Shown piece after piece: positions 1 to 64,000 of a DNA stretch of 64,000 bases. The DNA lies in NCBI RefSeq assembly GCF_014192715.1, contig NZ_JACHYH010000001.1, forward strand, positions 620,001-684,000. Reading direction: 5' to 3'. Numbering within the stretch: the first letter of the stretch is position 1; the number at the start of each line of letters is the position of its first letter. This stretch comes from Luteibacter sp. Sphag1AF. GTDB lineage: Bacteria; Pseudomonadota; Gammaproteobacteria; Xanthomonadales; Rhodanobacteraceae. The notes beneath the pieces were generated by a model that had not been told where the DNA came from, made no database searches, and worked only from the letters and a program-made list of their open reading frames with translations. A program made the position numbers and the translations under genes.

Positions 1-471
1 GGTCGTTTGCGAGTACACGAGGAACGGCCTGCCGATGCCGCCTGCCTGAATGTGTTGCGCCGCGTGTTGATAGCTTTCATCGAAACGCCGCACAAAACCG
101 ACCATCGCCCGATGACGGCTGCTGGCGGCATGCTTTGCCACGCGACGGCAATCATCCACATCAAGCGACAGCGGCTTCTCGCAGAACACGTGCTTTCCGG
201 CGTCCAGCGCCGCCTCAATCTGAGCGGGATGCAGCGAGGTCGGCGTCACGAGGAATACGGCGTCGATGCCATCGTCCGCCAGCATCGCCGCATAGTCGTC
301 GTACACACGAGCATCACCCAGCGCCTCACGCGCCCATTCGCGCTCCGCATCCACGGGGCTCACCACGGCCACCAGTTGCGCGCGCGGCACCGCACGCGCC
401 AGGTTTTCCGCGTAACGGCGGCCGAGCCGTCCGAGGCCTGCCAGGCCGATGCGCAATGTCTTGTTCGTCAT
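1..471 (-). CDS. Gfo/Idh/MocA family oxidoreductase (partial, 3' end outside window)
   Basis: The first 157 codons of an NAD(P)-dependent sugar or cyclitol dehydrogenase are visible. The N-terminus has the Rossmann glycine motif GLAGLGRLG (about residues 9-17), and the family EKP motif is at about residues 98-100. The gene starts 12 bases after the iolG stop and runs the same way, so it is probably the third gene of the regulator-iolG transcript. Its place suggests a second inositol dehydrogenase, for example for scyllo-inositol, but the substrate cannot be read from the sequence. The C-terminal substrate domain is cut off by the window edge. Confidence 0.85.
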   Translation of the reverse strand, partial: MTNKTLRIGLAGLGRLGRRYAENLARAVPRAQLVAVVSPVDAEREWAREALGDARVYDDYAAMLADDGIDAVFLVTPTSLHPAQIEAALDAGKHVFCEKPLSLDVDDCRRVAKHAASSRHRAMVGFVRRFDESYQHAAQHIQAGGIGRPFLVYSQTT

Positions 472-483
472 GATGGCGCCCCG

Positions 484-1476
484 TCAGACCGCACATTCCA
501 GCGCACGACCTTCCTTCCACGAACGCGCTGCCAGCTCTGCCAGTTCCAGCGCGCGGATGCCATCGGCAATCGTGGTGCGTACCGGCGTGCCTTCCGTCAA
601 TGCATCGAAGAAGTGCGCGATTTCCAGCGCATACGCTTCGCGATAGCGTTGCAGGAAGAAGTGCTCGGGAAGATCGGTGCTGATGGCCTTGCCCGTGAAT
701 GCGGTGACTTCAGTCGGCTTCACGTGCCCTGCCTGCAACATGCCTTCGCTGCCCAGCACTTCAAAGCGCTGGTCGTAACCGTAGGCAGCACGACGCGATG
801 TGTTGATCTGGCAAAGGCGTCCGCTCTTTGTGCGGATCGTGACAGCGGTGGTATCGATATCACCCGCTTCGGCGATGGCCGGATCACTCAGGCAACTGCC
901 GGTGGCGTGAATGCTGATGGCCTGATCGTCGAGAATCCAGCGGAAGATGTCGAAGTCGTGAATCAGCATATCCTTGAAGATGCCACCGGAACTCTTGATG
1001 TAACTGACCGGTGGTGCGCCCGGGTCACGGCTGGTCACGACAAGCACTTCCGGCGTACCGATTTCGCCGGCCACCAGGCGGGCCTTCAGCGCAGAAAAGG
1101 TGGGATCGAAACGGCGCTGGAAGCCGATCATGCATACGACGCCGGCCTTCTCCACGGCGGCGGCGCAGGCACGGGCACGCTCAAGATCCAGATCCACGGG
1201 CTTCTCGCAGAAGATGGCCTTGCCCGCAGCAGCGGCGCGTTGCATCAGATCCGCGTGCGTGTCCGTACTGGAGCCGATGACCACGGCGCCGATGGACGCA
1301 TCGTTCATCACCTCATCCACGCTTGCCACGGATGCGCCATGCGCGGTGGCCAGTTCACGCGCGGCTGCGTCGTTGACATCCACCACGCAGCGCAGCCGCG
1401 CGTTAGGATGCCGTGCGACGTTGCCCGCATGAATCTTGCCGATGCGTCCGGCGCCAAAGACAGCTACATCAATCAT
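484..1476 (-). CDS. iolG: Inositol 2-dehydrogenase
   Basis: This enzyme oxidises myo-inositol to 2-keto-myo-inositol (scyllo-inosose) with NAD+, the first step of inositol breakdown, in the cytoplasm. The 330 residues match the usual length. The Rossmann motif GAGRIGKIHAGNV is at about 8-20 and EKP at 90-92. The conserved GGIFKDMLIHDFDIFRW block (about 163-179) supplies Asp168 and His172, which with Lys91 form the catalytic set known for IolG. The start overlaps the upstream regulator gene by 8 bases, so the two are translationally coupled. The neighbouring iolCDEBA genes support the assignment. Confidence 0.93.
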   Translation of the reverse strand: MIDVAVFGAGRIGKIHAGNVARHPNARLRCVVDVNDAAARELATAHGASVASVDEVMNDASIGAVVIGSSTDTHADLMQRAAAAGKAIFCEKPVDLDLERARACAAAVEKAGVVCMIGFQRRFDPTFSALKARLVAGEIGTPEVLVVTSRDPGAPPVSYIKSSGGIFKDMLIHDFDIFRWILDDQAISIHATGSCLSDPAIAEAGDIDTTAVTIRTKSGRLCQINTSRRAAYGYDQRFEVLGSEGMLQAGHVKPTEVTAFTGKAISTDLPEHFFLQRYREAYALEIAHFFDALTEGTPVRTTIADGIRALELAELAARSWKEGRALECAV

Positions 1477-2335
1477 CGTATTCTCCTCGGGGAAGGGTTT
1501 CTTCGACGGTCAGTTCAAGCTTGTAAGCCAGCGCAACGAACAGCGCCTGGCACAGACACATGGTGCTGGTCAGCCCACGGAAGGCGAACGCGCTGCCCTC
1601 CTTCACTTTCAGCACCACACTGGCATGGCGGCCCAGCGGGCCAAGATCACTTTCGGTAATGGCAAGCACGTGCGCCTTGTGCTGTTGGGCGACACGCATC
1701 GCGTACAGCGTTTCTTTGCCGTACGGCGGAAAACTGATGGCGATCATCGCGTCGCCCTTGCCGATGCTGCGAAGCTGCTCGCGGTACATGCCACCCAGAC
1801 CGCTGACCAGATGCACGCGCTTGGTCGTGTGCTGAAGCGCATAGGCAATGTAGGAAGCAATCGCGAACGAACGGCGCACGCCCACCACATAGATGTTTTC
1901 GGCATTCGCCAGCATGTCCACGGCCGCCTGGAAGCGGGATTCGTCGAGTTCGGCGGCCAGTTCATCCAGACCAGCCTTGCTGGCCTCGATGAAGCGGGAA
2001 GCGATTTCCACGGCGGGCAGCTTGTCCGGGCGTCCCTTGATGACGCTGCGAATACGCTGCTGGTAGCTCCGGGCCGGCGCCGCCTGTTCGGTATAGGCGT
2101 CACGGAAAACGGCCTGCATCTCGGTGAAGCCGGAGTAGCCAAAGCGCTGGGCGAAGCGCACCACGGCGGACGCGTGCACCCCGCAGCCCTCGGCGATCTC
2201 AGTCACACGCTGGACCATGATGCTGGTCCGGTGTTCCTCCAGATAGCGCGCCACGCCCTGCAACTGGCGTGGCAAGGCCTCGAATTCATCCGCTATGCGC
2301 TGCATCAGGACGTCTGCGTCACTGCGCTTGGCCAT
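1469..2335 (-). CDS. iolR: RpiR/MurR-family transcriptional regulator, IolR-like
   Basis: An RpiR-type regulator of about 288 residues, with an N-terminal winged HTH (about 1-77, including the region around VHASAVVRFAQRFGYSGF) and a C-terminal SIS sugar-isomerase fold that should bind a phosphorylated inositol intermediate. The ATG at 2335 lies behind an AGGGAGG ribosome site; a TTG one codon earlier (2338) is an alternative. It is divergent from the transporter-iol operon, and the gap carries a GGAA-N6-TTCC inverted repeat, the operator described for rhizobial IolR, an RpiR-family repressor. The IolR name rests on context and operator, not on a direct comparison. Confidence 0.85.
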   Translation of the reverse strand: MAKRSDADVLMQRIADEFEALPRQLQGVARYLEEHRTSIMVQRVTEIAEGCGVHASAVVRFAQRFGYSGFTEMQAVFRDAYTEQAAPARSYQQRIRSVIKGRPDKLPAVEIASRFIEASKAGLDELAAELDESRFQAAVDMLANAENIYVVGVRRSFAIASYIAYALQHTTKRVHLVSGLGGMYREQLRSIGKGDAMIAISFPPYGKETLYAMRVAQQHKAHVLAITESDLGPLGRHASVVLKVKEGSAFAFRGLTSTMCLCQALFVALAYKLELTVEETLPRGEYDD

Positions 2336-2349
2336 CAATGTTCCCTCCC

Positions 2350-2360
2350 TTCCTCAGGAA
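2350..2360. promoter_or_regulatory. Short inverted repeat TTCCT-C-AGGAA
   Basis: A second, shorter palindrome lies 17 bases nearer the regulator gene than the GGAA-N6-TTCC site. Its half-sites resemble that operator but in inverted order (TTCC before GGAA) with different spacing. It could be an accessory site or chance. Confidence 0.25.
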
Positions 2361-2377
2361 AGGCATTGAAGCACGTG

Positions 2378-2395
2378 ATGGAATGTTTTTTCCAT
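2378..2395. promoter_or_regulatory. Candidate IolR operator (GGAA-N6-TTCC)
   Basis: A perfect inverted repeat, ATGGAA-TGTTTT-TTCCAT, lies between the divergent regulator and transporter genes. Its core GGAA-N6-TTCC (2380-2393) matches the motif reported for the RpiR-type repressor IolR of Sinorhizobium. It lies 43 bases from the regulator start and about 150 from the binding-protein start, well placed to control both directions. Confidence 0.75.
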
Positions 2396-2418
2396 TTCTT
2401 TTTATTGTGCAATGCAAG

Positions 2419-2448
2419 TTGCAAGCGTGGAACACACGTGCCTATGCT
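2419..2448 (+). promoter_or_regulatory. Possible sigma70 promoter for transporter-iol operon
   Basis: TTGCAA (2419-2424) and TATGCT (2443-2448) are separated by 18 bases and lie just downstream of the candidate operator, about 100 bases before the binding-protein start. The match is by eye and moderate. Confidence 0.3.
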
Positions 2449-2548
2449 CACTTCGCTCTCACCAGCAAGCGGTCGAAAGAACTTGTGACCGCGTCGCGAT
2501 GACACTCACCCGACGGGCTGCCACGGCTTCGTCACATGTGGAGGCACT

Positions 2549-3577
2549 ATGCGATTCAATACGTTCTACGCGCTCACGGCAGCCGTTCTGGTCGGCCTCG
2601 CGGCCCCCGCCATCCACGCCGCCCCCGGCGACCGCTACGTTCTGGTCACCCACGCCGCCGATTCCGATTCCTGGTGGAACACCATCAAGAACTCGATCAA
2701 GCAGGCCAGCGAAGACTTCGGCGTGCAGGTCGACTACCGCAATCCGCCCAATGGCGACCTGTCCGACATGGCACGCCTGCTCGAACAGGCAGCCGCACGC
2801 AACTACAGCGGCGTAGCTTTCGATATCGCCGATTACAACGTCCTGCAAAACGCCGCCGCCAAGGTCAGCGCCAAGGGCATTCCCATCGTCACCATCAACT
2901 CGGGCACCGAGGAGGAAAGCAAGAAACTCAAGGCCATCATGCACATTGGCCAGCCCGAGTACGACGCTGGCAAGGCGGCCGGGGAGAAGGCGAAAGCCGC
3001 CGGCATCAAGTCGTTCGTGTGCGTGAATCACTACGCCACCAACCAGGCCTCATTCCAGCGCTGCCAGGGCTTTGCAGATGCCATCGGAGCCGACATGCGC
3101 AAGTCGATGATCGACAGCGGCATGGACCCGACCGTCGTTGCCAGCAAGGTCAACGCGTACCTTCGCAACAACCCCAAGACCCAGGCCGTACTCGCACTGG
3201 GACCGAACGCCGCCGAACCCACCATCCAGGTGCTGGAGAAGATGGGCCTCAACGGCAAGATCTACTTCGCCACCTTCGATCTGTCGCCCGCGATCATCAA
3301 TGGCATCAAGCGCGGCACCGTGACCTTCGCCATCGACCAGCAGCCTTATTTGCAGGGTTACATGGGTATCGCTGCGCTCGTGATTGCGCACGATCAGAAG
3401 ACCAGTGACCCGGCGAAGATCCTCGCCGTACTCAAGGCCAATCCGAAGTTCCAGGCGCGCCTGAAGGAATACGACCTCAAGCCCGTCTACACCGCCACGG
3501 GCGTGAGCTCCGGCCCCGCCTTCGTCACCAAAGACAACGTCGCCACCGTCGAGAAGTACGCAGGCCAGTACCGCTGA
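2549..3577 (+). CDS. Sugar/inositol ABC transporter periplasmic binding protein
   Basis: A 342-residue periplasmic-binding-protein type 1 (ribose-binding-like) protein. The signal peptide is about residues 1-24, ending PAIHA before APGDRY. The gene starts behind a GGAGG site. With the next two genes it forms a complete importer in the order binding protein, permease, ATPase, as in the FrcBCA fructose transporter of rhizobia. Embedded between an iolR-like regulator and iolC, it most likely imports myo-inositol, comparable in role to IbpA of Caulobacter. The substrate is inferred from context only. Confidence 0.88.
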   Translation: MRFNTFYALTAAVLVGLAAPAIHAAPGDRYVLVTHAADSDSWWNTIKNSIKQASEDFGVQVDYRNPPNGDLSDMARLLEQAAARNYSGVAFDIADYNVLQNAAAKVSAKGIPIVTINSGTEEESKKLKAIMHIGQPEYDAGKAAGEKAKAAGIKSFVCVNHYATNQASFQRCQGFADAIGADMRKSMIDSGMDPTVVASKVNAYLRNNPKTQAVLALGPNAAEPTIQVLEKMGLNGKIYFATFDLSPAIINGIKRGTVTFAIDQQPYLQGYMGIAALVIAHDQKTSDPAKILAVLKANPKFQARLKEYDLKPVYTATGVSSGPAFVTKDNVATVEKYAGQYR

Positions 3578-3597
3578 CCTGACGGAGAACCCATGCC

Positions 3598-4758
3598 ATG
3601 AGCGTCATCAACGAGAACATTACCGCCATGATCGACAGGAGCCGCGCTGCCGCGCCGCCAAAACCCTCCAGCAGTGACGAACGCGTTCGTCGCCTCTCTC
3701 TTTGGAAGATCCTGCTCGACCGTCCGGATCTCGGGTCCATCGCGGGCACCATCCTGGTGTTCGCGTTGTTCGGCATCTTCGCCGGTGACTCGGGCATGTT
3801 CGCGCTCGATGGCATCATCAACTGGTCACAGGTGGCCGCCTATCTGGGCATCATCGCCGTGGGCGCATGCCTGCTTATGATCGCCGGCGAATTCGATCTG
3901 TCGATGGGTTCGATGATCGGCTTCGCCGGCGTCATGGTGGCGGTGCCACCCATGTATCTGGGCTGGCCCGTATGGGCTGCGGTGCTCTTTGCCTTCGGCG
4001 GCTCCATGGCGCTGGGCGCATTGAACGGCTATCTGGTCGTTCGCACGAAACTGCCTTCATTCATCGTCACTCTCGCTTTCATGTTCATCCTGCGTGGCCT
4101 CACGCTGGTGCTCTCCACCCACTTCGCCAACAGCACCATCGTCAGCGGTGTGGGCGACAAGATCGGTAGCGATCCGGTCATCGCCACGCTGTTCCAGGGC
4201 ACGACAGGACACTGGCTCTTCAGCGGCCTGGCCGGCATGGGCCTCATCGACAAGCTGCCCAATGGTGAGCCCGTCGTGGGCGGACTTCCCAAGGTGCTGG
4301 TCTGGTGGGCCGTACTCGCCATCGCTGCCGGATTCGTGCTTGCCCGCACCCGCTTCGGCAACTGGATCTTCCTCGTGGGCGGCGATTCCAACGCTGCCAA
4401 GAACGTGGGCGTACCGGTACGCCGCGTGAAAATCTCCCTTTTCGTCCTCACCGCGTTCTGTGCCTGCCTGTTCGGCGTGCTTCAGGTCTCCGACGTCGGT
4501 TCTGCGGCGGCGGATCGCGGATTGCAGAAAGAATTCGAAGCCATCATCGCCGTGGTCATCGGCGGCACGCTGCTCACCGGCGGCTTTGGTTCGGTGATCG
4601 GCGCGTGCTTTGGCGCCGTGATTTTCGGTGTGGTGCAGATTGGCATCTCCTACACCAACATTGATTCGGACTGGTACCGCGTCTTCCTGGGCGGCATGTT
4701 GCTGCTGGCGGTGCTGTTCAACCACTACATCCGAAGCCGCGCAACGGCAAGCAAGTAG
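3598..4758 (+). CDS. Sugar/inositol ABC transporter permease
   Basis: A 386-residue inner-membrane permease of the RbsC/FrcC type. A cytoplasmic N-terminal stretch of about 45 residues is followed by roughly ten hydrophobic segments. The conserved block SNAAKNVGVPVRRVKISLF (about 262-280), with the EAA-like loop that contacts the ATPase, is present. It starts 20 bases after the binding-protein gene. An ATG six bases earlier is closed after two codons, so 3598 is the start. It forms the channel for the substrate delivered by the upstream gene product. Confidence 0.9.
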   Translation: MSVINENITAMIDRSRAAAPPKPSSSDERVRRLSLWKILLDRPDLGSIAGTILVFALFGIFAGDSGMFALDGIINWSQVAAYLGIIAVGACLLMIAGEFDLSMGSMIGFAGVMVAVPPMYLGWPVWAAVLFAFGGSMALGALNGYLVVRTKLPSFIVTLAFMFILRGLTLVLSTHFANSTIVSGVGDKIGSDPVIATLFQGTTGHWLFSGLAGMGLIDKLPNGEPVVGGLPKVLVWWAVLAIAAGFVLARTRFGNWIFLVGGDSNAAKNVGVPVRRVKISLFVLTAFCACLFGVLQVSDVGSAAADRGLQKEFEAIIAVVIGGTLLTGGFGSVIGACFGAVIFGVVQIGISYTNIDSDWYRVFLGGMLLLAVLFNHYIRSRATASK

Positions 4759-4767
4759 GAGCGCGCC

Positions 4768-5556
4768 ATGTCCAGCGAATACATTCTCGAACTCGACAAC
4801 GTCAGCCGCTATTTCGGCAGCGTCATTGCCCTCAAGGACGTGACCTTGCGCTTGCGCCACGGCGAGGTGCACTGCCTGCTCGGCGACAACGGTGCCGGCA
4901 AGTCCACGCTCATCAAGACCCTTGCCGGCGTGCATCCACCGAGCAGCGGCACGTATCGCGTGGAGGGCGAAGCGGTGAAGTTCTCATCACCGCGCGAAGC
5001 GCTGGATCGCGGCATTGCCACCGTCTATCAGGACCTGGCACTTGTGCCGCTGATGAGCGTGGCGCGCAACTTCTTCGCCGGCCGCGAGCCTCGCAAGAAG
5101 CTGTTCGGCGTGATCCCCGTCATCGACATTCCGTACGCCAACGAAGTGGCCCGCGAGAAGCTGGCCGAGATGGGCATCAACGTGCGCGATGCAGGACAGG
5201 CGGTCGGCACCATGTCCGGCGGCGAGCGCCAGTGCCTTGCCATCGCACGCGCCATTCACTTCGGCGCCAAGGTCCTGATTCTGGACGAGCCTACCGCTGC
5301 GCTTGGCGTGAAGCAGTCGTGCAACGTGCTCAAGCTGATCCACAAGGCGCGCGCCCGCGGCATCTCGGTGATCTTCATCACGCACAACGTGCATCACGCC
5401 TACCCGATTGCCGACAGCTTCACTGTGCTCAACCGAGGCCAGTCGATGGGAACGTTCGCCAAGAGCGATATCACCAAGGAAGCCGTGCTCGACATGATGG
5501 CCGGCGGCACAGAGATCCAGAACCTCGTCGATGAACTCGAAGGCCGCGCTGCCTGA
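4768..5556 (+). CDS. Sugar/inositol ABC transporter ATPase (single nucleotide-binding domain)
   Basis: A 262-residue ABC ATPase with Walker [10 protein letters not shown] (about 39-47), signature [14 protein letters not shown] (about 149-162), Walker [13 protein letters not shown] and an H-loop in IFITHN. It drives import through the adjacent permease. Most carbohydrate-uptake ATPases of this group (RbsA, IatA) carry two ATPase domains in about 500 residues. This protein has one, like FrcA. It starts behind TAGGAG, 9 bases after the permease gene. Confidence 0.92.
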
Positions 5557-5582
5557 AGCGCGCCTTCCCAGGAACAGACATC

Positions 5583-7553
5583 ATGCCCAATCCCCCACCG
5601 CGATCCTCCACCCGCCCTATTGACGTGGTGTGCCTCGGCCGCCTCGCCGTTGACCTGTACGCCCAGCAGATCGGTGCACGCCTTGAGGATGTCACCAGTT
5701 TTGCGAAGTACCTCGGCGGGTCGTCGGCCAACATCGCGTTTGGCTCGGCGCGTCTTGGTCTGGCGTCCGCCATGCTCTCGCGCGTCGGTGACGACCACAT
5801 GGGCCGATTCCTCACCGAAACGCTGAGCGCCGAAGGCTGCGACGTCAGTCAGGTACGCGTCGATCCGGAACGCCTGACCGCCCTGGCCATGCTGGGCATC
5901 AAGGACACCGAGACCTTCCCGTTGCTGTTCTACCGCGAAAACTGTGCCGACATGGCGCTGAGCGTGGACGACATCGACCCGGACTTCATCGCCCGCAGCC
6001 GCGCACTCGTCATCACCGGCACGCACTTCTCCACGCCGGGCGTACATGCTGCCAGCACGCGCGCCGCCGAGGCAGCCCGTCAGCATGACGTGCGCACCGT
6101 GCTCGATATCGACTACCGCCCGGTTCTGTGGGGCCTGACCGGTCGTGGCAATGGTGAAACACGCTTCGTGGCCGCCGATCATGTGACCCGTCATTTGCAG
6201 GGCATCCTTCCGTTGTTCGACGTGATCGTCGGCACCGAAGAAGAATTTCATATCGCTGGCGGCAGCAGTGACCTGCTGGCTGCCTTGCGCGCCGTGCGCG
6301 GCGTCAGCAACGCGATGCTGGTGGTGAAACGTGGCCCACTGGGATGCAGCGTCATCGAAGGTCCCGTGCCCACGTCTTTGGACGATGCGCCCACGTGGCG
6401 TGGCGCACGCGTGGAAGTGCTGAACGTGCTGGGTGCCGGCGATGCATTTCTCTCCGGCTTCCTCTCCGGCTGGTTGCGCGACGAGTCACTGGAACGCTGC
6501 TGCCAGCGCGCCAACGCATGCGGCGCCCTGGTAGTGTCGCGGCACGGGTGCGCACCCGCCATGCCCGGAACGGTCGAGCTGGAGGCTTTCCTGCGCAGCA
6601 ACGGCCAGATCACCCGTCCCGACCGCGACAACGAACTGAACCACCTGCATCGCGTCAGCGTGCCGCGCCGGCACTGGGACGATCTGCATGTGTTCGCCTT
6701 CGACCATCGCACTCCGTTTTTTGAACTGGCGCGCGCCTGCGGTGCCGACGAGTCGCGCATTCCGCGCCTGAAATCGCTGCTGGTGGACGCGGTAGCCTCC
6801 ACCGAGCGCCACAACAAACTGCATGGCCACATTGGCCTGCTATGCGATGACCGCTATGGTCAGAACGCCCTGAACGCCGCTACCGGGCGTGGCTGGTGGA
6901 TTGGCCGTCCGGTCGAAGTGCCCGGCTCGGACCCGCTGGAGTTCGAGCGCGGACGTTCCATCGGCTCCCAGCTGATCGCGTGGCCCGCCGAGCATGTCGT
7001 GAAGTGTCTGGTTGCCTACGATCCGGATGCCAGCCCGGCTCACCGCATCGAGCAGGAAACCCAGTTGCTCTCGCTGTATGACGCCACCCGTATCAGTGGC
7101 CACGAACTGCTTCTGGAAGTCATTCCGCCCGGGCCGCACGAGCCCGGCGAGCGCGACAGCAAGGTGCTGCGCTCGATGAAACGTCTGTACAACCTGGGCA
7201 TACGCCCGGAATGGTGGAAACTCTGCCCACCCGGCGAAGACGCGTGGGAAGCGGTGGATGCCCTGATTGAAGAACGCGATCCACACTGCCGGGGCGTCCT
7301 GCTGTTGGGCCTGAACGCGCCCGTCGAAGCACTCGCCGCCGGCTTTGCGGCCGCCGCAGCAAGCCGCACCTGCCGCGGCTTCGCCGTGGGCCGCACGCTG
7401 TTTGTCGCTCCAGCCAGCGCATGGCTTCGCGGTGATATTGACGACGCCATGCTGACCGACCAGGCCCGCGAAGCCTTCGAGCGCATGATTTCCCTGTGGC
7501 GTCACGCGCGTCGCACGCGTCCGGCGAACCTCCGGGAGGGATACGCTGCATGA
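5583..7553 (+). CDS. iolC: 5-dehydro-2-deoxygluconokinase fused to DUF2090 aldolase-like domain
   Basis: A 656-residue two-domain protein. Residues about 8-335 are a PfkB sugar kinase (YLGGSSANIAFGSARLG near the N-terminus, NVLGAGDAFLSGFLSG with the catalytic Asp near 285). It phosphorylates 5-dehydro-2-deoxy-D-gluconate at C6. Residues about 355-650 form a DUF2090 domain, which in such fusions is taken to be the 5-dehydro-2-deoxyphosphogluconate aldolase (IolJ role). No separate iolJ is seen in the window, consistent with the fused domain doing that step. The stop codon overlaps the iolD start (ATGA). Confidence 0.92.
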   Translation: MPNPPPRSSTRPIDVVCLGRLAVDLYAQQIGARLEDVTSFAKYLGGSSANIAFGSARLGLASAMLSRVGDDHMGRFLTETLSAEGCDVSQVRVDPERLTALAMLGIKDTETFPLLFYRENCADMALSVDDIDPDFIARSRALVITGTHFSTPGVHAASTRAAEAARQHDVRTVLDIDYRPVLWGLTGRGNGETRFVAADHVTRHLQGILPLFDVIVGTEEEFHIAGGSSDLLAALRAVRGVSNAMLVVKRGPLGCSVIEGPVPTSLDDAPTWRGARVEVLNVLGAGDAFLSGFLSGWLRDESLERCCQRANACGALVVSRHGCAPAMPGTVELEAFLRSNGQITRPDRDNELNHLHRVSVPRRHWDDLHVFAFDHRTPFFELARACGADESRIPRLKSLLVDAVASTERHNKLHGHIGLLCDDRYGQNALNAATGRGWWIGRPVEVPGSDPLEFERGRSIGSQLIAWPAEHVVKCLVAYDPDASPAHRIEQETQLLSLYDATRISGHELLLEVIPPGPHEPGERDSKVLRSMKRLYNLGIRPEWWKLCPPGEDAWEAVDALIEERDPHCRGVLLLGLNAPVEALAAGFAAAAASRTCRGFAVGRTLFVAPASAWLRGDIDDAMLTDQAREAFERMISLWRHARRTRPANLREGYAA

Positions 7554-9430
7554 GTGCAACGGTACGACTGACCTGCGCACAGGCGCTCGTGCGTTATCTC
7601 GCCGCGCTGCACACGCAGGACGACGACACGGGAGAGCGCGTCCCGTTGTTTGGCGGCGTTTTCGCCATCTTCGGGCACGGCAACGTGGCCGGTATTGGCG
7701 AAGCGCTGCACGCCCATCGCGACAGCATCCCCACCTATCGCGCGCACAACGAACAGGCGATGGCCCACGCCGCCATCGCGTACGCGAAAGCCCATGCGCG
7801 GCGTCGCATGATGGCCGTGACCAGTTCCATCGGCCCCGGCGCCACCAACATGGTGACCGCTGCCGCGCTGGCGCACGTCAACCGCCTCCCGCTCCTCCTC
7901 CTCCCGGGCGACATCTTCGTATCACGCGCTCCCGACCCGGTGCTTCAGCAACTGGAAGATTTCCAGGACGGCACCGTCTCCGTCAACGACTGCTTCCGCC
8001 CCGTATCGCGCTACTTCGACCGCATCGTGTCACCGGCCCAGCTGCTGACCGCGCTGCCCCGTGCCATTCGCGTGCTGACCGATGCTGCCCTGTGTGGTCC
8101 GGTCACACTTGCTCTGCCGCAGGATGTGCAGACACAGGCATTCGACTATCCGGCATCGTTCTTCGAGCCACGCGACGTCCACTTCCGCGCGCCCTCCCCG
8201 GCGGCGGACGAACTGCGCGAAGCCGGCACCGCCCTGCGCGATGCGCAGCGCCCGGTCATCGTCGCTGGCGGTGGCGTGATCTACGGCCGTGCCACCGATG
8301 CACTGCGCGACTTCGCGCAGAACCACGCCATTCCTGTATGCGAGACGCAAGCCGGCAAGGGCGCTCTTCCCTGGTCGCATCCGTTGCAACTGGGCCCGGC
8401 TGGCGTCTGCGGTGCCACGGGCGCGAATGCGTTGCTTGCCGAGGCCGACCTGATTATTGCCGTCGGTACGCGACTCCAGGATTTCACTACCGGCTCGCGC
8501 TCGCTGTTCGCGCACGTGCCGATCCTCAGCATCAACGTCAACGGTTACGACGCGCTCAAAGGCAACGGCAGCCAGATCGTCGCTGACGCAGCGCAGGCTC
8601 TTCCTGCGCTTTCACACGCCGTGGGCAGATACAAAGCATCCCCGGCCTGGATCGACCGCGCGCACGACGCAGCAAATCAGTGGCGACACAGCGTGGATAC
8701 GATTACCGGCGCACGAACGCCACCTCCGGGCCATCTTGCCTACGACGGCGAAGTGATCGGCGCTGTGCAGCGGTCATCCGCCACCTCCGCACGCGACGAC
8801 ATCGTGGTGTGCGCCGCAGGCACGCTTCCCGCCGAACTGGAAAAACTGTGGCGCACCGAAACGCCGGGCGGCTACCACATGGAATATGGCTTTTCGTGCA
8901 TGGGCTACGAAATCGCAGGCGGGCTCGGGGTGAAGATGGCCCGCCCCGAACGCGACGTCATCGTGATGGTGGGCGACGGCAGCTACCTCATGATGAATTC
9001 CGAAATCGCCACCTCGGTGATGCTGGGCGCCAAGCTCATCATCGTGGTGCTGGACAACCGCGGCTACGGTTGCATCAACCGCCTGCAACAGTCATGTGGC
9101 GGCGCGCCGTTCAACAACATGCTGGACGATTGCCTGCAAGGCGAACACGGCGCGCCGCATATCGACTTCGCCGCGCATGCCCGCGCACTGGGCGCCATCG
9201 CCGAGCACGTTGCCGATATCACCAGCCTGGAAGCCGCCATGGTCCGCGCCCGTGCGGCGGACAGAACCTATCTTATCGCCATCAACACCGACGCCACACG
9301 AACTACCGAAGAAGGCGGCACGTGGTGGGAAGTGGCCGTACCCGAGGTATCAGCGCGAAGCAACGTGCGCGACGCGCGCGCCGCGTACGAATCCGCATTG
9401 AAAGGCCGCCAGGGCCAGGTGAAAGCATGA
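7550..9430 (+). CDS. iolD: 3D-(3,5/4)-trihydroxycyclohexane-1,2-dione hydrolase
   Basis: A thiamine-diphosphate-dependent enzyme of about 626 residues that opens the ring of the diketone made by IolE, giving 5-deoxy-glucuronate. The ThDP motif starts at GDGSYLMMNSEI and continues through DNRGYGCINRLQ (about 479-515). The conserved N-terminal Glu region is NEQAMAHAAIAYAKA. The ATG at 7550 overlaps the iolC stop by four bases and opens the conserved MSATVRLTCAQALV sequence, so the longer frame from 7496 is not used. Its end overlaps iolE by four bases. Confidence 0.95.
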   Translation: MSATVRLTCAQALVRYLAALHTQDDDTGERVPLFGGVFAIFGHGNVAGIGEALHAHRDSIPTYRAHNEQAMAHAAIAYAKAHARRRMMAVTSSIGPGATNMVTAAALAHVNRLPLLLLPGDIFVSRAPDPVLQQLEDFQDGTVSVNDCFRPVSRYFDRIVSPAQLLTALPRAIRVLTDAALCGPVTLALPQDVQTQAFDYPASFFEPRDVHFRAPSPAADELREAGTALRDAQRPVIVAGGGVIYGRATDALRDFAQNHAIPVCETQAGKGALPWSHPLQLGPAGVCGATGANALLAEADLIIAVGTRLQDFTTGSRSLFAHVPILSINVNGYDALKGNGSQIVADAAQALPALSHAVGRYKASPAWIDRAHDAANQWRHSVDTITGARTPPPGHLAYDGEVIGAVQRSSATSARDDIVVCAAGTLPAELEKLWRTETPGGYHMEYGFSCMGYEIAGGLGVKMARPERDVIVMVGDGSYLMMNSEIATSVMLGAKLIIVVLDNRGYGCINRLQQSCGGAPFNNMLDDCLQGEHGAPHIDFAAHARALGAIAEHVADITSLEAAMVRARAADRTYLIAINTDATRTTEEGGTWWEVAVPEVSARSNVRDARAAYESALKGRQGQVKA

Positions 9431-10332
9431 GCGACACGACGATCCGCATCGGCATCAATCCCATCTCATGGAGCAACGATGACCTTCCGTCGCTGGGCGG
9501 GGAAATCCCGCTGTCCACGGCGCTCACCGAAGGCAAGGCCATTGGTTACGAAGGGTTCGAGCTTGGCAACAAATTCCCGAAGGATGCCACCGCGCTCCGC
9601 GACCTGATGGCCGGTTACGACCTTTCCGTCGTCTCCGGCTGGTATTCCGGCCGGCTGGCCGCACGCAGTGTGGCCGAGGAAATCGAAGCCGTGGATCGTC
9701 ATCTGCACCTGCTGGCCCAGAACGGTTGCAAGGTGATGGTATACGGCGAAGTGGCCGATGCCATTCAGGGCGAACCCGTGCCGCTGTACAAGCGTCCGCG
9801 CATGCGCAGCCCGGAAGACTGGAAGCGCTACGGCGACCGCGTCACAGAGTTTGCGCGTCACACGCTGAAGCATGGTGTGCGTCTGGCCTACCACCATCAC
9901 ATGGGGGCGTATGTGGAGTCGCCCGACGACATCGACCAGCTCATGGCACGCACCGGCGATGAAGCGGGCCTGCTGTTCGACACCGGGCACACATACTTCG
10001 GGGGAGGCGATCCTCTCACCGTACTGAACAAGCACATCAACCGTATCTGCCACGTACATTGCAAGGACGTTCGCCCCGAACTGATCCGCCTTGCACGTAA
10101 CCGGCAATGGACGTTCCTGGAATCCGTCCTCAACGGTGTCTTCACCGTGCCAGGCGACGGCATCATTCATTTCCACGCCATCGTCGAGCGGCTTAAGCAG
10201 CACGGATACCAGGGGTGGCTTGTGGTGGAGGCCGAACAGGACCCATCCGTCGCGCCGAGTTATGCCTATGCCCAACTGGGCTACAACACGTTGCGTTCGC
10301 TGCTGGACGAGCGTGTCGGAGAAGCCGCATGA
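9427..10332 (+). CDS. iolE: myo-Inosose-2 dehydratase
   Basis: A TIM-barrel metal enzyme of about 301 residues that dehydrates 2-keto-myo-inositol to the trihydroxycyclohexane-dione. Family features visible are GINPISWSNDDLPSLGG at the N-terminus, YHHHMGAYVES, LLFDTGHTYFGGGDP, HCKDVRPE and VVEAEQDPS, which carry the His, Asp and Glu metal ligands. The ATG at 9427 shares ATGA with the iolD stop, and the end shares ATGA with iolB, so iolC-D-E-B are tightly coupled. Confidence 0.95.
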   Translation: MSDTTIRIGINPISWSNDDLPSLGGEIPLSTALTEGKAIGYEGFELGNKFPKDATALRDLMAGYDLSVVSGWYSGRLAARSVAEEIEAVDRHLHLLAQNGCKVMVYGEVADAIQGEPVPLYKRPRMRSPEDWKRYGDRVTEFARHTLKHGVRLAYHHHMGAYVESPDDIDQLMARTGDEAGLLFDTGHTYFGGGDPLTVLNKHINRICHVHCKDVRPELIRLARNRQWTFLESVLNGVFTVPGDGIIHFHAIVERLKQHGYQGWLVVEAEQDPSVAPSYAYAQLGYNTLRSLLDERVGEAA

Positions 10333-11129
10333 GTCTGCTTGTGAAAGCCCATCCGGCCCAGGCGGATATCGTGACCGTCACGCCGGAGTCCGCGCACTGG
10401 ACTCATGTCGGGTTCGCCGCCAGCGCACTGAAGGCGGCCCAGTCGGTTGACATAGCCTTGCCAGCCGACCGCGAGGGCTGCCTTGTGATCCTCAAGGGCA
10501 CGGTGGATGTATCGGTCGGCTCCATGACCTGGTCAGCGTTGGGAACGCGCCAGAGTGTGTTTGATGACGTAGCGCCCGATGCCGTGTACGCGCCTCCGGG
10601 AAGCGTCTTTCACCTCAAGGCCCACGACCATGCCGAACTCGCGCTGGCCAGCGCGCCTGCGACGGGCCGTTATCCGGCACGCCTGATCGAGGGCACCCGC
10701 ATGAAGCGCTCGGTGCGTGGCCAGGGCAGCAACACGCGCTACGTCTGCGACATTCTCCCTGAAACCGAACTTGCCGAATCCCTGCTCGTCGTGGAGGTCG
10801 TGACCCCCGCCGGGCATTCGTCCAGCTATCCGCCGCACAAGCACGACACCGACGCGCTGCCTGAAGAGAGCGTGCTGGAAGAAACCTACTACCACCGCAT
10901 TGATCCGCCGCAGGGCTTCGCCTTCCAGCGCGTCTACACCGACGAGCGTGACATCGACGAGTCGATGGCCGTTGGCGATCACGACGTGGTGATGGTGCCG
11001 CGCGGCTATCACCCCGTGGTCATGCCGCACGGTTATCGGGGCTACTACCTGAATGTCATGGCGGGGCCGCGACGTGAGTGGCACTTCCGCAACGACCCTG
11101 CCCACGAATGGATGCTTCAACGAGGTTAA
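10329..11129 (+). CDS. iolB: 5-deoxy-glucuronate isomerase
   Basis: A bicupin protein of about 266 residues converting 5-deoxy-glucuronate to 5-dehydro-2-deoxy-D-gluconate, the substrate of IolC. The second cupin has the metal-binding pattern around YPPHKHDTDALPEESVLEE and the conserved GYHPVVMPHGYRGYYLNVMA block. The start at 10329 overlaps the iolE stop (ATGA). Confidence 0.95.
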   Translation: MSLLVKAHPAQADIVTVTPESAHWTHVGFAASALKAAQSVDIALPADREGCLVILKGTVDVSVGSMTWSALGTRQSVFDDVAPDAVYAPPGSVFHLKAHDHAELALASAPATGRYPARLIEGTRMKRSVRGQGSNTRYVCDILPETELAESLLVVEVVTPAGHSSSYPPHKHDTDALPEESVLEETYYHRIDPPQGFAFQRVYTDERDIDESMAVGDHDVVMVPRGYHPVVMPHGYRGYYLNVMAGPRREWHFRNDPAHEWMLQRG

Positions 11130-11135
11130 TCGCAC

Positions 11136-12665
11136 ATGTCTGCCCAGATGTCCGTAGAAAACGACACCACCGAACGCACCGCCCATTTCATCGCAGGCAA
11201 GACATACGCAGGTGATGGCACGCGCACGGCGCCCGTGTACGATCCCGCGCACGGCCACATCACCTCCCACGTGGCGCTCGCTTCCCCTTCCGACGTTGAC
11301 GTTGCCGTTCAGGCCGCCAACGAGGCATTCGCTGCCTGGTCGCAGACGCCACCACTCAAGCGTGCGCGCGTGATGTTCCGCTTCAAGGAGCTGATCGAGC
11401 GCGACATGGACCGCCTGGCGCGCATCATCGTGCACGAACACGGCAAAGTTCTGTCCGATGCGGTGGGTGAAATCGTGCGCGGGCTGGAGGTTGTGGAATA
11501 CGCCTGCGGCATACCGGAACTTCTGAAAGGCGAATATACCGAGCAGATCGCCAACGGCATCGACGCCTGGACCATGCGCCAGCCGCTGGGCGTGTGCGTC
11601 GGCATCACGCCGTTCAACTTTCCCGCGATGGTGCCCATGTGGATGTTCCCCATGGCCATCGCCTGCGGCAACACCTTTGTGCTCAAGCCGTCCGAACGTG
11701 ATCCGTCGTTCTCGCTGGAGCTTGCGAGACTTCTCAAGGAATCCGGCCTGCCGGATGGCATTTTTAACGTTGTTCAGGGAGACAAGGTCGCCGTCGACGC
11801 ACTGCTGGATCATCCCCTGGTGCGCGCCGTGAGCTTTGTCGGATCAACGCCCATTGCCGAATACATCTATTCGCGTGCCAGCGCACAGGGCAAACGTGTA
11901 CAAGCATTGGGAGGGGCAAAGAATCATATGATCGTCATGCCCGATGCTGACCTCGAAAAAACAGCTGATGCCCTGATGGGCGCGGGCTATGGCGCCGCGG
12001 GTGAACGCTGCATGGCCATTTCGGTGGCCGTTGCCGTAGGTGACGCCACCGCCGACGCGCTTGTGCAAAAACTTGCGCCCCGCGTGCGTGCGCTTCGCAT
12101 TGGCAGCGGCCTTGGTGACGATATCGACATGGGTCCGGTAGTCACCGGACAGCACAAAGACCGCATTACCGGCTACATCGACGACGGTGAAAAGAGCGGC
12201 GCCACTCTGATTGTGGACGGCCGTGGATACCAGGTTCCCGGCTGTGAACAGGGATTTTTTGTGGGCGGAACGTTGTTCGACCACGTCACACCCGACATGC
12301 GTATCTATCGTGAAGAAATCTTCGGACCCGTGCTTTGTGTGGTTCGTGTGCGCGACTTCGCAACGGCGCTGAAACTTGTGGACGAACATGAATATGGCAA
12401 CGGTACGTCGATCTTCACGCGGGATGGACAGGTCGCGCGCGAATTTGCGCATCGTGTTCAGGCCGGAATGATCGGCATAAACGTGCCAATTCCTGTACCG
12501 ATGGCGTTTCACAGTTTCGGTGGATGGAAGAAAAGCCTCATGGGTGACCACCACGCCCATGGCCCGGAATCCGTACGTTTTTACACAAGACAAAAGGCCG
12601 TTACACAGCGTTGGCTGAACCACGACCAAAGCACCGGAGCGGAGTTCGCCATGCCAACACACTAA
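11136..12665 (+). CDS. iolA: Malonate/methylmalonate-semialdehyde dehydrogenase (CoA-acylating)
   Basis: A 509-residue aldehyde dehydrogenase that converts malonate semialdehyde from the inositol pathway to acetyl-CoA and CO2 using NAD+ and CoA; methylmalonate semialdehyde from valine is the other classical substrate (MmsA). The catalytic Cys is in [11 protein letters not shown] (about 288-298), with [12 protein letters not shown] and [13 protein letters not shown] typical of this subgroup. It follows iolB after 6 bases and closes the catabolic operon. The alternative name is mmsA; the iol context favours iolA. Confidence 0.92.
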
Positions 12666-12771
12666 AATGACATCGCTGTACGCACGGGGGGATCGCACCG
12701 CGCAGGGATTGCTACAGAGTTGATAGACCAAAACCACCACGTACATTGCGTCACTTCAGGGAGACCGATTC

Positions 12772-14085
12772 ATGATCACCAACACGTTAAGGCGGCCTCT
12801 GACCGCAGCGCTCATTCTGGGCCTGAGCTTCGGCGTCATCGCTCAGGCAAGCGCGCAGGATGCGTCTGACAAGTATCTGTTCGGCGACTGGAACGGGACA
12901 CGCTCCAAGCTGGCCGATGAAGGCATCACGTTCGACTTCGGCTACGGCAGCGAAGTGGCGCACAACTTCACCGGCGGCACCAGCCATCTCACGCGTTACA
13001 CCGATCAGTGGAAACTCGGCAGCGCGCTTGATCTTGGCAAGCTCTGGGGATGGGACGGTGCCACGTTCCGCATCATGGTTACCGACCGTAACGGTCGCAA
13101 CCTGGGTGCTGACGCACACATCGGCAACAACCAGCTGATCCAGGAAGTCTACGGTCGCGGACAAACCTGGCATCTCACCGAGTTCTCGCTGGAACAGAAA
13201 TTCTTTGACGGCCGGCTTGACTGGAAGTTTGGCCGCCTGCCTGTTGGCAGCGACTTTGCCGCGTTCTCGTGCGACTTCCAGAACCTGACGTTCTGCGGCG
13301 CGCAGCCCGGTAACATCGTGGGCGACTACTGGGTCAACTGGCCGACCAGCCAGTGGGCTACCGTCATCAAGTTCAACACCACCGATCAGACGTATATCCA
13401 GATCGGTGCGTATCAGGTCAATCCGAAATACGTGGATGACTCCTACGCACGCCACAACGGCTTGAAGCTCAACAATCCTGGCGGCACCACCGGCGCACTC
13501 ATTCCGCTGGAGTTCGGCTACACGCCGTCGATCAACGGATTGCCCGGCAGCTACAAGATCGGCGGCTGGTACAACAATTCCAAGGGCAACGACCTCTACC
13601 TCGACGTCAATCGCGAACCCATCGCGTTGACCGGTGGCCAGCCGCTCCAGCGTGATTCACGCTATGGCGGTTACATCAACTTCGAGCAGCAGGTTTCCGG
13701 TGTGGCCGGCGGCAAGGGAACCACCGTGTTCCTCAATGTGTCGCAGGCAGATCGTGATACCTCGGCCACGGATGGGCAGATCGCTCTGGGCATGGAGTAC
13801 AAGGGCATCTTTGATCGTCCGAACGACTTCGTGGGTGCGGCCGTGGGTGCCACGCATGCGAATGGTCGTTACGGCGACTACCAGCGCCTGTTCAACGAAC
13901 TCAACCCCACGCAGGCGACCGTCGTGAATGACGGCTACGAGTATGTGGCGGAAGTGTTCTACAACTGGTCGCCGATTGCCTCGATCAACCTGCGCCCCAA
14001 CCTGCAATACATCCTGCATCCGGGTGGCACCAGCCAGAACAGCAATGCGTTTGTGCTTGGCCTGAAAACAAGCATCGCGTTCTGA
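12772..14085 (+). CDS. OprB-type carbohydrate-selective porin
   Basis: A 437-residue outer-membrane beta-barrel protein with a signal peptide to about residue 28 (AQASAQ). The OprB family start FGDWNGTRSKLADEGITFDF, repeated amphipathic strands and a C-terminal Phe (LGLKTSIAF) are visible. It lies 106 bases after iolA behind an AGGGAG site and probably lets inositol or related sugars cross the outer membrane. The gap may hold its own promoter, so co-transcription with iolA is uncertain. Confidence 0.88.
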   Translation: MITNTLRRPLTAALILGLSFGVIAQASAQDASDKYLFGDWNGTRSKLADEGITFDFGYGSEVAHNFTGGTSHLTRYTDQWKLGSALDLGKLWGWDGATFRIMVTDRNGRNLGADAHIGNNQLIQEVYGRGQTWHLTEFSLEQKFFDGRLDWKFGRLPVGSDFAAFSCDFQNLTFCGAQPGNIVGDYWVNWPTSQWATVIKFNTTDQTYIQIGAYQVNPKYVDDSYARHNGLKLNNPGGTTGALIPLEFGYTPSINGLPGSYKIGGWYNNSKGNDLYLDVNREPIALTGGQPLQRDSRYGGYINFEQQVSGVAGGKGTTVFLNVSQADRDTSATDGQIALGMEYKGIFDRPNDFVGAAVGATHANGRYGDYQRLFNELNPTQATVVNDGYEYVAEVFYNWSPIASINLRPNLQYILHPGGTSQNSNAFVLGLKTSIAF

Positions 14086-14090
14086 TTTCA

Positions 14091-14141
14091 ATCGCGGGCA
14101 AGCTCGCTCCCACATAATGTGGGGTCGAGCTTGCTGGCGAC
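14091..14141. repeat. REP-like palindromic pair
   Basis: Two inverted copies of a REP-type sequence (left ATCGCGGGCAAGCTCGCT then CCCACAT, right ATGTGGGG then TCGAGCTTGCTGGCGA) form a long imperfect hairpin right after the oprB stop. The first 18 bases recur exactly, in the opposite orientation, at 62325-62342. It resembles the repetitive extragenic palindromes common in Pseudomonas and Xanthomonadales and may also end oprB transcription. Confidence 0.65.
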
Positions 14142-14144
14142 GGA

Positions 14145-14336
14145 TCACCCGCCCTCGTTCTCGGCAGACACCGAAACGCTCACGCCCTCCTCCTCGTCTA
14201 CCGTAACCCGCACATTCATCGGCCGGCAGCACACCTGGCAGTCCTCGACATACGACTGCCCACCCGCCGAGGTGTCCACTGCAATCTCGATGGACTCGCC
14301 ACAATACGGGCAATGGATATCGACAAAATCCAGCAT
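14145..14336 (-). CDS. Small CPXCG-motif cysteine-rich protein
   Basis: A 63-residue protein with two zinc-knuckle-like pairs, CPYCG (about 8-12) and CQVCC (about 34-38), followed by an acidic tail. It matches the CPXCG-motif family of small cysteine-rich proteins, whose role is not established. The ATG at 14336 sits behind a GGGAGCG site and directly before MLDFVDIHCPYCG; the longer upstream frame is not supported. It is divergent from the HAD gene at 14410. Confidence 0.8.
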   Translation of the reverse strand: MLDFVDIHCPYCGESIEIAVDTSAGGQSYVEDCQVCCRPMNVRVTVDEEEGVSVSVSAENEGG

Positions 14337-14409
14337 GGTGCTCGCTCCCGCTAAAGACGAAACGGTTATGCTACGCGGCTTTCCCGTCTCATATAGCGGA
14401 GCATGCGCC

Positions 14410-15126
14410 ATGATCGAGCTGGTTGGTTTCGACGGCGACGACACTCTCTGGCACAGCCAGGATTACTACGACCGCGCCCAGGCCGAATTTGAAGCCATCC
14501 TCGGGCAATACGTCGACCTGGCCAACGCGAACCTGCACGACGCCCTGCTGGCCACCGAACGCGGCAACATCGCCCTGTTCGGCTATGGCGCAAAAGGCAT
14601 GACGCTGTCGATGATCGAGTCGGCCATTCAGGTCACCGAGGGCCGGATCAGCGCGCAAGACATCCATCGCATAGTGAAAATCGGCAAAGATGTACTCAGC
14701 CATCCCGTGGAACTGCTGCCGGGCATCCGCCAGGCCGTGGAAGAAGTGGCGCGCGATTTCCGCATCGTGCTCATCACCAAGGGTGACCTCTTCCACCAGG
14801 AGCACAAGGTCGCGCGCTGCGGCCTTGCCGATGTGTTCCATCGCATCGAGATCGTTTCGGAGAAAGATCCGGCCGCCTACGCACGCCTCTTCCGCGAATT
14901 CGACGTGCAGCCGTCCAACTTCGCCATGGTGGGCAACTCGCTGCGCTCGGACATCGCGCCCGTGGTCGCGCTGGGTGGATGGGGCGTCTTCATGCCTTAT
15001 CACAGCACCTGGGCGCACGAGACCGAAACCGATTTCGCGGTGAACGAGCGCGTGATCGAAGTGACCGGCGCCGAAGGCATCCCGGCCGCCATCGCCACCA
15101 TGCACGCGACCTCAACGATTGACTGA
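14410..15126 (+). CDS. HAD family hydrolase
   Basis: A 238-residue haloacid-dehalogenase-fold phosphatase. Motif I GFDGDDTLWHSQ is at about 6-17 with the nucleophile Asp and the second Asp two residues later. Motif II is in LITKGD, and the late acidic motif in VGNSLRSDIAPVVALG (about 176-191). A helical cap domain lies between. It probably hydrolyses a small phosphorylated metabolite; the substrate is unknown. A start 14 codons upstream is possible but less family-like. Confidence 0.85.
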   Translation: MIELVGFDGDDTLWHSQDYYDRAQAEFEAILGQYVDLANANLHDALLATERGNIALFGYGAKGMTLSMIESAIQVTEGRISAQDIHRIVKIGKDVLSHPVELLPGIRQAVEEVARDFRIVLITKGDLFHQEHKVARCGLADVFHRIEIVSEKDPAAYARLFREFDVQPSNFAMVGNSLRSDIAPVVALGGWGVFMPYHSTWAHETETDFAVNERVIEVTGAEGIPAAIATMHATSTID

Positions 15127-15190
15127 CGCCGCATGACGACGTGATCTTCGCACTGGCCGCGCGACCCTGCGACCAGTGAAGGAGACCCGC

Positions 15191-16129
15191 ATGCATCGAC
15201 ACTTCCGCATGAGCTGGCGTGTGGTGAAAACAACCGCCAGTGGATTCAGTGACGACGAACTGATGACCCGCGCCGCCGCGCTGGCCTTCTATTCCGCCCT
15301 GTCGTTCGCGCCATTGCTGGTGCTGTTGCTATGGGTCGTCGCGTCGCTGCGCCCTGAATGGCAGTCGCAACTGGTGGACAGCCTGAACGGGCTGGTAGGC
15401 CAGCGTGCTGCCAGTGCCGTCCAGTTGGTCATCGACAACGCCAGGGAACGGCCCGGGGTCGGCAGCATGGCCGGCATCATCGGCCTGGGCGTGACCGTGG
15501 TAGGCGCCTCGGCCGTGTTCGCTCAGTTGCAGGGCGCTCTGAATCGCGTCTGGAACCTCCAGCCGAGGCCGGGACAGGCCGTGCTGGGGTGGCTACGCGC
15601 ACGCATGCATGCCCTGGGCCTGTTGCTCTCGCTGGCTTTCCTGCTGGTCATCTCGTTTTCTGCCAGCGCCATGATTGCCGTGTTCGTGCGAGGCGGCACC
15701 GCTGCATGGCAGGCCATCGAGGCGGTGATCTCGCTGGGTGTTTTCGTGGTGATCTTTGCCGCCATTTTCAAAGTGCTGCCCGACGCGGTGATCCAGTGGC
15801 GCGACGCACTCATCGGCGCCGTACTGACGGCCGTGCTGTTCGTGATCGGCAAGTACGCCATCGGCGTTTATCTGGAGCACAGCAATGTGGGTGGTCCGTA
15901 TGGGCCCGCCGGTGGCGTGGTGGTACTGCTGGTCTGGGTCTATTACTCCGCTCTTATCCTGCTTTTAGGCGCCGAACTCACCGAAGCGGTGGCCGAGGCC
16001 CGCGGCAGCCCCATTAAACCCCGGCCATACGCCATGTCGATGCGCACTCGTGCGTCAGCTGAGGTTGACCCGTCCGTCACGGACCCGCGGGTATCCCTAT
16101 CCTCTGGCACTAAGGAGGAACGGCAATGA
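15191..16129 (+). CDS. YihY/BrkB family inner-membrane protein
   Basis: A polytopic membrane protein of about 312 residues with roughly six hydrophobic segments. The family features are FYSALSFAPLLVLLLW near the N-terminus, PDAVIQWRDALIGAVLTAVLF in the middle and GGPYGPAGGVVVLLVWVYYS near the end. The soluble tail is about 50 residues. The ATG at 15191 has an AAGGAG site 6 bases upstream. The molecular function of this family is unsettled; it is not the tRNA-processing RNase BN once assigned to it. The stop overlaps the next start. Confidence 0.88.
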   Translation: MHRHFRMSWRVVKTTASGFSDDELMTRAAALAFYSALSFAPLLVLLLWVVASLRPEWQSQLVDSLNGLVGQRAASAVQLVIDNARERPGVGSMAGIIGLGVTVVGASAVFAQLQGALNRVWNLQPRPGQAVLGWLRARMHALGLLLSLAFLLVISFSASAMIAVFVRGGTAAWQAIEAVISLGVFVVIFAAIFKVLPDAVIQWRDALIGAVLTAVLFVIGKYAIGVYLEHSNVGGPYGPAGGVVVLLVWVYYSALILLLGAELTEAVAEARGSPIKPRPYAMSMRTRASAEVDPSVTDPRVSLSSGTKEERQ

Positions 16130-16467
16130 ACAAACCACTCATCGCGTTTGCCGCGCTCGCCCTGGCAGGCAGCACGCTGGCTGTACCTGCGGCCAGCGCA
16201 CAAAGCAGCCATCGTCGCCAGGTGTGCGAGAACGTCCAGGTTCGCCATAACGATTCCAAGGACAACCACCAGATTGCCGGCACCGCCATCGGCGCCGTGG
16301 CTGGCGGTGTGCTGGGCAATCAGGTGGGCGGCGGCAAGGGCAAGACGCTGGCCACCGTCGCGGGCGCCGTGGGCGGCGGTTACGCCGGCAATCGCATCCA
16401 GAAGAACAACCAGGACAAGAACAGCTACACAACGACAGAGCGCCGCTGTCACTACGTGGACGACTGA
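16126..16467 (+). CDS. Glycine-zipper 2TM domain envelope protein
   Basis: A 113-residue exported protein. The signal peptide runs to about residue 25 (VPAASAQ), and a glycine-zipper segment with repeated GxxxG spacing lies between IAGTAIGAVAGGVLGNQVGG and GAVGGGYAGNRIQ (about 50-91). It resembles the SlyB/Rcp-type outer-membrane stress proteins but lacks a lipobox Cys at the signal end. Two Cys (34 and 108) may form a disulfide. It overlaps the BrkB-like gene by four bases. Confidence 0.8.
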   Translation: MNKPLIAFAALALAGSTLAVPAASAQSSHRRQVCENVQVRHNDSKDNHQIAGTAIGAVAGGVLGNQVGGGKGKTLATVAGAVGGGYAGNRIQKNNQDKNSYTTTERRCHYVDD

Positions 16468-16507
16468 GCTGCCCACGTAATGAACCGCCGGGCGGGCCGG
16501 TCTTATG

Positions 16508-16533
16508 AGGAGGCGTCCTACCGGGCGCCTCCT
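16508..16533 (+). terminator. Hairpin after glycine-zipper gene
   Basis: An 8-bp stem, AGGAGGCG / CGCCTCCT, with a 10-base loop lies 41 bases after the stop. There is no clear U-tract, so termination is likely but not certain. Confidence 0.5.
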
Positions 16534-16556
16534 TACGTCAGTTCCGCGAGGTCCCC

Positions 16557-17141
16557 ATGAGCACCGCTGATCGCTCCCGCCGCCGCTTTCTTGGCACCCT
16601 GGCCGGTGCCGCTGCGCTTGCCGCTGCCTGGCGCCTGCCCCGCCCTATCTCGCCCGCCGTGGCAGCTGACGCCCCGTCGGCTCCCGGAAACGTCACACTG
16701 GACTGTTTTGCGGCCAACAAGAAGCCGCTGGGAACGTGCGTTGAGCCGAAGGTCGTGATGTCCGACGACGCATGGAAAAAGAAGCTCGGCACCAAATCCT
16801 GGGAAATCACCCGTCACGACGGCACCGAGCCGGCCTATACGGGCGACGGCTGGGATCGCCATGACAATGGCCTGTATCGCTGCATTTGCTGCGACACGGC
16901 CCTGTACGACTCCGCCACCAAGTTCGATTCAGGCACCGGCTGGCCCAGCTTCTGGCAGCCGCTGTCAAAGCGGAACGTGGTTGAACACGAGGACTCCTCG
17001 ATGTTCATGGAGCGCACGGCCGTTTCCTGTGCGCGCTGTGATGCCCACCTGGGCCACGTGTTCGACGATGGTCCTCAGCCGACCGGCCTGCGCTACTGCA
17101 TGAATGCGGGCGCCATGCGCTTTGTACCGGCGACTGCATAA
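16557..17141 (+). CDS. msrB: Peptide-methionine (R)-S-oxide reductase, Tat-exported
   Basis: A 194-residue MsrB that repairs methionine-R-sulfoxide in proteins. An N-terminal twin-arginine signal, SRRRFLGTLAGAAALAAAW (about 7-25), implies export of the folded protein to the periplasm. The MsrB core shows the two zinc CxxC pairs (CICC and CARC), GTGWPSFW, HLGHVFDDGP and the catalytic Cys in RYCMNAGAMRF. The catalytic block usually reads RYCxNxxxL, so it is normal here. No msrA is adjacent. Confidence 0.93.
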   Translation: MSTADRSRRRFLGTLAGAAALAAAWRLPRPISPAVAADAPSAPGNVTLDCFAANKKPLGTCVEPKVVMSDDAWKKKLGTKSWEITRHDGTEPAYTGDGWDRHDNGLYRCICCDTALYDSATKFDSGTGWPSFWQPLSKRNVVEHEDSSMFMERTAVSCARCDAHLGHVFDDGPQPTGLRYCMNAGAMRFVPATA

Positions 17142-17171
17142 GCATCACATTCGCGGGCCGACACTTCGCCC

Positions 17172-18377
17172 ATGAGAGATCCCGTCCGTCCGCGCGACCG
17201 CGAAAGCGCACTGCTTGAACACAAGAACCTGAAGATGGCCGCCTCCGCGCACGCTTATGTGCGCGGAGCGACGGCGCGTTTCTACGAGTGGCTGGGTGAA
17301 AAAGGCGCCAGCGCCATTCCCGAAGGACCAGCCATCTGGATATGCGGCGACTGCCACACCGGCAACATGGGTCCCATCGCCGATGACAAGGGCCGTGTGC
17401 ATGTGCAGATCCGCGACTTCGATCAGGCCGTTGTCGGTAATCCTTCGTACGACCTCATCCGGCTGGGCCTTTCCCTGGCCACCGCAGCGCGCGGTTCCGA
17501 CCTGCCCGGCATCATCACGGCGCGCATGATCGAAGCGCTGATGGAAGGCTACGAAGCCGCCTTTCCGGAAGTGGAGGACGACGAACCGCAGGTGCCCGAT
17601 ACCGTGCGCACGGTGCTGAAGAAGGCGATCCGGCGCGACTGGAAAGCACTGGCCCGGGATCGAATCGAAAACATCGAACCCAGCATTCCCCTGGGCACGC
17701 GCTTCTGGCCACTGGCCAGTGGCGAGAAGAAGGCGCTGCGGCAACTCTTCAGCACGCCAGCACTCGGCGAACTGGCCACACAGATTCGCGGGCGCGGTGA
17801 TGCCGGGAAGGTCAGCGTGGTCGACGCGGCTTACTGGCGCAAAGGATGCAGCTCACTCGGGCTGTTGCGCTATGCCGTGTTGCTGGACGTGGACGGCGGC
17901 ACTGTGGAAGGCGAAGACCTTTGCCTGATTGATATCAAGGAAGCCGCCGCCGCTGTGACGCCTCGCGTGCCTGGCACCGGCACGCCGCGCGACAACGCGC
18001 TGCGTGTGGTGCAGGCGGCGCAGCATCTGTCACCCGCGCTGGGCAACCGCATGCGCCCGGGCGTCCTTCTGGACAAGCCGGTGTTTGTGCGGGAGCTGCT
18101 GCCCCAGGATTTGAAAGTTGATGTCGAGCACTTCGGTCGCAAGGAAGCAACGCGTACGGCGCGCTTCCTGGCAACGGTGGTGGGACGTGCGCATTCGCGC
18201 CAGATGGATGCGGCGACGCGTGCGGCGTGGCGCAAAGAGCTCAGTCGCAATCACACCCGCAACCTGGCTGCGCCGTCGTGGCTATGGAGCAGCGTCATTC
18301 GTCTGGTAGCCGAGCATGAACGGGCGTATCTGGAGCACTGTCGCAAGTACGTGCTGGAGCGTGACGGGGAGAAGTGA
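17172..18377 (+). CDS. DUF2252 domain-containing protein
   Basis: A 401-residue protein of the DUF2252 family, which has a kinase-like fold. Typical blocks are WICGDCHTGNMGP (about 56-68), DFDQAVVGNPSYDLIRLGLS (about 82-101), IKEAAAAVTPRV (about 255-266) and a late VVGRAHSRQ. The DCHxGN and DFDxA motifs resemble the catalytic and metal loops of aminoglycoside-phosphotransferase-like kinases. The substrate is unknown. It starts 30 bases after msrB and may share its transcript. Confidence 0.85.
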   Translation: MRDPVRPRDRESALLEHKNLKMAASAHAYVRGATARFYEWLGEKGASAIPEGPAIWICGDCHTGNMGPIADDKGRVHVQIRDFDQAVVGNPSYDLIRLGLSLATAARGSDLPGIITARMIEALMEGYEAAFPEVEDDEPQVPDTVRTVLKKAIRRDWKALARDRIENIEPSIPLGTRFWPLASGEKKALRQLFSTPALGELATQIRGRGDAGKVSVVDAAYWRKGCSSLGLLRYAVLLDVDGGTVEGEDLCLIDIKEAAAAVTPRVPGTGTPRDNALRVVQAAQHLSPALGNRMRPGVLLDKPVFVRELLPQDLKVDVEHFGRKEATRTARFLATVVGRAHSRQMDAATRAAWRKELSRNHTRNLAAPSWLWSSVIRLVAEHERAYLEHCRKYVLERDGEK

Positions 18378-18400
18378 GCGCAACAGATGGCCCGGCGCGG

Positions 18401-18718
18401 CTAGCGCGACCGCACCGACCCTCTCACCGCCTCGAGCGCGGCCTCGTCAGACATCAGATAGAACCGCCAGTCGCGCGTGGCCGACAAACGCACGCCGCGC
18501 AGGAAGCGACCGTCCGGCACGCGGCAAACCAGCGTGACCGCACCCTCGTCGCCGGGAATGACGGAAAGAACCTTTACGTCATCGCCCGACCATTCCTCCT
18601 GGCCAACGCGAACCCTCTCGCCCGCCAGGGTGATACCGCGCAGGTTTGCCCTGTCGCGGTATCGGTAAACGAGCCAGCCGCCGACCAGACAAACCAGCAA
18701 TAGTCCGATCGAAGGCAT
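18401..18718 (-). CDS. Small single-pass membrane protein, unknown function
   Basis: A 105-residue protein with one N-terminal hydrophobic segment (IGLLLVCLVGGWLVY, about 4-18), a basic stop-transfer stretch RYRDRANLR and a soluble C-terminal part of about 80 residues. It begins 13 bases after the S9 peptidase stop on the same strand, so it is probably co-transcribed. I do not recognise a family. Being real rather than a shadow is supported by the membrane-anchor architecture and its position. Confidence 0.55.
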   Translation of the reverse strand: MPSIGLLLVCLVGGWLVYRYRDRANLRGITLAGERVRVGQEEWSGDDVKVLSVIPGDEGAVTLVCRVPDGRFLRGVRLSATRDWRFYLMSDEAALEAVRGSVRSR

Positions 18719-18731
18719 GTCTCGAAAAGAC

Positions 18732-21071
18732 TCAACCGCCCGGCGGCGTCATCGGGGCCATCTGATATTCCCTCGGCGGCGTGCCACCCATCAGATTGCG
18801 AACGAAGTAGTCCCAGCGACGACGCGTCATGTACTGCGTGGCTTCACCGTAACCGTGGTGCGCATTGGGGATCAGGATCAGATCGAAGTCCTTGTTGGCC
18901 TTGATCAGCGCATCAACCACCAGCAGCGTTTCATACGGCGGCACGTTGTCGTCCATCGTGCCGTGCGCGAGCATCAGGTGACCCTTGAGGCCTGCTGCGT
19001 GCGCCTGATTGGCCTGGTCGTCATAGTTGGACGTGCCGTCCGGCTTCTTCACCAGCAGCCCCTGCCACTTCTCAGCCCAGTCGTCTTCGTAGTTGCGGTT
19101 GTCGTGATTACCGCTTTCCGCGATGCCAACCTTGAACAGGTCTGCGTAACGGAACATCGCCGTCACCGTGGCGTTGCCGCCACCGGAGTGACCCCAGATG
19201 CCGACCTTGTCCATGTCGATCCACGAATAGCGCTTGCCCAGTTCACGGATGCCTGCGACCTGATCGGGCAGCGTGTTGTCGCCGATGTTCTGGAAGTAGG
19301 CATCATGGAACGCCTTCGTGCGCCACGGCGTGCCCATGCCGTCGATGGCCACGACAATGAAGCCAAGCTCGGCCAGTGCCTGGTTGTCGCCATGCGCGGC
19401 AATGAAGCTGCGCGTGCGCACCGAGCCGGTCTGCGGGCCGGGATAGATGTAGTCGATGATCGGATACTTCTTCGACGGATCGAACGTCGTCGGTTTCCAC
19501 ATCAGGCCGTACAGGTCGGTCTTGCCGTCACGAGCCTTCACCGTGATCGGTGTCGGCGGTACCCAGCCCGTCGCCTTCAGGCGGGTGATGTCGGCACGGG
19601 CAATTTCCTTGACCACCGCACCGGTATCAGCGCGGCGAAGCACTGTGACCGGCGGGTTGGTGACGGTGGAATACGAGTCGACAAAATACGTGCCGTCTTT
19701 GGACAGCTGCACCGTGTGGTCTGCATCTTCCGGCGTCAGCAGGGTCAGGCCCTTGCCGTCAAAGCCCACCTTGTAGAAATGCTGGAAATACGGGTCGCGA
19801 CCCTTTTCCTTGCCCACGCCACGGAACCAGATGGTCCTGGACTTCGGATCAACGCGCAGCACTTCGGTGACGTTGCCGTCGCCCTTGGTGATGGCGTGCT
19901 TGAGCTTGCCGGTCTTCAGGTCATACATGTACAGCTGACCCCAGTTGGAGCGCTCGCTGAACCAGATGACTTCGTCGGTTTCCGGCACGTACTGCCAGTT
20001 GACCTTGCCGTTGCCGCTTTCGAAATACGTCTTCACCTTCTCGCCAAAGACTTCGCGCACCGCGCCGGTTTCCGGGTTGGCCACGCGGAACCATTCTTCG
20101 CGGTGATCGCGGGAGGTCGAGACGAACGCGATGCTCTTGCCATCAGCGGCCCAGCGCACGTCGTCCCACTCGCCCGGGCTGCACGACACGTCGTCGCAGA
20201 GCGTGGAGCGGTGCTGGTCGGGCGGCATCTGGAAACGCACGGTCTTGCGCGACGGCACGTCGATAACGACGCGCTCGATCATGGTCACGTCCTTATCGCC
20301 CGGCAGCGGATACTTCCAGGTCTCAACGATGGGATGACCCACGTTGGTGTGCACGAGGGTCATTTCGCCCGTCTTGCGCTGGTCCTGCTGGAACGTGGCG
20401 ATCTTCTTCGAGTCCGGCGACCAGACGAGGATGGCCTCGTCCGTGTGCTTCCAGCCCGCATTGTCTGTGGCGTAACCGTAATCGACCACGCCATCGGTCG
20501 TCAGCTGGGTTTCGGCGCCCGAGGCGATATCACGCACCCAGAGGTTCCAGTTGCGGATGAAGGCTTCCTGCTTGCCGTCCGGCGAGGCCAGACCCGGCTC
20601 TTTCGCGACCGGCTTGCCATCGGCGTCCTTGGCGACCGGCGCCTCGGCGCAGGTGGCGAAATCGGCCGCACAGACCAGCTCCTTGCGGCGCGCGGTCACA
20701 TCGTAGCTGCCATCCGGGCGCGCACTGAACGCGGAGATCGGCAGCTTGTTCGCCTCAACCTTCTTGCCCAGCGCGGTGCTCAGCGCCGCAGCGACCTTGT
20801 CCTGGTCGAACGCAGGCGTCACCTGGCCGCTGGCAGCATCCACCAGCAGGAAGTGATCGCCGCTCTGATCGTGATCGCGATACCAGAAATGCGTGTCATC
20901 GACCCACGTAACCCGGCCCACGGCATGGTCAACCAGCGGGGCGGCCAGATTGCCGAGGAAGCTTTCGGCGTGCTTATAGTCCTGGGTGGTCAGGGTCTGC
21001 GCGCAGGCGCCGGCAGACGCCAGGCCCAGCAGCAGCGCACCTGCCAGCCGTGCGTTGAGAATCGTCGACAT
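18732..21071 (-). CDS. S9 family peptidase, dipeptidyl peptidase IV-like, secreted
   Basis: A serine peptidase of about 779 residues. The signal peptide ends near residue 25 (GACAQ). A DPP IV-type beta-propeller covers roughly 60-500 and an alpha/beta hydrolase domain the last 260 residues. The catalytic triad is visible as Ser in GIWGHSGGGNATVT, Asp in HGTMDDNVPP and His in PNAHHGYGEA. It probably trims dipeptides from peptides in the periplasm. The ATG at 21071 follows an AGGGGA site; the frame upstream of it (to 21095) is not needed. Confidence 0.93.
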   Translation of the reverse strand: MSTILNARLAGALLLGLASAGACAQTLTTQDYKHAESFLGNLAAPLVDHAVGRVTWVDDTHFWYRDHDQSGDHFLLVDAASGQVTPAFDQDKVAAALSTALGKKVEANKLPISAFSARPDGSYDVTARRKELVCAADFATCAEAPVAKDADGKPVAKEPGLASPDGKQEAFIRNWNLWVRDIASGAETQLTTDGVVDYGYATDNAGWKHTDEAILVWSPDSKKIATFQQDQRKTGEMTLVHTNVGHPIVETWKYPLPGDKDVTMIERVVIDVPSRKTVRFQMPPDQHRSTLCDDVSCSPGEWDDVRWAADGKSIAFVSTSRDHREEWFRVANPETGAVREVFGEKVKTYFESGNGKVNWQYVPETDEVIWFSERSNWGQLYMYDLKTGKLKHAITKGDGNVTEVLRVDPKSRTIWFRGVGKEKGRDPYFQHFYKVGFDGKGLTLLTPEDADHTVQLSKDGTYFVDSYSTVTNPPVTVLRRADTGAVVKEIARADITRLKATGWVPPTPITVKARDGKTDLYGLMWKPTTFDPSKKYPIIDYIYPGPQTGSVRTRSFIAAHGDNQALAELGFIVVAIDGMGTPWRTKAFHDAYFQNIGDNTLPDQVAGIRELGKRYSWIDMDKVGIWGHSGGGNATVTAMFRYADLFKVGIAESGNHDNRNYEDDWAEKWQGLLVKKPDGTSNYDDQANQAHAAGLKGHLMLAHGTMDDNVPPYETLLVVDALIKANKDFDLILIPNAHHGYGEATQYMTRRRWDYFVRNLMGGTPPREYQMAPMTPPGG

Positions 21072-21141
21072 CGCTTGAAGTCCCCTTTTGGCCAAACCAA
21101 CGAGGCTACTGGCTGGACGGGCCGGGAACGTATGCCATTGG

Positions 21142-21960
21142 TCACCCCTTGGCGTGCGAGAGCCGGAACTTCCGGCTCTCGCGGCGGACCATGGCCAGCC
21201 CCACGGCAGCGGGAAGCAGCTTGAACAGCGCCACCACCACCTTGTTCGGCCAGCCGTTCACGTAAACGACTTTACCCGCCTGAACAGCCTGCCAGCCTTG
21301 GCGAACCACGGTACGGGAATCCATCCAGAGTGCTTTCGGCATTTTGGAGACCAGCTCGCGCGAACCGTTGACGTCGTGGAACTCCGAATAGGTGAACCCC
21401 GGGCAGAGCGCCGTTACGTTGATGCCTGTGCCATCGGTTTCCAGCGCAAGCGACTGGGAGAAATGCACCAGGAACGACTTGGACGCGCTGTACAACGTAT
21501 GCCCGGCCGAGCCAGGAATGAGGCCCGCCACCGACGCGATGTTGACGATGCGTCCATATCCGCGCTGCTTCATGCCGGGCAACAGCCGATAAGCCAGCTC
21601 AACCGGCGCGGTCGTCATGACCTGGATGAAATCCGCATGCGTCTTCCACGGATTGTCGTCCAGGTAATTGGTAACGCCGTAACCTGCATTGTTGATCAGC
21701 ACGTCGATGGTCAGGCCTTGTGCATTCAACGCGCCAACCAGTGCTTCCACCGCTTCGGGCCTTGCCAGATCCAGCGGTGCCACCACCGCTTCCACGCCGT
21801 GACGTGAGCGCAGTTCGGTTGCCAGTGCTTCCAGTCGATCAGCGCGACGCGCGGTCAATACCAATGCGAAGCCCTGCGCGGCGAGTTCACGCGCGAAAGC
21901 TTCACCAATTCCCGACGACGCACCTGTAATCAGAGCGCGACGCGTTGTAGTAGATGTCAT
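21142..21960 (-). CDS. Short-chain dehydrogenase/reductase
   Basis: A 272-residue SDR oxidoreductase with the NAD(P)-binding motif ITGASSGIGEAFA (about 11-23), NNAG (about 91-94) and the catalytic Ser/YxxxK (IASVAG then YSASKSFL, about 146-172). The C-terminal extension ends in a short hydrophobic and basic stretch. The substrate is unknown. The ATG at 21960 opens MTSTTTRRALITGAS; the longer frame upstream is discarded. It is divergent from the four-helix-bundle gene. Confidence 0.9.
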   Translation of the reverse strand: MTSTTTRRALITGASSGIGEAFARELAAQGFALVLTARRADRLEALATELRSRHGVEAVVAPLDLARPEAVEALVGALNAQGLTIDVLINNAGYGVTNYLDDNPWKTHADFIQVMTTAPVELAYRLLPGMKQRGYGRIVNIASVAGLIPGSAGHTLYSASKSFLVHFSQSLALETDGTGINVTALCPGFTYSEFHDVNGSRELVSKMPKALWMDSRTVVRQGWQAVQAGKVVYVNGWPNKVVVALFKLLPAAVGLAMVRRESRKFRLSHAKG

Positions 21961-22141
21961 GGCAGGAACATCCTTCCTTATGAGGCAGAGGCCAAGTATG
22001 CATGTCGCAGACATGAACGGGGACCCCATCGTCATGACGCGTCACACGTCGCATTCACCTCTCCATCTCTTCCCGGACGGAATGCTGGTCGCCTACCCCA
22101 ACGGCTCGATTCAACGTGAGCCCATCCCAAGGAGCAAACCC

Positions 22142-22597
22142 ATGAGCGCCAACGACCACGACATCAAGATCATGAACGGCCTGATCGAGACGACCATCGA
22201 CAGCGCCGAAGGTTATGGCGAAGCCGCGAAAGATGCCGAAAACACCCGCTTTGCCGCCGCCTTCCAGCAGCGCGCCGCGGAGCGTCGTCAGGTAGCACAG
22301 CGTCTTCAGCAGCAGGTTTCGTCGCTGGGCGGCAAGCCCGAAGATGACGGCACCATCCTGGCTTCGGCACATCGCGTGTTTGTGAGCCTGCGCAAGAGCA
22401 TCAGCTCCGGCGACACCGCCATCGTTGACGAAGTCGAGCGCGGCGAAGATCACATCAAGGCCAAGTACGAAGACGCACTGAAAGACAACGAACTGACCGC
22501 AGGCACGCGCTCGCTGGTCAATGAACTGTTCATCTCGGTGAAGTCGGGCCATGACCAGATGCGCGATCTGAAGCATGCGCTGCACAACAAGGCGTAA
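22142..22597 (+). CDS. PA2169-family four-helix-bundle protein (DUF2383)
   Basis: A 151-residue, nearly all-helical protein with no signal peptide. The DUF2383-type features are NGLIETTIDSAEGYGEAAKD near the N-terminus and ERGEDHIKAKYEDALKD in the third helix, giving a ferritin-like bundle. Members are widespread and often stress-induced, but the function is not known. The ATG at 22142 sits 8 bases after an AAGGAG site. It is followed by a strong terminator. Confidence 0.85.
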   Translation: MSANDHDIKIMNGLIETTIDSAEGYGEAAKDAENTRFAAAFQQRAAERRQVAQRLQQQVSSLGGKPEDDGTILASAHRVFVSLRKSISSGDTAIVDEVERGEDHIKAKYEDALKDNELTAGTRSLVNELFISVKSGHDQMRDLKHALHNKA

Positions 22598-22639
22598 TCG
22601 CTTTGAAAGACGACGTGCGGTAACGCACTGATCGTCGCC

Positions 22640-22671
22640 ATACCCCGGATCACGATCCGGGGTATTTTTTT
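22640..22671 (+). terminator. Rho-independent terminator
   Basis: A perfect 11-bp stem ATACCCCGGAT / ATCCGGGGTAT with a CACG loop is followed by a run of T, 42 bases after the PA2169-family gene. Confidence 0.95.
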
Positions 22672-22758
22672 GCGCGAACGCCTACGTCCAACGGCTGATT
22701 GCGCAGCGACTCGTGCCTCGTAACATGCAGACACACGACGCATCATCAGGAGACGTCC

Positions 22759-23130
22759 ATGAGCACGTCATCAGGTCCGCCTGTGCCCGGCAAAGACACG
22801 CTCGATCTCATCGTTGACATGCCAGCGGTGCAAAGCCCGCAGGTATTGGATGGAGACACCGTGAGCGTGGCGTCCCTCCCTGGCAGGGGTCTCACGCTGA
22901 TCGTGCCTGCCAGCGAGTTCGCTGGCCCGAGCCTGCTCAGCGTGACCGCGAACGATTCGTCCAATATCGCTGCCAGCTGGTTCTTCACCAAAGTGGCCAA
23001 TGAGGTCTACGAACACAACGCATCGGCCGATGAAATAAGCCTGTTCATCGGTCACAGCGTGCTTTGCTCATACGCGATGGCAGGCGGGCACCATAACTCG
23101 CAGCTCCTGCGCTTCACCGTGATTGCCTGA
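22759..23130 (+). CDS. Hypothetical protein, 123 aa
   Basis: A 123-residue protein without a signal peptide or membrane segment. It starts behind AGGAG and lies between two strong terminators, so it is a single-gene transcript. The composition looks beta-rich with a C-terminal half containing WFFTKVANEVYEHNASADE and LRFTVIA. I do not recognise a family. Confidence 0.6.
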   Translation: MSTSSGPPVPGKDTLDLIVDMPAVQSPQVLDGDTVSVASLPGRGLTLIVPASEFAGPSLLSVTANDSSNIAASWFFTKVANEVYEHNASADEISLFIGHSVLCSYAMAGGHHNSQLLRFTVIA

Positions 23131-23146
23131 GCATGCGTCCAGTGCG

Positions 23147-23167
23147 GTAGCGAGCGTTCTTCGCTAC
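23147..23167. repeat. Short hairpin GTAGCGA / TCGCTAC
   Basis: A 7-bp perfect inverted repeat with a 7-base loop lies just ahead of the intrinsic terminator between the convergent genes. It may add to termination or be a repeat fragment. Confidence 0.4.
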
Positions 23168-23177
23168 AGGACCAAAA

Positions 23178-23205
23178 AAAAACCTGGCCTTTCGGCCAGG
23201 TTTTT
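23178..23205. terminator. Bidirectional intrinsic terminator
   Basis: A stem AACCTGGCC / GGCCAGGTT with a TTTC loop, flanked by A-rich sequence on the left and T-rich on the right, lies between convergent genes and can work in both directions. Confidence 0.93.
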
Positions 23206-23226
23206 CATTGCAGGCTGAAACGAAAC

Positions 23227-23766
23227 TTACTGCCCGCCTGATTCCTTCATCAGCGCCTCGATCTGCGCCTTGTGGGAGTCGATGAATGCCACGTTGGCCT
23301 GGTTGACCTTGGACGGGTCGATGTACTTGGCCATCTCAGGATCATTCTTGGCCTGCGAGGCCATCACGGCATTGGTGACCGCCAGGTTGGCCAGCAGGAA
23401 TTCGCGCGGGGTGAAACCGTGCGCCTTGATCAACGGCCCGATGCGCGAATCGGCACCGACAACGGCCGCCGCCAGATCGTCCAGGCTGTGGATCTTGCTG
23501 GGGTCCATGCTGCCCTGGTCCGGCTTGATGCCTTTGGCCTTGGCTTCGCGGGACACCGCAATGATGCGGTTGAACACATCGTCGTTGAGGTTGTAGTTCT
23601 GAATGGCCTTGCGGTCAGCCTCCGGAATGGCCGATGCCGGGTTGGCCGACGCAGCAGGCGCTGCTGCCGGAGCCTGCTGCGCGAAGGCAGCGACAGGCGC
23701 GAAAGCGGCAAGCATCAGCCCGAACGCGGCAGCCGTCCGTGCGGCAGTGGGAAAAGAAAGCTTCAC
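23227..23766 (-). CDS. Secreted hypothetical protein, GTG start
   Basis: A 179-residue exported protein. The signal peptide covers about residues 1-30 (hydrophobic AAAFGLMLAAFAPVAAFAQ), followed by an Ala/Pro-rich linker and a helical domain (about 50-179) ending KESGGQ. The start is assigned to GTG at 23766, since AAGGAG lies 6 bases upstream and the signal peptide begins there. The longer frame to 23823 would put charged residues before the signal. The family is not recognised. Confidence 0.7.
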   Translation of the reverse strand: MKLSFPTAARTAAAFGLMLAAFAPVAAFAQQAPAAAPAASANPASAIPEADRKAIQNYNLNDDVFNRIIAVSREAKAKGIKPDQGSMDPSKIHSLDDLAAAVVGADSRIGPLIKAHGFTPREFLLANLAVTNAVMASQAKNDPEMAKYIDPSKVNQANVAFIDSHKAQIEALMKESGGQ

Positions 23767-23903
23767 AGGCGACTCCTTGATGGATAGGGGAAAACGATAC
23801 GACGACCGAGGATAAAGTCGCAAAGGTTAGGTTTGTGTCTTTTTGTTCACGAAACGGACGCTTGATGCTCGCCAGCGACACGTTCGGCCGGTAGGCTCCG
23901 CGC

Positions 23904-24659
23904 ATGACCCTGACCCTCGCCCTCATCCTTCTCCTCATCGGCCTCGCATGCCTGTGGGCACACCGTCGCCGCACGGCTGTCACTTTTTTCATCCTGTCCC
24001 TCGGATGGGTGTTCGCGGTGGGCTGCGGGCCGGTAGCCGACGGGTTGCTGACCGACCTTCAACGGGGTTTCCCGCAGGAAATCACGCAATGGGGCCAGCA
24101 CAACGTCATCGTCCTGCTGGGCGCTGGCACCCAGCGCGGCGATCAGGGCACGGTGGAGCCGGGCCTCATGGCCAACGCGCGTATCCTCCGCGCGGCCGAG
24201 CTTTATCACGCCTGCAAGGCAACCGGCGCCGTGTGCAGGCTGGAAGTCAGCGGCGGCGACGCCGCCGGGCTCAAGCAATCGGAAGCCGCGGTCTACAGCC
24301 GGACACTGATTGCCCTGGGCGTCACCGATACCGATCTGCTGGCCGAGTCGCGCAGCATGAACACCTTCCAGAATGCCGAATTTACCAAGCCGCTCCTGGC
24401 GGCCCTGCAAGCGGACAAGGTGGTTCTGGTGTCCTCGGCCACGCATCTGCGCCGGGCCACGCTGTACTTCGCGCATTTCGCCATCAACGTGGAACCGGTG
24501 CGTGCCGACTATCTGGGCATCCGCTACGACTGGCTGCCCCAACCGTTCAACATGGCGATGGCGGACGTGGCGCTGCACGAATACGTCGGCATCGCGCGCT
24601 ACCGTTTCTACAACGTCATGGGCTGGAACCCACCCGCGACCCCGCGAGCGGCGTCATAA
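23904..24659 (+). CDS. YdcF/DUF218 family membrane-anchored protein
   Basis: A 251-residue protein with two N-terminal hydrophobic segments (about 3-18 and 25-43) and a DUF218 domain. The typical motifs are IVLLGAGTQRG (about 68-78), LEVSGGDAAG (about 113-122), ESRSMNTFQNA (about 147-157) and LVSSATHLRRATLYF (about 172-186). Proteins of this family include the ElyC and SanA envelope proteins and are linked to cell-wall integrity. It is convergent with, and overlaps by six bases, the LysR gene. Confidence 0.85.
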   Translation: MTLTLALILLLIGLACLWAHRRRTAVTFFILSLGWVFAVGCGPVADGLLTDLQRGFPQEITQWGQHNVIVLLGAGTQRGDQGTVEPGLMANARILRAAELYHACKATGAVCRLEVSGGDAAGLKQSEAAVYSRTLIALGVTDTDLLAESRSMNTFQNAEFTKPLLAALQADKVVLVSSATHLRRATLYFAHFAINVEPVRADYLGIRYDWLPQPFNMAMADVALHEYVGIARYRFYNVMGWNPPATPRAAS

Positions 24660-25547
24660 CTTGCCGCGCAGCCGCTCGCTCACGTAATCCAGAAAATGCG
24701 TGATGCGCGAGGCCAGCTGGGTGTTGCGGTAGTACACCGCGTGCACCGGCTGACGGACGTCCACCGTATGTTCCGGCAACACCGGCACGAGGATTCCACG
24801 CGTCACGTCCTCGCGCGACATCCACTCAGACAGACACGCAATGCCCTGCCCCGCGATGGCCAGCTGGCGGATCGTTTCACCGCTGGACGCTGCAATGGAT
24901 GGCCGAACGTGCCACTCGTCCGCATGTTCCTGACGGATCGGCCAGCGGTTGAGCGAATCGGGCTGGGTGAACCCAAGCAGCGTGTGCGAACGCAAATCGT
25001 CGGGCACCTGCGGCGTACCCTGTGCCGCCAGATACCCAGGGCTGGCCAGAATGCGCAGCCGACTGGCGCCCAGCGGGCGCGCATGCAATGTGGAATCGCG
25101 CAACGGCCCCACACGAATGGCCACGTCGGTGCGGTGTTCCAGCAGGTCGATCACGTGATCGCTGGTGGCCAGTTCCAGTTCGATGCCCGGAAACGCTTCG
25201 CGAAATCCGGCAACGATGGGGACGATCACATGCAGCATGAACGGCGCGGCGGCATCGATGCGCAGACGTCCGGCCGGCATCTGCCTGCGCGCAGACATCT
25301 CCTGCTCCGCTTCATCCATCGCATGCAGCACGGCGCGTGCGCGCTCAAGGAAGAACACGCCTTCCTCGGTCAACTCAAGGCGACGGGTGGTACGCCGCAT
25401 GAGGGTGGTTTCCAGCTTCTCTTCCAGCCGCCCCAGCGCCCGACTGACCGCCGACACGGTCTGCTGCAATTGATCGGCTGCCGCCGTCATCGAGCCGCTG
25501 TCCACGACCGTGACGAATGCCAGCAGTTCTTCAAGCGTGGCCTTCAT
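24654..25547 (-). CDS. LysR-family transcriptional regulator
   Basis: A 297-residue LysR regulator with an N-terminal HTH (LLAFVTVVDSGSMTAAADQL and SAVSRALGRLEEKLETTLMR, about 7-55) and a C-terminal periplasmic-binding-like effector domain with the VAIRVGPLRDSTLHARPLG stretch of the DsdC/CrgA-like subgroup. The ATG at 25547 opens MKATLEELLAF. No divergent target gene is obvious; the next gene to the right encodes an AraC-type regulator. Confidence 0.9.
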   Translation of the reverse strand: MKATLEELLAFVTVVDSGSMTAAADQLQQTVSAVSRALGRLEEKLETTLMRRTTRRLELTEEGVFFLERARAVLHAMDEAEQEMSARRQMPAGRLRIDAAAPFMLHVIVPIVAGFREAFPGIELELATSDHVIDLLEHRTDVAIRVGPLRDSTLHARPLGASRLRILASPGYLAAQGTPQVPDDLRSHTLLGFTQPDSLNRWPIRQEHADEWHVRPSIAASSGETIRQLAIAGQGIACLSEWMSREDVTRGILVPVLPEHTVDVRQPVHAVYYRNTQLASRITHFLDYVSERLRGKL

Positions 25548-25869
25548 ATGTAACGCATGACATCCGGGTGACGAGGCCACCGATGTTACACGTCCGGCTC
25601 AGGACGATGGATGCCCTCCGGAACGACGGCCAAAGGGAAAAATTACGGAAGACAGGGGAGCCCCCGGAAAGCTACACCGGTCACATGCGCTGCGGGCCAG
25701 GGGTTGACGCCACGCATGCACGGCCCACGACTTTCATGCCTTCCGATGAGTTGTTCAAGCCCGTCCGGGAGCCCACCTCATCCTTTCGTAGCATTCAGCT
25801 TTTCATCCAACAGGCATAGTCTGCTCATCGAAAGGGGAACACGTAGCCACTATCGGGAGTTTTCGGACC
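25548..25869. other. Intergenic region between LysR and AraC-type genes
   Basis: This 322-base gap holds the promoters of two divergent regulator genes. A spaced inverted repeat TGTAAC / GTTACA lies close to the LysR start and could be an autoregulatory site. Otherwise I see no gene, hairpin or repeat that I can support. Confidence 0.4.
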
Positions 25870-26427
25870 ATGCGTCATGACACGACCCTTGTTGCAGGCA
25901 CCCGGAAAGACACCTGCACGGCCCCGGCCACACCTCATGTCACGCATCTGCTGGAACGTGCGCTGCATGCCGTGACCCACGACATTTCCACGACCCGGGC
26001 CTGCGTGGCCCAGGTGGCCGCACTGCTCCATGAAGCGGCGGCCGCGCCCGGGGCCACCTCGTCGCCGCGCGAGCGTCGCCGTACCGGGGCTGGCCTTGCG
26101 CCATGGCAGGCCAGCCGCGTGGCCGCCCACGTGGACGAACACCTGGGCTTTTCCATCACCATCGATCAGCTGGCTACACTCGTGAATCTCAGCAGCAGCT
26201 ATTTCTGCCGCGCCTTCAAAGACAGCTTCGGCGAGCCCCCGCACGCGTACATCATGCGACGCCGGGTGGAGCGCGCCCAGCTCATGATGCGCAGCACGCG
26301 CGAACCCTTGAGCCAGATCGCCCTGGCCTGCGGCCTTTCCGATCAGGCCCACCTGTGCAACCTGTTTCGGCGCCTTGTGGGCACCAGTCCCAGCCACTGG
26401 CGTCGGGCGCAGTGCGTGGAAGCATGA
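25870..26427 (+). CDS. AraC-family transcriptional regulator, short form
   Basis: A 185-residue protein whose C-terminal about 100 residues form a complete AraC double HTH (ITIDQLATLVNLSSSYFCRAFKDSFGEPPHAYI in pieces, then LSQIALACGLSDQAHLCNLFRRLVG). The first 80 residues are low-complexity and Ala/Arg-rich with no ligand-binding domain of usual size. It may respond through expression level rather than a bound ligand. The target is unknown. Confidence 0.85.
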   Translation: MRHDTTLVAGTRKDTCTAPATPHVTHLLERALHAVTHDISTTRACVAQVAALLHEAAAAPGATSSPRERRRTGAGLAPWQASRVAAHVDEHLGFSITIDQLATLVNLSSSYFCRAFKDSFGEPPHAYIMRRRVERAQLMMRSTREPLSQIALACGLSDQAHLCNLFRRLVGTSPSHWRRAQCVEA

Positions 26428-26621
26428 ATAGCGGAACTTGAAAATGGTCAGAAAGTCGAAAGGAAAACGACAGATGGTTACGGTAGAAAATTAACGACAT
26501 CGCTGCCCGCACGGCAAAAACCTGCGGTCAACTTCACGTGGAAGGGACGCGTTAGCTGTAGAGAAGGCCCCGCACTCTGGCCCGGCTTCCATGCAACAAG
26601 CTCACACGACGAGGTGATCCC

Positions 26622-26906
26622 ATGCCCACGGCCGTTCTCAGTTCCCGGGACCACGCGAAAGCGTCGCCCTCCCCGTCACCGGATCGTCTGCACACTGCGC
26701 GCACCTGGGAAGTTCTTGAAGCTGCATCGCGCATCGAGCCGGACAAGGACGCCGTACTGGCCTGGTACCGCGACGACCCCATTGCATCACTTGACCAGTT
26801 GACCGCGCAGACGCTGGTAGCCAGCGGACGCCATGACGACGTGCTGGCGTTCCTTGCCGGTACCGGTGCCGAACCGGCTCCGAAGCACCGGTGGGCCGCC
26901 TTCTGA
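26622..26906 (+). CDS. Small protein with DUF2384 (MbcA/ParS/Xre antitoxin)-like C-terminus
   Basis: A 94-residue protein. The segment AVLAWYRDDPIASLDQLTAQ followed by LVASGRHDDVLAFLAG (about 44-79) resembles the C-terminal toxin-binding domain of MbcA/ParS/Xre antitoxins (pattern W-hydrophobic, P, L, L, G, V, L). The usual N-terminal HTH of that family is absent, and no RES-type toxin gene is adjacent. It starts behind GAGGTGATCCC. The family link is tentative. Confidence 0.55.
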   Translation: MPTAVLSSRDHAKASPSPSPDRLHTARTWEVLEAASRIEPDKDAVLAWYRDDPIASLDQLTAQTLVASGRHDDVLAFLAGTGAEPAPKHRWAAF

Positions 26907-26983
26907 ACACTTCCGCCCCGGGCTGCCCACGGAGCAACCTCACGGGTTAGAGTGTCCGCACACTTCAGGGAAGGGTGCGCCGC

Positions 26984-27925
26984 GTGTCGATCGACGAAGC
27001 CCACAATGTGGAACGCGACGAGCGGATGACCGCCGAGCGGGCCTATGAACTCTTCTGGGCCGACCTGCTGGCGGCATCGGCGACCTTCCGTTGCGTGGGC
27101 AGCCAATGCACGGCGCCGCTGATCTGCGCGTGCATCGACAAGCCCGCGCAGACCCTTCGCGTACGCCCGTACTTCCGGTCGCGCCGCATCGAGGACCACG
27201 CAGCCGAATGCGAGGTGCTGCTCGGCGCGCGTCCCTCGAAAGATGGCCCCCGGACGCCAGCGGCGGATGTCTTCGAGCTGGAGCGGCCCGCCGACCATTT
27301 CAACAGCCCGGTCGCCACCACACCCTCGGTCGCCACATCGACGCGCGCGCCTGCCGTCCGCGCACCATCGGGTGGCGTGCGTACCCAGGCCAGTCACTAC
27401 TACCGGCTGTCGTCCGTCGTGCAGAAGTTCCTGGAACACCGCCGCGACCAGACGCTGGCCGAGGCAACCGTGGCCATCGGCGGAGAAACGTCCACCTATG
27501 AGGCCGTGTTCCGCAACGTGTACCGGCAGAAAGTCGAAGACGTGGCTGGCGTGCGCGCCATCTGGTGGGGCACGGCGTACGTGCAGCGGCTGAAGAAAGA
27601 AAACGGCTACTTCATCCGCTTCACCCGCCCCTTCCGCATGGGCGAGAAGGAAGCGAAGCCGACGATCACCCTCGGCGAGAAGCTGATTGAGGCCTATCCC
27701 GTGCGCAAGTTGCTGCGCGCGCGGCTGGACAAGCTCATTGCCGATTCGGGCGGCTACTGCGTCGTCTTCGTCTGGGCCAAACCCTGGACGCCACCGGCCG
27801 ACAGCAGCGAGGCGTTCGTGCGCTTCTACGTCAACAATCCCGACCATCTGGACGTGCGCGGGCCCGAAGTGCTTGAAGAATTGAAGCAGACCTCACGCAT
27901 CGTGCGCCCGGCCATCACGTCCTGA
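26984..27925 (+). CDS. Uncharacterised protein with CoiA-like N-terminal Cys/His cluster
   Basis: A protein of about 313 residues. Near the N-terminus FRCVGSQCTAPLICACI, then RPYFRSRRIEDHAAECE (about 36-77), gives a Cys/His pattern like the zinc-binding N-terminus of CoiA-type competence proteins. A Thr/Pro/Ala-rich linker (about 85-130) separates it from a C-terminal domain with ITLGEKLIEAYPVRKLL and YCVVFVWAKPW. GTG at 26984, with GGAAGGG upstream, is preferred; a GTG at 26975 is an alternative. Function unknown. Confidence 0.65.
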   Translation: MSIDEAHNVERDERMTAERAYELFWADLLAASATFRCVGSQCTAPLICACIDKPAQTLRVRPYFRSRRIEDHAAECEVLLGARPSKDGPRTPAADVFELERPADHFNSPVATTPSVATSTRAPAVRAPSGGVRTQASHYYRLSSVVQKFLEHRRDQTLAEATVAIGGETSTYEAVFRNVYRQKVEDVAGVRAIWWGTAYVQRLKKENGYFIRFTRPFRMGEKEAKPTITLGEKLIEAYPVRKLLRARLDKLIADSGGYCVVFVWAKPWTPPADSSEAFVRFYVNNPDHLDVRGPEVLEELKQTSRIVRPAITS

Positions 27926-27940
27926 CGGTAAGCTGCCTGC

Positions 27941-28144
27941 ATGACGACACCCGAGCCCGTCCGGAAGCCACGACGCTGGCATCGCCTGCACTATGCCCGC
28001 CGTCCGCCCGACGCATCGCATGAATTCAGCGATGCCGACTATGACGGCGGCAACGCCTCGGGCATGCCCTATCTGCGCCACACCCTGATGATTGGCGCGG
28101 CCATCATCGTGGTGGTTGTGGTGGTGCGCTGGCTGATCGCTTAA
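27941..28144 (+). CDS. Small single-pass membrane protein
   Basis: A 67-residue protein with a basic N-terminal half and one C-terminal hydrophobic helix (LMIGAAIIVVVVVVRWLIA, about 49-67), a tail-anchored layout. It starts 15 bases after the previous gene. No family is recognised. It overlaps the convergent LysE-type gene by four bases. Confidence 0.55.
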   Translation: MTTPEPVRKPRRWHRLHYARRPPDASHEFSDADYDGGNASGMPYLRHTLMIGAAIIVVVVVVRWLIA

Positions 28145-28770
28145 ATCGCGCGCCGCGCAAAAATCAGGTGCAGGCCAAACAGGCCGAAGAATACGCCCGC
28201 GCCGCCGTCGATCCAGCGGCTGGCCCGCACATAGCCCCGGCGCATGGCGGGAAGCGCAAATACGGCGGCCACCACGGTGAACCAGAGGAAGGTTTCGACC
28301 GTCACCAGGGTCCACAGGCCCCAGCGCATCGTGGCATCCACGCCCTCACCCAGGAACGCCGAGAAGATGCTGGCGAAGTACACGGCCGCCTTCGGGTTGG
28401 CCAGGTTGGTGAAGAGGCCACGGCGCAGCGCCACCAGGGGACTTGAGCCGCGCAGATCCACGCGCGGCGCCTCGGCGGTGACCGGGGCGCGCAGCGCGCC
28501 GCGCAGCATCTGGAACGCCATCCACAGAAGATACAGACCACCGCAGATGGTGATGGTCCGCTCCAGCCAGACCAGCCGGTGAAGCACGAGCTGAAGGCCC
28601 AGCAGCGCCAGAGCGGCCCATACCGCCACGCCCAGCGCGATGCCCAGCACCCCGAACATCGCCTCCTTCCGGGACCGGCTGGCGGCCAGCTGCGACACGA
28701 AGAAGAAATCCGGGCCCGGCGTGACCAGAGCGACGATCTGCACAACAGCGATGGTGAGGAGGAGATTCAT
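28141..28770 (-). CDS. LysE/RhtB family amino-acid exporter
   Basis: A 209-residue inner-membrane protein with about six hydrophobic segments. The family signature is ALVTPGPDFFFVSQLAASRS (about 14-33), followed by GLYLLWMAFQMLR and FTNLANPKAAVYFASIFSAF (about 119-138). Such proteins export amino acids or related compounds; the substrate is not predictable here. Confidence 0.9.
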   Translation of the reverse strand: MNLLLTIAVVQIVALVTPGPDFFFVSQLAASRSRKEAMFGVLGIALGVAVWAALALLGLQLVLHRLVWLERTITICGGLYLLWMAFQMLRGALRAPVTAEAPRVDLRGSSPLVALRRGLFTNLANPKAAVYFASIFSAFLGEGVDATMRWGLWTLVTVETFLWFTVVAAVFALPAMRRGYVRASRWIDGGAGVFFGLFGLHLIFARRAI

Positions 28771-28941
28771 GGGTAGGGTCCGGCGGGGGAGTGAAAGCCT
28801 AACCGTCTGATGACATTGAGTAAATGTCTTACCCGACGGAATCTCGCCGCAGTGCGCCTTGCCCGGCCCCGCCCGGTCCTCTAACCTGCCGCGATTTAAG
28901 CGGTCACGGGGTTGTCCCCGACCTTCTATGGGGATTCTCTG

Positions 28942-30249
28942 ATGCTGGGTCTGCTAGGCCACGTTTTGTTTGGCCTGTTCGGTTTGGCGGTGCTCGTGAG
29001 CATCGCGTTCCTGTTCTCGAACAACAAGCGCGTCGTCGACTGGAAACTGGTCGCCACGGGTATTGCGCTTCAGATCTGCTTTGCGGCAGTCGTGCTCAAG
29101 GTGCCGCTGGGCCGTGACGTCTTCGACGCCATTGCGACCGGCTTCGTGCGCCTGCTCGATTACGTGGACGTGGGCTCGCGTTTCATCTTCGGCAGCCTGC
29201 TGGACAGCTCGAAGTTTGGCGTGATCTTCGCCGTGAAGGTCCTGCCGACCATCGTCTTCTTCGCCTCGCTGACCGGTGTGCTCTATCACCTGGGCGTGAT
29301 GCAGCAGATCGTCAAGGCCATGGCATGGGTCATCACCAAGGTGATGCGCGTGTCCGGTGCCGAGACCACCAGCGTGTGCGCCAGCGTGTTCATCGGCCAG
29401 ACCGAAGCCCCGCTGACCATCAAGCCGTACATCGAGCGCATGACCCAGGCCGAACTCATGACGGTCATGATCGGCGGCATGGCGCACATCGCCGGCAGCG
29501 TGATGGCCGCTTACGTGGCCATGCTGGGCGGTGACGACCCGGTGCAGCGCATGTTCTACGCCAAGCACCTGCTGACGGCCAGCGTCATGGCCGCCCCGGC
29601 AACCATCGTGCTGGCCAAGATCCTCGTTCCGGAAACCCAGGAACCGCTGACCCGCGGCACCGTGAAGATCGACGTGGAACGCACCACCGCCAACGTCATC
29701 GACGCCGCCGCCACGGGCGCGGGCGATGGCCTGAAGCTCGCCATGAACGTGGGCGCCATGCTGCTGGCCTTCATCGCGCTGATCGCCCTCATCAACGGCC
29801 CGGTACAGTGGCTTGGTACGGTCGGCGGCCCGGATGCCAGCATCAACCACTGGCTGACCGGCCTGACCGGCCATGAGGTCCACCTCAGCCTCGAAACCAT
29901 TTTCGGCTGGGTGCTCTCGCCCATCGCCTGGCTGATCGGCGTGCCCTGGCAGGACGCGACCCTCGTGGGCAGCTTCATCGGCCAGAAGGTCGTCATCAAC
30001 GAATTCGTGGCCTATGCGGACCTGGCCAAGCATCTGGACCAGCTGCTGCCGGAAAGCCGCCTGATCGCCACGTATGCGCTGTGCGGCTTCGCCAACTTCT
30101 CGTCCATTGCCATCCAGATTGGTGGCATTGGTGGCCTGGCCCCGAACCGTCGCGCCGACCTTGCCCGCCTTGGCCTGCGCGCTGTGCTGGGTGGCTCCAT
30201 CGCCACGTTCATGACCGCGACCATCGCGGGCGTGCTCGAACGATTCTGA
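28942..30249 (+). CDS. nupC: NupC-family concentrative nucleoside transporter
   Basis: A membrane transporter of about 435 residues importing nucleosides with a cation gradient. CNT family blocks are SVCASVFIGQTEAPLTIKPY (about 138-157), containing the QTEAP substrate motif, VIGGMAHIAGSVMAAYV, GQKVVINEFVAY (the NEF motif) and YALCGFANFSSIAIQIGGIG near the C-terminus. The ATG at 28942 has a GGGGA site 7 bases upstream; the frame from TTG at 28912 is longer but has no such support. A nucleoside-type kinase follows after three bases. Confidence 0.93.
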   Translation: MLGLLGHVLFGLFGLAVLVSIAFLFSNNKRVVDWKLVATGIALQICFAAVVLKVPLGRDVFDAIATGFVRLLDYVDVGSRFIFGSLLDSSKFGVIFAVKVLPTIVFFASLTGVLYHLGVMQQIVKAMAWVITKVMRVSGAETTSVCASVFIGQTEAPLTIKPYIERMTQAELMTVMIGGMAHIAGSVMAAYVAMLGGDDPVQRMFYAKHLLTASVMAAPATIVLAKILVPETQEPLTRGTVKIDVERTTANVIDAAATGAGDGLKLAMNVGAMLLAFIALIALINGPVQWLGTVGGPDASINHWLTGLTGHEVHLSLETIFGWVLSPIAWLIGVPWQDATLVGSFIGQKVVINEFVAYADLAKHLDQLLPESRLIATYALCGFANFSSIAIQIGGIGGLAPNRRADLARLGLRAVLGGSIATFMTATIAGVLERF

Positions 30250-30252
30250 TCC

Positions 30253-31104
30253 GTGACCGGTGTCCGGCTGGTCGTCCTTGGCGGCTACAGCGAGGAACAG
30301 GTGTGGCAGGCCAATGACCTGCCCCACCCTGGCGAGCCCACCCTTGCCACCGCCTTTGCCCGCCGTCCTGGCGGCAAGGCATTCCATCAGGCGGTAGCGG
30401 CAGCCCACGCAGGCGTCGCTACCGGTCTGATCGCCGCCATCGGCGACGACCTGATTGATCCGGAAGGCATCCCTTTCAACGTGCTTGCCCGCTGGCAGAT
30501 TTGCCAGGGGGCGCATACCGCGCGCGCCGCCGTCATCCAGGATGGCCACGGGCATGAGCTGCGCACGCTGGCACCGGGCGCCAGCGATCTTCTGACGCCG
30601 GACTTCGTACAAGCCCAGGACGATCTGTTCGCGCAGGCGCGCGTGGTGCTGGTATCAACGCAAACTCACATCGACGCCGTCGCCACCGCGCTGGACATGG
30701 CCGCCTCGCGCCGATTGCTTGGCATGCTGGACGCCGGGCCCCTGCATGCGGAACTCACGGTACGCGAACTGTCCAGCACCGATGTGCTGCTGACCGATGT
30801 GTATGAATTCACCGCGCTGTGCGCACGCTTCCTCAATATCGACATCGCCGCGACAGCGGTCACCGGCATGGACGACACCACCATCAACGCCCTCGCGCGC
30901 CGGCTATGCGCCGGCACGGTCGTGGTGTCGCTCAACGCCGGGGCATGTCTGGTGTCGCACGGCGTGGACCTGCGCGGCGACGACCTGCCCTGCTATCGCG
31001 TACAGGCCTGCGCACTGGGCGACACCTTCAAAGGCACCCTGGCCGCCCGCCTCGTGGAACCGGGCCCCTTCCGCCATGCACTGATGGCTGCCTGCGGCGG
31101 ATAA
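30253..31104 (+). CDS. PfkB-family carbohydrate/nucleoside kinase with altered motif
   Basis: A 283-residue ribokinase-fold protein starting with GTG three bases after nupC, so it is co-translated with the transporter. The N-terminal motif reads RPGGKAFHQAVAAAHAG (about 38-54) where ribokinases have GGKGANQA. The catalytic motif reads ALGDTFKG (about 253-260) instead of GAGDTF, keeping the catalytic Asp but losing one Gly of the anion hole. Context suggests phosphorylation of an imported nucleoside or ribose; activity should not be assumed given the changes. Confidence 0.8.
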   Translation: MTGVRLVVLGGYSEEQVWQANDLPHPGEPTLATAFARRPGGKAFHQAVAAAHAGVATGLIAAIGDDLIDPEGIPFNVLARWQICQGAHTARAAVIQDGHGHELRTLAPGASDLLTPDFVQAQDDLFAQARVVLVSTQTHIDAVATALDMAASRRLLGMLDAGPLHAELTVRELSSTDVLLTDVYEFTALCARFLNIDIAATAVTGMDDTTINALARRLCAGTVVVSLNAGACLVSHGVDLRGDDLPCYRVQACALGDTFKGTLAARLVEPGPFRHALMAACGG

Positions 31105-31114
31105 TTCCGCGGCC

Positions 31115-31483
31115 TCAAGCCGGGTCTTTCTGCACATCGTGTGGAAGCGGGCTGGCTGGCGATTCGGTCGTAACAGGGCAACCCATCTTCCCGAACGGGC
31201 CGGCCTTCAGTATCGCCAGCGCTTCGGCCGGAATGAACTGAACCTTGCTGCGCCAGATGGCCGTGATCGGCGGCCTCGATTCGTTCAACAGCCGCTGCAC
31301 CATGTGCGTGGTGCGCGCCCACGTCGCCGGATCAACGTCCGCTTCAGCGGCATGCGACATCAGGTCGAGAACCGCTACCGCATCGCTGAGGCGCATGAAG
31401 ATGGCCTCGTGCAGTTTGTCGTTGCTGAGTTCCACATCGTTATGGCACGACGGACAGGGGATGGTCTGATCGGACGGATTCAT
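31115..31483 (-). CDS. Small CPSC-motif protein, unknown function
   Basis: A 122-residue cytoplasmic protein with an N-terminal zinc-ribbon half-site CPSCH (about 10-14) and one further Cys near residue 102. The middle is helical (RLSDAVAVLDLMSHAAEAD). It starts behind GGAGCCGCC. It is convergent with the kinase gene, 11 bases away. I do not recognise a family. Confidence 0.6.
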   Translation of the reverse strand: MNPSDQTIPCPSCHNDVELSNDKLHEAIFMRLSDAVAVLDLMSHAAEADVDPATWARTTHMVQRLLNESRPPITAIWRSKVQFIPAEALAILKAGPFGKMGCPVTTESPASPLPHDVQKDPA

Positions 31484-31991
31484 GGCGGCTCCATTACCTC
31501 GAAGGTCCGCCCCCTGCGATGTAGGGTGGCGGACGTGTCGGGGTAGAAAACCGGTCGTACAACCAAACCCGGCCAGGCACGAGGCCTGCCCGACACGCCC
31601 GCCATAAAGGCGTTCGCATGCACGCAGGCGGCGAACCGCCTGCGTGGTTGTACGAATCGGGTTTCTACGCCCGGCCGCCGAGGATTCGGCGACGAGGGAA
31701 GCATCCCGACTCGCCGCAGGCGTAGCCATCCGATTATTCCGAAAAAATCGTCGGAATTATTTGAGAGCGCTGAATCGGCGATGCAACACGCATCGCTGGT
31801 ATGCGATGAGTCAATTCGTAACGACACCGCACGCACGACAACACGATCAACAGAAAACACCTACACAAGAAAACGCCGCCAAACCCTTGCGCTTAGCCGT
31901 TCCAGACGATTGCGTATGACACGCGCGGTCGTTCAACACGATGCACTGTGGCTAGACTCCGCACACCCAACAGGCACGGAGCGCCGCGCAA
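31484..31991. other. 508-base non-coding region upstream of the virD4-like gene
   Basis: No convincing gene is seen. It carries a structured inverted-repeat element (31543-31668) and a second imperfect inverted repeat ATTATTCCGA / TCGGAATTAT with an A-rich loop (31733-31760). From about 31730 to the GTG at 31992 the sequence is clearly richer in A and T than the flanking genes, which fits an island boundary or promoter region. Confidence 0.5.
31543..31668. repeat. 126-bp element with imperfect terminal inverted repeats and inner hairpin
   Basis: The left arm (31543-31565, GTAGAAAA through TCGTACAACCA) pairs with the right arm (31645-31668, TGGTTGTACGA through GTTTCTAC) with few mismatches. 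Inside the right half is a perfect 11-bp hairpin, CACGCAGGCGG / CCGCCTGCGTG, with a CGAA loop (31621-31646). The whole could fold as one cruciform or RNA, or be a small non-autonomous mobile element. Confidence 0.6.
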
Positions 31992-34289
31992 GTGAACTAC
32001 CCATGGAAAGCTGTCTGCGCGATAGCGCTGCTTCTGGCGGCCATCGTCGCCGGCGCCTATGCGTCAGGCTATCTTCTGCTCGTTGTCATCAACGCAGACA
32101 TACCGCTGACCTTCCGCGTCTGGTGGGATAGCTACCGGGACGCGCAACTTCCCGAATACAAACACTTCCGCCTGAAGGTCTACATCGCGGGCATCGTGGG
32201 TTTTGGTTTGCCACTCTTTGCATGGGTGTGTTGCCTGATGCCGCTACTGAAGGCCAGGCCCCGCTCACTTCACGGTGACGCACGCTTCGCCGGTCTTCGG
32301 GATCTGAAGAAAAGCCGTCTGCTTGCCGAGTCGCCCAACGGCATCATCGTGGGCAAGTTCGGTCGCAAGCTGATTCGACTGAGCGGACAGCAGTTCGCCA
32401 TCCTTGCCGCACCCACCCGTTCGGGCAAAGGCGTGGGCGTGGTGATTCCGAACCTGCTGGACTATCAGGAATCCGTCGTGGTGCTGGATATCAAGCAGGA
32501 GAACTTCCAGCTCACCAGCGGCTGGCGCAAAGCGCAGGGCCATGAGGTGTACCTGTTCAACCCGTTCGCCGAAGACGGGCGCACCCATCGCTGGAATCCA
32601 CTCAGCTACGCGTCGCCGGACCCATCGCTTCGCATCGCCGATATCCAGGCCATAGCCGCGATGTTGTATCCGGACGCGGGCGAGGCACAGAAATTCTGGG
32701 TCAACCAGGCACGCAATGCGTTCATGGCGTTCGCGCTCTATCTGTATGAAAGCTACGACAGGGAAATCACCCTGGCACTGCCCACCTCCACGCACCGGTT
32801 TCCGACACTGGGCGAGATCTATCGACTCTCCTCGGGAAATGGCAGCGACCTGCGCAAGCATATCGAAACCCTGCGCAACAGCGATTTTTTGAGCAAGGAG
32901 GCCCAAGGCGCCTTCAACAACCTGCTGTCGCAGGCCCGAGACACCTTTTCCTCCATCATGGGAAGTTTCAAGGCGCCGTTGAATGCCTGGATCAACCCGG
33001 CACTGGATGCCGCCACCAGCGGAAACCACTTCCGGCTCACCGACGTGCGCAGAAAGAAGATGACGATCTATATCGGCATCCAGCCCAACAAGCTCGCCGA
33101 AAGCCAGTTGATCGTCAACCTGTTCTTCAGCCAGCTCATCAACGAGAACACGCGCGAGCTTCCGCAAAACGACGCAACGCTGAAACATCAGTGCCTGCTG
33201 CTGATGGACGAGTTCACCTCCATCGGGAAGATCGACATCCTGGCCAGAGCCGTGTCCTACATGGCCGGCTACAACCTGCGCCTTCTGCCCATCATCCAGA
33301 GCATGGCCCAGCTGGATGCGACCTACGGCAAAGACATATCCCGCACCATCATCACCAACCACGCGCTACAGATCATCTACGCGCCACGCGAACAGAACGA
33401 CGCAAACGACTATTCCCAGATGCTCGGATACACCACCGTATCGAGAGACACGATCTCACGCGGCGAAGCAGGACCATCACGCACACGCACCGAAGAGCGC
33501 CGCGCGTTGATGCTGCCCCAGGAACTGAAAGCCCTGGGCACCGACAAGGAAGTGATTCTTTACGAAGGCATCGCCCACCCCGTGCGCTGCCAGAAGATTC
33601 GCTACTACCAGGACAAGCGATTCACCGCACGCCTGCTTCCCCCCGTAGAAGTGGCGGCACTCACCATGGAGAGGCCTATGCCCATCGGTAAAAAGACCAT
33701 CGCCGTCGCCGCCGTCGCAGGACTGGCCGTGGCAGGGTTGTCAAAAGCATCAACGCAACCCCCGGCACCGCCCGTCCCGGCTATTGAGGCCACGACGGAA
33801 ACACCACCCCCGCCCTCAGCCAGTGACGTGGCCGAGCAAGCGGCGACGCGCTTTCTCGACTTTGTTGCTGGGTTGAGTCGTACGGCGGATATCACGCAGG
33901 CAGCGATGGAGCGTGCGTTCGATTCTCCACTGAACGAAGTTCGACCTGGTACGTACCTTGCCAAGCGTGCGGTGAGTGAAGGCTGGACTTACACCGTCGC
34001 GTACCGAGCGCCCAAGACGGATACAAAAACCGGTTTCGCTTTGCGCTTCTACAACAAAGATCTCACTACTGACCCAACGCCTGTCTGTGTCTTGGATCTG
34101 GAACGAATCCGCTCTGCACTCATTCCCCGTGGATTCAAGGAATGGACAGAGCCTCGGCATCACGGAGGCATCAGCTCATGGAACTTCGAGAAGGGAGACC
34201 TCGTTGTCTCCATCATGTCCAGTGACTTTACGGTTGATGCCAACGACCGGGAATGCATTCTTCTAGTGCAAACCTTCGACGTAAGGTAA
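31992..34289 (+). CDS. virD4: VirD4-type T4SS coupling ATPase fused to an immunity-like C-terminal domain
   Basis: A 765-residue protein. Residues about 1-558 are a VirD4 coupling ATPase: two N-terminal transmembrane helices (about 8-34 and 62-84), Walker A AAPTRSGKGVGVVIPNLL (about 139-156) and Walker B LLLMDEFTSIGK (about 403-414). VirD4 recruits effectors to a type IV secretion channel. Residues 559-765 are an added domain, beginning with a signal-peptide-like stretch (KKTIAVAAVAGLAVAGL) and homologous to both halves of the next protein. An ancestral ribosome site (GGAGAGG) and ATG (33678) are kept in frame inside the gene. The start is GTG. Confidence 0.88.
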   Translation: MNYPWKAVCAIALLLAAIVAGAYASGYLLLVVINADIPLTFRVWWDSYRDAQLPEYKHFRLKVYIAGIVGFGLPLFAWVCCLMPLLKARPRSLHGDARFAGLRDLKKSRLLAESPNGIIVGKFGRKLIRLSGQQFAILAAPTRSGKGVGVVIPNLLDYQESVVVLDIKQENFQLTSGWRKAQGHEVYLFNPFAEDGRTHRWNPLSYASPDPSLRIADIQAIAAMLYPDAGEAQKFWVNQARNAFMAFALYLYESYDREITLALPTSTHRFPTLGEIYRLSSGNGSDLRKHIETLRNSDFLSKEAQGAFNNLLSQARDTFSSIMGSFKAPLNAWINPALDAATSGNHFRLTDVRRKKMTIYIGIQPNKLAESQLIVNLFFSQLINENTRELPQNDATLKHQCLLLMDEFTSIGKIDILARAVSYMAGYNLRLLPIIQSMAQLDATYGKDISRTIITNHALQIIYAPREQNDANDYSQMLGYTTVSRDTISRGEAGPSRTRTEERRALMLPQELKALGTDKEVILYEGIAHPVRCQKIRYYQDKRFTARLLPPVEVAALTMERPMPIGKKTIAVAAVAGLAVAGLSKASTQPPAPPVPAIEATTETPPPPSASDVAEQAATRFLDFVAGLSRTADITQAAMERAFDSPLNEVRPGTYLAKRAVSEGWTYTVAYRAPKTDTKTGFALRFYNKDLTTDPTPVCVLDLERIRSALIPRGFKEWTEPRHHGGISSWNFEKGDLVVSIMSSDFTVDANDRECILLVQTFDVR
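33678..34289 (+). CDS. Possible internal start: free immunity-like protein within the virD4 fusion
   Basis: The ATG at 33678 is in frame with the fusion, 6 bases after GGAG in GGAGAGGCCT, the same arrangement that precedes the next gene's start at 34369. From here a 203-residue protein with its own N-terminal signal-like segment (KKTIAVAAVAGLAVAGLSKAS) would be made. Whether it is translated separately is inference. Confidence 0.4.
   Translation: MPIGKKTIAVAAVAGLAVAGLSKASTQPPAPPVPAIEATTETPPPPSASDVAEQAATRFLDFVAGLSRTADITQAAMERAFDSPLNEVRPGTYLAKRAVSEGWTYTVAYRAPKTDTKTGFALRFYNKDLTTDPTPVCVLDLERIRSALIPRGFKEWTEPRHHGGISSWNFEKGDLVVSIMSSDFTVDANDRECILLVQTFDVR
33821..34154 (+). repeat. Direct repeat, copy A (within virD4 fusion tail)
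   Basis: This stretch recurs at 34512-34845, offset 691 bases, with about 17 differences counted by eye over some 330 bases. It encodes the shared immunity-like domain and indicates a fairly recent tandem duplication. Confidence 0.9.
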
Positions 34290-34304
34290 TCAAAGGAATT
34301 CGCT

Positions 34305-34382
34305 ATGCCAAGGACACATCAGGCGCTCGATAGCGCCTCCCTGCAACTCGCCATACAGGGAGAGGCCTATGCCAATGGATAA
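34305..34382 (+). pseudogene. Truncated copy of the effector gene 5' end
   Basis: A 25-codon frame begins MPRTHQALDSASLQL, matching MPRTNQALDSALTQL at the start of the effector gene at 35638, including the preceding CAAAGGAA ribosome site. It then runs out of homology and stops. It is a remnant of a second effector copy lost between two immunity-like copies. Confidence 0.85.
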
Positions 34383-35622
34383 CAAAACAATCACCCCCGT
34401 CGCTATGGCAGCGATGGCAGTGGCAGGGCTTTCGCAAGCATCTACAAAGATCCCTGCACCGCCTGTACTGGACAGTCGGGCCACGTCGAACACACCACCA
34501 TATCCCCCTGCCAGTGACGTGGCCGAGCAAGCGGCGACGCGCTTTCTCGACTTTGTTGCGGGGTTGAGTAGTACGGCGGATATCACGCAGGCCGGTATGG
34601 AGCGTGCGTTCGATTCTCCACTGAATGAAGTTCGACCTGGTACGTACCTTGCCAAGCGTGCGGTGAGTGAAGGCTGGACTTACACCGTCGCGTACCGAGC
34701 GCCCAAGATGGATACAAAGCCCGGTTTCGCTTTGCGCTTCTACAACAAAGATCTCACTGCTGACCCAACGCCTGTCTGTGTCATGGATCTGGATCGAATC
34801 CGCTCTGCACTCATTCCCCGCGGATTCAGGGAATGGATGGAGCCTATGATGATAGGAGGACTGAGCTCATGGAACTTTGAAAAAGGGGGTTTGGTTGCCA
34901 TGATCCTGTCCAAGGATCTTTCAACCGATAGCCATGACAGGGAGTGTGTACTGTTGGTGAAAACCCGCGATAGTCCCTCCTTGCAACTCAACAGGCATGG
35001 AGAAGACTCTGAGATGGCCATCGCAACGATGGCGGCATGGGCGCGCGAAGAAAGGGAGGGATGGGCGGCCGCAGGACTGGCGACAGCCTCGGACCAGACG
35101 ACTCAGGAAGTCTCCGCAAAGCCGGTGATGCTTCAAGCCCCTGCAAGAGCAGAAACGGCTGAGCAAATTGTCGCCCAGTTCCTGAGCTTTGTTGCCGGAG
35201 TGAACGGCACCGCCGACATTACGCAGGACACCGTGGAAGAAACATTTCGCGTCAAACTGATTCGTAACAATCAAGACAGTTACTACGCGCTTCATCCGTT
35301 AACCGACCCAGGAAGCTGGAGATACTCCCTTGGATATCAACCTCCCAGCGCCACAACCAAACCGGGTGTGACCCTCGGCTTTTTCAATGATGTGCCATCC
35401 GCCGATCCAGCGCCTGTCTGTGTCATGGATCTGGAGCGATTCCGCTCTGCGCTCATCCCCCATGGATTCAAAGAGTGGACGGAGCCCGAACATCACGGAG
35501 GCATCAGCTCATGGAACTTCGAAAAAGGGGACTTGGTTGTCATGATCCTGTCCACAGATTTTTCAACCGATAGCCATGGCAGGGAATGTGTGCTGTTGGT
35601 GCGAACCCGCGACTTGAAATAA
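34369..35622 (+). CDS. Tandem-duplicated immunity-like protein (two domains)
   Basis: A 417-residue protein made of two copies of the domain that is fused to VirD4. Each has an AEQxxxxFLxFVAG-xxxTADITQ start, a PVCVMDL block and a SSWNFEKG block. Copy 1 (about 1-200) has an N-terminal signal-like segment, so periplasmic location is likely; copy 2 (about 210-417) has a degraded one. The junction at about 201-207 (DSPSLQL) is itself a relic of the effector N-terminus. It lies just upstream of the effector gene, as immunity genes often do. The immunity role is inferred from context; the fold is not recognised. Confidence 0.7.
   Translation: MPMDNKTITPVAMAAMAVAGLSQASTKIPAPPVLDSRATSNTPPYPPASDVAEQAATRFLDFVAGLSSTADITQAGMERAFDSPLNEVRPGTYLAKRAVSEGWTYTVAYRAPKMDTKPGFALRFYNKDLTADPTPVCVMDLDRIRSALIPRGFREWMEPMMIGGLSSWNFEKGGLVAMILSKDLSTDSHDRECVLLVKTRDSPSLQLNRHGEDSEMAIATMAAWAREEREGWAAAGLATASDQTTQEVSAKPVMLQAPARAETAEQIVAQFLSFVAGVNGTADITQDTVEETFRVKLIRNNQDSYYALHPLTDPGSWRYSLGYQPPSATTKPGVTLGFFNDVPSADPAPVCVMDLERFRSALIPHGFKEWTEPEHHGGISSWNFEKGDLVVMILSTDFSTDSHGRECVLLVRTRDLK
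34512..34845 (+). repeat. Direct repeat, copy B (first half of two-domain gene)
   Basis: This is the near-identical partner of 33821-34154. A third, more diverged copy of the same domain covers about 35155-35619. Confidence 0.9.
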
Positions 35623-35637
35623 ACAAAGGAAATCACT

Positions 35638-37359
35638 ATGCCAAGGACAAATCAGGCGCTGGATAGCGCGCTCACGCAGCTTGAGAACCAACCGAATGTG
35701 TCGCCCGGACAGATGGAGCAATTCAGGTCGACGCTAAAAGCAGACAAGGCCCTTCTTACGTCATTGAATGCCGCCGCAGCCTCCGGTGCGGTAAAGCACT
35801 TTGCCGTGCAGTCCGCTGACGGACAAGCCATCCCCACCGGGTACTTCGACCTCACGAGCGGTACAGTCACCCTGCCGGCAAGCTCGTTCACCCCTCCCAC
35901 CACGCGGCCATCCGCCGACCTTCGGGCCGTGTTGCGCATCCAGTCGATGGTGGTCGCTCTCGCCTCAAGGCAGTACGAAGACGAGACAGAAACAAAGCGG
36001 CTGCCCTGTGCGGAAATGATCCATAACCTGCAAGACACGTTGAACAGCTCTCCCCATCTGGCCGCCGAGCTCAAAAGGGCCGCCACCACCTACGCACAAG
36101 ACAACACCGCTCCCATGATCCTGGAGTCGTTCCAGATTCTGGGGCGCCGCGCCGGCGTCGGCGGAAGCTATGACAGTGAGCACCGTGCCCTGAACCTTCC
36201 GGGCGCCTCGCTTGTCGTCAAAGGACCCCATCACCGGCAGGGAAGTTACCGGCCCCATGACCTGACATTTGTGATCGGTCACGAGGTACAGCATGGCTTC
36301 AACAGCGCCGCCACCGCCAGGGCAGTCAGAACGTTTGGTAACGACGTTCAGAAGGTCGCGTCCACCCGGGAAGAGGCACACGACTATACGCAGATCGTCG
36401 GGCGCTTCATTCAGTCGAGCAGAGACGACGAGGCGAAAGCAGAAATTGCTGGATGGAATGCGCTTCATAGTCGTGTCCAGCAATCCAGCCCGGACGCGAC
36501 ACTCAATGACATATATGTTTCGGCACGCGGTCGGGCGGAAGATTTCTTGAAGCAGGGAGAGAATGACGACTACGTTCCCCGAGCAAACATCCACCTCAAC
36601 CCCGACCTGTCGATGCCCTTCACCCCCACCAACATCGCGGGCATGGGCGAAAACTATTTCAACCGCCCGAGCCCGTTGCACAAACAACCCGACGACACGC
36701 GGCAGGTGATGACGCTGGGCACCAAAGGCGTAGGCGACTATCCGGACTTTTACGGGAACTGGGCCGTGAAGATCATCGCGGAGGCGGAACAGAAGAGCCC
36801 GACCGTTCACGGCAAGAAACCGGAGGTGCAGATCAACATGGAGCACCTGGGCCTGCATGAAGATGTCATCGAGCCACTGGGCCTCGGTCTCCCCTCGATG
36901 CGATCGCTTCCGTATGCCGATACCAGCCGGTCGCCCGCGTCGCGGAGCCACTTCGATCACACGCTGGATGGTCCGCACCAGTTTTCGCATGTTCCCGAGT
37001 CACCCATCAGCCCGCGACCCGCCCCGTTGATGAACTCCGCGCTGCACCGCGAACTCCGCGACGCCTTGCCCGCCGAGACCTCGCCCGACCGCCTGGCGCA
37101 AATTGCGTGGGCGGTAAAGAAAGGCGGCATCGAAGCAGGACATATCCGCACGATGGATATCGAAGGCGAAAGACTGATGCTCACCGGCCTGACCCCCGGC
37201 ACCCACGCCGTCATCGACCTCAGTACGCCACCACCGCCCGCACTGGAAAGCGACAACCATTTCCATGCGCTCGTTGAACGACAGATGCAGAGGGACCTGG
37301 AGCGGCAACACGAACTGAGCCAGGAGCTACGTGGCCCGTCCATGTCGCTTTGCCGGTAG
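35638..37359 (+). CDS. Putative T4SS effector: HEXXH metallopeptidase with XVIPCD-like C-terminus
   Basis: A 573-residue protein without a signal peptide. The zinc motif HEVQH is at 215-219 within FVIGHEVQHGF, with DEAKAEIAGWNAL (about 264-276) as a likely source of the third ligand. The last 110 residues contain AWAVKKGGIEAGHIRTMDI and RLMLTGLTPGTHAVIDL and a Gln-rich tail, resembling XVIPCD, the C-terminal signal that Xanthomonadales T4SS effectors use to bind VirD4. It is 15 bases after the immunity-like gene and downstream of a VirD4 gene. Most likely an antibacterial peptidase toxin; target unknown. Confidence 0.72.
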   Translation: MPRTNQALDSALTQLENQPNVSPGQMEQFRSTLKADKALLTSLNAAAASGAVKHFAVQSADGQAIPTGYFDLTSGTVTLPASSFTPPTTRPSADLRAVLRIQSMVVALASRQYEDETETKRLPCAEMIHNLQDTLNSSPHLAAELKRAATTYAQDNTAPMILESFQILGRRAGVGGSYDSEHRALNLPGASLVVKGPHHRQGSYRPHDLTFVIGHEVQHGFNSAATARAVRTFGNDVQKVASTREEAHDYTQIVGRFIQSSRDDEAKAEIAGWNALHSRVQQSSPDATLNDIYVSARGRAEDFLKQGENDDYVPRANIHLNPDLSMPFTPTNIAGMGENYFNRPSPLHKQPDDTRQVMTLGTKGVGDYPDFYGNWAVKIIAEAEQKSPTVHGKKPEVQINMEHLGLHEDVIEPLGLGLPSMRSLPYADTSRSPASRSHFDHTLDGPHQFSHVPESPISPRPAPLMNSALHRELRDALPAETSPDRLAQIAWAVKKGGIEAGHIRTMDIEGERLMLTGLTPGTHAVIDLSTPPPPALESDNHFHALVERQMQRDLERQHELSQELRGPSMSLCR

Positions 37360-37388
37360 GCACGTATCGCGACGAGATGATGATGCCA

Positions 37389-37427
37389 CCGGTATGCGAG
37401 CACCGCGCGACGGTGCCCGCATACCGG
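37389..37427. terminator. Long hairpin between convergent effector and fucosidase genes
   Basis: A 17-bp stem with one mismatch (CCGGTATGCG then AGCACCG against CGGTGC then CCGCATACCGG) and a 5-base loop ends exactly at the fucosidase stop codon. It lacks a T-run, so it may act as a barrier or Rho-assisted terminator for both strands. Confidence 0.6.
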
Positions 37428-39041
37428 TCAACGATCCAGCCGGAAGACGTACGCATACTGTCCCAAGGCTTTGGCGGGCAACGTCAGGTGAAGGCCATCG
37501 TCCTGCTGTCGCGCGTCCACTGCCTTGCCTCCGGCCAGCATCGTCACGCTTCGCACATGGTCATCCGCGCGAATGGAGTGGATGACCAGCTTCCCTTCCG
37601 CAGGCCATCCCAGCGCAATGGCGTACAGCACGCCAGCGCGCTCCGTGAAACGGATGTCCTGCGCGGTGAACGGTTTCGCCTTGCCCTCCTGCATGGTGCC
37701 GGACACGTTCTGCGTGGGACCTTCGCCGAACACGCGCCAGGGCTTCGATGCGTAGATCGCATCTCCATTGACCTTCAGCCACTGGCCGATGGCGAGCAGC
37801 GTTGCGCGCTCCTGCGTTGAAATGCTGCCGTCCGCCTTCGGCCCCACGTTGAGGAGCAGGTTGCCGTTCTTGGCAACCACATCCACCAGGGTATGCACGA
37901 TGGTCTCGGGAGACTTGTACGTGTCACCCACCACGTAGCTCCATGAGGCATTGCCGATGGACGTATCGGTCTGCCAGTGCGTGGGATGGATGCCGTCGAG
38001 CTGACCACGCTCCACGTCAAGCGTGCCCGCTCCCTCCGGCAGCGCGCCCAGCTTGTAATCCAGCACCACGCCACCGCGTGCCGCGCCATCGTTGTAGTAG
38101 TACGCGAGCAACGGCGGCAAAGAATTGCGGAACGTGGGATGCCCCATCCACCAGTCGAAGTAGATCAGGTCCGGGTGGTAGCGCTCCACGATTTCCGCCG
38201 TGCGCGCCGTCCAGTCGTCGAGCCATGCCTGCGACACATAGGTCCAGTCGGAAGCCAGATCCAGATCGCCCTTCGTCACCACATGGGTGTGCGCAGGCCC
38301 ATAAAAATCCGCATAGCGCGGGTCGTTCACGTCCGACGCGATGGTGCGTCCGTTATCGAAAAACCAGTCGTGTTCCGCGCGGTGTGACGACAGACCCAGA
38401 TGCATGCCCTCCGCGCGGATGGCCGACGCAAGCTCGCCGACGACGTCACGATGCGGCCCCATCTTCACCGCCGTCCAGTCCGACAGCTGGCTGTCGTACA
38501 TCGCAAAGCCATCGTGATGCTCGGCCACGGGAACCACATAGCGCGCACCCGCGTCATGGAACAGCTTTGCCCAATCCTTCGGATCAAAGCGCGGCGCGGT
38601 GAAACGCGGAATCAGATCCTTGTAGCCGAACGTGTCCTGGGTGCCGAAAGTCGCCACATGGTGAGCGAACTCCGGAGTGCCCGGCTTGTACATGTTGCGC
38701 GAGTACCACTCGTTGCCGAACTCCGGCACGGTATAAATGCCCCAGTGCACGAAAATACCGAACTTCGCATCCTCGTACCAACCCGGCGCGCGATACCCCT
38801 GCAACGACGCCCAGTTGGCACGGAACGGCCCCGTCGCGGCGCCCTGGGCTACCCGGGCGAGAAGTCGCTGACGCTCTGCATCAAATCGCGCCCCTGACTT
38901 CTGCCACGTGGCATCCATGCTGGCCGGATCAACCCTGCCTGCCGTGGGCGCCGTGGCCTGCGCCTGCGCACCACCTGCAACCAGCAGCGAAGCCACGACG
39001 GCCGCGCGCAGTGAATCAATGACCGAGACGGGCAAGCGCAT
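37428..39041 (-). CDS. GH29 alpha-L-fucosidase, secreted
   Basis: A glycoside hydrolase of about 537 residues with a signal peptide to about residue 27 (GGAQAQ). GH29 features are FGIFVHWGIYTVPEFGNEWY, HHDGFAMYDS, the nucleophile Asp in DLIYFDWWMGHP and NGNLLLNVGPKADG. It removes terminal L-fucose, which in this locus would come from the fucosylated side chains of xyloglucan. The start overlaps the 3' end of the regulator gene by 26 bases and has AGGA upstream, so the two are co-transcribed. Confidence 0.92.
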   Translation of the reverse strand: MRLPVSVIDSLRAAVVASLLVAGGAQAQATAPTAGRVDPASMDATWQKSGARFDAERQRLLARVAQGAATGPFRANWASLQGYRAPGWYEDAKFGIFVHWGIYTVPEFGNEWYSRNMYKPGTPEFAHHVATFGTQDTFGYKDLIPRFTAPRFDPKDWAKLFHDAGARYVVPVAEHHDGFAMYDSQLSDWTAVKMGPHRDVVGELASAIRAEGMHLGLSSHRAEHDWFFDNGRTIASDVNDPRYADFYGPAHTHVVTKGDLDLASDWTYVSQAWLDDWTARTAEIVERYHPDLIYFDWWMGHPTFRNSLPPLLAYYYNDGAARGGVVLDYKLGALPEGAGTLDVERGQLDGIHPTHWQTDTSIGNASWSYVVGDTYKSPETIVHTLVDVVAKNGNLLLNVGPKADGSISTQERATLLAIGQWLKVNGDAIYASKPWRVFGEGPTQNVSGTMQEGKAKPFTAQDIRFTERAGVLYAIALGWPAEGKLVIHSIRADDHVRSVTMLAGGKAVDARQQDDGLHLTLPAKALGQYAYVFRLDR

Positions 39042-40212
39042 GCTGTTTTTCCTGATAGGCCTTCGGCGTGCAGCCGAGTTCGCGACGAAAGACGGTGTAA
39101 AGGTATTGCACGGAGGTGAAGCCACAGCGGTGCGCGATCTCGGCGTAGTTCACGTCGCCGGATGCCAGCATGGCCTGGGCACGCTCGATCTTGTGCCGCA
39201 GGATTTCCTGGTGAACGCTGCGTTTCAGCCCGAGGCGGAAGTGTTCTTCCAGCAGTGAGCGCGATACGCCGACGTAATCGGCGACCTGTTCGGTCTTGAT
39301 GCCAAGGCATCCGTACTGGCGGATGTATTGCAGGGCGCGCATCACGTGCGGACTGCGCACCGGCTGGTGACGGCTGGACGCGGCCACTTCGATGCCATCG
39401 GGCGGCACCACGATGCGTGCCTCGCGGCGGTCCTGCCCCTGCAACATGCCGTGCAGCCATTCGGCAGCGGTGCGTCCCATCTGCACGGTGCCCTGGCGGA
39501 TCGAGGTCAGCGGAATGCGGCAAAGCGTACGCGCCAGCGGATCGCTGTCGATGCCTACGATGGCGATTTCTTCGGGTACCGCGATGTCCGCCATCATGCA
39601 GGCCTGGATCACCTGCCGCGCGCGCGCATCGGTCACGGCCACCAGGCCCACCGGCTTGGGCAATTCGCGAAGCCAGGCGATCAGCGCTTCGGTCGCCTCA
39701 CTCCAGCCGGCCGCGCTGGTGGCGTGCCCGCGATAGATGCGTGACGGCATCTGGTCGTAGCTGACGGTGGCCGAAAAGATCCGCTCCCGTTCCTGCGCCC
39801 AGCGGCTGGCCGGTGATTCGGGCAGGGAATACAGCGCGAAATTGCGCAGGCCCTGGCCCATCAGATGTTCGTACCCCATGCGGATCAGCCGCGCATTGTC
39901 CGTCGCAACGTATGGCAACGCGGCGGGATAACGCGATGCGTCGGTGTACGAGCCACCCACCGCCACCACGGGGATGTTCACCCCGGCCAGTGCCTCGGCA
40001 ACCTGGGGATCGTCATAGTCCGCGATGATCCCGTCACCGCCCCAGTCACTGAGGCCGTGGAGGCGCGCGCGAAAATCCTCTTCGAGAAACAGGTCCCAGG
40101 TCACCCGCGTCGAGGCGAGGTAAGCACCCACTCCCGCAATGACCTGGCGGTCGTAAACCTTGTTGGCATTGAACAAAAGTGCGATGCGATGCACGCCAGC
40201 CGATTCGGCCAT
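39016..40212 (-). CDS. xylR: XylR-type transcriptional regulator (sugar-binding domain plus AraC HTH)
   Basis: A protein of about 398 residues with a LacI/periplasmic-binding-like sensor domain (about 8-275, with IVGIDSDPLARTLCRIPLTS) and a C-terminal AraC double HTH (about 290-390, VADYVGVSRSLLEEHFR then IAHRCGFTSVQYLYTVFRRELG). This matches XylR, which activates on xylose. In this locus it probably senses xylose or a xyloglucan fragment and controls the divergent TonB-GH operon and the fucosidase. The ATG at 40212 has a GGAGGGGG site. Confidence 0.88.
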   Translation of the reverse strand: MAESAGVHRIALLFNANKVYDRQVIAGVGAYLASTRVTWDLFLEEDFRARLHGLSDWGGDGIIADYDDPQVAEALAGVNIPVVAVGGSYTDASRYPAALPYVATDNARLIRMGYEHLMGQGLRNFALYSLPESPASRWAQERERIFSATVSYDQMPSRIYRGHATSAAGWSEATEALIAWLRELPKPVGLVAVTDARARQVIQACMMADIAVPEEIAIVGIDSDPLARTLCRIPLTSIRQGTVQMGRTAAEWLHGMLQGQDRREARIVVPPDGIEVAASSRHQPVRSPHVMRALQYIRQYGCLGIKTEQVADYVGVSRSLLEEHFRLGLKRSVHQEILRHKIERAQAMLASGDVNYAEIAHRCGFTSVQYLYTVFRRELGCTPKAYQEKQHALARLGH

Positions 40213-40672
40213 CAGTCCCCCTCCCTCCCTTTGAAGCCGCACTCTGGCTTGCCTGTGATGGTGAAAACTACAGGCGATGGCACGCCTCCGGGCCGCTTTG
40301 CGGCAAACGCAAACGAAGAAACGTCAAACACGATGAGCAATTTCGTAATTGTGTGTGGAAGGGCCTCGCCCCAGCATGCAGCCCAGTCATGCACATACCG
40401 TTGCCCGGGGGCGAAGGGTGTGTCGATCAGGAGCAGGGGGTGGCTCGTCGGGGAATCATCGCCAGCCGGGCGATAGCCCCGTGGAGCGTCAGGGGCGTAG
40501 AGGAAGACACCGGATCGAGGCCGGCGTCTGTCTGCGAAGCCACCGCTTCGAAGCGAAACAACAGTGGCAAGCGCATCGCCGCCAGCGAAGCGCGAGCGGG
40601 GGCAACTGCGGAATAACGTCCGGCGAGCAACGCCTCCCGGTACGAAAGAACACCATTCGGGGAGAGCAAAAC
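40213..40672. promoter_or_regulatory. Divergent regulatory region of the xyloglucan locus
   Basis: This 460-base gap separates the regulator from the TonB receptor. Two short palindromes are visible near the regulator end: TTTGC-G-GCAAA (40297-40307) and CAATT-TCGT-AATTG (40338-40351). Either could be an operator. The remaining 300 bases before the receptor contain no gene I can support and may be a long leader. Confidence 0.45.
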
Positions 40673-43486
40673 ATGATTCACCGGTCTGAACTGACCACGG
40701 GCCAGCGCGCAGAACAGCGCCTGACCGTCGCGCGCCTTTCGGCGGGCATCGCCATCGCCATTGCGCTGTGGCAGGCACCCGTCCACGCCCAGGACAGCAG
40801 CACCACCGGCACGCAGGCCGCCACGCCCGCACCGGCAAAGAAGAAGACAGACGCGGAGAAGAAAGCCGAGGCCAACCGCCCCGTCGACCAGACCGCCACG
40901 GAACTGGGCGGCGTCACGGTTACCGGTGTGCGTGCCTCCATGGCATCTGCCGCGTCCATCAAACAGAACGCCGACCAGATCGTCGACTCCATCGTCGCCG
41001 AAGACATCGGCAAGCTGCCCGACAGCAACGTGGCCGAAGCGCTGCAACGCATCTCGGGCATCCAGATCGACCGCAACTATGGCGAGGGCAGTTCCATCGC
41101 CATCCGCGGCCTGACCCAGGTGCGCACCGAGATCAACGGCCGGGACGCCTTCACCGCCAACGGCGGCCGCCAGCTGAGCTTCGAGGACGTACCGTCCGAA
41201 CTGCTCGCAGGCATCGACGTGTACAAGAACCCGTCGGCCGAAGTGATTGAAGGGGGCCTCGGCGGTACGGTAAACCTGCGCACGCACAAGCCGTTCGACT
41301 TCGCCGGCCGCAAGATCGCCGTCACTGGCGAATACGACTACGGCGACCTCATCAGCAAGGGCAACCCGTCCGCTTCAGCGCTGTACAGCGACCGCTGGAA
41401 CACCGACGCGGGCGAGTTCGGCGTGCTGGTCGACGTGGCCTACCAGAAACATTCGTTTCGCCAGGACGTCGTTTCAACCGAACCGTTCTATCAGGTGCAG
41501 GAAGGCTCAGGTGGCCCGGACACGATCTACCCGGGCTACGAAGGGCGCACCCTGAATGTGCCGCACGGCGGCGGCATCGGCGAAACCTACGGCGACCGCA
41601 AGCGCCTGGGCACATCCATTGCGCTGCAGTGGCGCCCGAACAACGACACCGAACTGTATCTGCAAGGCCTGCGTTCGGACTACAAGTTCCAGTGGAAAGA
41701 CTATTCGGTGTTCGGCTATTCCAGCGCCAACGGCATGGTGCCGCTGGCGGGGGCGCCGTTCTCGTTCGCGCCCAACGGTGATTTCCAGAGCGGCACCTTC
41801 GGCGGCACCACCGACGCGTCCACGGGCGCATACACCGCCGGCATTCCGGTGGATGCCAACTCCAGCCTTGCCACGCGCCACTCCAAGACAACCGACATTT
41901 CCTGGGGCGGTTCGTGGAACGCCACCAACTCGCTGACGCTGAGTACGGATTTCCAGTACATCAAAGCCACAACGGATGCTTTCCGTTACATCCTCAACAC
42001 GCACACCGTGTCGCCGTCGATGTACCAGGACATCTCCGGCGGCATTCCCATTCTGACCGTACCCGACGGCGCACTGACCAATCCGGACACCCAGACGATG
42101 GGCTACGCACTGGATGACCGTGATCGCAGCAAGGGCCGCGAGTTTGCATGGCGCGCCGACGCCGAATACACCTTCGACAGCGACTTCTTCCAGTCAGCGA
42201 AATTCGGCGTACGCACCACCGACCGCAAGGCGGATACGGAAACCACTGGCTACCGCTTCAGCTACTTCGGCATTCCGCTGAACACGTTGCCGTCGTCCCA
42301 GTACGTCGTCAGCTCCTTTGATGACTTCTTCCGCGGCAACGCCAACACCTTCGGCGACGTGATCGCGCCGAACCCGGCACTGCTGTCCGACTATCCCAAC
42401 TCACTGACCGCCCTGGGCGTCACTGATCCGCTGAACTACAACCCGTACCTCTCGAACCACCAGACCGAGAAGACCTACGGCGCATACGGCGTGCTTCGCT
42501 TCGGCTGGCACATGGGCAGCATCCCCGTGGACGGCAACATCGGCATCCGTGCGGTTCGCACGAAGGTCGGCACCAGCGGCTACATGACCAACCCGACGGG
42601 CAACGGCACGTACGACGCAATCAACGTGGACAGCACGTACAACTCGTACCTGCCCAGCCTCAACCTGACTTTCCATCTGACCGATACGTTGCAGTGGCGC
42701 TTTGCGGCGTCCAAGGGCCTGACGCGTCCGAACTTCGACCAGATGAACCCGACCATCTCGCTGTCCACGCCGGATGCCTCCGGCGGCAACACGTTTACAG
42801 GCTCGGCGGGCAATCCCAACCTGCGCCCGATGAAGGCAAAGCAGTACGACACGTCGCTGGAGTGGTACTACCAGCCCACCAGCATGGTGTACGCAGCGCT
42901 GTTCTTCAAGAACGTCGATGGCTTCATTGCCAACGGTGTATCCAATGAAACCTACAACGGTCAGGTGTACCAGATCACCCGCCCGGTGAACGGCGACAAC
43001 GGCATCATCAAGGGCGCGGAAGTCGGCTACCAGACGTTCTTCGATTTCCTGCCTGACCCGTTCAAGGGCCTTGGCGTGCAGACCAACTACACCTACGTGT
43101 ACAGCCGCGCCCCGAGCCCCAGCGCCACGGATACTTCGGGCAACCCGCTCCAGGTGCCGCTGGAAGGCCTGTCCAAGAACAGCTACAACTTCATCGTGAT
43201 GTATGAAAAGGGCCCGATTTCCGCGCGCATTGCCTATAACTGGCGCAGCCAGTGGGTAGAGACCACCGCAGGCAACGGCACGGGCAACCTGCCGATCTAC
43301 GACAAGGCGTTCGGCCAGGTGGATGCTTCGGTCACCTATCACATCAACGACAAGTTCTCGGTGACCGGCGCGGCGGTGAACCTCACCAACACCAAGCGTG
43401 CCACGATCTTCGGCCTCGATACCCGTCCGCGCGATGTGCAGATCAACGACCGCATGTTCAATCTGAAAGCGCAGTACAGCTTCTGA
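40673..43486 (+). CDS. TonB-dependent outer-membrane receptor (oligosaccharide uptake)
   Basis: An outer-membrane transporter of about 937 residues with a signal peptide (hydrophobic AGIAIAIALW, cleavage near VHAQ). The plug domain contains DSIVAEDIGKLPDSNVAEAL and RISGIQIDR, the pattern of the TonB-Xanthomonas/Caulobacter group. A long beta-barrel ends in FNLKAQYSF. It heads the GH74-CE20-GH35-GH3 operon and likely imports xyloglucan oligosaccharides using TonB energy. The ATG at 40673 follows GGGGAGAG; an in-frame extension to 40349 is arginine-rich and not real. Confidence 0.93.
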   Translation: MIHRSELTTGQRAEQRLTVARLSAGIAIAIALWQAPVHAQDSSTTGTQAATPAPAKKKTDAEKKAEANRPVDQTATELGGVTVTGVRASMASAASIKQNADQIVDSIVAEDIGKLPDSNVAEALQRISGIQIDRNYGEGSSIAIRGLTQVRTEINGRDAFTANGGRQLSFEDVPSELLAGIDVYKNPSAEVIEGGLGGTVNLRTHKPFDFAGRKIAVTGEYDYGDLISKGNPSASALYSDRWNTDAGEFGVLVDVAYQKHSFRQDVVSTEPFYQVQEGSGGPDTIYPGYEGRTLNVPHGGGIGETYGDRKRLGTSIALQWRPNNDTELYLQGLRSDYKFQWKDYSVFGYSSANGMVPLAGAPFSFAPNGDFQSGTFGGTTDASTGAYTAGIPVDANSSLATRHSKTTDISWGGSWNATNSLTLSTDFQYIKATTDAFRYILNTHTVSPSMYQDISGGIPILTVPDGALTNPDTQTMGYALDDRDRSKGREFAWRADAEYTFDSDFFQSAKFGVRTTDRKADTETTGYRFSYFGIPLNTLPSSQYVVSSFDDFFRGNANTFGDVIAPNPALLSDYPNSLTALGVTDPLNYNPYLSNHQTEKTYGAYGVLRFGWHMGSIPVDGNIGIRAVRTKVGTSGYMTNPTGNGTYDAINVDSTYNSYLPSLNLTFHLTDTLQWRFAASKGLTRPNFDQMNPTISLSTPDASGGNTFTGSAGNPNLRPMKAKQYDTSLEWYYQPTSMVYAALFFKNVDGFIANGVSNETYNGQVYQITRPVNGDNGIIKGAEVGYQTFFDFLPDPFKGLGVQTNYTYVYSRAPSPSATDTSGNPLQVPLEGLSKNSYNFIVMYEKGPISARIAYNWRSQWVETTAGNGTGNLPIYDKAFGQVDASVTYHINDKFSVTGAAVNLTNTKRATIFGLDTRPRDVQINDRMFNLKAQYSF

Positions 43487-43553
43487 TTCATCGTTCAACC
43501 GACGGCCCGCCTTGCGCGGGCCGTCGGCATGTCAGGGCTCGAAAGGGGAAACG

Positions 43554-45737
43554 ATGGGCACATTCCTGCGACAACGATGCGTGGCCAGCGTGCTGCTTGC
43601 CTGGTCGGTCCCCACGCTGGCGGCGTCTTCTTCCACGCCATATACGTGGAACAGCGTGCGAATCGGCGGCGGTGGCTACGTCAGCGGCATCGTCTGCCAC
43701 AGCGCGGTGAAAGGGCTGTGCTATGCCCGCACGGATGTGGGTGGTGCCTATCGCTGGGATGCAGATGCCTCCCGCTGGATACCCCTCACTGACTGGATAG
43801 ATGCGGACGATTTCAATCTCGCCGGCATCGACAGCTTCGCGCTCGACCCTTCAGATCCGAAACGCCTTTATCTCGCCGCAGGCACGTACACCACCGACAA
43901 GGTCGGCAACGGCGCGATCCTGCGCTCGGACGATCGCGGCGCCACCTTCGCGCGCACCGACCTTCCCTTCAAGCTTGGCGGCAACGAACTCGGTCGCGGC
44001 AATGGCGAACGCCTGTCCGTGAACCCCGCGGATGGCCGGCGTCTGATGTTTGGCTCCCGCAGCGAAGGGTTGTGGCGAAGCGATAACCGTGGCGTTACGT
44101 GGCAACGCGTCAGCCGCTTTCCATCCGTCGCCACGTCTCCGGCCGCAACGGCCGAAAACAGCTGGCGACGCCAGGCCATCGGCATCGTGTTCACGGTGTA
44201 TGGAAAAAACATTCTTTATGCCGGCGTGTCCACGCGCGATACGTCGCTGTTTCAATCCACGGACGATGGCCTCACATGGCAGGCCGTTGCCGGACAACCC
44301 ATCGGTCTGCGCCCAACGCACATGCGAGATGATGGGCGCGGCGGCTGGTACCTGACCTTCGCGGACGAGCCGGGCCCGGACAGCATGCATGATGGTGCGA
44401 TCTGGCATTACCAGCCCGCGACAGCCACATGGACAGACATCACGCCCATCCCTCGCAACGGCAAGCCAAGCGGCTTTGGCTGGGGCGACATCGCCGTTGA
44501 CGCGCACCATCCGGAGCGGCTTCTCGCCAGCACGCACGCACACTATCTTCCCGCAGGCGACCTGCTGTTTCGCAGTACAGATGGTGGTGCGCACTGGCAG
44601 GAATTATTCGCGCGCTCTGACTTCGAACACACCTCGGCCGCCTGGACGCGTGACCACACGCCACACTGGATGACCACGGTAGTCATCGACCCGCATGACA
44701 GCGATCACGCGATGTTCGTCACGGGCTACGGGATCTGGGCGTCGCGCAATCTCCAGGCGTTCGACAAAGGCGCGCGGGTGAACTGGTGGTTCCAGGACGA
44801 CGGTCTGGAAGAGACCGTGCCACTGGGCCTCGCAAGTCCTTCGCGCGGCCCTTCGCTCATCAGCGCGGTGGGCGATCTGGATGGTTTCCGCCACGACGAC
44901 CTGACGCGTGCGCCGCTGCAACTGGCAGGGCCGCCGCGCTACATGAATACCGAAAGCATCGACATCGCTGGCCTCGCGCCGCACATCGCGGTGCGTGCCG
45001 GACGCATCCGTGGCACACCCACAGCTGTTCGCGCCGCATGGTCGGAGGATGCAGGCGCCAGCTGGAAAGCCCTTGCGAGCGAACCGACCGACGGCAGTGG
45101 CGCGGGAAGCATCGCCATTGCTCCGGATGGCAGCGCCATTCTCTGGTTGCCCACGCGCGCCAGCGCCGCGTGGGTGACCCGCGATCATGGCCAGCACTGG
45201 ATTCAGGCCAGCGGAGTTCCCGCGGATGCACGCGTACTGGCTGACCGGGTCGACCCGCACCGCTTCTACGCGTGGTCGCCAGGAACTGGACGTCTGTACG
45301 TCAGCCACAACGCGGGCCAATCCTTTGTCGCGATGAGCGGTGCATTCGCCGATGCGCTGAGCATCGGCGTGGCTGACGTGCTGGCCGTGCCACACCGATC
45401 CGGTGAACTGTGGATCGCGACCGCGACAGGTGCGGTGCACGGACGCGATGATGGCACGCTGCTTGGCCGCGCGCGCGGCATCACGCTGGCCGATTCCATG
45501 GGCATAGGTAAAGCCGCTCCGGGCAGCGATGTGGCGACACTGTTCGTCGCTGGCAAGCTCGACGGAAAACGCGGCATCTATCGCTCCAGCGACAACGGAG
45601 CGAGCTGGACACGAATCAACGACGACGCGCACCAGTTCGGCCGCGTCGGCCACGTTACGGGCGACCCGCGCGTCTTCGGCCGCGTGTACTTCGCCACGGG
45701 AGGAAGAGGAATTTTCTATGGTGATCCAAATCAATAA
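43554..45737 (+). CDS. GH74 xyloglucanase, secreted
   Basis: A glycoside hydrolase of about 727 residues with a signal peptide ending near TLAAS. The GH74 hallmark RIGGGGYVSGIVCHS then YARTDVGGAYRWD is at about 35-64. Repeated bladed motifs (STDDGLTWQ, STDGGAHWQ, SSDNGASWT) form two seven-bladed propellers. The late SAVGDLDGFRHDDL supplies the second conserved Asp. It cleaves the glucan backbone of xyloglucan. It starts behind AAGGGG, 68 bases after the receptor gene. Confidence 0.92.
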   Translation: MGTFLRQRCVASVLLAWSVPTLAASSSTPYTWNSVRIGGGGYVSGIVCHSAVKGLCYARTDVGGAYRWDADASRWIPLTDWIDADDFNLAGIDSFALDPSDPKRLYLAAGTYTTDKVGNGAILRSDDRGATFARTDLPFKLGGNELGRGNGERLSVNPADGRRLMFGSRSEGLWRSDNRGVTWQRVSRFPSVATSPAATAENSWRRQAIGIVFTVYGKNILYAGVSTRDTSLFQSTDDGLTWQAVAGQPIGLRPTHMRDDGRGGWYLTFADEPGPDSMHDGAIWHYQPATATWTDITPIPRNGKPSGFGWGDIAVDAHHPERLLASTHAHYLPAGDLLFRSTDGGAHWQELFARSDFEHTSAAWTRDHTPHWMTTVVIDPHDSDHAMFVTGYGIWASRNLQAFDKGARVNWWFQDDGLEETVPLGLASPSRGPSLISAVGDLDGFRHDDLTRAPLQLAGPPRYMNTESIDIAGLAPHIAVRAGRIRGTPTAVRAAWSEDAGASWKALASEPTDGSGAGSIAIAPDGSAILWLPTRASAAWVTRDHGQHWIQASGVPADARVLADRVDPHRFYAWSPGTGRLYVSHNAGQSFVAMSGAFADALSIGVADVLAVPHRSGELWIATATGAVHGRDDGTLLGRARGITLADSMGIGKAAPGSDVATLFVAGKLDGKRGIYRSSDNGASWTRINDDAHQFGRVGHVTGDPRVFGRVYFATGGRGIFYGDPNQ

Positions 45738-47691
45738 GCCTCTGCCGCCCCTGTGGGCGCGAACGAAAGCCCTTGCGGCGCTTGTCGCTCTGACGTTGCC
45801 TTTCGCCGCCCAGGCGCACATCGAGCTTCCCCTGATGTACAGCGACCACGCGGTCCTTCAGCGCGATCAGCCCATGCACATCTGGGGCTGGTCAGCACCC
45901 GGAGCGACGGTACAGGCCACCTTCGACGGCGCGCAGGCCAGCGCAAAAGCCGGCAAGGATGGACGCTTCGACATCACGCTGCCCGCGCACCACGCAGGCG
46001 GCCCATACGTCCTTGAACTTGACGACGGCACGGACAAGCGCCGCGTCAGCGACGTGCTGGTAGGCGATGTATGGCTCTGCTCCGGGCAGTCGAACATGGA
46101 GTTCATGGTGTCGCAGGGCCGCGATGCCGCGAAGGAAATCGCCAACGGCACGGATAACGCCATCCGCCATTTCAAGGTTCCCAACTCCTGGGCGCCCGCC
46201 CCCGAAGATCGCCTTGCAGGCGGTGAGTGGCAAGCCGCCACGCCCGCTACCGTAGGCTCGTTCAGCGCGGCCTGCTGGTTCTTCGCACGCGAGATGGAGC
46301 GCAAGAGCGGCGTGCCGCAGGGACTGATGAACAGCACCTGGGGCGGCAGCCGCATCGAAACGTGGATGAACGCCAGAACGGCCGGTGTGAACCCCGCCGA
46401 TATCGTCGCCACGATGAAAAAGATGGACGACAAGGAACGGGTTGCCACCAACGAAACCCGCCAGCGCCTCAGCCGCTGGAATGATCCGACCCCCCACGCA
46501 GGCCTGCCATGGTCTTCCCCTGATCTGGACACGAGAGAGTGGGTGCCCATCACCGTGCCAGGCTATTGGGAGTCGCAGGGTTACTACGGCATGGACGGCA
46601 TCGCGTGGTATCGCACCACGTTCACACTGACTGCCAGAGAGGCCACGCGCGGCATCACGCTAGGCCTGGCCATGGTGGACGACAGCGACAATACCTTCGT
46701 CAACGGCGAACAAATTGGCGAAACGAAGGAACAATGGAACGGCGTGCGCGCTTATCACGTGGCCGCCTCGCATCTGCATGCAGGCACCAACAGCCTCGTC
46801 GTGAAAGTCACTGACCTGGGTGCCGGTGGTGGTATCCATGGAGACAGCGATTTGCTGTTCGTACAGCCCGATGGCGGCGTAAAGCGTCCCATCGACGGCA
46901 CCTGGCTGTTCCGCCCGGACAACGTCACCGTATCGGGAACCGATGGCAAAAATCAGCTCGCCACGTTGCTGTACAACAAGATGATTCATCCGTTGCTGGG
47001 CATGCCGATTCGCGGCGTGCTCTGGTATCAGGGTGAGGGCAATGCCGCCACCAGCGCCGAAGCGCTTGCCTATCGCGACCAGTTTGCCGGCCTCATCCGC
47101 CAGTGGCGTAGCGAGTGGAAGCAGCCGGCGCTGCCCTTCGTCTGGGTGCAGTTGGCCAACTGGACCGCTGGCAATGACACGCCATCATCCAGCCCGTGGG
47201 CCGAGCTTCGCGAGTCGCAGTCAGCAAACCTCGCGCTGCCCGCCACGGGCGAAGCGGTCATCATCGACATCGGCAATCCGGACAACATCCACCCGACCAA
47301 CAAGCAGGACGTTGGCCACCGGCTTGCGATGGCCATGCGCCACGTCGCTTTCGGCGATGGCGGTGTCTGGTCTGGACCGCGCTATCACGATGCGACGTTT
47401 GCCAACGGCCGGGCCACCGTGAACTTCAACCTCTACGGCGGCACGCTGGCGGTTCGCGGCGGCGGTGGTCCGGTCGGTTTTGAAGTGGCCGGCAGCGATG
47501 GCCGGTTCCACCCGGCAACCGCTCACATTCAGGGCAACAGCGTTGTGGTGCAAAGCACCGATGTAGTCACTCCCGTGGCCGTGCGTTACGCATGGCAATC
47601 CAATCCCGATAAAGCCAACCTCACGAACGCTGATGGCATCCCTGCATCGCCGTTCCGAAGCAACGGCCCTACCGCAGGAAGCGCGCGATGA
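45718..47691 (+). CDS. CE20-type acetylesterase (sialate O-acetylesterase family)
   Basis: A protein of about 657 residues with a signal peptide ending AAQAH. The SGNH-type nucleophile is in CSGQSNMEF (about 120-128), GVLWYQGEGN is conserved, and the late Asp/His pair is in NPDNIHPTNKQDVGHRLA. A jelly-roll carbohydrate-binding-like insert (about 275-400, GIAWYRTTFTL) splits the catalytic domain, as in the Xanthomonas xyloglucan acetylesterase that founded CE20. It should remove acetyl groups from galactosyl residues of xyloglucan. It overlaps GH74 by 20 bases and GH35 by 4. Confidence 0.88.
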   Translation: MVIQINKPLPPLWARTKALAALVALTLPFAAQAHIELPLMYSDHAVLQRDQPMHIWGWSAPGATVQATFDGAQASAKAGKDGRFDITLPAHHAGGPYVLELDDGTDKRRVSDVLVGDVWLCSGQSNMEFMVSQGRDAAKEIANGTDNAIRHFKVPNSWAPAPEDRLAGGEWQAATPATVGSFSAACWFFAREMERKSGVPQGLMNSTWGGSRIETWMNARTAGVNPADIVATMKKMDDKERVATNETRQRLSRWNDPTPHAGLPWSSPDLDTREWVPITVPGYWESQGYYGMDGIAWYRTTFTLTAREATRGITLGLAMVDDSDNTFVNGEQIGETKEQWNGVRAYHVAASHLHAGTNSLVVKVTDLGAGGGIHGDSDLLFVQPDGGVKRPIDGTWLFRPDNVTVSGTDGKNQLATLLYNKMIHPLLGMPIRGVLWYQGEGNAATSAEALAYRDQFAGLIRQWRSEWKQPALPFVWVQLANWTAGNDTPSSSPWAELRESQSANLALPATGEAVIIDIGNPDNIHPTNKQDVGHRLAMAMRHVAFGDGGVWSGPRYHDATFANGRATVNFNLYGGTLAVRGGGGPVGFEVAGSDGRFHPATAHIQGNSVVVQSTDVVTPVAVRYAWQSNPDKANLTNADGIPASPFRSNGPTAGSAR

Positions 47692-49283
47692 AATCACGTT
47701 TGCTCAGCAGCGCGCTCGCGCTTGCCCTGATCCCGACCATGACCCTGGCAGCCGAAGCGCCTCGCGTCGTGAATGAGAACGGCCGTCATGCCCTGATGGT
47801 GGATGGCAAGCCCTACCTGATTCTTGGCGCGCAGGTGAACAACTCCAGCGCGTGGCCTTCCGCGATGGAAAAGGTGTGGCCCGCCGTTGAATACATGCAC
47901 GCCAATACCGTGCAGGTGCCCATCGCGTGGGAACAGGTCGAGCCGAAAGAAGGCCAGTTCGATTTCAGCTTTCTGGACTCGCTGGTAGGACAGGCTCGCG
48001 AACACAAGGTTCGCCTGGTGCTTCTGTGGTTCGCCACGTGGAAGAACAACGGTCCTGGCTACGCGCCTGAATGGGTGAAACTGGACAATGCCCGCTTTCC
48101 GCGCGTGCTCAACCGTGACGGCAAGCAGCTCGGCTCGCTGTCGCCACACAACCCGGCGACACTGGAAGCCGACCGCAAGGCATTCGTCGCGCTGATGAAG
48201 CACCTGCGCGCCATCGACGGCGACCGCCACACGGTCATCATGATGCAGGTGGAAAACGAAGCGGGAACCTACGGCACCGACCGCGATCACTCTCCGGCTG
48301 CCGACAAGCTGTTTGCGGGACCGGTACCCGATGCCCTGCTCCAGCGCACTCATAAGTCCGCGGGCAACTGGCAACAGGTTTATGGCGCCGACGCCGGAGA
48401 ATATTTCCATGCATGGTCGGTCGCTCACTTCATCGAACAGGTCGCCAAAGCCGGCAAGGATGTCTACGACATCCCGATGTATGCGAACGCGGCGCTGCGT
48501 GATCCGTTCAAGCCGGGCCCCGCTGGGGGCTACGAAAGTGGCGGCCCCACCGACAACGTGCTGGATGTGTGGAAGGCCGCCGCACCCACGCTCGCCACAC
48601 TGGGGCCGGACATCTACATGCCCGACTACGCACGCTACACGGCAGTGATCGACCGTTATGCGCGTCCCGACAATGCACTATTCGTGGCCGAAACCGGCAG
48701 CTCGAAGCCCTATGCGCGCTATGTCTTTGCCGCACTGGGAAAGCGCGGCCTGGGCTTCTCGCCATTCGGCATCGACTTCACCGGTTACTCCAACTACCCG
48801 CTGGGTGCGCGCAAGATCGACGCCGATGCGCTCGAACCGTTCGCAGCCAACTACGCGCTGCTCGCGCCGTTCATCGACGTGCTGGCCGACCTCTCGTGGC
48901 AGGGCAAGCTGTGGGGTGCGTCGGAGCCGGAAGAAACCCATACCCAGGATCTCGATCTGGGCGAATGGTCCGCCCGCGTGGGCTACGGCCAGCCGCAATT
49001 CGGCGTGGACCCCGCACCGGGCAACACTGAGCTGAAGGGCGGCGTGCTCATCGGACAAATTGGCAAGGACGAATTTCTTGTCACCGGCCGCCACGCGCGC
49101 GTGAATTTCGGCAACGGCAAGGCTCACGCCGGGCGCAACTTCATCATGGCCCGCGTTGAGGAAGGTCACTACGAGAACGGCAAGTGGATCTTCGATCGCA
49201 TCTGGAACGGCGATCAGACCGACTACGGCCTCAATTTCACCGATGTGCCGCAGGTGCTGCACGTTCGCCTGTCCACGTTTTAA
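47688..49283 (+). CDS. GH35 beta-galactosidase with DUF5597 C-terminal domain
   Basis: A 531-residue enzyme with a signal peptide (MTLAAEA near residue 20). The TIM barrel has the acid/base Glu in MMQVENEAGTYG (about 185-196) and the nucleophile Glu in LFVAETGSSKP (about 330-340). The C-terminal DUF5597 part matches the GH35 enzymes of xyloglucan loci such as Cellvibrio Bgl35A. It removes galactose after deacetylation and defucosylation. It shares ATGA with the esterase stop. Confidence 0.92.
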   Translation: MKSRLLSSALALALIPTMTLAAEAPRVVNENGRHALMVDGKPYLILGAQVNNSSAWPSAMEKVWPAVEYMHANTVQVPIAWEQVEPKEGQFDFSFLDSLVGQAREHKVRLVLLWFATWKNNGPGYAPEWVKLDNARFPRVLNRDGKQLGSLSPHNPATLEADRKAFVALMKHLRAIDGDRHTVIMMQVENEAGTYGTDRDHSPAADKLFAGPVPDALLQRTHKSAGNWQQVYGADAGEYFHAWSVAHFIEQVAKAGKDVYDIPMYANAALRDPFKPGPAGGYESGGPTDNVLDVWKAAAPTLATLGPDIYMPDYARYTAVIDRYARPDNALFVAETGSSKPYARYVFAALGKRGLGFSPFGIDFTGYSNYPLGARKIDADALEPFAANYALLAPFIDVLADLSWQGKLWGASEPEETHTQDLDLGEWSARVGYGQPQFGVDPAPGNTELKGGVLIGQIGKDEFLVTGRHARVNFGNGKAHAGRNFIMARVEEGHYENGKWIFDRIWNGDQTDYGLNFTDVPQVLHVRLSTF

Positions 49284-49295
49284 GAGGAAAGCTCC

Positions 49296-51809
49296 ATGCT
49301 GAAGAAAGCACTTGCCGCCGCGCTGGCCACCGCCCTGACCATCGGCGCCGTATCCGCACAGGTTGCCGACGTGAATGACCCGGCCGTGGATCAACGCGTT
49401 GATGCGCTGCTGGGCAAACTGACGATTGAACAGAAAGTTTCGTTGCTGGGCGGTGTCGAGAATTTCTATGTGCGTCCCATCGACGCCATCGGCCTTCCCA
49501 GACTCACCATGGTCGACGGTCCTTTCGGCGTGCGCGCTCCGGGCCCGTCCACGGCGTACGCCGCAGGCATCGGCCTGGCGGCCAGCTTCGATCCGGCACT
49601 GGCCGAACAGGTGGGCAAAGCCCTGGGCCGCGATGCACGCGCCCGTGGCGTGCATTTCCTGCTGGGCCCGGGCGTGAATCTTTATCGCGCACCGCAGAAC
49701 GGCCGCAACATGGAGTACTTCGGTGAAGATCCGCTGCTGGCGGGCAAAATGGCTTCGGGCTTCATCAACGGTGTGCAGGGCCAGGGCGTGGTCGCCACCG
49801 TGAAGCACTTCGCGGCCAACAACTCCGAGTTCGACCGCCGCAACCTCAACACGATCATCGACGAGCGCACGCTGCGCGAGCTGTATCTGCCCGCCTTTGA
49901 AATGGCCGTCAAGGATGCACACGTGGGCGCGGTGATGACCAGCTACAACCTGGTCAACGGGGATTACCTCTCGGAAAACAAACCCATCAGCCGCGGCATC
50001 CTTAAAGACGAGTGGGGCTTTCGTGGGCTTCTGATGTCCGACTGGGAAGCTACTCACGACGGCATCAAGGCGTTCAATGCCGGCCTCGATATCGAAATGC
50101 CGGCGGCCACCGCGATGAATCCGGAAACCATTCTTCCGGCGTTGCGCGATGGCCGCCTGTCTGAAGCGGTGCTGGACGACAAGATTCGCCGCCTGCTGCG
50201 CACGGCCGTACGCTTCGGCTTCCTGGATCGCGAGCAGAAAGACCTGTCCATCGGCATGTTCGACCGCGACAACAATCAGGTTGCATTGCAGTCCGCACGC
50301 GAAGCCCTGGTGCTGCTGAAGAACAACGGCGTGCTGCCACTGGATGCCACGAAAGTGCGCACGATTGCCGTGATCGGCCCGGCTGCGCATCCAGGCAACG
50401 CCAGCGCAGGCGGCAGCTCGCACATCGACACGGTGCGCACCCAGAGCATTCTCACCGGCATTTCCGATCAATTCGGCGACAAGGTACGCGTGCTGTACGC
50501 ACGCGGCCTGCCCTCGCCCGATCAGGTATTCAAGCAGGAGGCTTTCACCACGGCTGATGGAAAAACGGGACTGACCCGCGAGTCGTACGACAATCCGGAT
50601 TTCTCCGGCAAGCCGTCTGCAAGCCTTGTTGACTCGAAAGTCGACCAATGGAAGCCCGAGCTCTGGACCACGCCTGCCGTTGAGCGAAAGAGCATCCGCT
50701 GGAGTGGCCGCTTCGTGCCAAAGACCAGCGGCAAATTCCTCTTTCTGACCGCTGCCGCCAGCAAGGACACCTATACGCTGTTCGTGGACGGCAAGCCGGT
50801 CACCACGCAGCCGGAGCGCGAAGGTCAGGCACCGCTGTATGCCACGCTGGAACTCACCGCAGGCAAGCCCGTGGACATCCGCCTGGATTATCGACCGGAC
50901 GTGAGCTACAGCCGCATGGGCCTGGGCGTTGTTTCACTACAGGATCTGATTTCCGAGGACGCGCGCCGTATCGCCGCATCGGCTGATGCCGCCGTGGTGG
51001 CGGTGGGCTTCGACCCAAGCTCCGAAAGCGAAGCGTATGACCGGACCTTCGACCTGCCCTGGGGACAGGAAGCGCTGATCGAAGCGGTAGCGCACGCGAA
51101 CCCGAAGACCATCGTCACCGTGACCTCGGGCGGTGCGTACGCCACCGATCGCTGGCTCGGCAAGGTGCCTGCGCTGTTGCAGAACTGGTACCCGGGACAG
51201 GAAGGCGGTCAGGCCATCGCCGAGGTGCTCTTCGGCGCACGCTCGCCGGAAGGCAAACTTCCGATCAGCTTTGAACGCCAGTTTGCGGACAACCCGGTGC
51301 ACAACTTCTACGACGCCCCGCCTCACCCGGCCGGCACGCATCCCACGGTGTCCTATGGTGAGGGCGTGTTCCTCGGGTATCGCTGGTACGTGAGCAACCC
51401 TGGCAAGACGCAGCCGCTTTATCCCTTTGGCTATGGCCTCAGCTACACCACCTTCCGCCTCGCGAACCTCAAGTTGTCTGCAAGCAAGGCGCACGTGGGA
51501 GACACGATCACGGTGGATCTGGACGTGACCAACACCGGCCCGCGTGAAGGCGCGGAGGTCGTGCAGGTCTACGTCGGCGATCCGTCCGCCCGCGTGGCAC
51601 GCCCGGCTCGTGAGCTGAAAGGCTTCCAAAAGCTGCGCCTGGCACCCGGCCAGACCGGCCATGTCACCCTCAAGCTGGACCGCCGTGCGTTCGCCTATTA
51701 CGACGTGAAACGACATGACTGGCAGGTCGATCCGGGCAAATTCCGCATTTTCGTGGGCAACGCGTCCAACAACGTACCGCTGGCGGCGGATCTCACGCTG
51801 GAAAATTGA
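49296..51809 (+). CDS. GH3 beta-glucosidase with PA14 insert, periplasmic
   Basis: An 837-residue GH3 enzyme with a signal peptide ending near residue 21 (GAVSAQ). The N-terminal barrel has KHFAANNSEFDRRN and the nucleophile Asp in GLLMSDWEATHDG (about 244-256). A PA14 domain (about 435-545) is inserted in the second domain, and a fibronectin-III-like domain (about 725-835) closes the protein. In a xyloglucan locus it probably splits the cello-oligosaccharide core; a beta-xylosidase activity cannot be excluded. It follows GH35 by 12 bases. Confidence 0.92.
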   Translation: MLKKALAAALATALTIGAVSAQVADVNDPAVDQRVDALLGKLTIEQKVSLLGGVENFYVRPIDAIGLPRLTMVDGPFGVRAPGPSTAYAAGIGLAASFDPALAEQVGKALGRDARARGVHFLLGPGVNLYRAPQNGRNMEYFGEDPLLAGKMASGFINGVQGQGVVATVKHFAANNSEFDRRNLNTIIDERTLRELYLPAFEMAVKDAHVGAVMTSYNLVNGDYLSENKPISRGILKDEWGFRGLLMSDWEATHDGIKAFNAGLDIEMPAATAMNPETILPALRDGRLSEAVLDDKIRRLLRTAVRFGFLDREQKDLSIGMFDRDNNQVALQSAREALVLLKNNGVLPLDATKVRTIAVIGPAAHPGNASAGGSSHIDTVRTQSILTGISDQFGDKVRVLYARGLPSPDQVFKQEAFTTADGKTGLTRESYDNPDFSGKPSASLVDSKVDQWKPELWTTPAVERKSIRWSGRFVPKTSGKFLFLTAAASKDTYTLFVDGKPVTTQPEREGQAPLYATLELTAGKPVDIRLDYRPDVSYSRMGLGVVSLQDLISEDARRIAASADAAVVAVGFDPSSESEAYDRTFDLPWGQEALIEAVAHANPKTIVTVTSGGAYATDRWLGKVPALLQNWYPGQEGGQAIAEVLFGARSPEGKLPISFERQFADNPVHNFYDAPPHPAGTHPTVSYGEGVFLGYRWYVSNPGKTQPLYPFGYGLSYTTFRLANLKLSASKAHVGDTITVDLDVTNTGPREGAEVVQVYVGDPSARVARPARELKGFQKLRLAPGQTGHVTLKLDRRAFAYYDVKRHDWQVDPGKFRIFVGNASNNVPLAADLTLEN

Positions 51810-51820
51810 CCGTTCAGGAA

Positions 51821-51848
51821 CGGGCGGCGGCCGCACTGGCCCCGCCCG
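51821..51848 (+). terminator. GC-rich hairpin after GH3
   Basis: CGGGCGG-C-GGCC / GGCC-CCGCCCG with a GCACT loop lies 12 bases after the stop. It is a very stable stem without a T-tract, so a terminator of the operon is likely but unproven. Confidence 0.5.
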
Positions 51849-51872
51849 CTCCGGGGCTCTAAAATGCGCCCC

Positions 51873-52859
51873 ATGCACATCGGCCCTTATGCCATCTCCC
51901 CTGCCGTGGTGCTCGCTCCCATGGCTGGCGTCACCGACAAACCGTTCCGCCTGCTCTGCAAGCAGATGGGCGCGGGTCTGGCTGTCTCGGAAATGACCAC
52001 CGCCGATCCGCGCCTGTGGCAAACGCGCAAGTCGCTGCATCGCATGGATCACACGGGCGAACCGGACCCCATCAGCGTGCAGATTGCCGGCTACGATCCG
52101 GGCATGCTGGCTGATGCCGCACGCTACAACGTGGACAACGGTGCGCAGATTGTCGACATCAACATGGGCTGCCCCGCGAAGAAGGTCTGCAATGTGTGGT
52201 CCGGCTCCGCCCTGCTTCAGGATGAGCCGCTGGTCGCGCGCATCGTCAAGGCGGTGGTCGATGCCGTGGACGTACCGGTCACGCTGAAAATCCGCACAGG
52301 GTGGGATCGGGACAACCGCAACGCCCTGACCATCGCGCGCATCGCTGAAGATGCAGGCATTGCGGCGCTTGCCGTGCACGGCCGCACGCGCGCGGACAAA
52401 TACGAAGGCCACGCGGAATACGACACCATCGCAGCCGTGAAAGCTGCCGTGCGCATTCCGGTGATGGCCAACGGTGACGTGACCACGCCGGAGCAGGCAC
52501 GCCACGTACTCGCGGTGACTGGCGCGGACGCCGTCATGGTGGGCCGCGGTGCACAGGGCCGCCCGTGGATCTTCCGCGAAATCGCACACTATCTCGCCAC
52601 GGGCGAAACACTGCCCGAACCCGACGCGATGGAAGTCTGCACCATCCTCACCGGCCACCTCGAACACCTCTATGCGTTCTATGGTGAGCGCCAGGGCGTG
52701 CGCATCGCACGCAAGCATCTGGGCTGGTACGCGAAAGACCGCCCCGAAAACGCAGCCTTCCGCGACGTCGTCAACCGCGCCGACACCGCCGACACACAAC
52801 TGCGCCTGACCCGCGAGTATTTCGCTGCGCTGGCTGCAGGGGCGATGCTGGCGGCTTAG
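51873..52859 (+). CDS. dusB: tRNA-dihydrouridine synthase B
   Basis: A flavoenzyme of about 328 residues reducing uridine to dihydrouridine in the D-loop of tRNA. Visible motifs are LAPMAGVTDKPFR (about 14-26), VQIAGYDP, INMGCPAKKVCNVWSGSALL with the catalytic Cys, LKIRTGW, HGRTRADKYEGHAEY and VMVGRGAQGRPW. ATG at 51873 gives the family start MHIGPYAIS; an ATG three codons earlier is possible. The fis gene that often follows dusB is not present here. Confidence 0.92.
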   Translation: MHIGPYAISPAVVLAPMAGVTDKPFRLLCKQMGAGLAVSEMTTADPRLWQTRKSLHRMDHTGEPDPISVQIAGYDPGMLADAARYNVDNGAQIVDINMGCPAKKVCNVWSGSALLQDEPLVARIVKAVVDAVDVPVTLKIRTGWDRDNRNALTIARIAEDAGIAALAVHGRTRADKYEGHAEYDTIAAVKAAVRIPVMANGDVTTPEQARHVLAVTGADAVMVGRGAQGRPWIFREIAHYLATGETLPEPDAMEVCTILTGHLEHLYAFYGERQGVRIARKHLGWYAKDRPENAAFRDVVNRADTADTQLRLTREYFAALAAGAMLAA

Positions 52860-53042
52860 CTCCTTCATATCCGGGCATGACCGATGAAAGCGTATCTTCG
52901 GCCGCGCGAGGACTACACCTGAAGACGTATGTTCCAGCCACGCAGAATCGGTCTACCGTCTGCGCTCGCGGCACGATCATCTGTGCATGCTTCCCTGACC
53001 ACGCGGCGTGCGAAGGGATACATACGAGCAGAGGGAGGCTGT

Positions 53043-54551
53043 ATGGGCAAGTCATGGTGGGTATCGGCGTGCATCGTGCTGGCCGTCGCGGTGTGGACTG
53101 CTACCGCATCGCCCGCGCGGCACGTGCAGGGGAAAGCCAACAGCCGCGATAACGGTGATCTTCTGGCGTCGACCGCACCCGGTGCCCAACGATTCCGTGC
53201 CGTCGGCCAGCTGGTCGGCCACCTGCACTGCACGGCATCGCTTGTGGCTGGCACCGCAACGCCGTCACCGGATACGCCGGCACTCGTACTGACGGCCGGA
53301 CACTGCGCGGCACGATTCGGCGGCAATGACGTGATGGTCGATCAACCCGCTCCGAACGGGTGGCAATTTACGCCTGCCTATTTTTTTGACACGAAGGACC
53401 GGCATCATCCCTTCGCCGTTGACCGCATTCTCTACGCCACGATGAAAGGCGTGGACGTCGCGGTGCTCCAGTTGCGCGGCACCTACGGCGACATGGAAAA
53501 ACTGGGCATCACGCCGATGCACATCAGCCAGACGGCCGCTGTGCCCGAGGTTACCGTCGAACTGGCGCACATCCCCGTGATGGACGTTCCCGGTGATGAG
53601 CTATACCTGCGCCACTCCGTATGTCACGCGGGAGCGCACCACCGGATCTATGAGGATGATCCGCCGTGGATCTGGCCGGATGCGGGAACCATTGATTGCG
53701 CGCGCGTGGCTCAAGGCACTTCGGGCTCGCCGCTGGTGCTGAAGGATGCGTCGGAGATCGTGGGCGTCGTGAACACGATGGTCGCGACCACGCTGGACGG
53801 CTGCGGCCTCTCGCGCCCATGCGAACTGGTTCAACCGGCAGGCCACTCCGAGGCCGGCGCCAAGTATTTTGTGTCGGCCGTCGAGATCGCCCGGGCCATC
53901 ACGCCGGAGAGCAAGCTGGACCTGAGCCGGCTGGATACCGGCCACGACGTGGTATTGAAGCGTGAGACCGAGGACTGGATCACGCAGAGCAAGATACCCG
54001 ATGCACAAGGAGTGCTGCATCGGGCCACCTGGTCGATACGCGTGGAAGATGGCACGCGCTTCATCCGCTACAAAACCGGTCTGGGTGATCAGCTGCGCTG
54101 CGAAGATCCGGCCGGTTACAGCTCGCAGATTGATGCGGGCACGCAACCGCTCACGACGCTGCTGGTGCCCGAGCACGAAGGCATCTACATGCTCTGCGTC
54201 ATTGGACAGGCCGACGCAAGTGCGCCGTGGCAGCCGGAAGCGCGTGCAACTGTCGTACTGCACCAGATCGACGACACGCCACCGTCCCATCCTCCCGGCA
54301 TTGCCCTTCTTGGCAACGGAGTCGGCAGCGTGTGGCAGGTCAACAGCTACAAGAGCCCGAACGAAATTACGCGCGTCAAGGTCAAATTCGGCCCGCGCGA
54401 TACAACGGACTGCAACGATCCTGCTGGCTATTTCACGTCGAGAAAGCCGTGGGAAGTGCTGCGCAAGGAACAGGCGCCATGGCGGTTCTGTGCGCTTGGA
54501 TTCGATAACGCACTCAATGCGTCACCGCCCGCCCATCGCGACTTCCCGTAG
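53043..54551 (+). CDS. Secreted trypsin-like serine protease, paralogue 1
   Basis: An exported protein of about 502 residues with a signal peptide ending near TATASPA. The trypsin-fold triad is visible as His in VLTAGHCAA (about 83-91), Asp in GVDVAVLQL (about 138-146) and Ser in QGTSGSPLV (about 222-230). The C-terminal 230 residues form an unrecognised region with paired Cys. It starts behind GAGGGAGG. The next gene is a paralogue with the same layout, so the pair arose by tandem duplication. Substrate unknown. Confidence 0.85.
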   Translation: MGKSWWVSACIVLAVAVWTATASPARHVQGKANSRDNGDLLASTAPGAQRFRAVGQLVGHLHCTASLVAGTATPSPDTPALVLTAGHCAARFGGNDVMVDQPAPNGWQFTPAYFFDTKDRHHPFAVDRILYATMKGVDVAVLQLRGTYGDMEKLGITPMHISQTAAVPEVTVELAHIPVMDVPGDELYLRHSVCHAGAHHRIYEDDPPWIWPDAGTIDCARVAQGTSGSPLVLKDASEIVGVVNTMVATTLDGCGLSRPCELVQPAGHSEAGAKYFVSAVEIARAITPESKLDLSRLDTGHDVVLKRETEDWITQSKIPDAQGVLHRATWSIRVEDGTRFIRYKTGLGDQLRCEDPAGYSSQIDAGTQPLTTLLVPEHEGIYMLCVIGQADASAPWQPEARATVVLHQIDDTPPSHPPGIALLGNGVGSVWQVNSYKSPNEITRVKVKFGPRDTTDCNDPAGYFTSRKPWEVLRKEQAPWRFCALGFDNALNASPPAHRDFP

Positions 54552-54615
54552 CCAGCAGGTGCGCCTGCCCACGACGTCATGCGAAAAGCAGCCAACACGA
54601 ACAGGTGAATGTCAT

Positions 54616-56121
54616 ATGCGCAAGTCATGGGTCGTATCAGCATCGGTGGCGATGGCCATCGCAGCCGCATCGGGTGTCTGTTCGCCAGCGGCGCCGCGTG
54701 AGGCAACGCGCTCGGCACGTGACAACGGCGATCTCATCGCGTCCACGGCACCGGGCGCCCAGCGATTCCGGGCGGTGGGCAAACTGGCAGCGTACAAGAG
54801 CTGTTCGGCTACCGTGATCGCAGGCACCGACGCGCCATCGCCACAGACGCACGCGCTCGTCCTGGCGGCCGGACACTGTGCCGGAAAGTTTGGCGCGAAC
54901 GACGTGACCGTCGACGCACCCGCTCCGGACGGGTGGACCTTCACACCAGACTATTTCTACGACAACCAGGCGAACCATCACCCGCTGGTGGTGGAGCGCA
55001 CGCTCTACGCCACCATGAAAGGCGTGGATATCGCGGTGTTCCGCCTGCGTGAAACTTATGGCGACCTGGCCCGCCTCGGCATCACCCCGCTGCATTTCAG
55101 CGTGGTGCCCGTGACGCCGGGCACCGTCGTTGAACTGGCGCACATCCCGGTCAATGGCATCGCCACCGAGGAGCGCTTCATGCGGCACTCCGTGTGCGAG
55201 ACAGGCGCGCACCACGTTGTCTACGAAGATCTCGCACCCTGGCTCTGGAACGACGCGGTCGCCAGCAACTGTGCGAAGGTCGCCGGCGGTTCGTCGGGTG
55301 CGCCACTGGTCCGCAACGGTGCATCCGAGGTGGTGGGCGTAATGAATACCGTCGTGGACGCGGAGCTCAACGGCTGCGGCGAGAACCGCCCTTGCGAACT
55401 CGCGCAACCGGTGGGTTATTCCCGAAGCGGCGCCACGTACTTCATTCCTGTCAGCAACCTCGCCCGGGCCATCCGGCCGGACAGCACGCTGGACGTCAGC
55501 CAGCTGGATAACGGGCGTGGCGTGGTACTGAAGCGCGAGCGGCCGTCCTGGATGACCCAAAGCCGCATCGCCGACGAGCAGGGAACGCTCCGTCCGGTCA
55601 ACTGGGCGATGCGTGTGGAAGCAGGCACCCTGTCCATCCGCTACAAGAGTGGCCTGGCCGATCAGGTGAACTGCGCGGACTCATCAGGCTACGGTCCCGC
55701 CACCGATGCGGCAACGCAGCCGCTCATCGGCCTGCCGGTGGGCAGCGCACAAGGCATCTACAAGCTGTGTGTCGTAGGAAAGGCCAGCGACGAAGCAGCG
55801 TGGCAGCCGGACGCTTTTGCCACGGTGGTGCTGCACGAAATCGACGAGACGCCGCCCACGGAGCTGCCGGCCATTGTCATGGACAAGGAAAATGACGTGG
55901 CCTGGTATGTGTACGCCCAGAAGCGGCCCAGCGAAATCGTGGGGCTGAGGGTCAAGCACGGGCCTGCCGCCAGCACCGATTGCCACGTGATGGACGGATA
56001 TTTTCTTCCCATCAAGATGTGGGAAACGCTGTACAAGGCGGAACGGCCCCAGCGATTCTGCGCCATTGGCCTGGATGCCGCGGGCAACATGTCGCCGCTG
56101 GTCCAGCGCGACTTTCCCTGA
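54616..56121 (+). CDS. Secreted trypsin-like serine protease, paralogue 2
   Basis: A protein of about 501 residues, colinear with its upstream neighbour. They share STAPGAQRFRAVG after the signal peptide, LYATMKGVD, VELAHIPV, RHSVC and the late RFCA-G-D-A-N ending. The triad is His in VLAAGHCAG, Asp in GVDIAVFRL and Ser in GGSSGAPLV. The signal sequence contains SGVCSPAA, so a lipoprotein is possible, though the site is not a clean lipobox. The start has AGGTGA 7 bases upstream, 64 bases after paralogue 1. Confidence 0.85.
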   Translation: MRKSWVVSASVAMAIAAASGVCSPAAPREATRSARDNGDLIASTAPGAQRFRAVGKLAAYKSCSATVIAGTDAPSPQTHALVLAAGHCAGKFGANDVTVDAPAPDGWTFTPDYFYDNQANHHPLVVERTLYATMKGVDIAVFRLRETYGDLARLGITPLHFSVVPVTPGTVVELAHIPVNGIATEERFMRHSVCETGAHHVVYEDLAPWLWNDAVASNCAKVAGGSSGAPLVRNGASEVVGVMNTVVDAELNGCGENRPCELAQPVGYSRSGATYFIPVSNLARAIRPDSTLDVSQLDNGRGVVLKRERPSWMTQSRIADEQGTLRPVNWAMRVEAGTLSIRYKSGLADQVNCADSSGYGPATDAATQPLIGLPVGSAQGIYKLCVVGKASDEAAWQPDAFATVVLHEIDETPPTELPAIVMDKENDVAWYVYAQKRPSEIVGLRVKHGPAASTDCHVMDGYFLPIKMWETLYKAERPQRFCAIGLDAAGNMSPLVQRDFP

Positions 56122-56131
56122 TCGTCGCGCG

Positions 56132-56962
56132 TCAGCGCAGCGGACTGTCGGACATCATGCGCACCTGAGCGCCGTCGCCCCGCAGGCACGGCGGCTCTGC
56201 TGCCACGGAGTCAACCAGCTGGGAAGCCTCGTTGCGAAAGCCGAGCGCGGCGAAAAGGGAGGCCGCGCGTGCACGCTCCGCGGGTGACGCGGGCTGCCCA
56301 TCGTCGTTCAACAGGCCCTCGCCATTCGCGCCCATCGCGAGCTTGAGGCCAAGTGCCTCGCGAAGACGCTCCGAGGCATCCTCGTCCGTGTATCGGCAGC
56401 GATCGCTCCACCAGGACCAGTAATGCATGGTGTCGCCCAGGTCGTGCAGTGCCTGCGGCAGCGTAACGGTTTCTGCCGTGCCCGAGAGCATCACGGCGAT
56501 ACTCTCGCCACGCGACAGGCGCGCCGCCGTGGTACTCACATCACCCGTGGAAGCCACGGGTCGCGAGCAGGAAAATGCGATGCCCGGGGCGATGCCATGC
56601 GCCAGCCGCAGGGACACCGAACCTTCCGTGCACGTGATAATCCGGATGAATGCACCACGCGCCACGCTGTCGCCCTGCCCCGCCCGCGCTTCGGCCAGGG
56701 GCATGAAGTCCACGATCTGCAATTCGCCGTCGCCGGCGTGAATGGTGGTTTCAAGGACGTTGGTGCCCGGCACGTAGGCCTGAGACCAGCGTGCCTGCCC
56801 GTCGATATGCAGATTCAGCAACGGCCGGTCGCCGCGCGGCCGCGCGGCTCCGCGATGGAGCACCAGATCGACCAGCGTGGCGTCAGGCGCGATGCGCGCC
56901 ATACCGCGCAGGTCGCCAACAGCAGCGTAGACAGGGGGATTGGCGGACACAGCGAACCTCAC
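56132..56962 (-). CDS. Lone trehalase-like N-terminal domain (GH15-related, catalytic domain missing)
   Basis: A 276-residue protein matching the N-terminal beta-sandwich of GH15-type trehalases/glucoamylases (DUF5911): YVPGTNVLETTIHAGDGELQIVDFMPL (about 63-89, in pieces). The usual GH15 protein is about 600 residues with a catalytic alpha/alpha barrel after this domain. Here only fragments of it, such as DTMHYWSWWSDRCRY and LFAALGFRNEASQLVDS, follow before the stop. It starts at GTG. It may be a decayed enzyme or a binding protein. No signal peptide. Confidence 0.65.
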   Translation of the reverse strand: MRFAVSANPPVYAAVGDLRGMARIAPDATLVDLVLHRGAARPRGDRPLLNLHIDGQARWSQAYVPGTNVLETTIHAGDGELQIVDFMPLAEARAGQGDSVARGAFIRIITCTEGSVSLRLAHGIAPGIAFSCSRPVASTGDVSTTAARLSRGESIAVMLSGTAETVTLPQALHDLGDTMHYWSWWSDRCRYTDEDASERLREALGLKLAMGANGEGLLNDDGQPASPAERARAASLFAALGFRNEASQLVDSVAAEPPCLRGDGAQVRMMSDSPLR

Positions 56963-57090
56963 AAGGCACCCCGGGGCGGGTCCTCAGCGGCGCGAAGACT
57001 GACGATCCGGACGCATGCGTTCCGTGAAGCACCGTCACATCAACGGGGTTACCATTCAGGCGGTGAGCTGGCGTCGGGGTGGGAGCAGGC

Positions 57091-59406
57091 ATGAGTGACG
57101 AAACGAAGGTTCCGGGCGTTGAGGATTACGACGCGGCAGCAGGCGGCTGGGGTGCCCTGGGCGCCGTCGCCCGGGCGCTGAGCGGACAGATGGCCATTGG
57201 CCGTGAGTCGGTCGCCCTGCACAAAGTCAACCAGCCCACGGGCTTTGACTGCCCGGGCTGCGCATGGCCCGATCCGAAGCACACCTCGTCGTTCGAGTTC
57301 TGCGAGAACGGCGCCAAGGCGGTGTCCTGGGAAGCCACGGCAAAGCGGGTCAGGCCGGAGTTCTTCGCGAAGAATCCGGTGTCCCGCCTCTGGGAACTGA
57401 CCGACTACGCCCTGGAAGGGCTGGGCCGTCTCACCCACCCGATGGCGTATGACGCAGCCACAGACACGTATGTGCCCATTGCCTGGGAAGACGCTTTCCA
57501 GCGCATCGGCACCGCGCTGCGTGCACTGCCTCATGCGGACATGGCCGAGTTTTATACATCAGGACGCGCGTCCAATGAGGCGGCGTTCCTTTACCAGTTG
57601 TTCGTGCGTGAGTTCGGCACCAACAACTTTCCCGATTGCTCGAACATGTGCCATGAGGCCACCAGTGTCGGCCTGCCCTCCTCCATCGGTGTGGGCAAGG
57701 GCACGGTGACACTGGACGATTTCGAGCACTGCGATGCGATCTTCTGCATCGGCCACAACCCGGGCACCAACCATCCGCGCATGCTTTCCACGCTGCGCGA
57801 GGCATCGCTGCGCAACGTACCCATCGTGGTGCTGAACCCGCTGCCGGAACGTGGCCTTGAACGCTTCACCTCGCCGCAGCACCCGGTGGAAATGCTTACC
57901 GGTCGTTCGGTGCGCATCGCCTCGACGTATTACAAGCTGAAGATCGGCGGTGACGTCGCCGTACTGAAAGGCATGATGAAAGCACTGCTCGCCGCTGACG
58001 ATGCCGCCATCGCGGCAGGCACCGAACGGGTGATCGACGCCGACTTCATCGCCACCCATACGCTTGGCTTCGACGCGCTGCGTGCCGATGTGGAAGCCAC
58101 GGAATGGGAAGCCATCGAGCGCAAATCCGGCCTGTCCCGCAGCGACGTGGAAGAAGCGGCGTCCATCTACGCGCACGCAAAACGCGTGATCGTCTGCTAC
58201 GGCATGGGCATCACCCAGCATGCGCATGGCACCGAAAACGTCCAGCAAATTGCCAATCTGTTGATGATGCGCGGAAACATGGGCCGCGAAGGCGCGGGCA
58301 TCTGCCCGTTGCGCGGTCACAGCAATGTGCAGGGCGACCGTACCGTCGGCATCACGGAGAAACCCAACGACGCGCTCAACGAAGGCATCCGTCGCACCTA
58401 TGGTTTCGAGCCACCCACCGCCCATGGCCACGATGCGGTGGAAGCCGTGCGCGCCATCCGCGATGGTCGCTCCAAAGCGCTGATCTGCCTTGGCGGCAAT
58501 CTCGCCGTGGCCATGCCCGATACCGAAGAGACATTCCAGGCCATGCGCGGTCTGGATCTTGCGGTACATATCGCCACCAAGCTCAACCGGTCGCACCTGA
58601 TCCTGGCAAAGGAGTCGATCATCCTGCCGTGCCTGGGCCGTACCGAGCTGGATGAGCAGAATGGCGTGCCCCAGTCCGTCACCGTGGAAGACTCCATGTC
58701 GATGGTGCACGCATCGGCAGGCAGCCTGAAACCCGCATCGGAGCACCTGCGTTCCGAACCGTGGATTGTGGCCGGCATGGCCAAGGCGACGCTGCCTGCC
58801 ACCCGCGTGAACTGGGACAAGCTGGTCGCCAACTACGACCTCATTCGCGACGACATCGAAAGCGTGTTCCCGATATTCGAGCGCTTCAACGAGCGCGTGC
58901 GCACGCCGGGCGGCTTCCGTCTGCATATTGCCGCGTCCCAGCGCGAATGGGCCACGCCGGACAAGAAGGCACATTTCCTGCTGGCACGCGGGCTGGAAGA
59001 AGATACGCCTCTTGAGGTCGGCAACCTCATGCTCACCACCATCCGCTCGCACGATCAGTACAACACCACGATCTACGGCCTCAACGACCGCTATCGCGGC
59101 GTCACCGGCAGGCGCGACGTCGTATTCATGCACGCCAGCGACCTTGCCGCGCGAGGCCTGAAGCACGGAGACCGCATCGACATCGTCGCCACCGGCCCCA
59201 ATGCACAGGATGGACGCGAGCGCTCGGTACGCGGCTTTGTGGCCATCGCCTACGACATCGCGGAAGGTGCCGTTGCCATGTATTACCCGGAAGGCAACGC
59301 GCTGATCGCCCTGGAAACCCACGACCGCAAGTCGGGCACACCAGCGTACAAGTCGGTGCCTGTCCTCATCACGCCCAGTACCCGGAGCGTGGCGCGTGAC
59401 GTCTGA
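57091..59406 (+). CDS. FdhF/YdeP-family molybdopterin oxidoreductase
   Basis: A 771-residue molybdenum enzyme of the formate-dehydrogenase-H-like family. Cys54, Cys57 (FDCPGCAWPD) and Cys71 (FEFCENG) near the N-terminus could bind an iron-sulfur cluster. Molybdopterin blocks include FYTSGRASNEAAFLYQLF, NFPDCSNMCHEATSVGLPSS, GHNPGTNHPRML, GMGITQHAHGTENVQ and the C-terminal TTIRSHDQYNTTIYGLNDRYRG in pieces. Formate dehydrogenase activity is not assured for YdeP-like proteins. fdhD overlaps its end, and moeA/mobA lie close by. Confidence 0.9.
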   Translation: MSDETKVPGVEDYDAAAGGWGALGAVARALSGQMAIGRESVALHKVNQPTGFDCPGCAWPDPKHTSSFEFCENGAKAVSWEATAKRVRPEFFAKNPVSRLWELTDYALEGLGRLTHPMAYDAATDTYVPIAWEDAFQRIGTALRALPHADMAEFYTSGRASNEAAFLYQLFVREFGTNNFPDCSNMCHEATSVGLPSSIGVGKGTVTLDDFEHCDAIFCIGHNPGTNHPRMLSTLREASLRNVPIVVLNPLPERGLERFTSPQHPVEMLTGRSVRIASTYYKLKIGGDVAVLKGMMKALLAADDAAIAAGTERVIDADFIATHTLGFDALRADVEATEWEAIERKSGLSRSDVEEAASIYAHAKRVIVCYGMGITQHAHGTENVQQIANLLMMRGNMGREGAGICPLRGHSNVQGDRTVGITEKPNDALNEGIRRTYGFEPPTAHGHDAVEAVRAIRDGRSKALICLGGNLAVAMPDTEETFQAMRGLDLAVHIATKLNRSHLILAKESIILPCLGRTELDEQNGVPQSVTVEDSMSMVHASAGSLKPASEHLRSEPWIVAGMAKATLPATRVNWDKLVANYDLIRDDIESVFPIFERFNERVRTPGGFRLHIAASQREWATPDKKAHFLLARGLEEDTPLEVGNLMLTTIRSHDQYNTTIYGLNDRYRGVTGRRDVVFMHASDLAARGLKHGDRIDIVATGPNAQDGRERSVRGFVAIAYDIAEGAVAMYYPEGNALIALETHDRKSGTPAYKSVPVLITPSTRSVARDV

Positions 59407-60181
59407 GCGCCGGGGCAGCGCGCTGCGCCCCGTTATCCGCATCGAGCAAGGATTGCTGAGCACCGCCGAAGACCATCTCGCCGAAGAGGTGCCGGTAGCC
59501 ATGCACTTCAACGGCCAGCCTTATGCCGTGATGATGGCGACGCCGGATGATCTTGAAGACTTCGCACATGGTTTTGCGCTGACCGAACGCGGCATCGCGC
59601 GCGTGGACAATGTGCACGTGAGCGAAACGCTGGAAGGCATTTTCGTCGACGTGCAAAGCGACGCGCCGCCGCCGATGGTCACCCGCGAGATGCCAGGCCG
59701 CAGCGGCTGCGGCATCTGTGGCCATCGCGAACTGGAAGACGTGGTGCGCCACCCAGTGCAGGTGACCGGCGGCGGGCCCGTCACGCCCATCATGATCGAG
59801 CGGGCGCTGGAGGAACTGCGGGCGCGCCAGCCCATCAACGGCGTTACGGGGTCGGTACACGCGGCGGCATGGGCGGATCGCCATGGCGAGATTCGTCGTG
59901 TGCGCGAGGATGTGGGCCGGCACAATGCGCTGGACAAGCTGATTGGATCACTGCGCCGCGACAAGGTGGATCTCACCAGTGGCTTCGCACTCATCACCAG
60001 TCGCGCCAGCTACGAAATGGTGACCAAGGCGGCCGTCGCTGGCATCACCATTCTTGCGGCCATTTCGGCGCCAACGGCGCTCGCGGTGCATCTGGCCCGC
60101 TCCTGCGAACTGACGCTGCTGGGCTTCGTGCGTCCGGGGCGGTTCGTGGTTTACAGCGACAAGGGGCGCGTCACCCTTTAG
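59396..60181 (+). CDS. fdhD: Formate dehydrogenase accessory sulfurtransferase
   Basis: A 261-residue FdhD, which transfers sulfur from a cysteine desulfurase to the molybdenum cofactor before it enters the oxidoreductase. The catalytic pair is in SGCGICG (Cys105, Cys108), and cofactor-binding blocks EDVGRHNALDKLIG and LITSRASYEMVTKAA are present. It starts with GTG 11 bases inside the oxidoreductase gene, so the partner proteins are co-translated. Confidence 0.94.
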   Translation: MTSERRGSALRPVIRIEQGLLSTAEDHLAEEVPVAMHFNGQPYAVMMATPDDLEDFAHGFALTERGIARVDNVHVSETLEGIFVDVQSDAPPPMVTREMPGRSGCGICGHRELEDVVRHPVQVTGGGPVTPIMIERALEELRARQPINGVTGSVHAAAWADRHGEIRRVREDVGRHNALDKLIGSLRRDKVDLTSGFALITSRASYEMVTKAAVAGITILAAISAPTALAVHLARSCELTLLGFVRPGRFVVYSDKGRVTL

Positions 60182-60516
60182 ACGCGACGTCGACGCACGC
60201 TGTCTTTCACATCCACATCGAACAGCACACGCATGGCATCCACGCCTGCCGTGGGCATGTCGAAAATCAGGCCCTCCTTGCTGGGCAGGCGCGTGGAAAA
60301 TTCACGGACCTCTGCTTCGGGCAGATCAATGCGCCAGTCCGCTGCCTGTCCGCCAATCCGGCAATGCGGATGCGCGTGAAGGCTAAGCGCATAGCGCATG
60401 AGGAACAGCGACCCAAACGCCGTGGTACCGATGATGGAGACCCCGCTCAGCAACTCGGACAGTTCGTCCTCGTCGATACGCAGGCGAACCGTATGGCCTT
60501 GCAGCTGTACTTTCAT
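60178..60516 (-). CDS. Small protein of the mobA-moeA operon, possibly DUF7009-like
   Basis: A 112-residue cytoplasmic protein, MKVQLQGHTVRLRIDEDELSE at its start split across a beta-hairpin and helix. The opening pattern (V-R-L-R-I followed by an acidic helix) loosely recalls the DUF7009 family. It overlaps mobA by four bases (ATGA) and meets fdhD tail to tail with a four-base overlap. Location suggests a role with the molybdenum enzyme; this is inference. Confidence 0.6.
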   Translation of the reverse strand: MKVQLQGHTVRLRIDEDELSELLSGVSIIGTTAFGSLFLMRYALSLHAHPHCRIGGQAADWRIDLPEAEVREFSTRLPSKEGLIFDMPTAGVDAMRVLFDVDVKDSVRRRRV

Positions 60517-61046
60517 GGTTGGACCTCAAGCCATTCGGCGGGTGTGTTGCAGTTGACCAGTTCGCGTGTGTCGACTCCGTCGAGCGTCACACGAACACCA
60601 TCGAGCAGATTCATCAACGCTGCCACGGAACACTCGTGGCCGGGCGTGGCGATCAGTTGATGCAGGGCGGCGCGACTGCGCTCGTCCAGCCTGAGGCACA
60701 TCGGCAGGGGATGACCGCTGAAACTCGCGCATGGCGCGTATTCGGCCAGCGCTTTCAGCGTGCCGGGCCGAAGCCGGGGCATGTCGACCGGAACAATCAG
60801 GACGTCACCATCCGGCAGCGCCGCTGCCGCACTGGCGATGCCGCCCACCGGACCCAGATCAGGTACATCGTCAGGCACCCCGCCCCAGACCGGCCGGTTG
60901 CCACTCACCACCACCTGCCTGGCGCCTGCGGCTACCAGTACGTCATGCATGTGTTCGATCAGTGGTTTGCCGCGCCAGGCAAGCAACGCTTTATCGCGCC
61001 CCATGCGTGAGGAACGGCCGCCCGCCAGAAGAATGCCTGTCGTCAT
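60513..61046 (-). CDS. mobA: Molybdenum cofactor guanylyltransferase
   Basis: A 177-residue nucleotidyltransferase that attaches GMP to molybdopterin, giving the bis-MGD cofactor needed by FdhF-like enzymes. The signature LLAGGRSSRMGRDKALLAW is at about 6-24, with IVPVDMPRL (about 84-92) as the metal/nucleotide loop. It overlaps moeA by four bases upstream and the small gene by four bases downstream. Confidence 0.93.
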   Translation of the reverse strand: MTTGILLAGGRSSRMGRDKALLAWRGKPLIEHMHDVLVAAGARQVVVSGNRPVWGGVPDDVPDLGPVGGIASAAAALPDGDVLIVPVDMPRLRPGTLKALAEYAPCASFSGHPLPMCLRLDERSRAALHQLIATPGHECSVAALMNLLDGVRVTLDGVDTRELVNCNTPAEWLEVQP

Positions 61047-62263
61047 GACACCGCCGCTGCTTCAAGAGGAAATACCGAGGCGATGGCGCCCTCCCCGGAC
61101 GTCATGGCTAGCCACACGCTCGCCTGTGTATAGGGCAGTACGCGATAGGCCGTCTGCCTGCCCACAGGCTGGGCATGTACGTGCCCCGCTGCATCCCCGG
61201 CAAGGTTCGCAAGAACGAAATGCTGCAACCCTTCGCGCAGATCGGGCACATCGACCAGCGCAACCTGCAACGGTACTTCGTCGCTCATGCACAACATCCG
61301 CCGCACGAGCGGAACCACGAAGAACCGCAGCCCCACCGCCACAGCCATGGGATTGCCGGGTAACGCCACGACGACCGGACCCGACGGAAGCGTTGCCGCC
61401 AGAAGCGGTTTGCCGGGCCGCATGGCCACCTTGTGGAACAGCGTGCGTGCACCTGCGGCGCCAAGGGCGGCAGGAATGAAGTCGAAACGGCCGGCGGACA
61501 CCGCCCCCGTCGTGACGATCACCTGCGCGCCGGCCTGCTGCGCGCGATCCAGCGACTGCGCGAAGGCATGGCCGTCGTCATTGACCGAGTCGTAATGCAC
61601 GACCTCCGCGCCCCAGGCCCGGAGACTGGCGCGGAGAAACGGCCCATTGGAATTGTGGATGGCGCCAGGGCTCAATGCGCTGCCGGGCTCACGGAGTTCG
61701 CTGCCGGTGCAGATGATGGCGACACGGGGACGCCTGCGCACATCAATGCGCGCGATGCCCTGTGCAGCAAGCAGCATGATGGCAGACGGGTCAACGTGCC
61801 GGCCTGCACGCAGCACGATGTGGCCTTCGGTGATGTCGTCCCCGAGGCGACGAACGTGCTGGCCCGGATGCGCATCGTCCAGCAGCACCATGGTGCGACC
61901 CGCATGTTCCGATACGTCGGCGATGAATTCGAGGCGTTCCACCGGAACAACGGTGTTGAAGCCGTCGGGCAGACGTGCGCCGGTGGCGATTTCGCAGGCG
62001 TCCGTGTCGTCGCGCTGCGTGCGGACGTCACCAGCTGCCTGCATGCCGTGCACGCGATAGCGGGTGCCGGCAGGCACCGGCCCGTTGCTCAGACGCAAGG
62101 CCACCCCATCCATGGCCGCATTGTCGAAGCCCGGCAGCGCCAGCGTGCTCCGCACGTCGGTCGCGAGCACGCGGCCTGACGCCGCGTCCACATCAACCCA
62201 TTCCGCCTCCAGCGTGGGCGCAATGTCGAGCAGGAGGGAAAGAGCGGTGGCGTAGTCGATCAT
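61043..62263 (-). CDS. moeA: Molybdopterin molybdenumtransferase
   Basis: A 406-residue MoeA that inserts molybdenum into adenylated molybdopterin. Conserved blocks are LPGFDNAAMDGVAL (about 43-56), EIATGARLPDGFNTVVPVE (about 91-109), ICTGSEL, the MoCF domain motif VTTGAVSAGRFDF (usually TTGGVSxGxxD) and VALPGNPMAVAVGLRFF. The second Gly of TTGG is Ala here. First gene of moeA-mobA-small protein, convergent with the fdhF-fdhD pair. Confidence 0.93.
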   Translation of the reverse strand: MIDYATALSLLLDIAPTLEAEWVDVDAASGRVLATDVRSTLALPGFDNAAMDGVALRLSNGPVPAGTRYRVHGMQAAGDVRTQRDDTDACEIATGARLPDGFNTVVPVERLEFIADVSEHAGRTMVLLDDAHPGQHVRRLGDDITEGHIVLRAGRHVDPSAIMLLAAQGIARIDVRRRPRVAIICTGSELREPGSALSPGAIHNSNGPFLRASLRAWGAEVVHYDSVNDDGHAFAQSLDRAQQAGAQVIVTTGAVSAGRFDFIPAALGAAGARTLFHKVAMRPGKPLLAATLPSGPVVVALPGNPMAVAVGLRFFVVPLVRRMLCMSDEVPLQVALVDVPDLREGLQHFVLANLAGDAAGHVHAQPVGRQTAYRVLPYTQASVWLAMTSGEGAIASVFPLEAAAVS

Positions 62264-62324
62264 GGCGCAAGATTAGCGCGGGCTGATGGTTGTTGTGCAT
62301 GTGGCACGGCAAAGACGTCAGGGC

Positions 62325-62342
62325 AGCGAGCTTGCCCGCGAT
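62325..62342 (-). repeat. REP-like element, second copy
   Basis: The 18 bases AGCGAGCTTGCCCGCGAT are the exact reverse complement of 14091-14108 at the REP pair after oprB. The copy is intergenic between moeA and the EF-G-like gene. Confidence 0.6.
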
Positions 62343-62370
62343 GGGTGCTTGCCAGACGGCAAGCACCCAT
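62341..62370. terminator. Perfect 13-bp hairpin after the EF-G-like gene
   Basis: ATGGGTGCTTGCC / GGCAAGCACCCAT with an AGAC loop lies 7 bases from the EF-G-like stop. It has no T-run on the exit side but is placed to end that transcript and adjoins the REP copy. Confidence 0.65.
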
Positions 62371-62377
62371 CCACTAC

Positions 62378-64000
62378 TTACGCCTGCTTCCTCACCAAAG
62401 CAGGTTGACCCTGCGCCGGTCGGTACGCCGCAAACGCCACAGTGGCCGACGCGCGGCCCTGGCTCAACGAACGCAAGGATGTGGTGTAACCATCCAGTTG
62501 CGCCAGCGGCACCTCCGCCTCGATATCCGTGCGGCCGGCTTCGTCCGCAAGGCCCGTCACCTGACCGCCACGGCGTTGCAGATCGCCCAGCACGTCGCCC
62601 ACTGCCACGCCGGGAGCACTGACCGATACCCGCATCACAGGCTCCAGCACCACTGTACCGGTCGCTTCCAGCGCCGCACGCACGCCAAGCTGAGCGGCAC
62701 GGTGGAACGCCATCTCGCTGGAGTCCACCGCATGCGCCTGACCATCCAGCACCGTGACCTTGACGCCAACCACCGGATACCCGCGCGGCCCATCCTGCAA
62801 CGCAGAGAGAATGCCCTTCTCCACCGCTGCCTGGAACGCCTTGGGAATGACGCCACCGGTCGTCTTGTCTTCAACCACGCTACCTTCGCCTGCATGCGGC
62901 GACACCGACAACACCACGCGCGCGAACTGACCACTGCCACCGGTCTGCTTGGCTACCTTGCCTTCCACGGCGCCGGAGTCACGGGCGGGCGTCTCCTGAT
63001 AAGCCACCCGCGGCGAGCCCGTGCGCACAGCCACATCCCATTCACGACGCAGGCGCTCGACCATCACGTCCAGATGCAGCTCACCCATGCCCCATACCAG
63101 CGTTTCGCCGGTATCCGGATCGGTGCTCACGCGGAAAGACGGATCTTCCTGCGCCAGCCGTGCCAGTCCATTGCCAAGGCGAAGCAGATCGGACGACCGC
63201 TCCGGTGACAGACGCCATGCCAGCACCGCCGGCTGCGCTTCGATCGCTTCCAGTCGCAGGCGGTGATCGGTGGCCGTGAGCGTTTCGCCCGTGGCCACAT
63301 CCTTCCAGCCTGCAATGGCCACGATGTCGCCAGCCTCCGCCACCTCGATGGCCTCGGTGTCTTCCGCACGCAACACGGCCAGCCGCCCGATGCGCTGCAC
63401 GCGATCCGTACCGCTGCGCCACACCTGATCGCCCACGTGCAGCCGTCCGGCATACAGGCGGACAAACGCCAGCGGGCCATGCGCCTGATTGACGACCTTG
63501 AAGACGAGCGCCGCCAGCGGTGCATCCGCATCAGGTGCCACCGTTTCGTCAGCGTCCTGACCATGAGCAACCACCGCCGGCCGATCTGCAGGTGAGGGCA
63601 GATAAGCGACGAACGCATCCAGCAACGGCTCAACACCGATGTTGCGGAACGCGGAGCCGGGCAACACGGGCGAACCCTTGCCAGCCAGCGTGGCGCGACG
63701 AAGCGCCGCCGTCAGCATGGCGGCGTCGACGGGACGCTCTTCCACGTAAGCGTCCAGCACCACATCGTCGTGCTCGGCCACCGATGCGACGAGCGCCTGA
63801 CGTTGCGCGCCGTACGCTTCGCGCGCGGCCGCCGTCCACGCAGACACCTGCGGCTTGCCGGCCGCATCCCAGTGCCACGTGCGCTCACCGACCAGATCAA
63901 CGAGTGCCACCATCTGCTCGTCCTCAACCACCGGACGCGCGACAGCCCACACCGTTGCCCCCAGACGCTCGTGCATCTGCGCCAGCACAGCGTCGTAGTC
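62378..64000 (-). CDS. Elongation factor G-like protein (partial, 5' end outside window)
   Basis: The last 540 residues of an EF-G-type translational GTPase. The visible part covers the end of the G domain, domain II (ALVFKVVNQAHGPLAFVRLYAG, in pieces), domain III (EDPSFRVSTDPDTGETLVWG then MGELHLDVM), domain IV (GKVAKQTGGSGQFARVVL) and domain V (VLEPVMRVSVSAPG). Long G-domain inserts and divergent motifs suggest the EF-G2/FusA paralogue rather than the canonical ribosomal-operon gene, and no rpsG/tufA is nearby. The frame stays open to the window edge. Confidence 0.88.
   Translation of the reverse strand, partial: DYDAVLAQMHERLGATVWAVARPVVEDEQMVALVDLVGERTWHWDAAGKPQVSAWTAAAREAYGAQRQALVASVAEHDDVVLDAYVEERPVDAAMLTAALRRATLAGKGSPVLPGSAFRNIGVEPLLDAFVAYLPSPADRPAVVAHGQDADETVAPDADAPLAALVFKVVNQAHGPLAFVRLYAGRLHVGDQVWRSGTDRVQRIGRLAVLRAEDTEAIEVAEAGDIVAIAGWKDVATGETLTATDHRLRLEAIEAQPAVLAWRLSPERSSDLLRLGNGLARLAQEDPSFRVSTDPDTGETLVWGMGELHLDVMVERLRREWDVAVRTGSPRVAYQETPARDSGAVEGKVAKQTGGSGQFARVVLSVSPHAGEGSVVEDKTTGGVIPKAFQAAVEKGILSALQDGPRGYPVVGVKVTVLDGQAHAVDSSEMAFHRAAQLGVRAALEATGTVVLEPVMRVSVSAPGVAVGDVLGDLQRRGGQVTGLADEAGRTDIEAEVPLAQLDGYTTSLRSLSQGRASATVAFAAYRPAQGQPALVRKQA

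Follow-up and report, generated by a model that had tools for sequence, protein, structure and literature searches.

The coupling proteins of the bacteria-killing type IV secretion systems of Xanthomonadales type (X-T4SS), the X-VirD4s, are reported to recruit effectors that carry an XVIPCD (PMC6536674). According to PMC6759196, the VirD4 of X. citri can replace that of S. maltophilia, and VirD4s as well as effectors are exchangeable between these species. The X-Tfis are described as being encoded upstream of the effector, with a secretory signal and a possible alternative start (PMC6536674). For X. citri, an X-Tfi is reported to guard chiefly against the effector of the producing cell itself, also when no functional T4SS is present (PMC10933484). 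Smlt3025 neutralised its effector only in the version whose predicted start coincides with the signal, and the longer ones failed (PMC6759196). In-frame fusions of VirB3 and VirB4 occur in other T4SS (PMC6536674).

In the soil bacterium Luteibacter sp. Sphag1AF, a VirD4 frame continues into an immunity-type domain next to a putative effector gene. No mention of an orphan VirD4, nor of a coupling protein with an immunity domain in type IV secretion, was found in the open-access literature, and among the matches listed there (titles and abstract starts) none described a VirD4-immunity fusion. As far as these searches reach, the fusion is undescribed, and it is made of known parts rather than representing a new kind of system. 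It touches two open questions, namely how T4SS coupling proteins choose their cargo and how a producer avoids harm by its own toxin. A natural fusion of coupling protein and antidote beside an effector points directly to the pairing.

A VirD4 frame with an additional C-terminal domain

All positions refer to the window, i.e., the whole stretch of 64,000 nucleotides that was analysed. The fused frame comprises the following features:

31992-34289, + strand: fused VirD4 frame, open for 765 codons
31992..33665, + strand: X-type VirD4 coupling ATPase core, residues 1-558 (PF02534)
33666..33677, + strand: junction, residues 559-562, of equal length in four fusions
33668..33674, + strand: Shine-Dalgarno-like GGAGAGG before the in-frame ATG 33678 (anti-SD duplex -6.4 kcal/mol)
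33678..33755, + strand: signal-peptide-like segment, residues 563-588 (KK, a 14-residue Ala/Val/Gly-rich core, SKA|ST; no lipobox cysteine)
33813..34280, + strand: putative immunity domain of X-Tfi type, residues 608-763, in fusion with VirD4 (family alignment of 36)
34086-34088 and 34254-34256, + strand: conserved Cys codons of the fused domain (C137/C193 of the tail)

PF02534 spans residues 117-554 of the 765-residue frame (E 2e-109, 366.9 bits, cut-off 20.1; Pfam). Walker A (PTRSGKG) and Walker B-like (LLLMDEF) motifs were recognised in the core by eye from the translation, and hydrophobic peaks at residues 7-25 and 68-86 mark two N-terminal segments. Ordinary VirD4s of the type with 62-68% identity end at about residues 559-563, one of them at 570, and the second virB-linked VirD4 of the source genome (L022) ends at 582. 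For tail residues 563-765, no Pfam or NCBIfam family was found above cut-off; DUF2277, with E 0.09, was below it. The original prediction, that the frame runs stop-free into an extra domain of about 200 residues and that VirD4s usually end near the fusion point, was thus borne out in both parts.

A second fused locus was found in the source genome about 760 kb away, with a core 99%, a tail 79-80% and an effector 93% identical to those of the window. Two further fused VirD4s of the same genus, in genomes G116 and G110, have cores of 69-70% and tails of 36% and 27% identity, respectively; the G116 locus was assigned to Luteibacter sp. OK325 by scanning named genomes with a single peptide pattern, and on this ground the genus searched is taken as Luteibacter. 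Since a second locus of the same genome and two other genomes are fused alike, the fusion is real rather than an error in sequencing or assembly. An alignment of the four fused proteins has no gaps between the VirD4 end and the hydrophobic segment, the latter included.

Scans for the tail domain were performed with 233 genomes of the family Rhodanobacteraceae (up to 13 candidates scored each) and 398 genomes of the order (up to eight each). The domain was present in 24 and 57 of these genomes, respectively. Among the frames listed in the family scan, only the four fusions reached at least 700 residues, and the five other frames of at least 700 residues reported in the order scan had no VirD4 in the surrounding 10-kb stretches. 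The fusion is therefore rare, as had been supposed, with four loci in three of the 233 family genomes among the frames listed; a multitude of ordinary VirD4s with the tail domain was not seen, and relatives end at about residue 560.

In a tree of 58 VirD4s, nine rows of which are termed "cluster" by sequence type only (seven from other genera, plus L044 and L059 on contigs without VirB4), the four fused proteins and two of genome G109 formed one clade with a support of 99/98. In G109, the tail is absent from one of the proteins, and the other continues in register for about 30 further residues up to a stop; the fusion is therefore non-essential. The simplest history would be a single fusion, later lost or decayed in G109; the tree needs two changes and is no proof of it. 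The core dS between the three genomes of the fused lineage amounts to 0.7-1.4, yet the frame is open and the junction length equal in all four loci.

The tail family and the neighbouring putative effector

Downstream of the fused frame, the following features were annotated:

34305..34382, + strand: short remnant of the 5' end of an effector gene (similarity to the effector start at 35638, by eye)
34369..35622, + strand: free-standing tandem immunity protein with two domain copies (77% and 49-50% identity to the fused domain)
35638..37359, + strand: putative X-Tfe effector (homologues and HEVQH motif)
36280-36294, + strand: HEVQH motif of the effector, residues 215-219 (HExxH invariant in 10/10 aligned homologues)
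37000..37356, + strand: divergent XVIPCD-type docking domain of the effector, residues 455-573 (profile-profile comparison)

Of 18 effector homologues in Luteibacter, 17 are directly preceded by a tail homologue on the same strand, at a distance of 22-177 bp, and the eighteenth (G115) has a tail homologue, too, as detected by profile. These 18 homologues are those with at least 130 bits among 33 rows; 15 rows below 100 bits, which are fragments or match by the docking domain only, were omitted. As this is the usual order of X-Tfi and X-Tfe genes, the tail is classified as X-Tfi-type and as belonging to the putative immunity family of the neighbouring HExxH effector, which it would inhibit. The claim of an immunity-type domain is thus supported by gene neighbourhood, and the claim that this domain occurs twice more in the next ORF, upstream of the putative effector, agrees with the identities of 77% and 50% found there.

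The 36 family members that were aligned had been gathered by profile, and the window and fused-locus duplicates were replaced by their own references. The tail cysteines C137 and C193 are invariant in 36/36 members, the four fused ones included; this count excludes a disrupted copy, a contig-end fragment and the weak relative L064:13841. A lipobox was present in 16 of 30 stand-alone relatives according to a simple pattern; the scan comprised 32 frames, and the fused paralogue and its disrupted neighbour, both without lipobox, were kept apart from the 30. The fused tails have no lipobox cysteine. Because the invariant cysteine pair suggests a disulfide and about half of the stand-alone members have lipoboxes, the tail domain probably acts in the periplasm. 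An AlphaFold2 model of the tail had pLDDT block means of 95-98 over tail residues 51-200, and no significant match to it was found among solved structures.

In the window the effector gene directly follows the free copy, and at the paralogous locus of the source genome the disrupted one; in both cases the fused copy lies further upstream. At the paralogous locus the free copy is disrupted by in-frame stops, and in G116 and G110 there is no free copy between virD4 and the effector. At three of the four loci, the cassette therefore contains no intact antidote candidate other than the fused domain. For G110, no family member was found besides the fused tail and a 61-residue fragment; in G116 a weak relative is located about 4.5 kb away, before another effector. 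The effector-gene remnant at 34305..34382 is probably the scar of a tandem duplication of the immunity unit.

ORF 34369 provides two free domain copies in the window and adjoins the effector, which counts against the reading preferred below.

Between the two fused copies of the source genome, dS is 0.05 for the core, against 0.23 in the first and 0.89 in the last part of the immunity domain. The corresponding dN/dS is 0.09 for the core and 0.31 for the tail, the latter value being blurred by apparent recombination. Evolution is much faster in the tail than in the core, and the tail looks as if it had recombined with neighbouring tandem copies; such recombination would permit variation of the antidote with an unchanging motor.

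Effector matches at E <= 1e-5 were obtained in 15 of 23 genomes of the genus, the source included, some by the docking domain only. The ten aligned homologues include one piece without docking domain. For the catalytic part, no Pfam family was found above cut-off, and the effector model gave no Foldseek match at E <= 0.001; with its HExxH motif, the effector is a putative zinc peptidase, possibly gluzincin-like. PF20410 did not match the C-terminus of the window effector even at E <= 1, and profile-profile comparison of this docking domain with the canonical XVIPCD gave a probability of 98%. A profile of the effector family, which includes five canonical members, matched solved XVIPCDs (7mu9 with E 0.03, 9p3h/7r6s with about 1e-4). 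In a pooled test, PF20410 matched five of the ten effector-family members, and single tests confirmed the match for two of the five that have no VirD4 nearby; in single tests of the effectors encoded at the fused loci of the window, G116 and G110, PF20410 gave no match. The docking part of the effector at the paralogous locus is 98% identical to that of the window.

Among the three fused-locus lineages, identity is 51-58% in the docking domain versus 37-48% in the catalytic part. The comparison with five complete homologues that have no VirD4 in the 12-20 kb read around their loci gave 45-47% (catalytic) and 17-23% (docking) for the window effector, 51-54% and 21-27% for that of G116, and 40-42% and 28-31% for that of G110.

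VirD4 genes outside virB clusters

The source genome encodes six X-type VirD4s and only two VirB4/VirB10 clusters. Matches of VirB4 and VirB10 were obtained only on contigs C2 and C6, and the window VirD4 is located on C1; it is an orphan, outside any virB cluster, in an effector cassette. In 23 Luteibacter genomes, 58 VirD4 matches were found at E 1e-100, 22 of them with a VirB4 at a distance of at most 40 kb and 36 without. Three of the latter, on fragmented assemblies (G114, G117:C33:24783, G124), were removed, leaving 33 orphans. G117:C33:1558 (L125) was counted as an orphan though it lies 23 kb from the excluded G117:C33:24783, and orphan status in fragmented assemblies is approximate.

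An XVIPCD-type frame was detected at most 3.3 kb downstream and on the same strand in 29 of the 33 orphan loci, a count that leans towards finding, the profile having been built iteratively from the same loci with no background rate. At the other four loci, the effector is upstream (L132) or the contig end is reached within 1.5-3.5 kb (L024, L125, L130). For 21 of the 29 orphan loci without fusion, the next gene listed first starts -13 to +61 bp from the virD4 stop. Among the next genes of these 29 loci, 11 have a lipobox, and nine belong to another family which does not look secretory (by eye). Given this tight spacing and the XVIPCD-type frames downstream, the fused locus is seen as the extreme of a general virD4-tfi-tfe cassette.

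Distances between VirD4s and those between docking domains are correlated over 29 orphan loci (r 0.65; 0.77 and 0.50 in two subsets). In this set, L113 and L116 were kept with a partial docking match though the full effector is further downstream, and the four loci without downstream effector were omitted. The correlation may result, wholly or partly, from linkage alone. Judged from sequence relationships, each orphan VirD4 and the docking domain of its effector may form a private pair. The orphan cassettes may be a more general discovery than the fusion; they offer about 30 natural VirD4/docking-domain pairs in one genus for specificity tests.

A possible mechanism, its alternatives and known systems

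An in-frame ATG with a Shine-Dalgarno-like sequence is present at the junction of all four fusions, and the GGAGAGG of the window also precedes ORF 34369. The anti-SD duplexes at the junction were calculated as -6.4 kcal/mol for the window and its paralogue, -11.3 kcal/mol for G116 and -5.0 kcal/mol for G110. Equally good sequences precede 0/20 other core ATGs in the window, 1/20 in the paralogue, 0/17 in G116 and 2/17 in G110; among all in-frame positions, the share is 7%, 8%, 1% and 27%, respectively. An internal start at the junction is plausible from these values, with the strongest case in G116 and an ordinary one in G110. As virD4 has no stop codon, ribosomes translating it also make the tail.

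The Kyte-Doolittle peak of the hydrophobic segment in the window is 1.59 versus 2.17-2.27 for VirD4's own helices, and over the four fusions it is 1.54-1.62 versus 1.85-2.46. A small-x-Ala motif follows the segment in all four (by eye). On account of the weak hydrophobicity and this motif, a cleavable signal fits the segment better than a firm anchor, and cleavage appears at least as likely as anchoring. The product may be tethered, cleaved or started separately. Of the original prediction that the segment inserts as a third membrane helix and holds the domain in the periplasm, the location is favoured by the cysteines and lipoboxes, whereas a lasting third helix is not, the segment being weaker than the VirD4 helices and followed by small-x-Ala.

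The preferred reading, to which a chance only slightly better than even is given, is that the fused protein is a private, effector-dedicated coupling protein whose tail reaches the periplasm and protects the producer while its VirD4 part couples the effector to a shared channel. The locus is seen as an effector cassette of the order virD4-tfi-tfe, apart from the two virB clusters, and its orphan VirD4 would join the shared VirB channel and recruit the neighbouring putative zinc peptidase via its divergent XVIPCD. With the virD4 stop lost in the fused lineage, tfi would be translated as the C-terminal part of VirD4. The hydrophobic segment would route the immunity domain via Sec into the producer's periplasm, where the conserved disulfide would form and the domain would neutralise effector leaking there, being either retained next to the channel at the inner membrane or freed by signal peptidase. 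In one chain, no coupling protein would be made without its antidote, with an internal start perhaps supplying additional free immunity protein. An antidote in fixed ratio with the coupling protein of its effector would fit the self-protection role of the X-Tfi in the X. citri work (PMC10933484). An export signal buried 560 residues inside the chain is disfavoured by the failure of longer Smlt3025 versions to neutralise. More tentatively, and possible rather than probable, Luteibacter may possess a plug-in arsenal in which each cassette has its own VirD4 matched to the private docking domain of its toxin, all using the shared VirB channel, with the antidote in one lineage welded on in fixed ratio at the channel mouth.

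Alternatively, the genes may merely overlap, so that the immunity protein is made mainly from ATG 33678 with its own Shine-Dalgarno sequence and is exported normally, the long fusion being a tolerated by-product of the lost stop. This is rather unlikely; it would agree with the start signals at all four junctions (those of the window at -6.4 and of G116 at -11.3 beat every other core ATG there), the close spacing of the next gene at 21 of 29 unfused orphan loci, the shorter start needed by Smlt3025 (PMC6759196) and the possible alternative starts of X. citri X-Tfis (PMC6536674). However, without a stop codon the fusion is made whenever VirD4 is made, and a tolerated fusion should show an indel or a stop at some of the four junctions, none of which was seen. 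Moreover, the Shine-Dalgarno sequence is not unusual everywhere, one of 20 core ATGs in the paralogue and two of 17 in G110 being as good. In a different arrangement, the segment would stay uninserted and the immunity domain would remain in the cytoplasm on VirD4, shielding the effector docked there. The weak hydrophobicity of the segment and the cytosolic X-Tfi forms proposed in PMC6536674 are consistent with such a gatekeeper, but the two cysteines, invariant also in the fused members, and the lipoboxes of 16 of 30 stand-alone relatives make it improbable.

That the fusion is a neutral or decaying relic without consequence is held to be very improbable. The proteins of G109, which lack most or all of the tail, and the much faster evolution of the tail would agree with decay; against it stand the dN/dS of 0.09 (core) and 0.31 (tail, blurred by apparent recombination), the occurrence of the fusion in three genomes, and the three of four loci where no intact immunity domain other than the tail separates virD4 from the effector.

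With the X-T4SS VirD4s of X. citri and S. maltophilia, the window protein shares the ATPase family up to about residue 560 and the two N-terminal helices; in contrast to them, it is an orphan and has an extra C-terminal immunity-type domain of 205 residues. VirD4s of these two species are reported as exchangeable, whereas the docking domain of the window effector has diverged in sequence. The tail resembles X-Tfis in that its family homologues are encoded directly upstream of effectors; its signal-like segment, weak as a membrane helix, is located 560 residues inside the frame. An X-Tfi is usually a free (lipo)protein, whereas the tail is joined to a coupling protein and has no lipobox cysteine. 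The putative effector may resemble X-Tfes in its C-terminal docking domain, which profile comparison relates to XVIPCD; it differs in its HExxH-type catalytic part and, as do the G116 and G110 effectors, in a docking domain missed by PF20410. The VirB3-VirB4 fusions described for other T4SS join two parts of the machine, whereas the fusion in Luteibacter joins a machine part with an immunity-type protein.

Upstream region of the fused virD4 and a VirD4 fragment

The approximately 600 bp located 5' of the fused virD4 (window 31187-31773) matched the paralogue, the second fused virD4 locus of this genome, at 82%, another orphan virD4 locus (L023) at 74%, and L029 at 75%. Judged by these sequence matches, the stretch is an upstream region common to these virD4 cassettes. 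At L029, a VirD4 fragment was found that is likely a further, decayed copy:
G000:C14:22175-22555 (this genome), VirD4 N-terminal fragment, about 126 residues matched

Immunity genes and effectors

Two stand-alone relatives of the immunity domain were located in this genome:
L026, G000:C2:94909
L027, G000:C2:461082
No homologue of the window effector family was found beside either of them, and both are possibly orphan immunity genes. At L025 (G000:C15), two effector homologues were split or truncated; the immunity genes 5' of both were still open. Several effectors adjoining orphan VirD4s carried two domains of the XVIPCD (docking) type, one in the middle of the protein and one at the C-terminus (loci L121, L123, L124, L127, L118, L126, L135 and L136).

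Divergent VirD4-like proteins and their partner

This genome also encodes seven VirD4-like proteins that have diverged strongly (25-27% identity), each in a frame of roughly 800 aa. Six of the seven loci were retrieved, and downstream DNA was read for four; in all four, a conserved protein of 416-420 aa was encoded directly downstream. Loci of this type include:
L156, L157, L158 and L161, this genome
L138 and L147, genome G110
L139, genome G106
Profile searches gave no match to an XVIPCD-like C-terminus in the 416-420-aa partner proteins of this genome, and detected one on the corresponding partner protein at three loci in two further genomes. Orphan pairs of coupling protein and effector may thus fall into two classes, with the divergent VirD4-like protein and its partner as the second.
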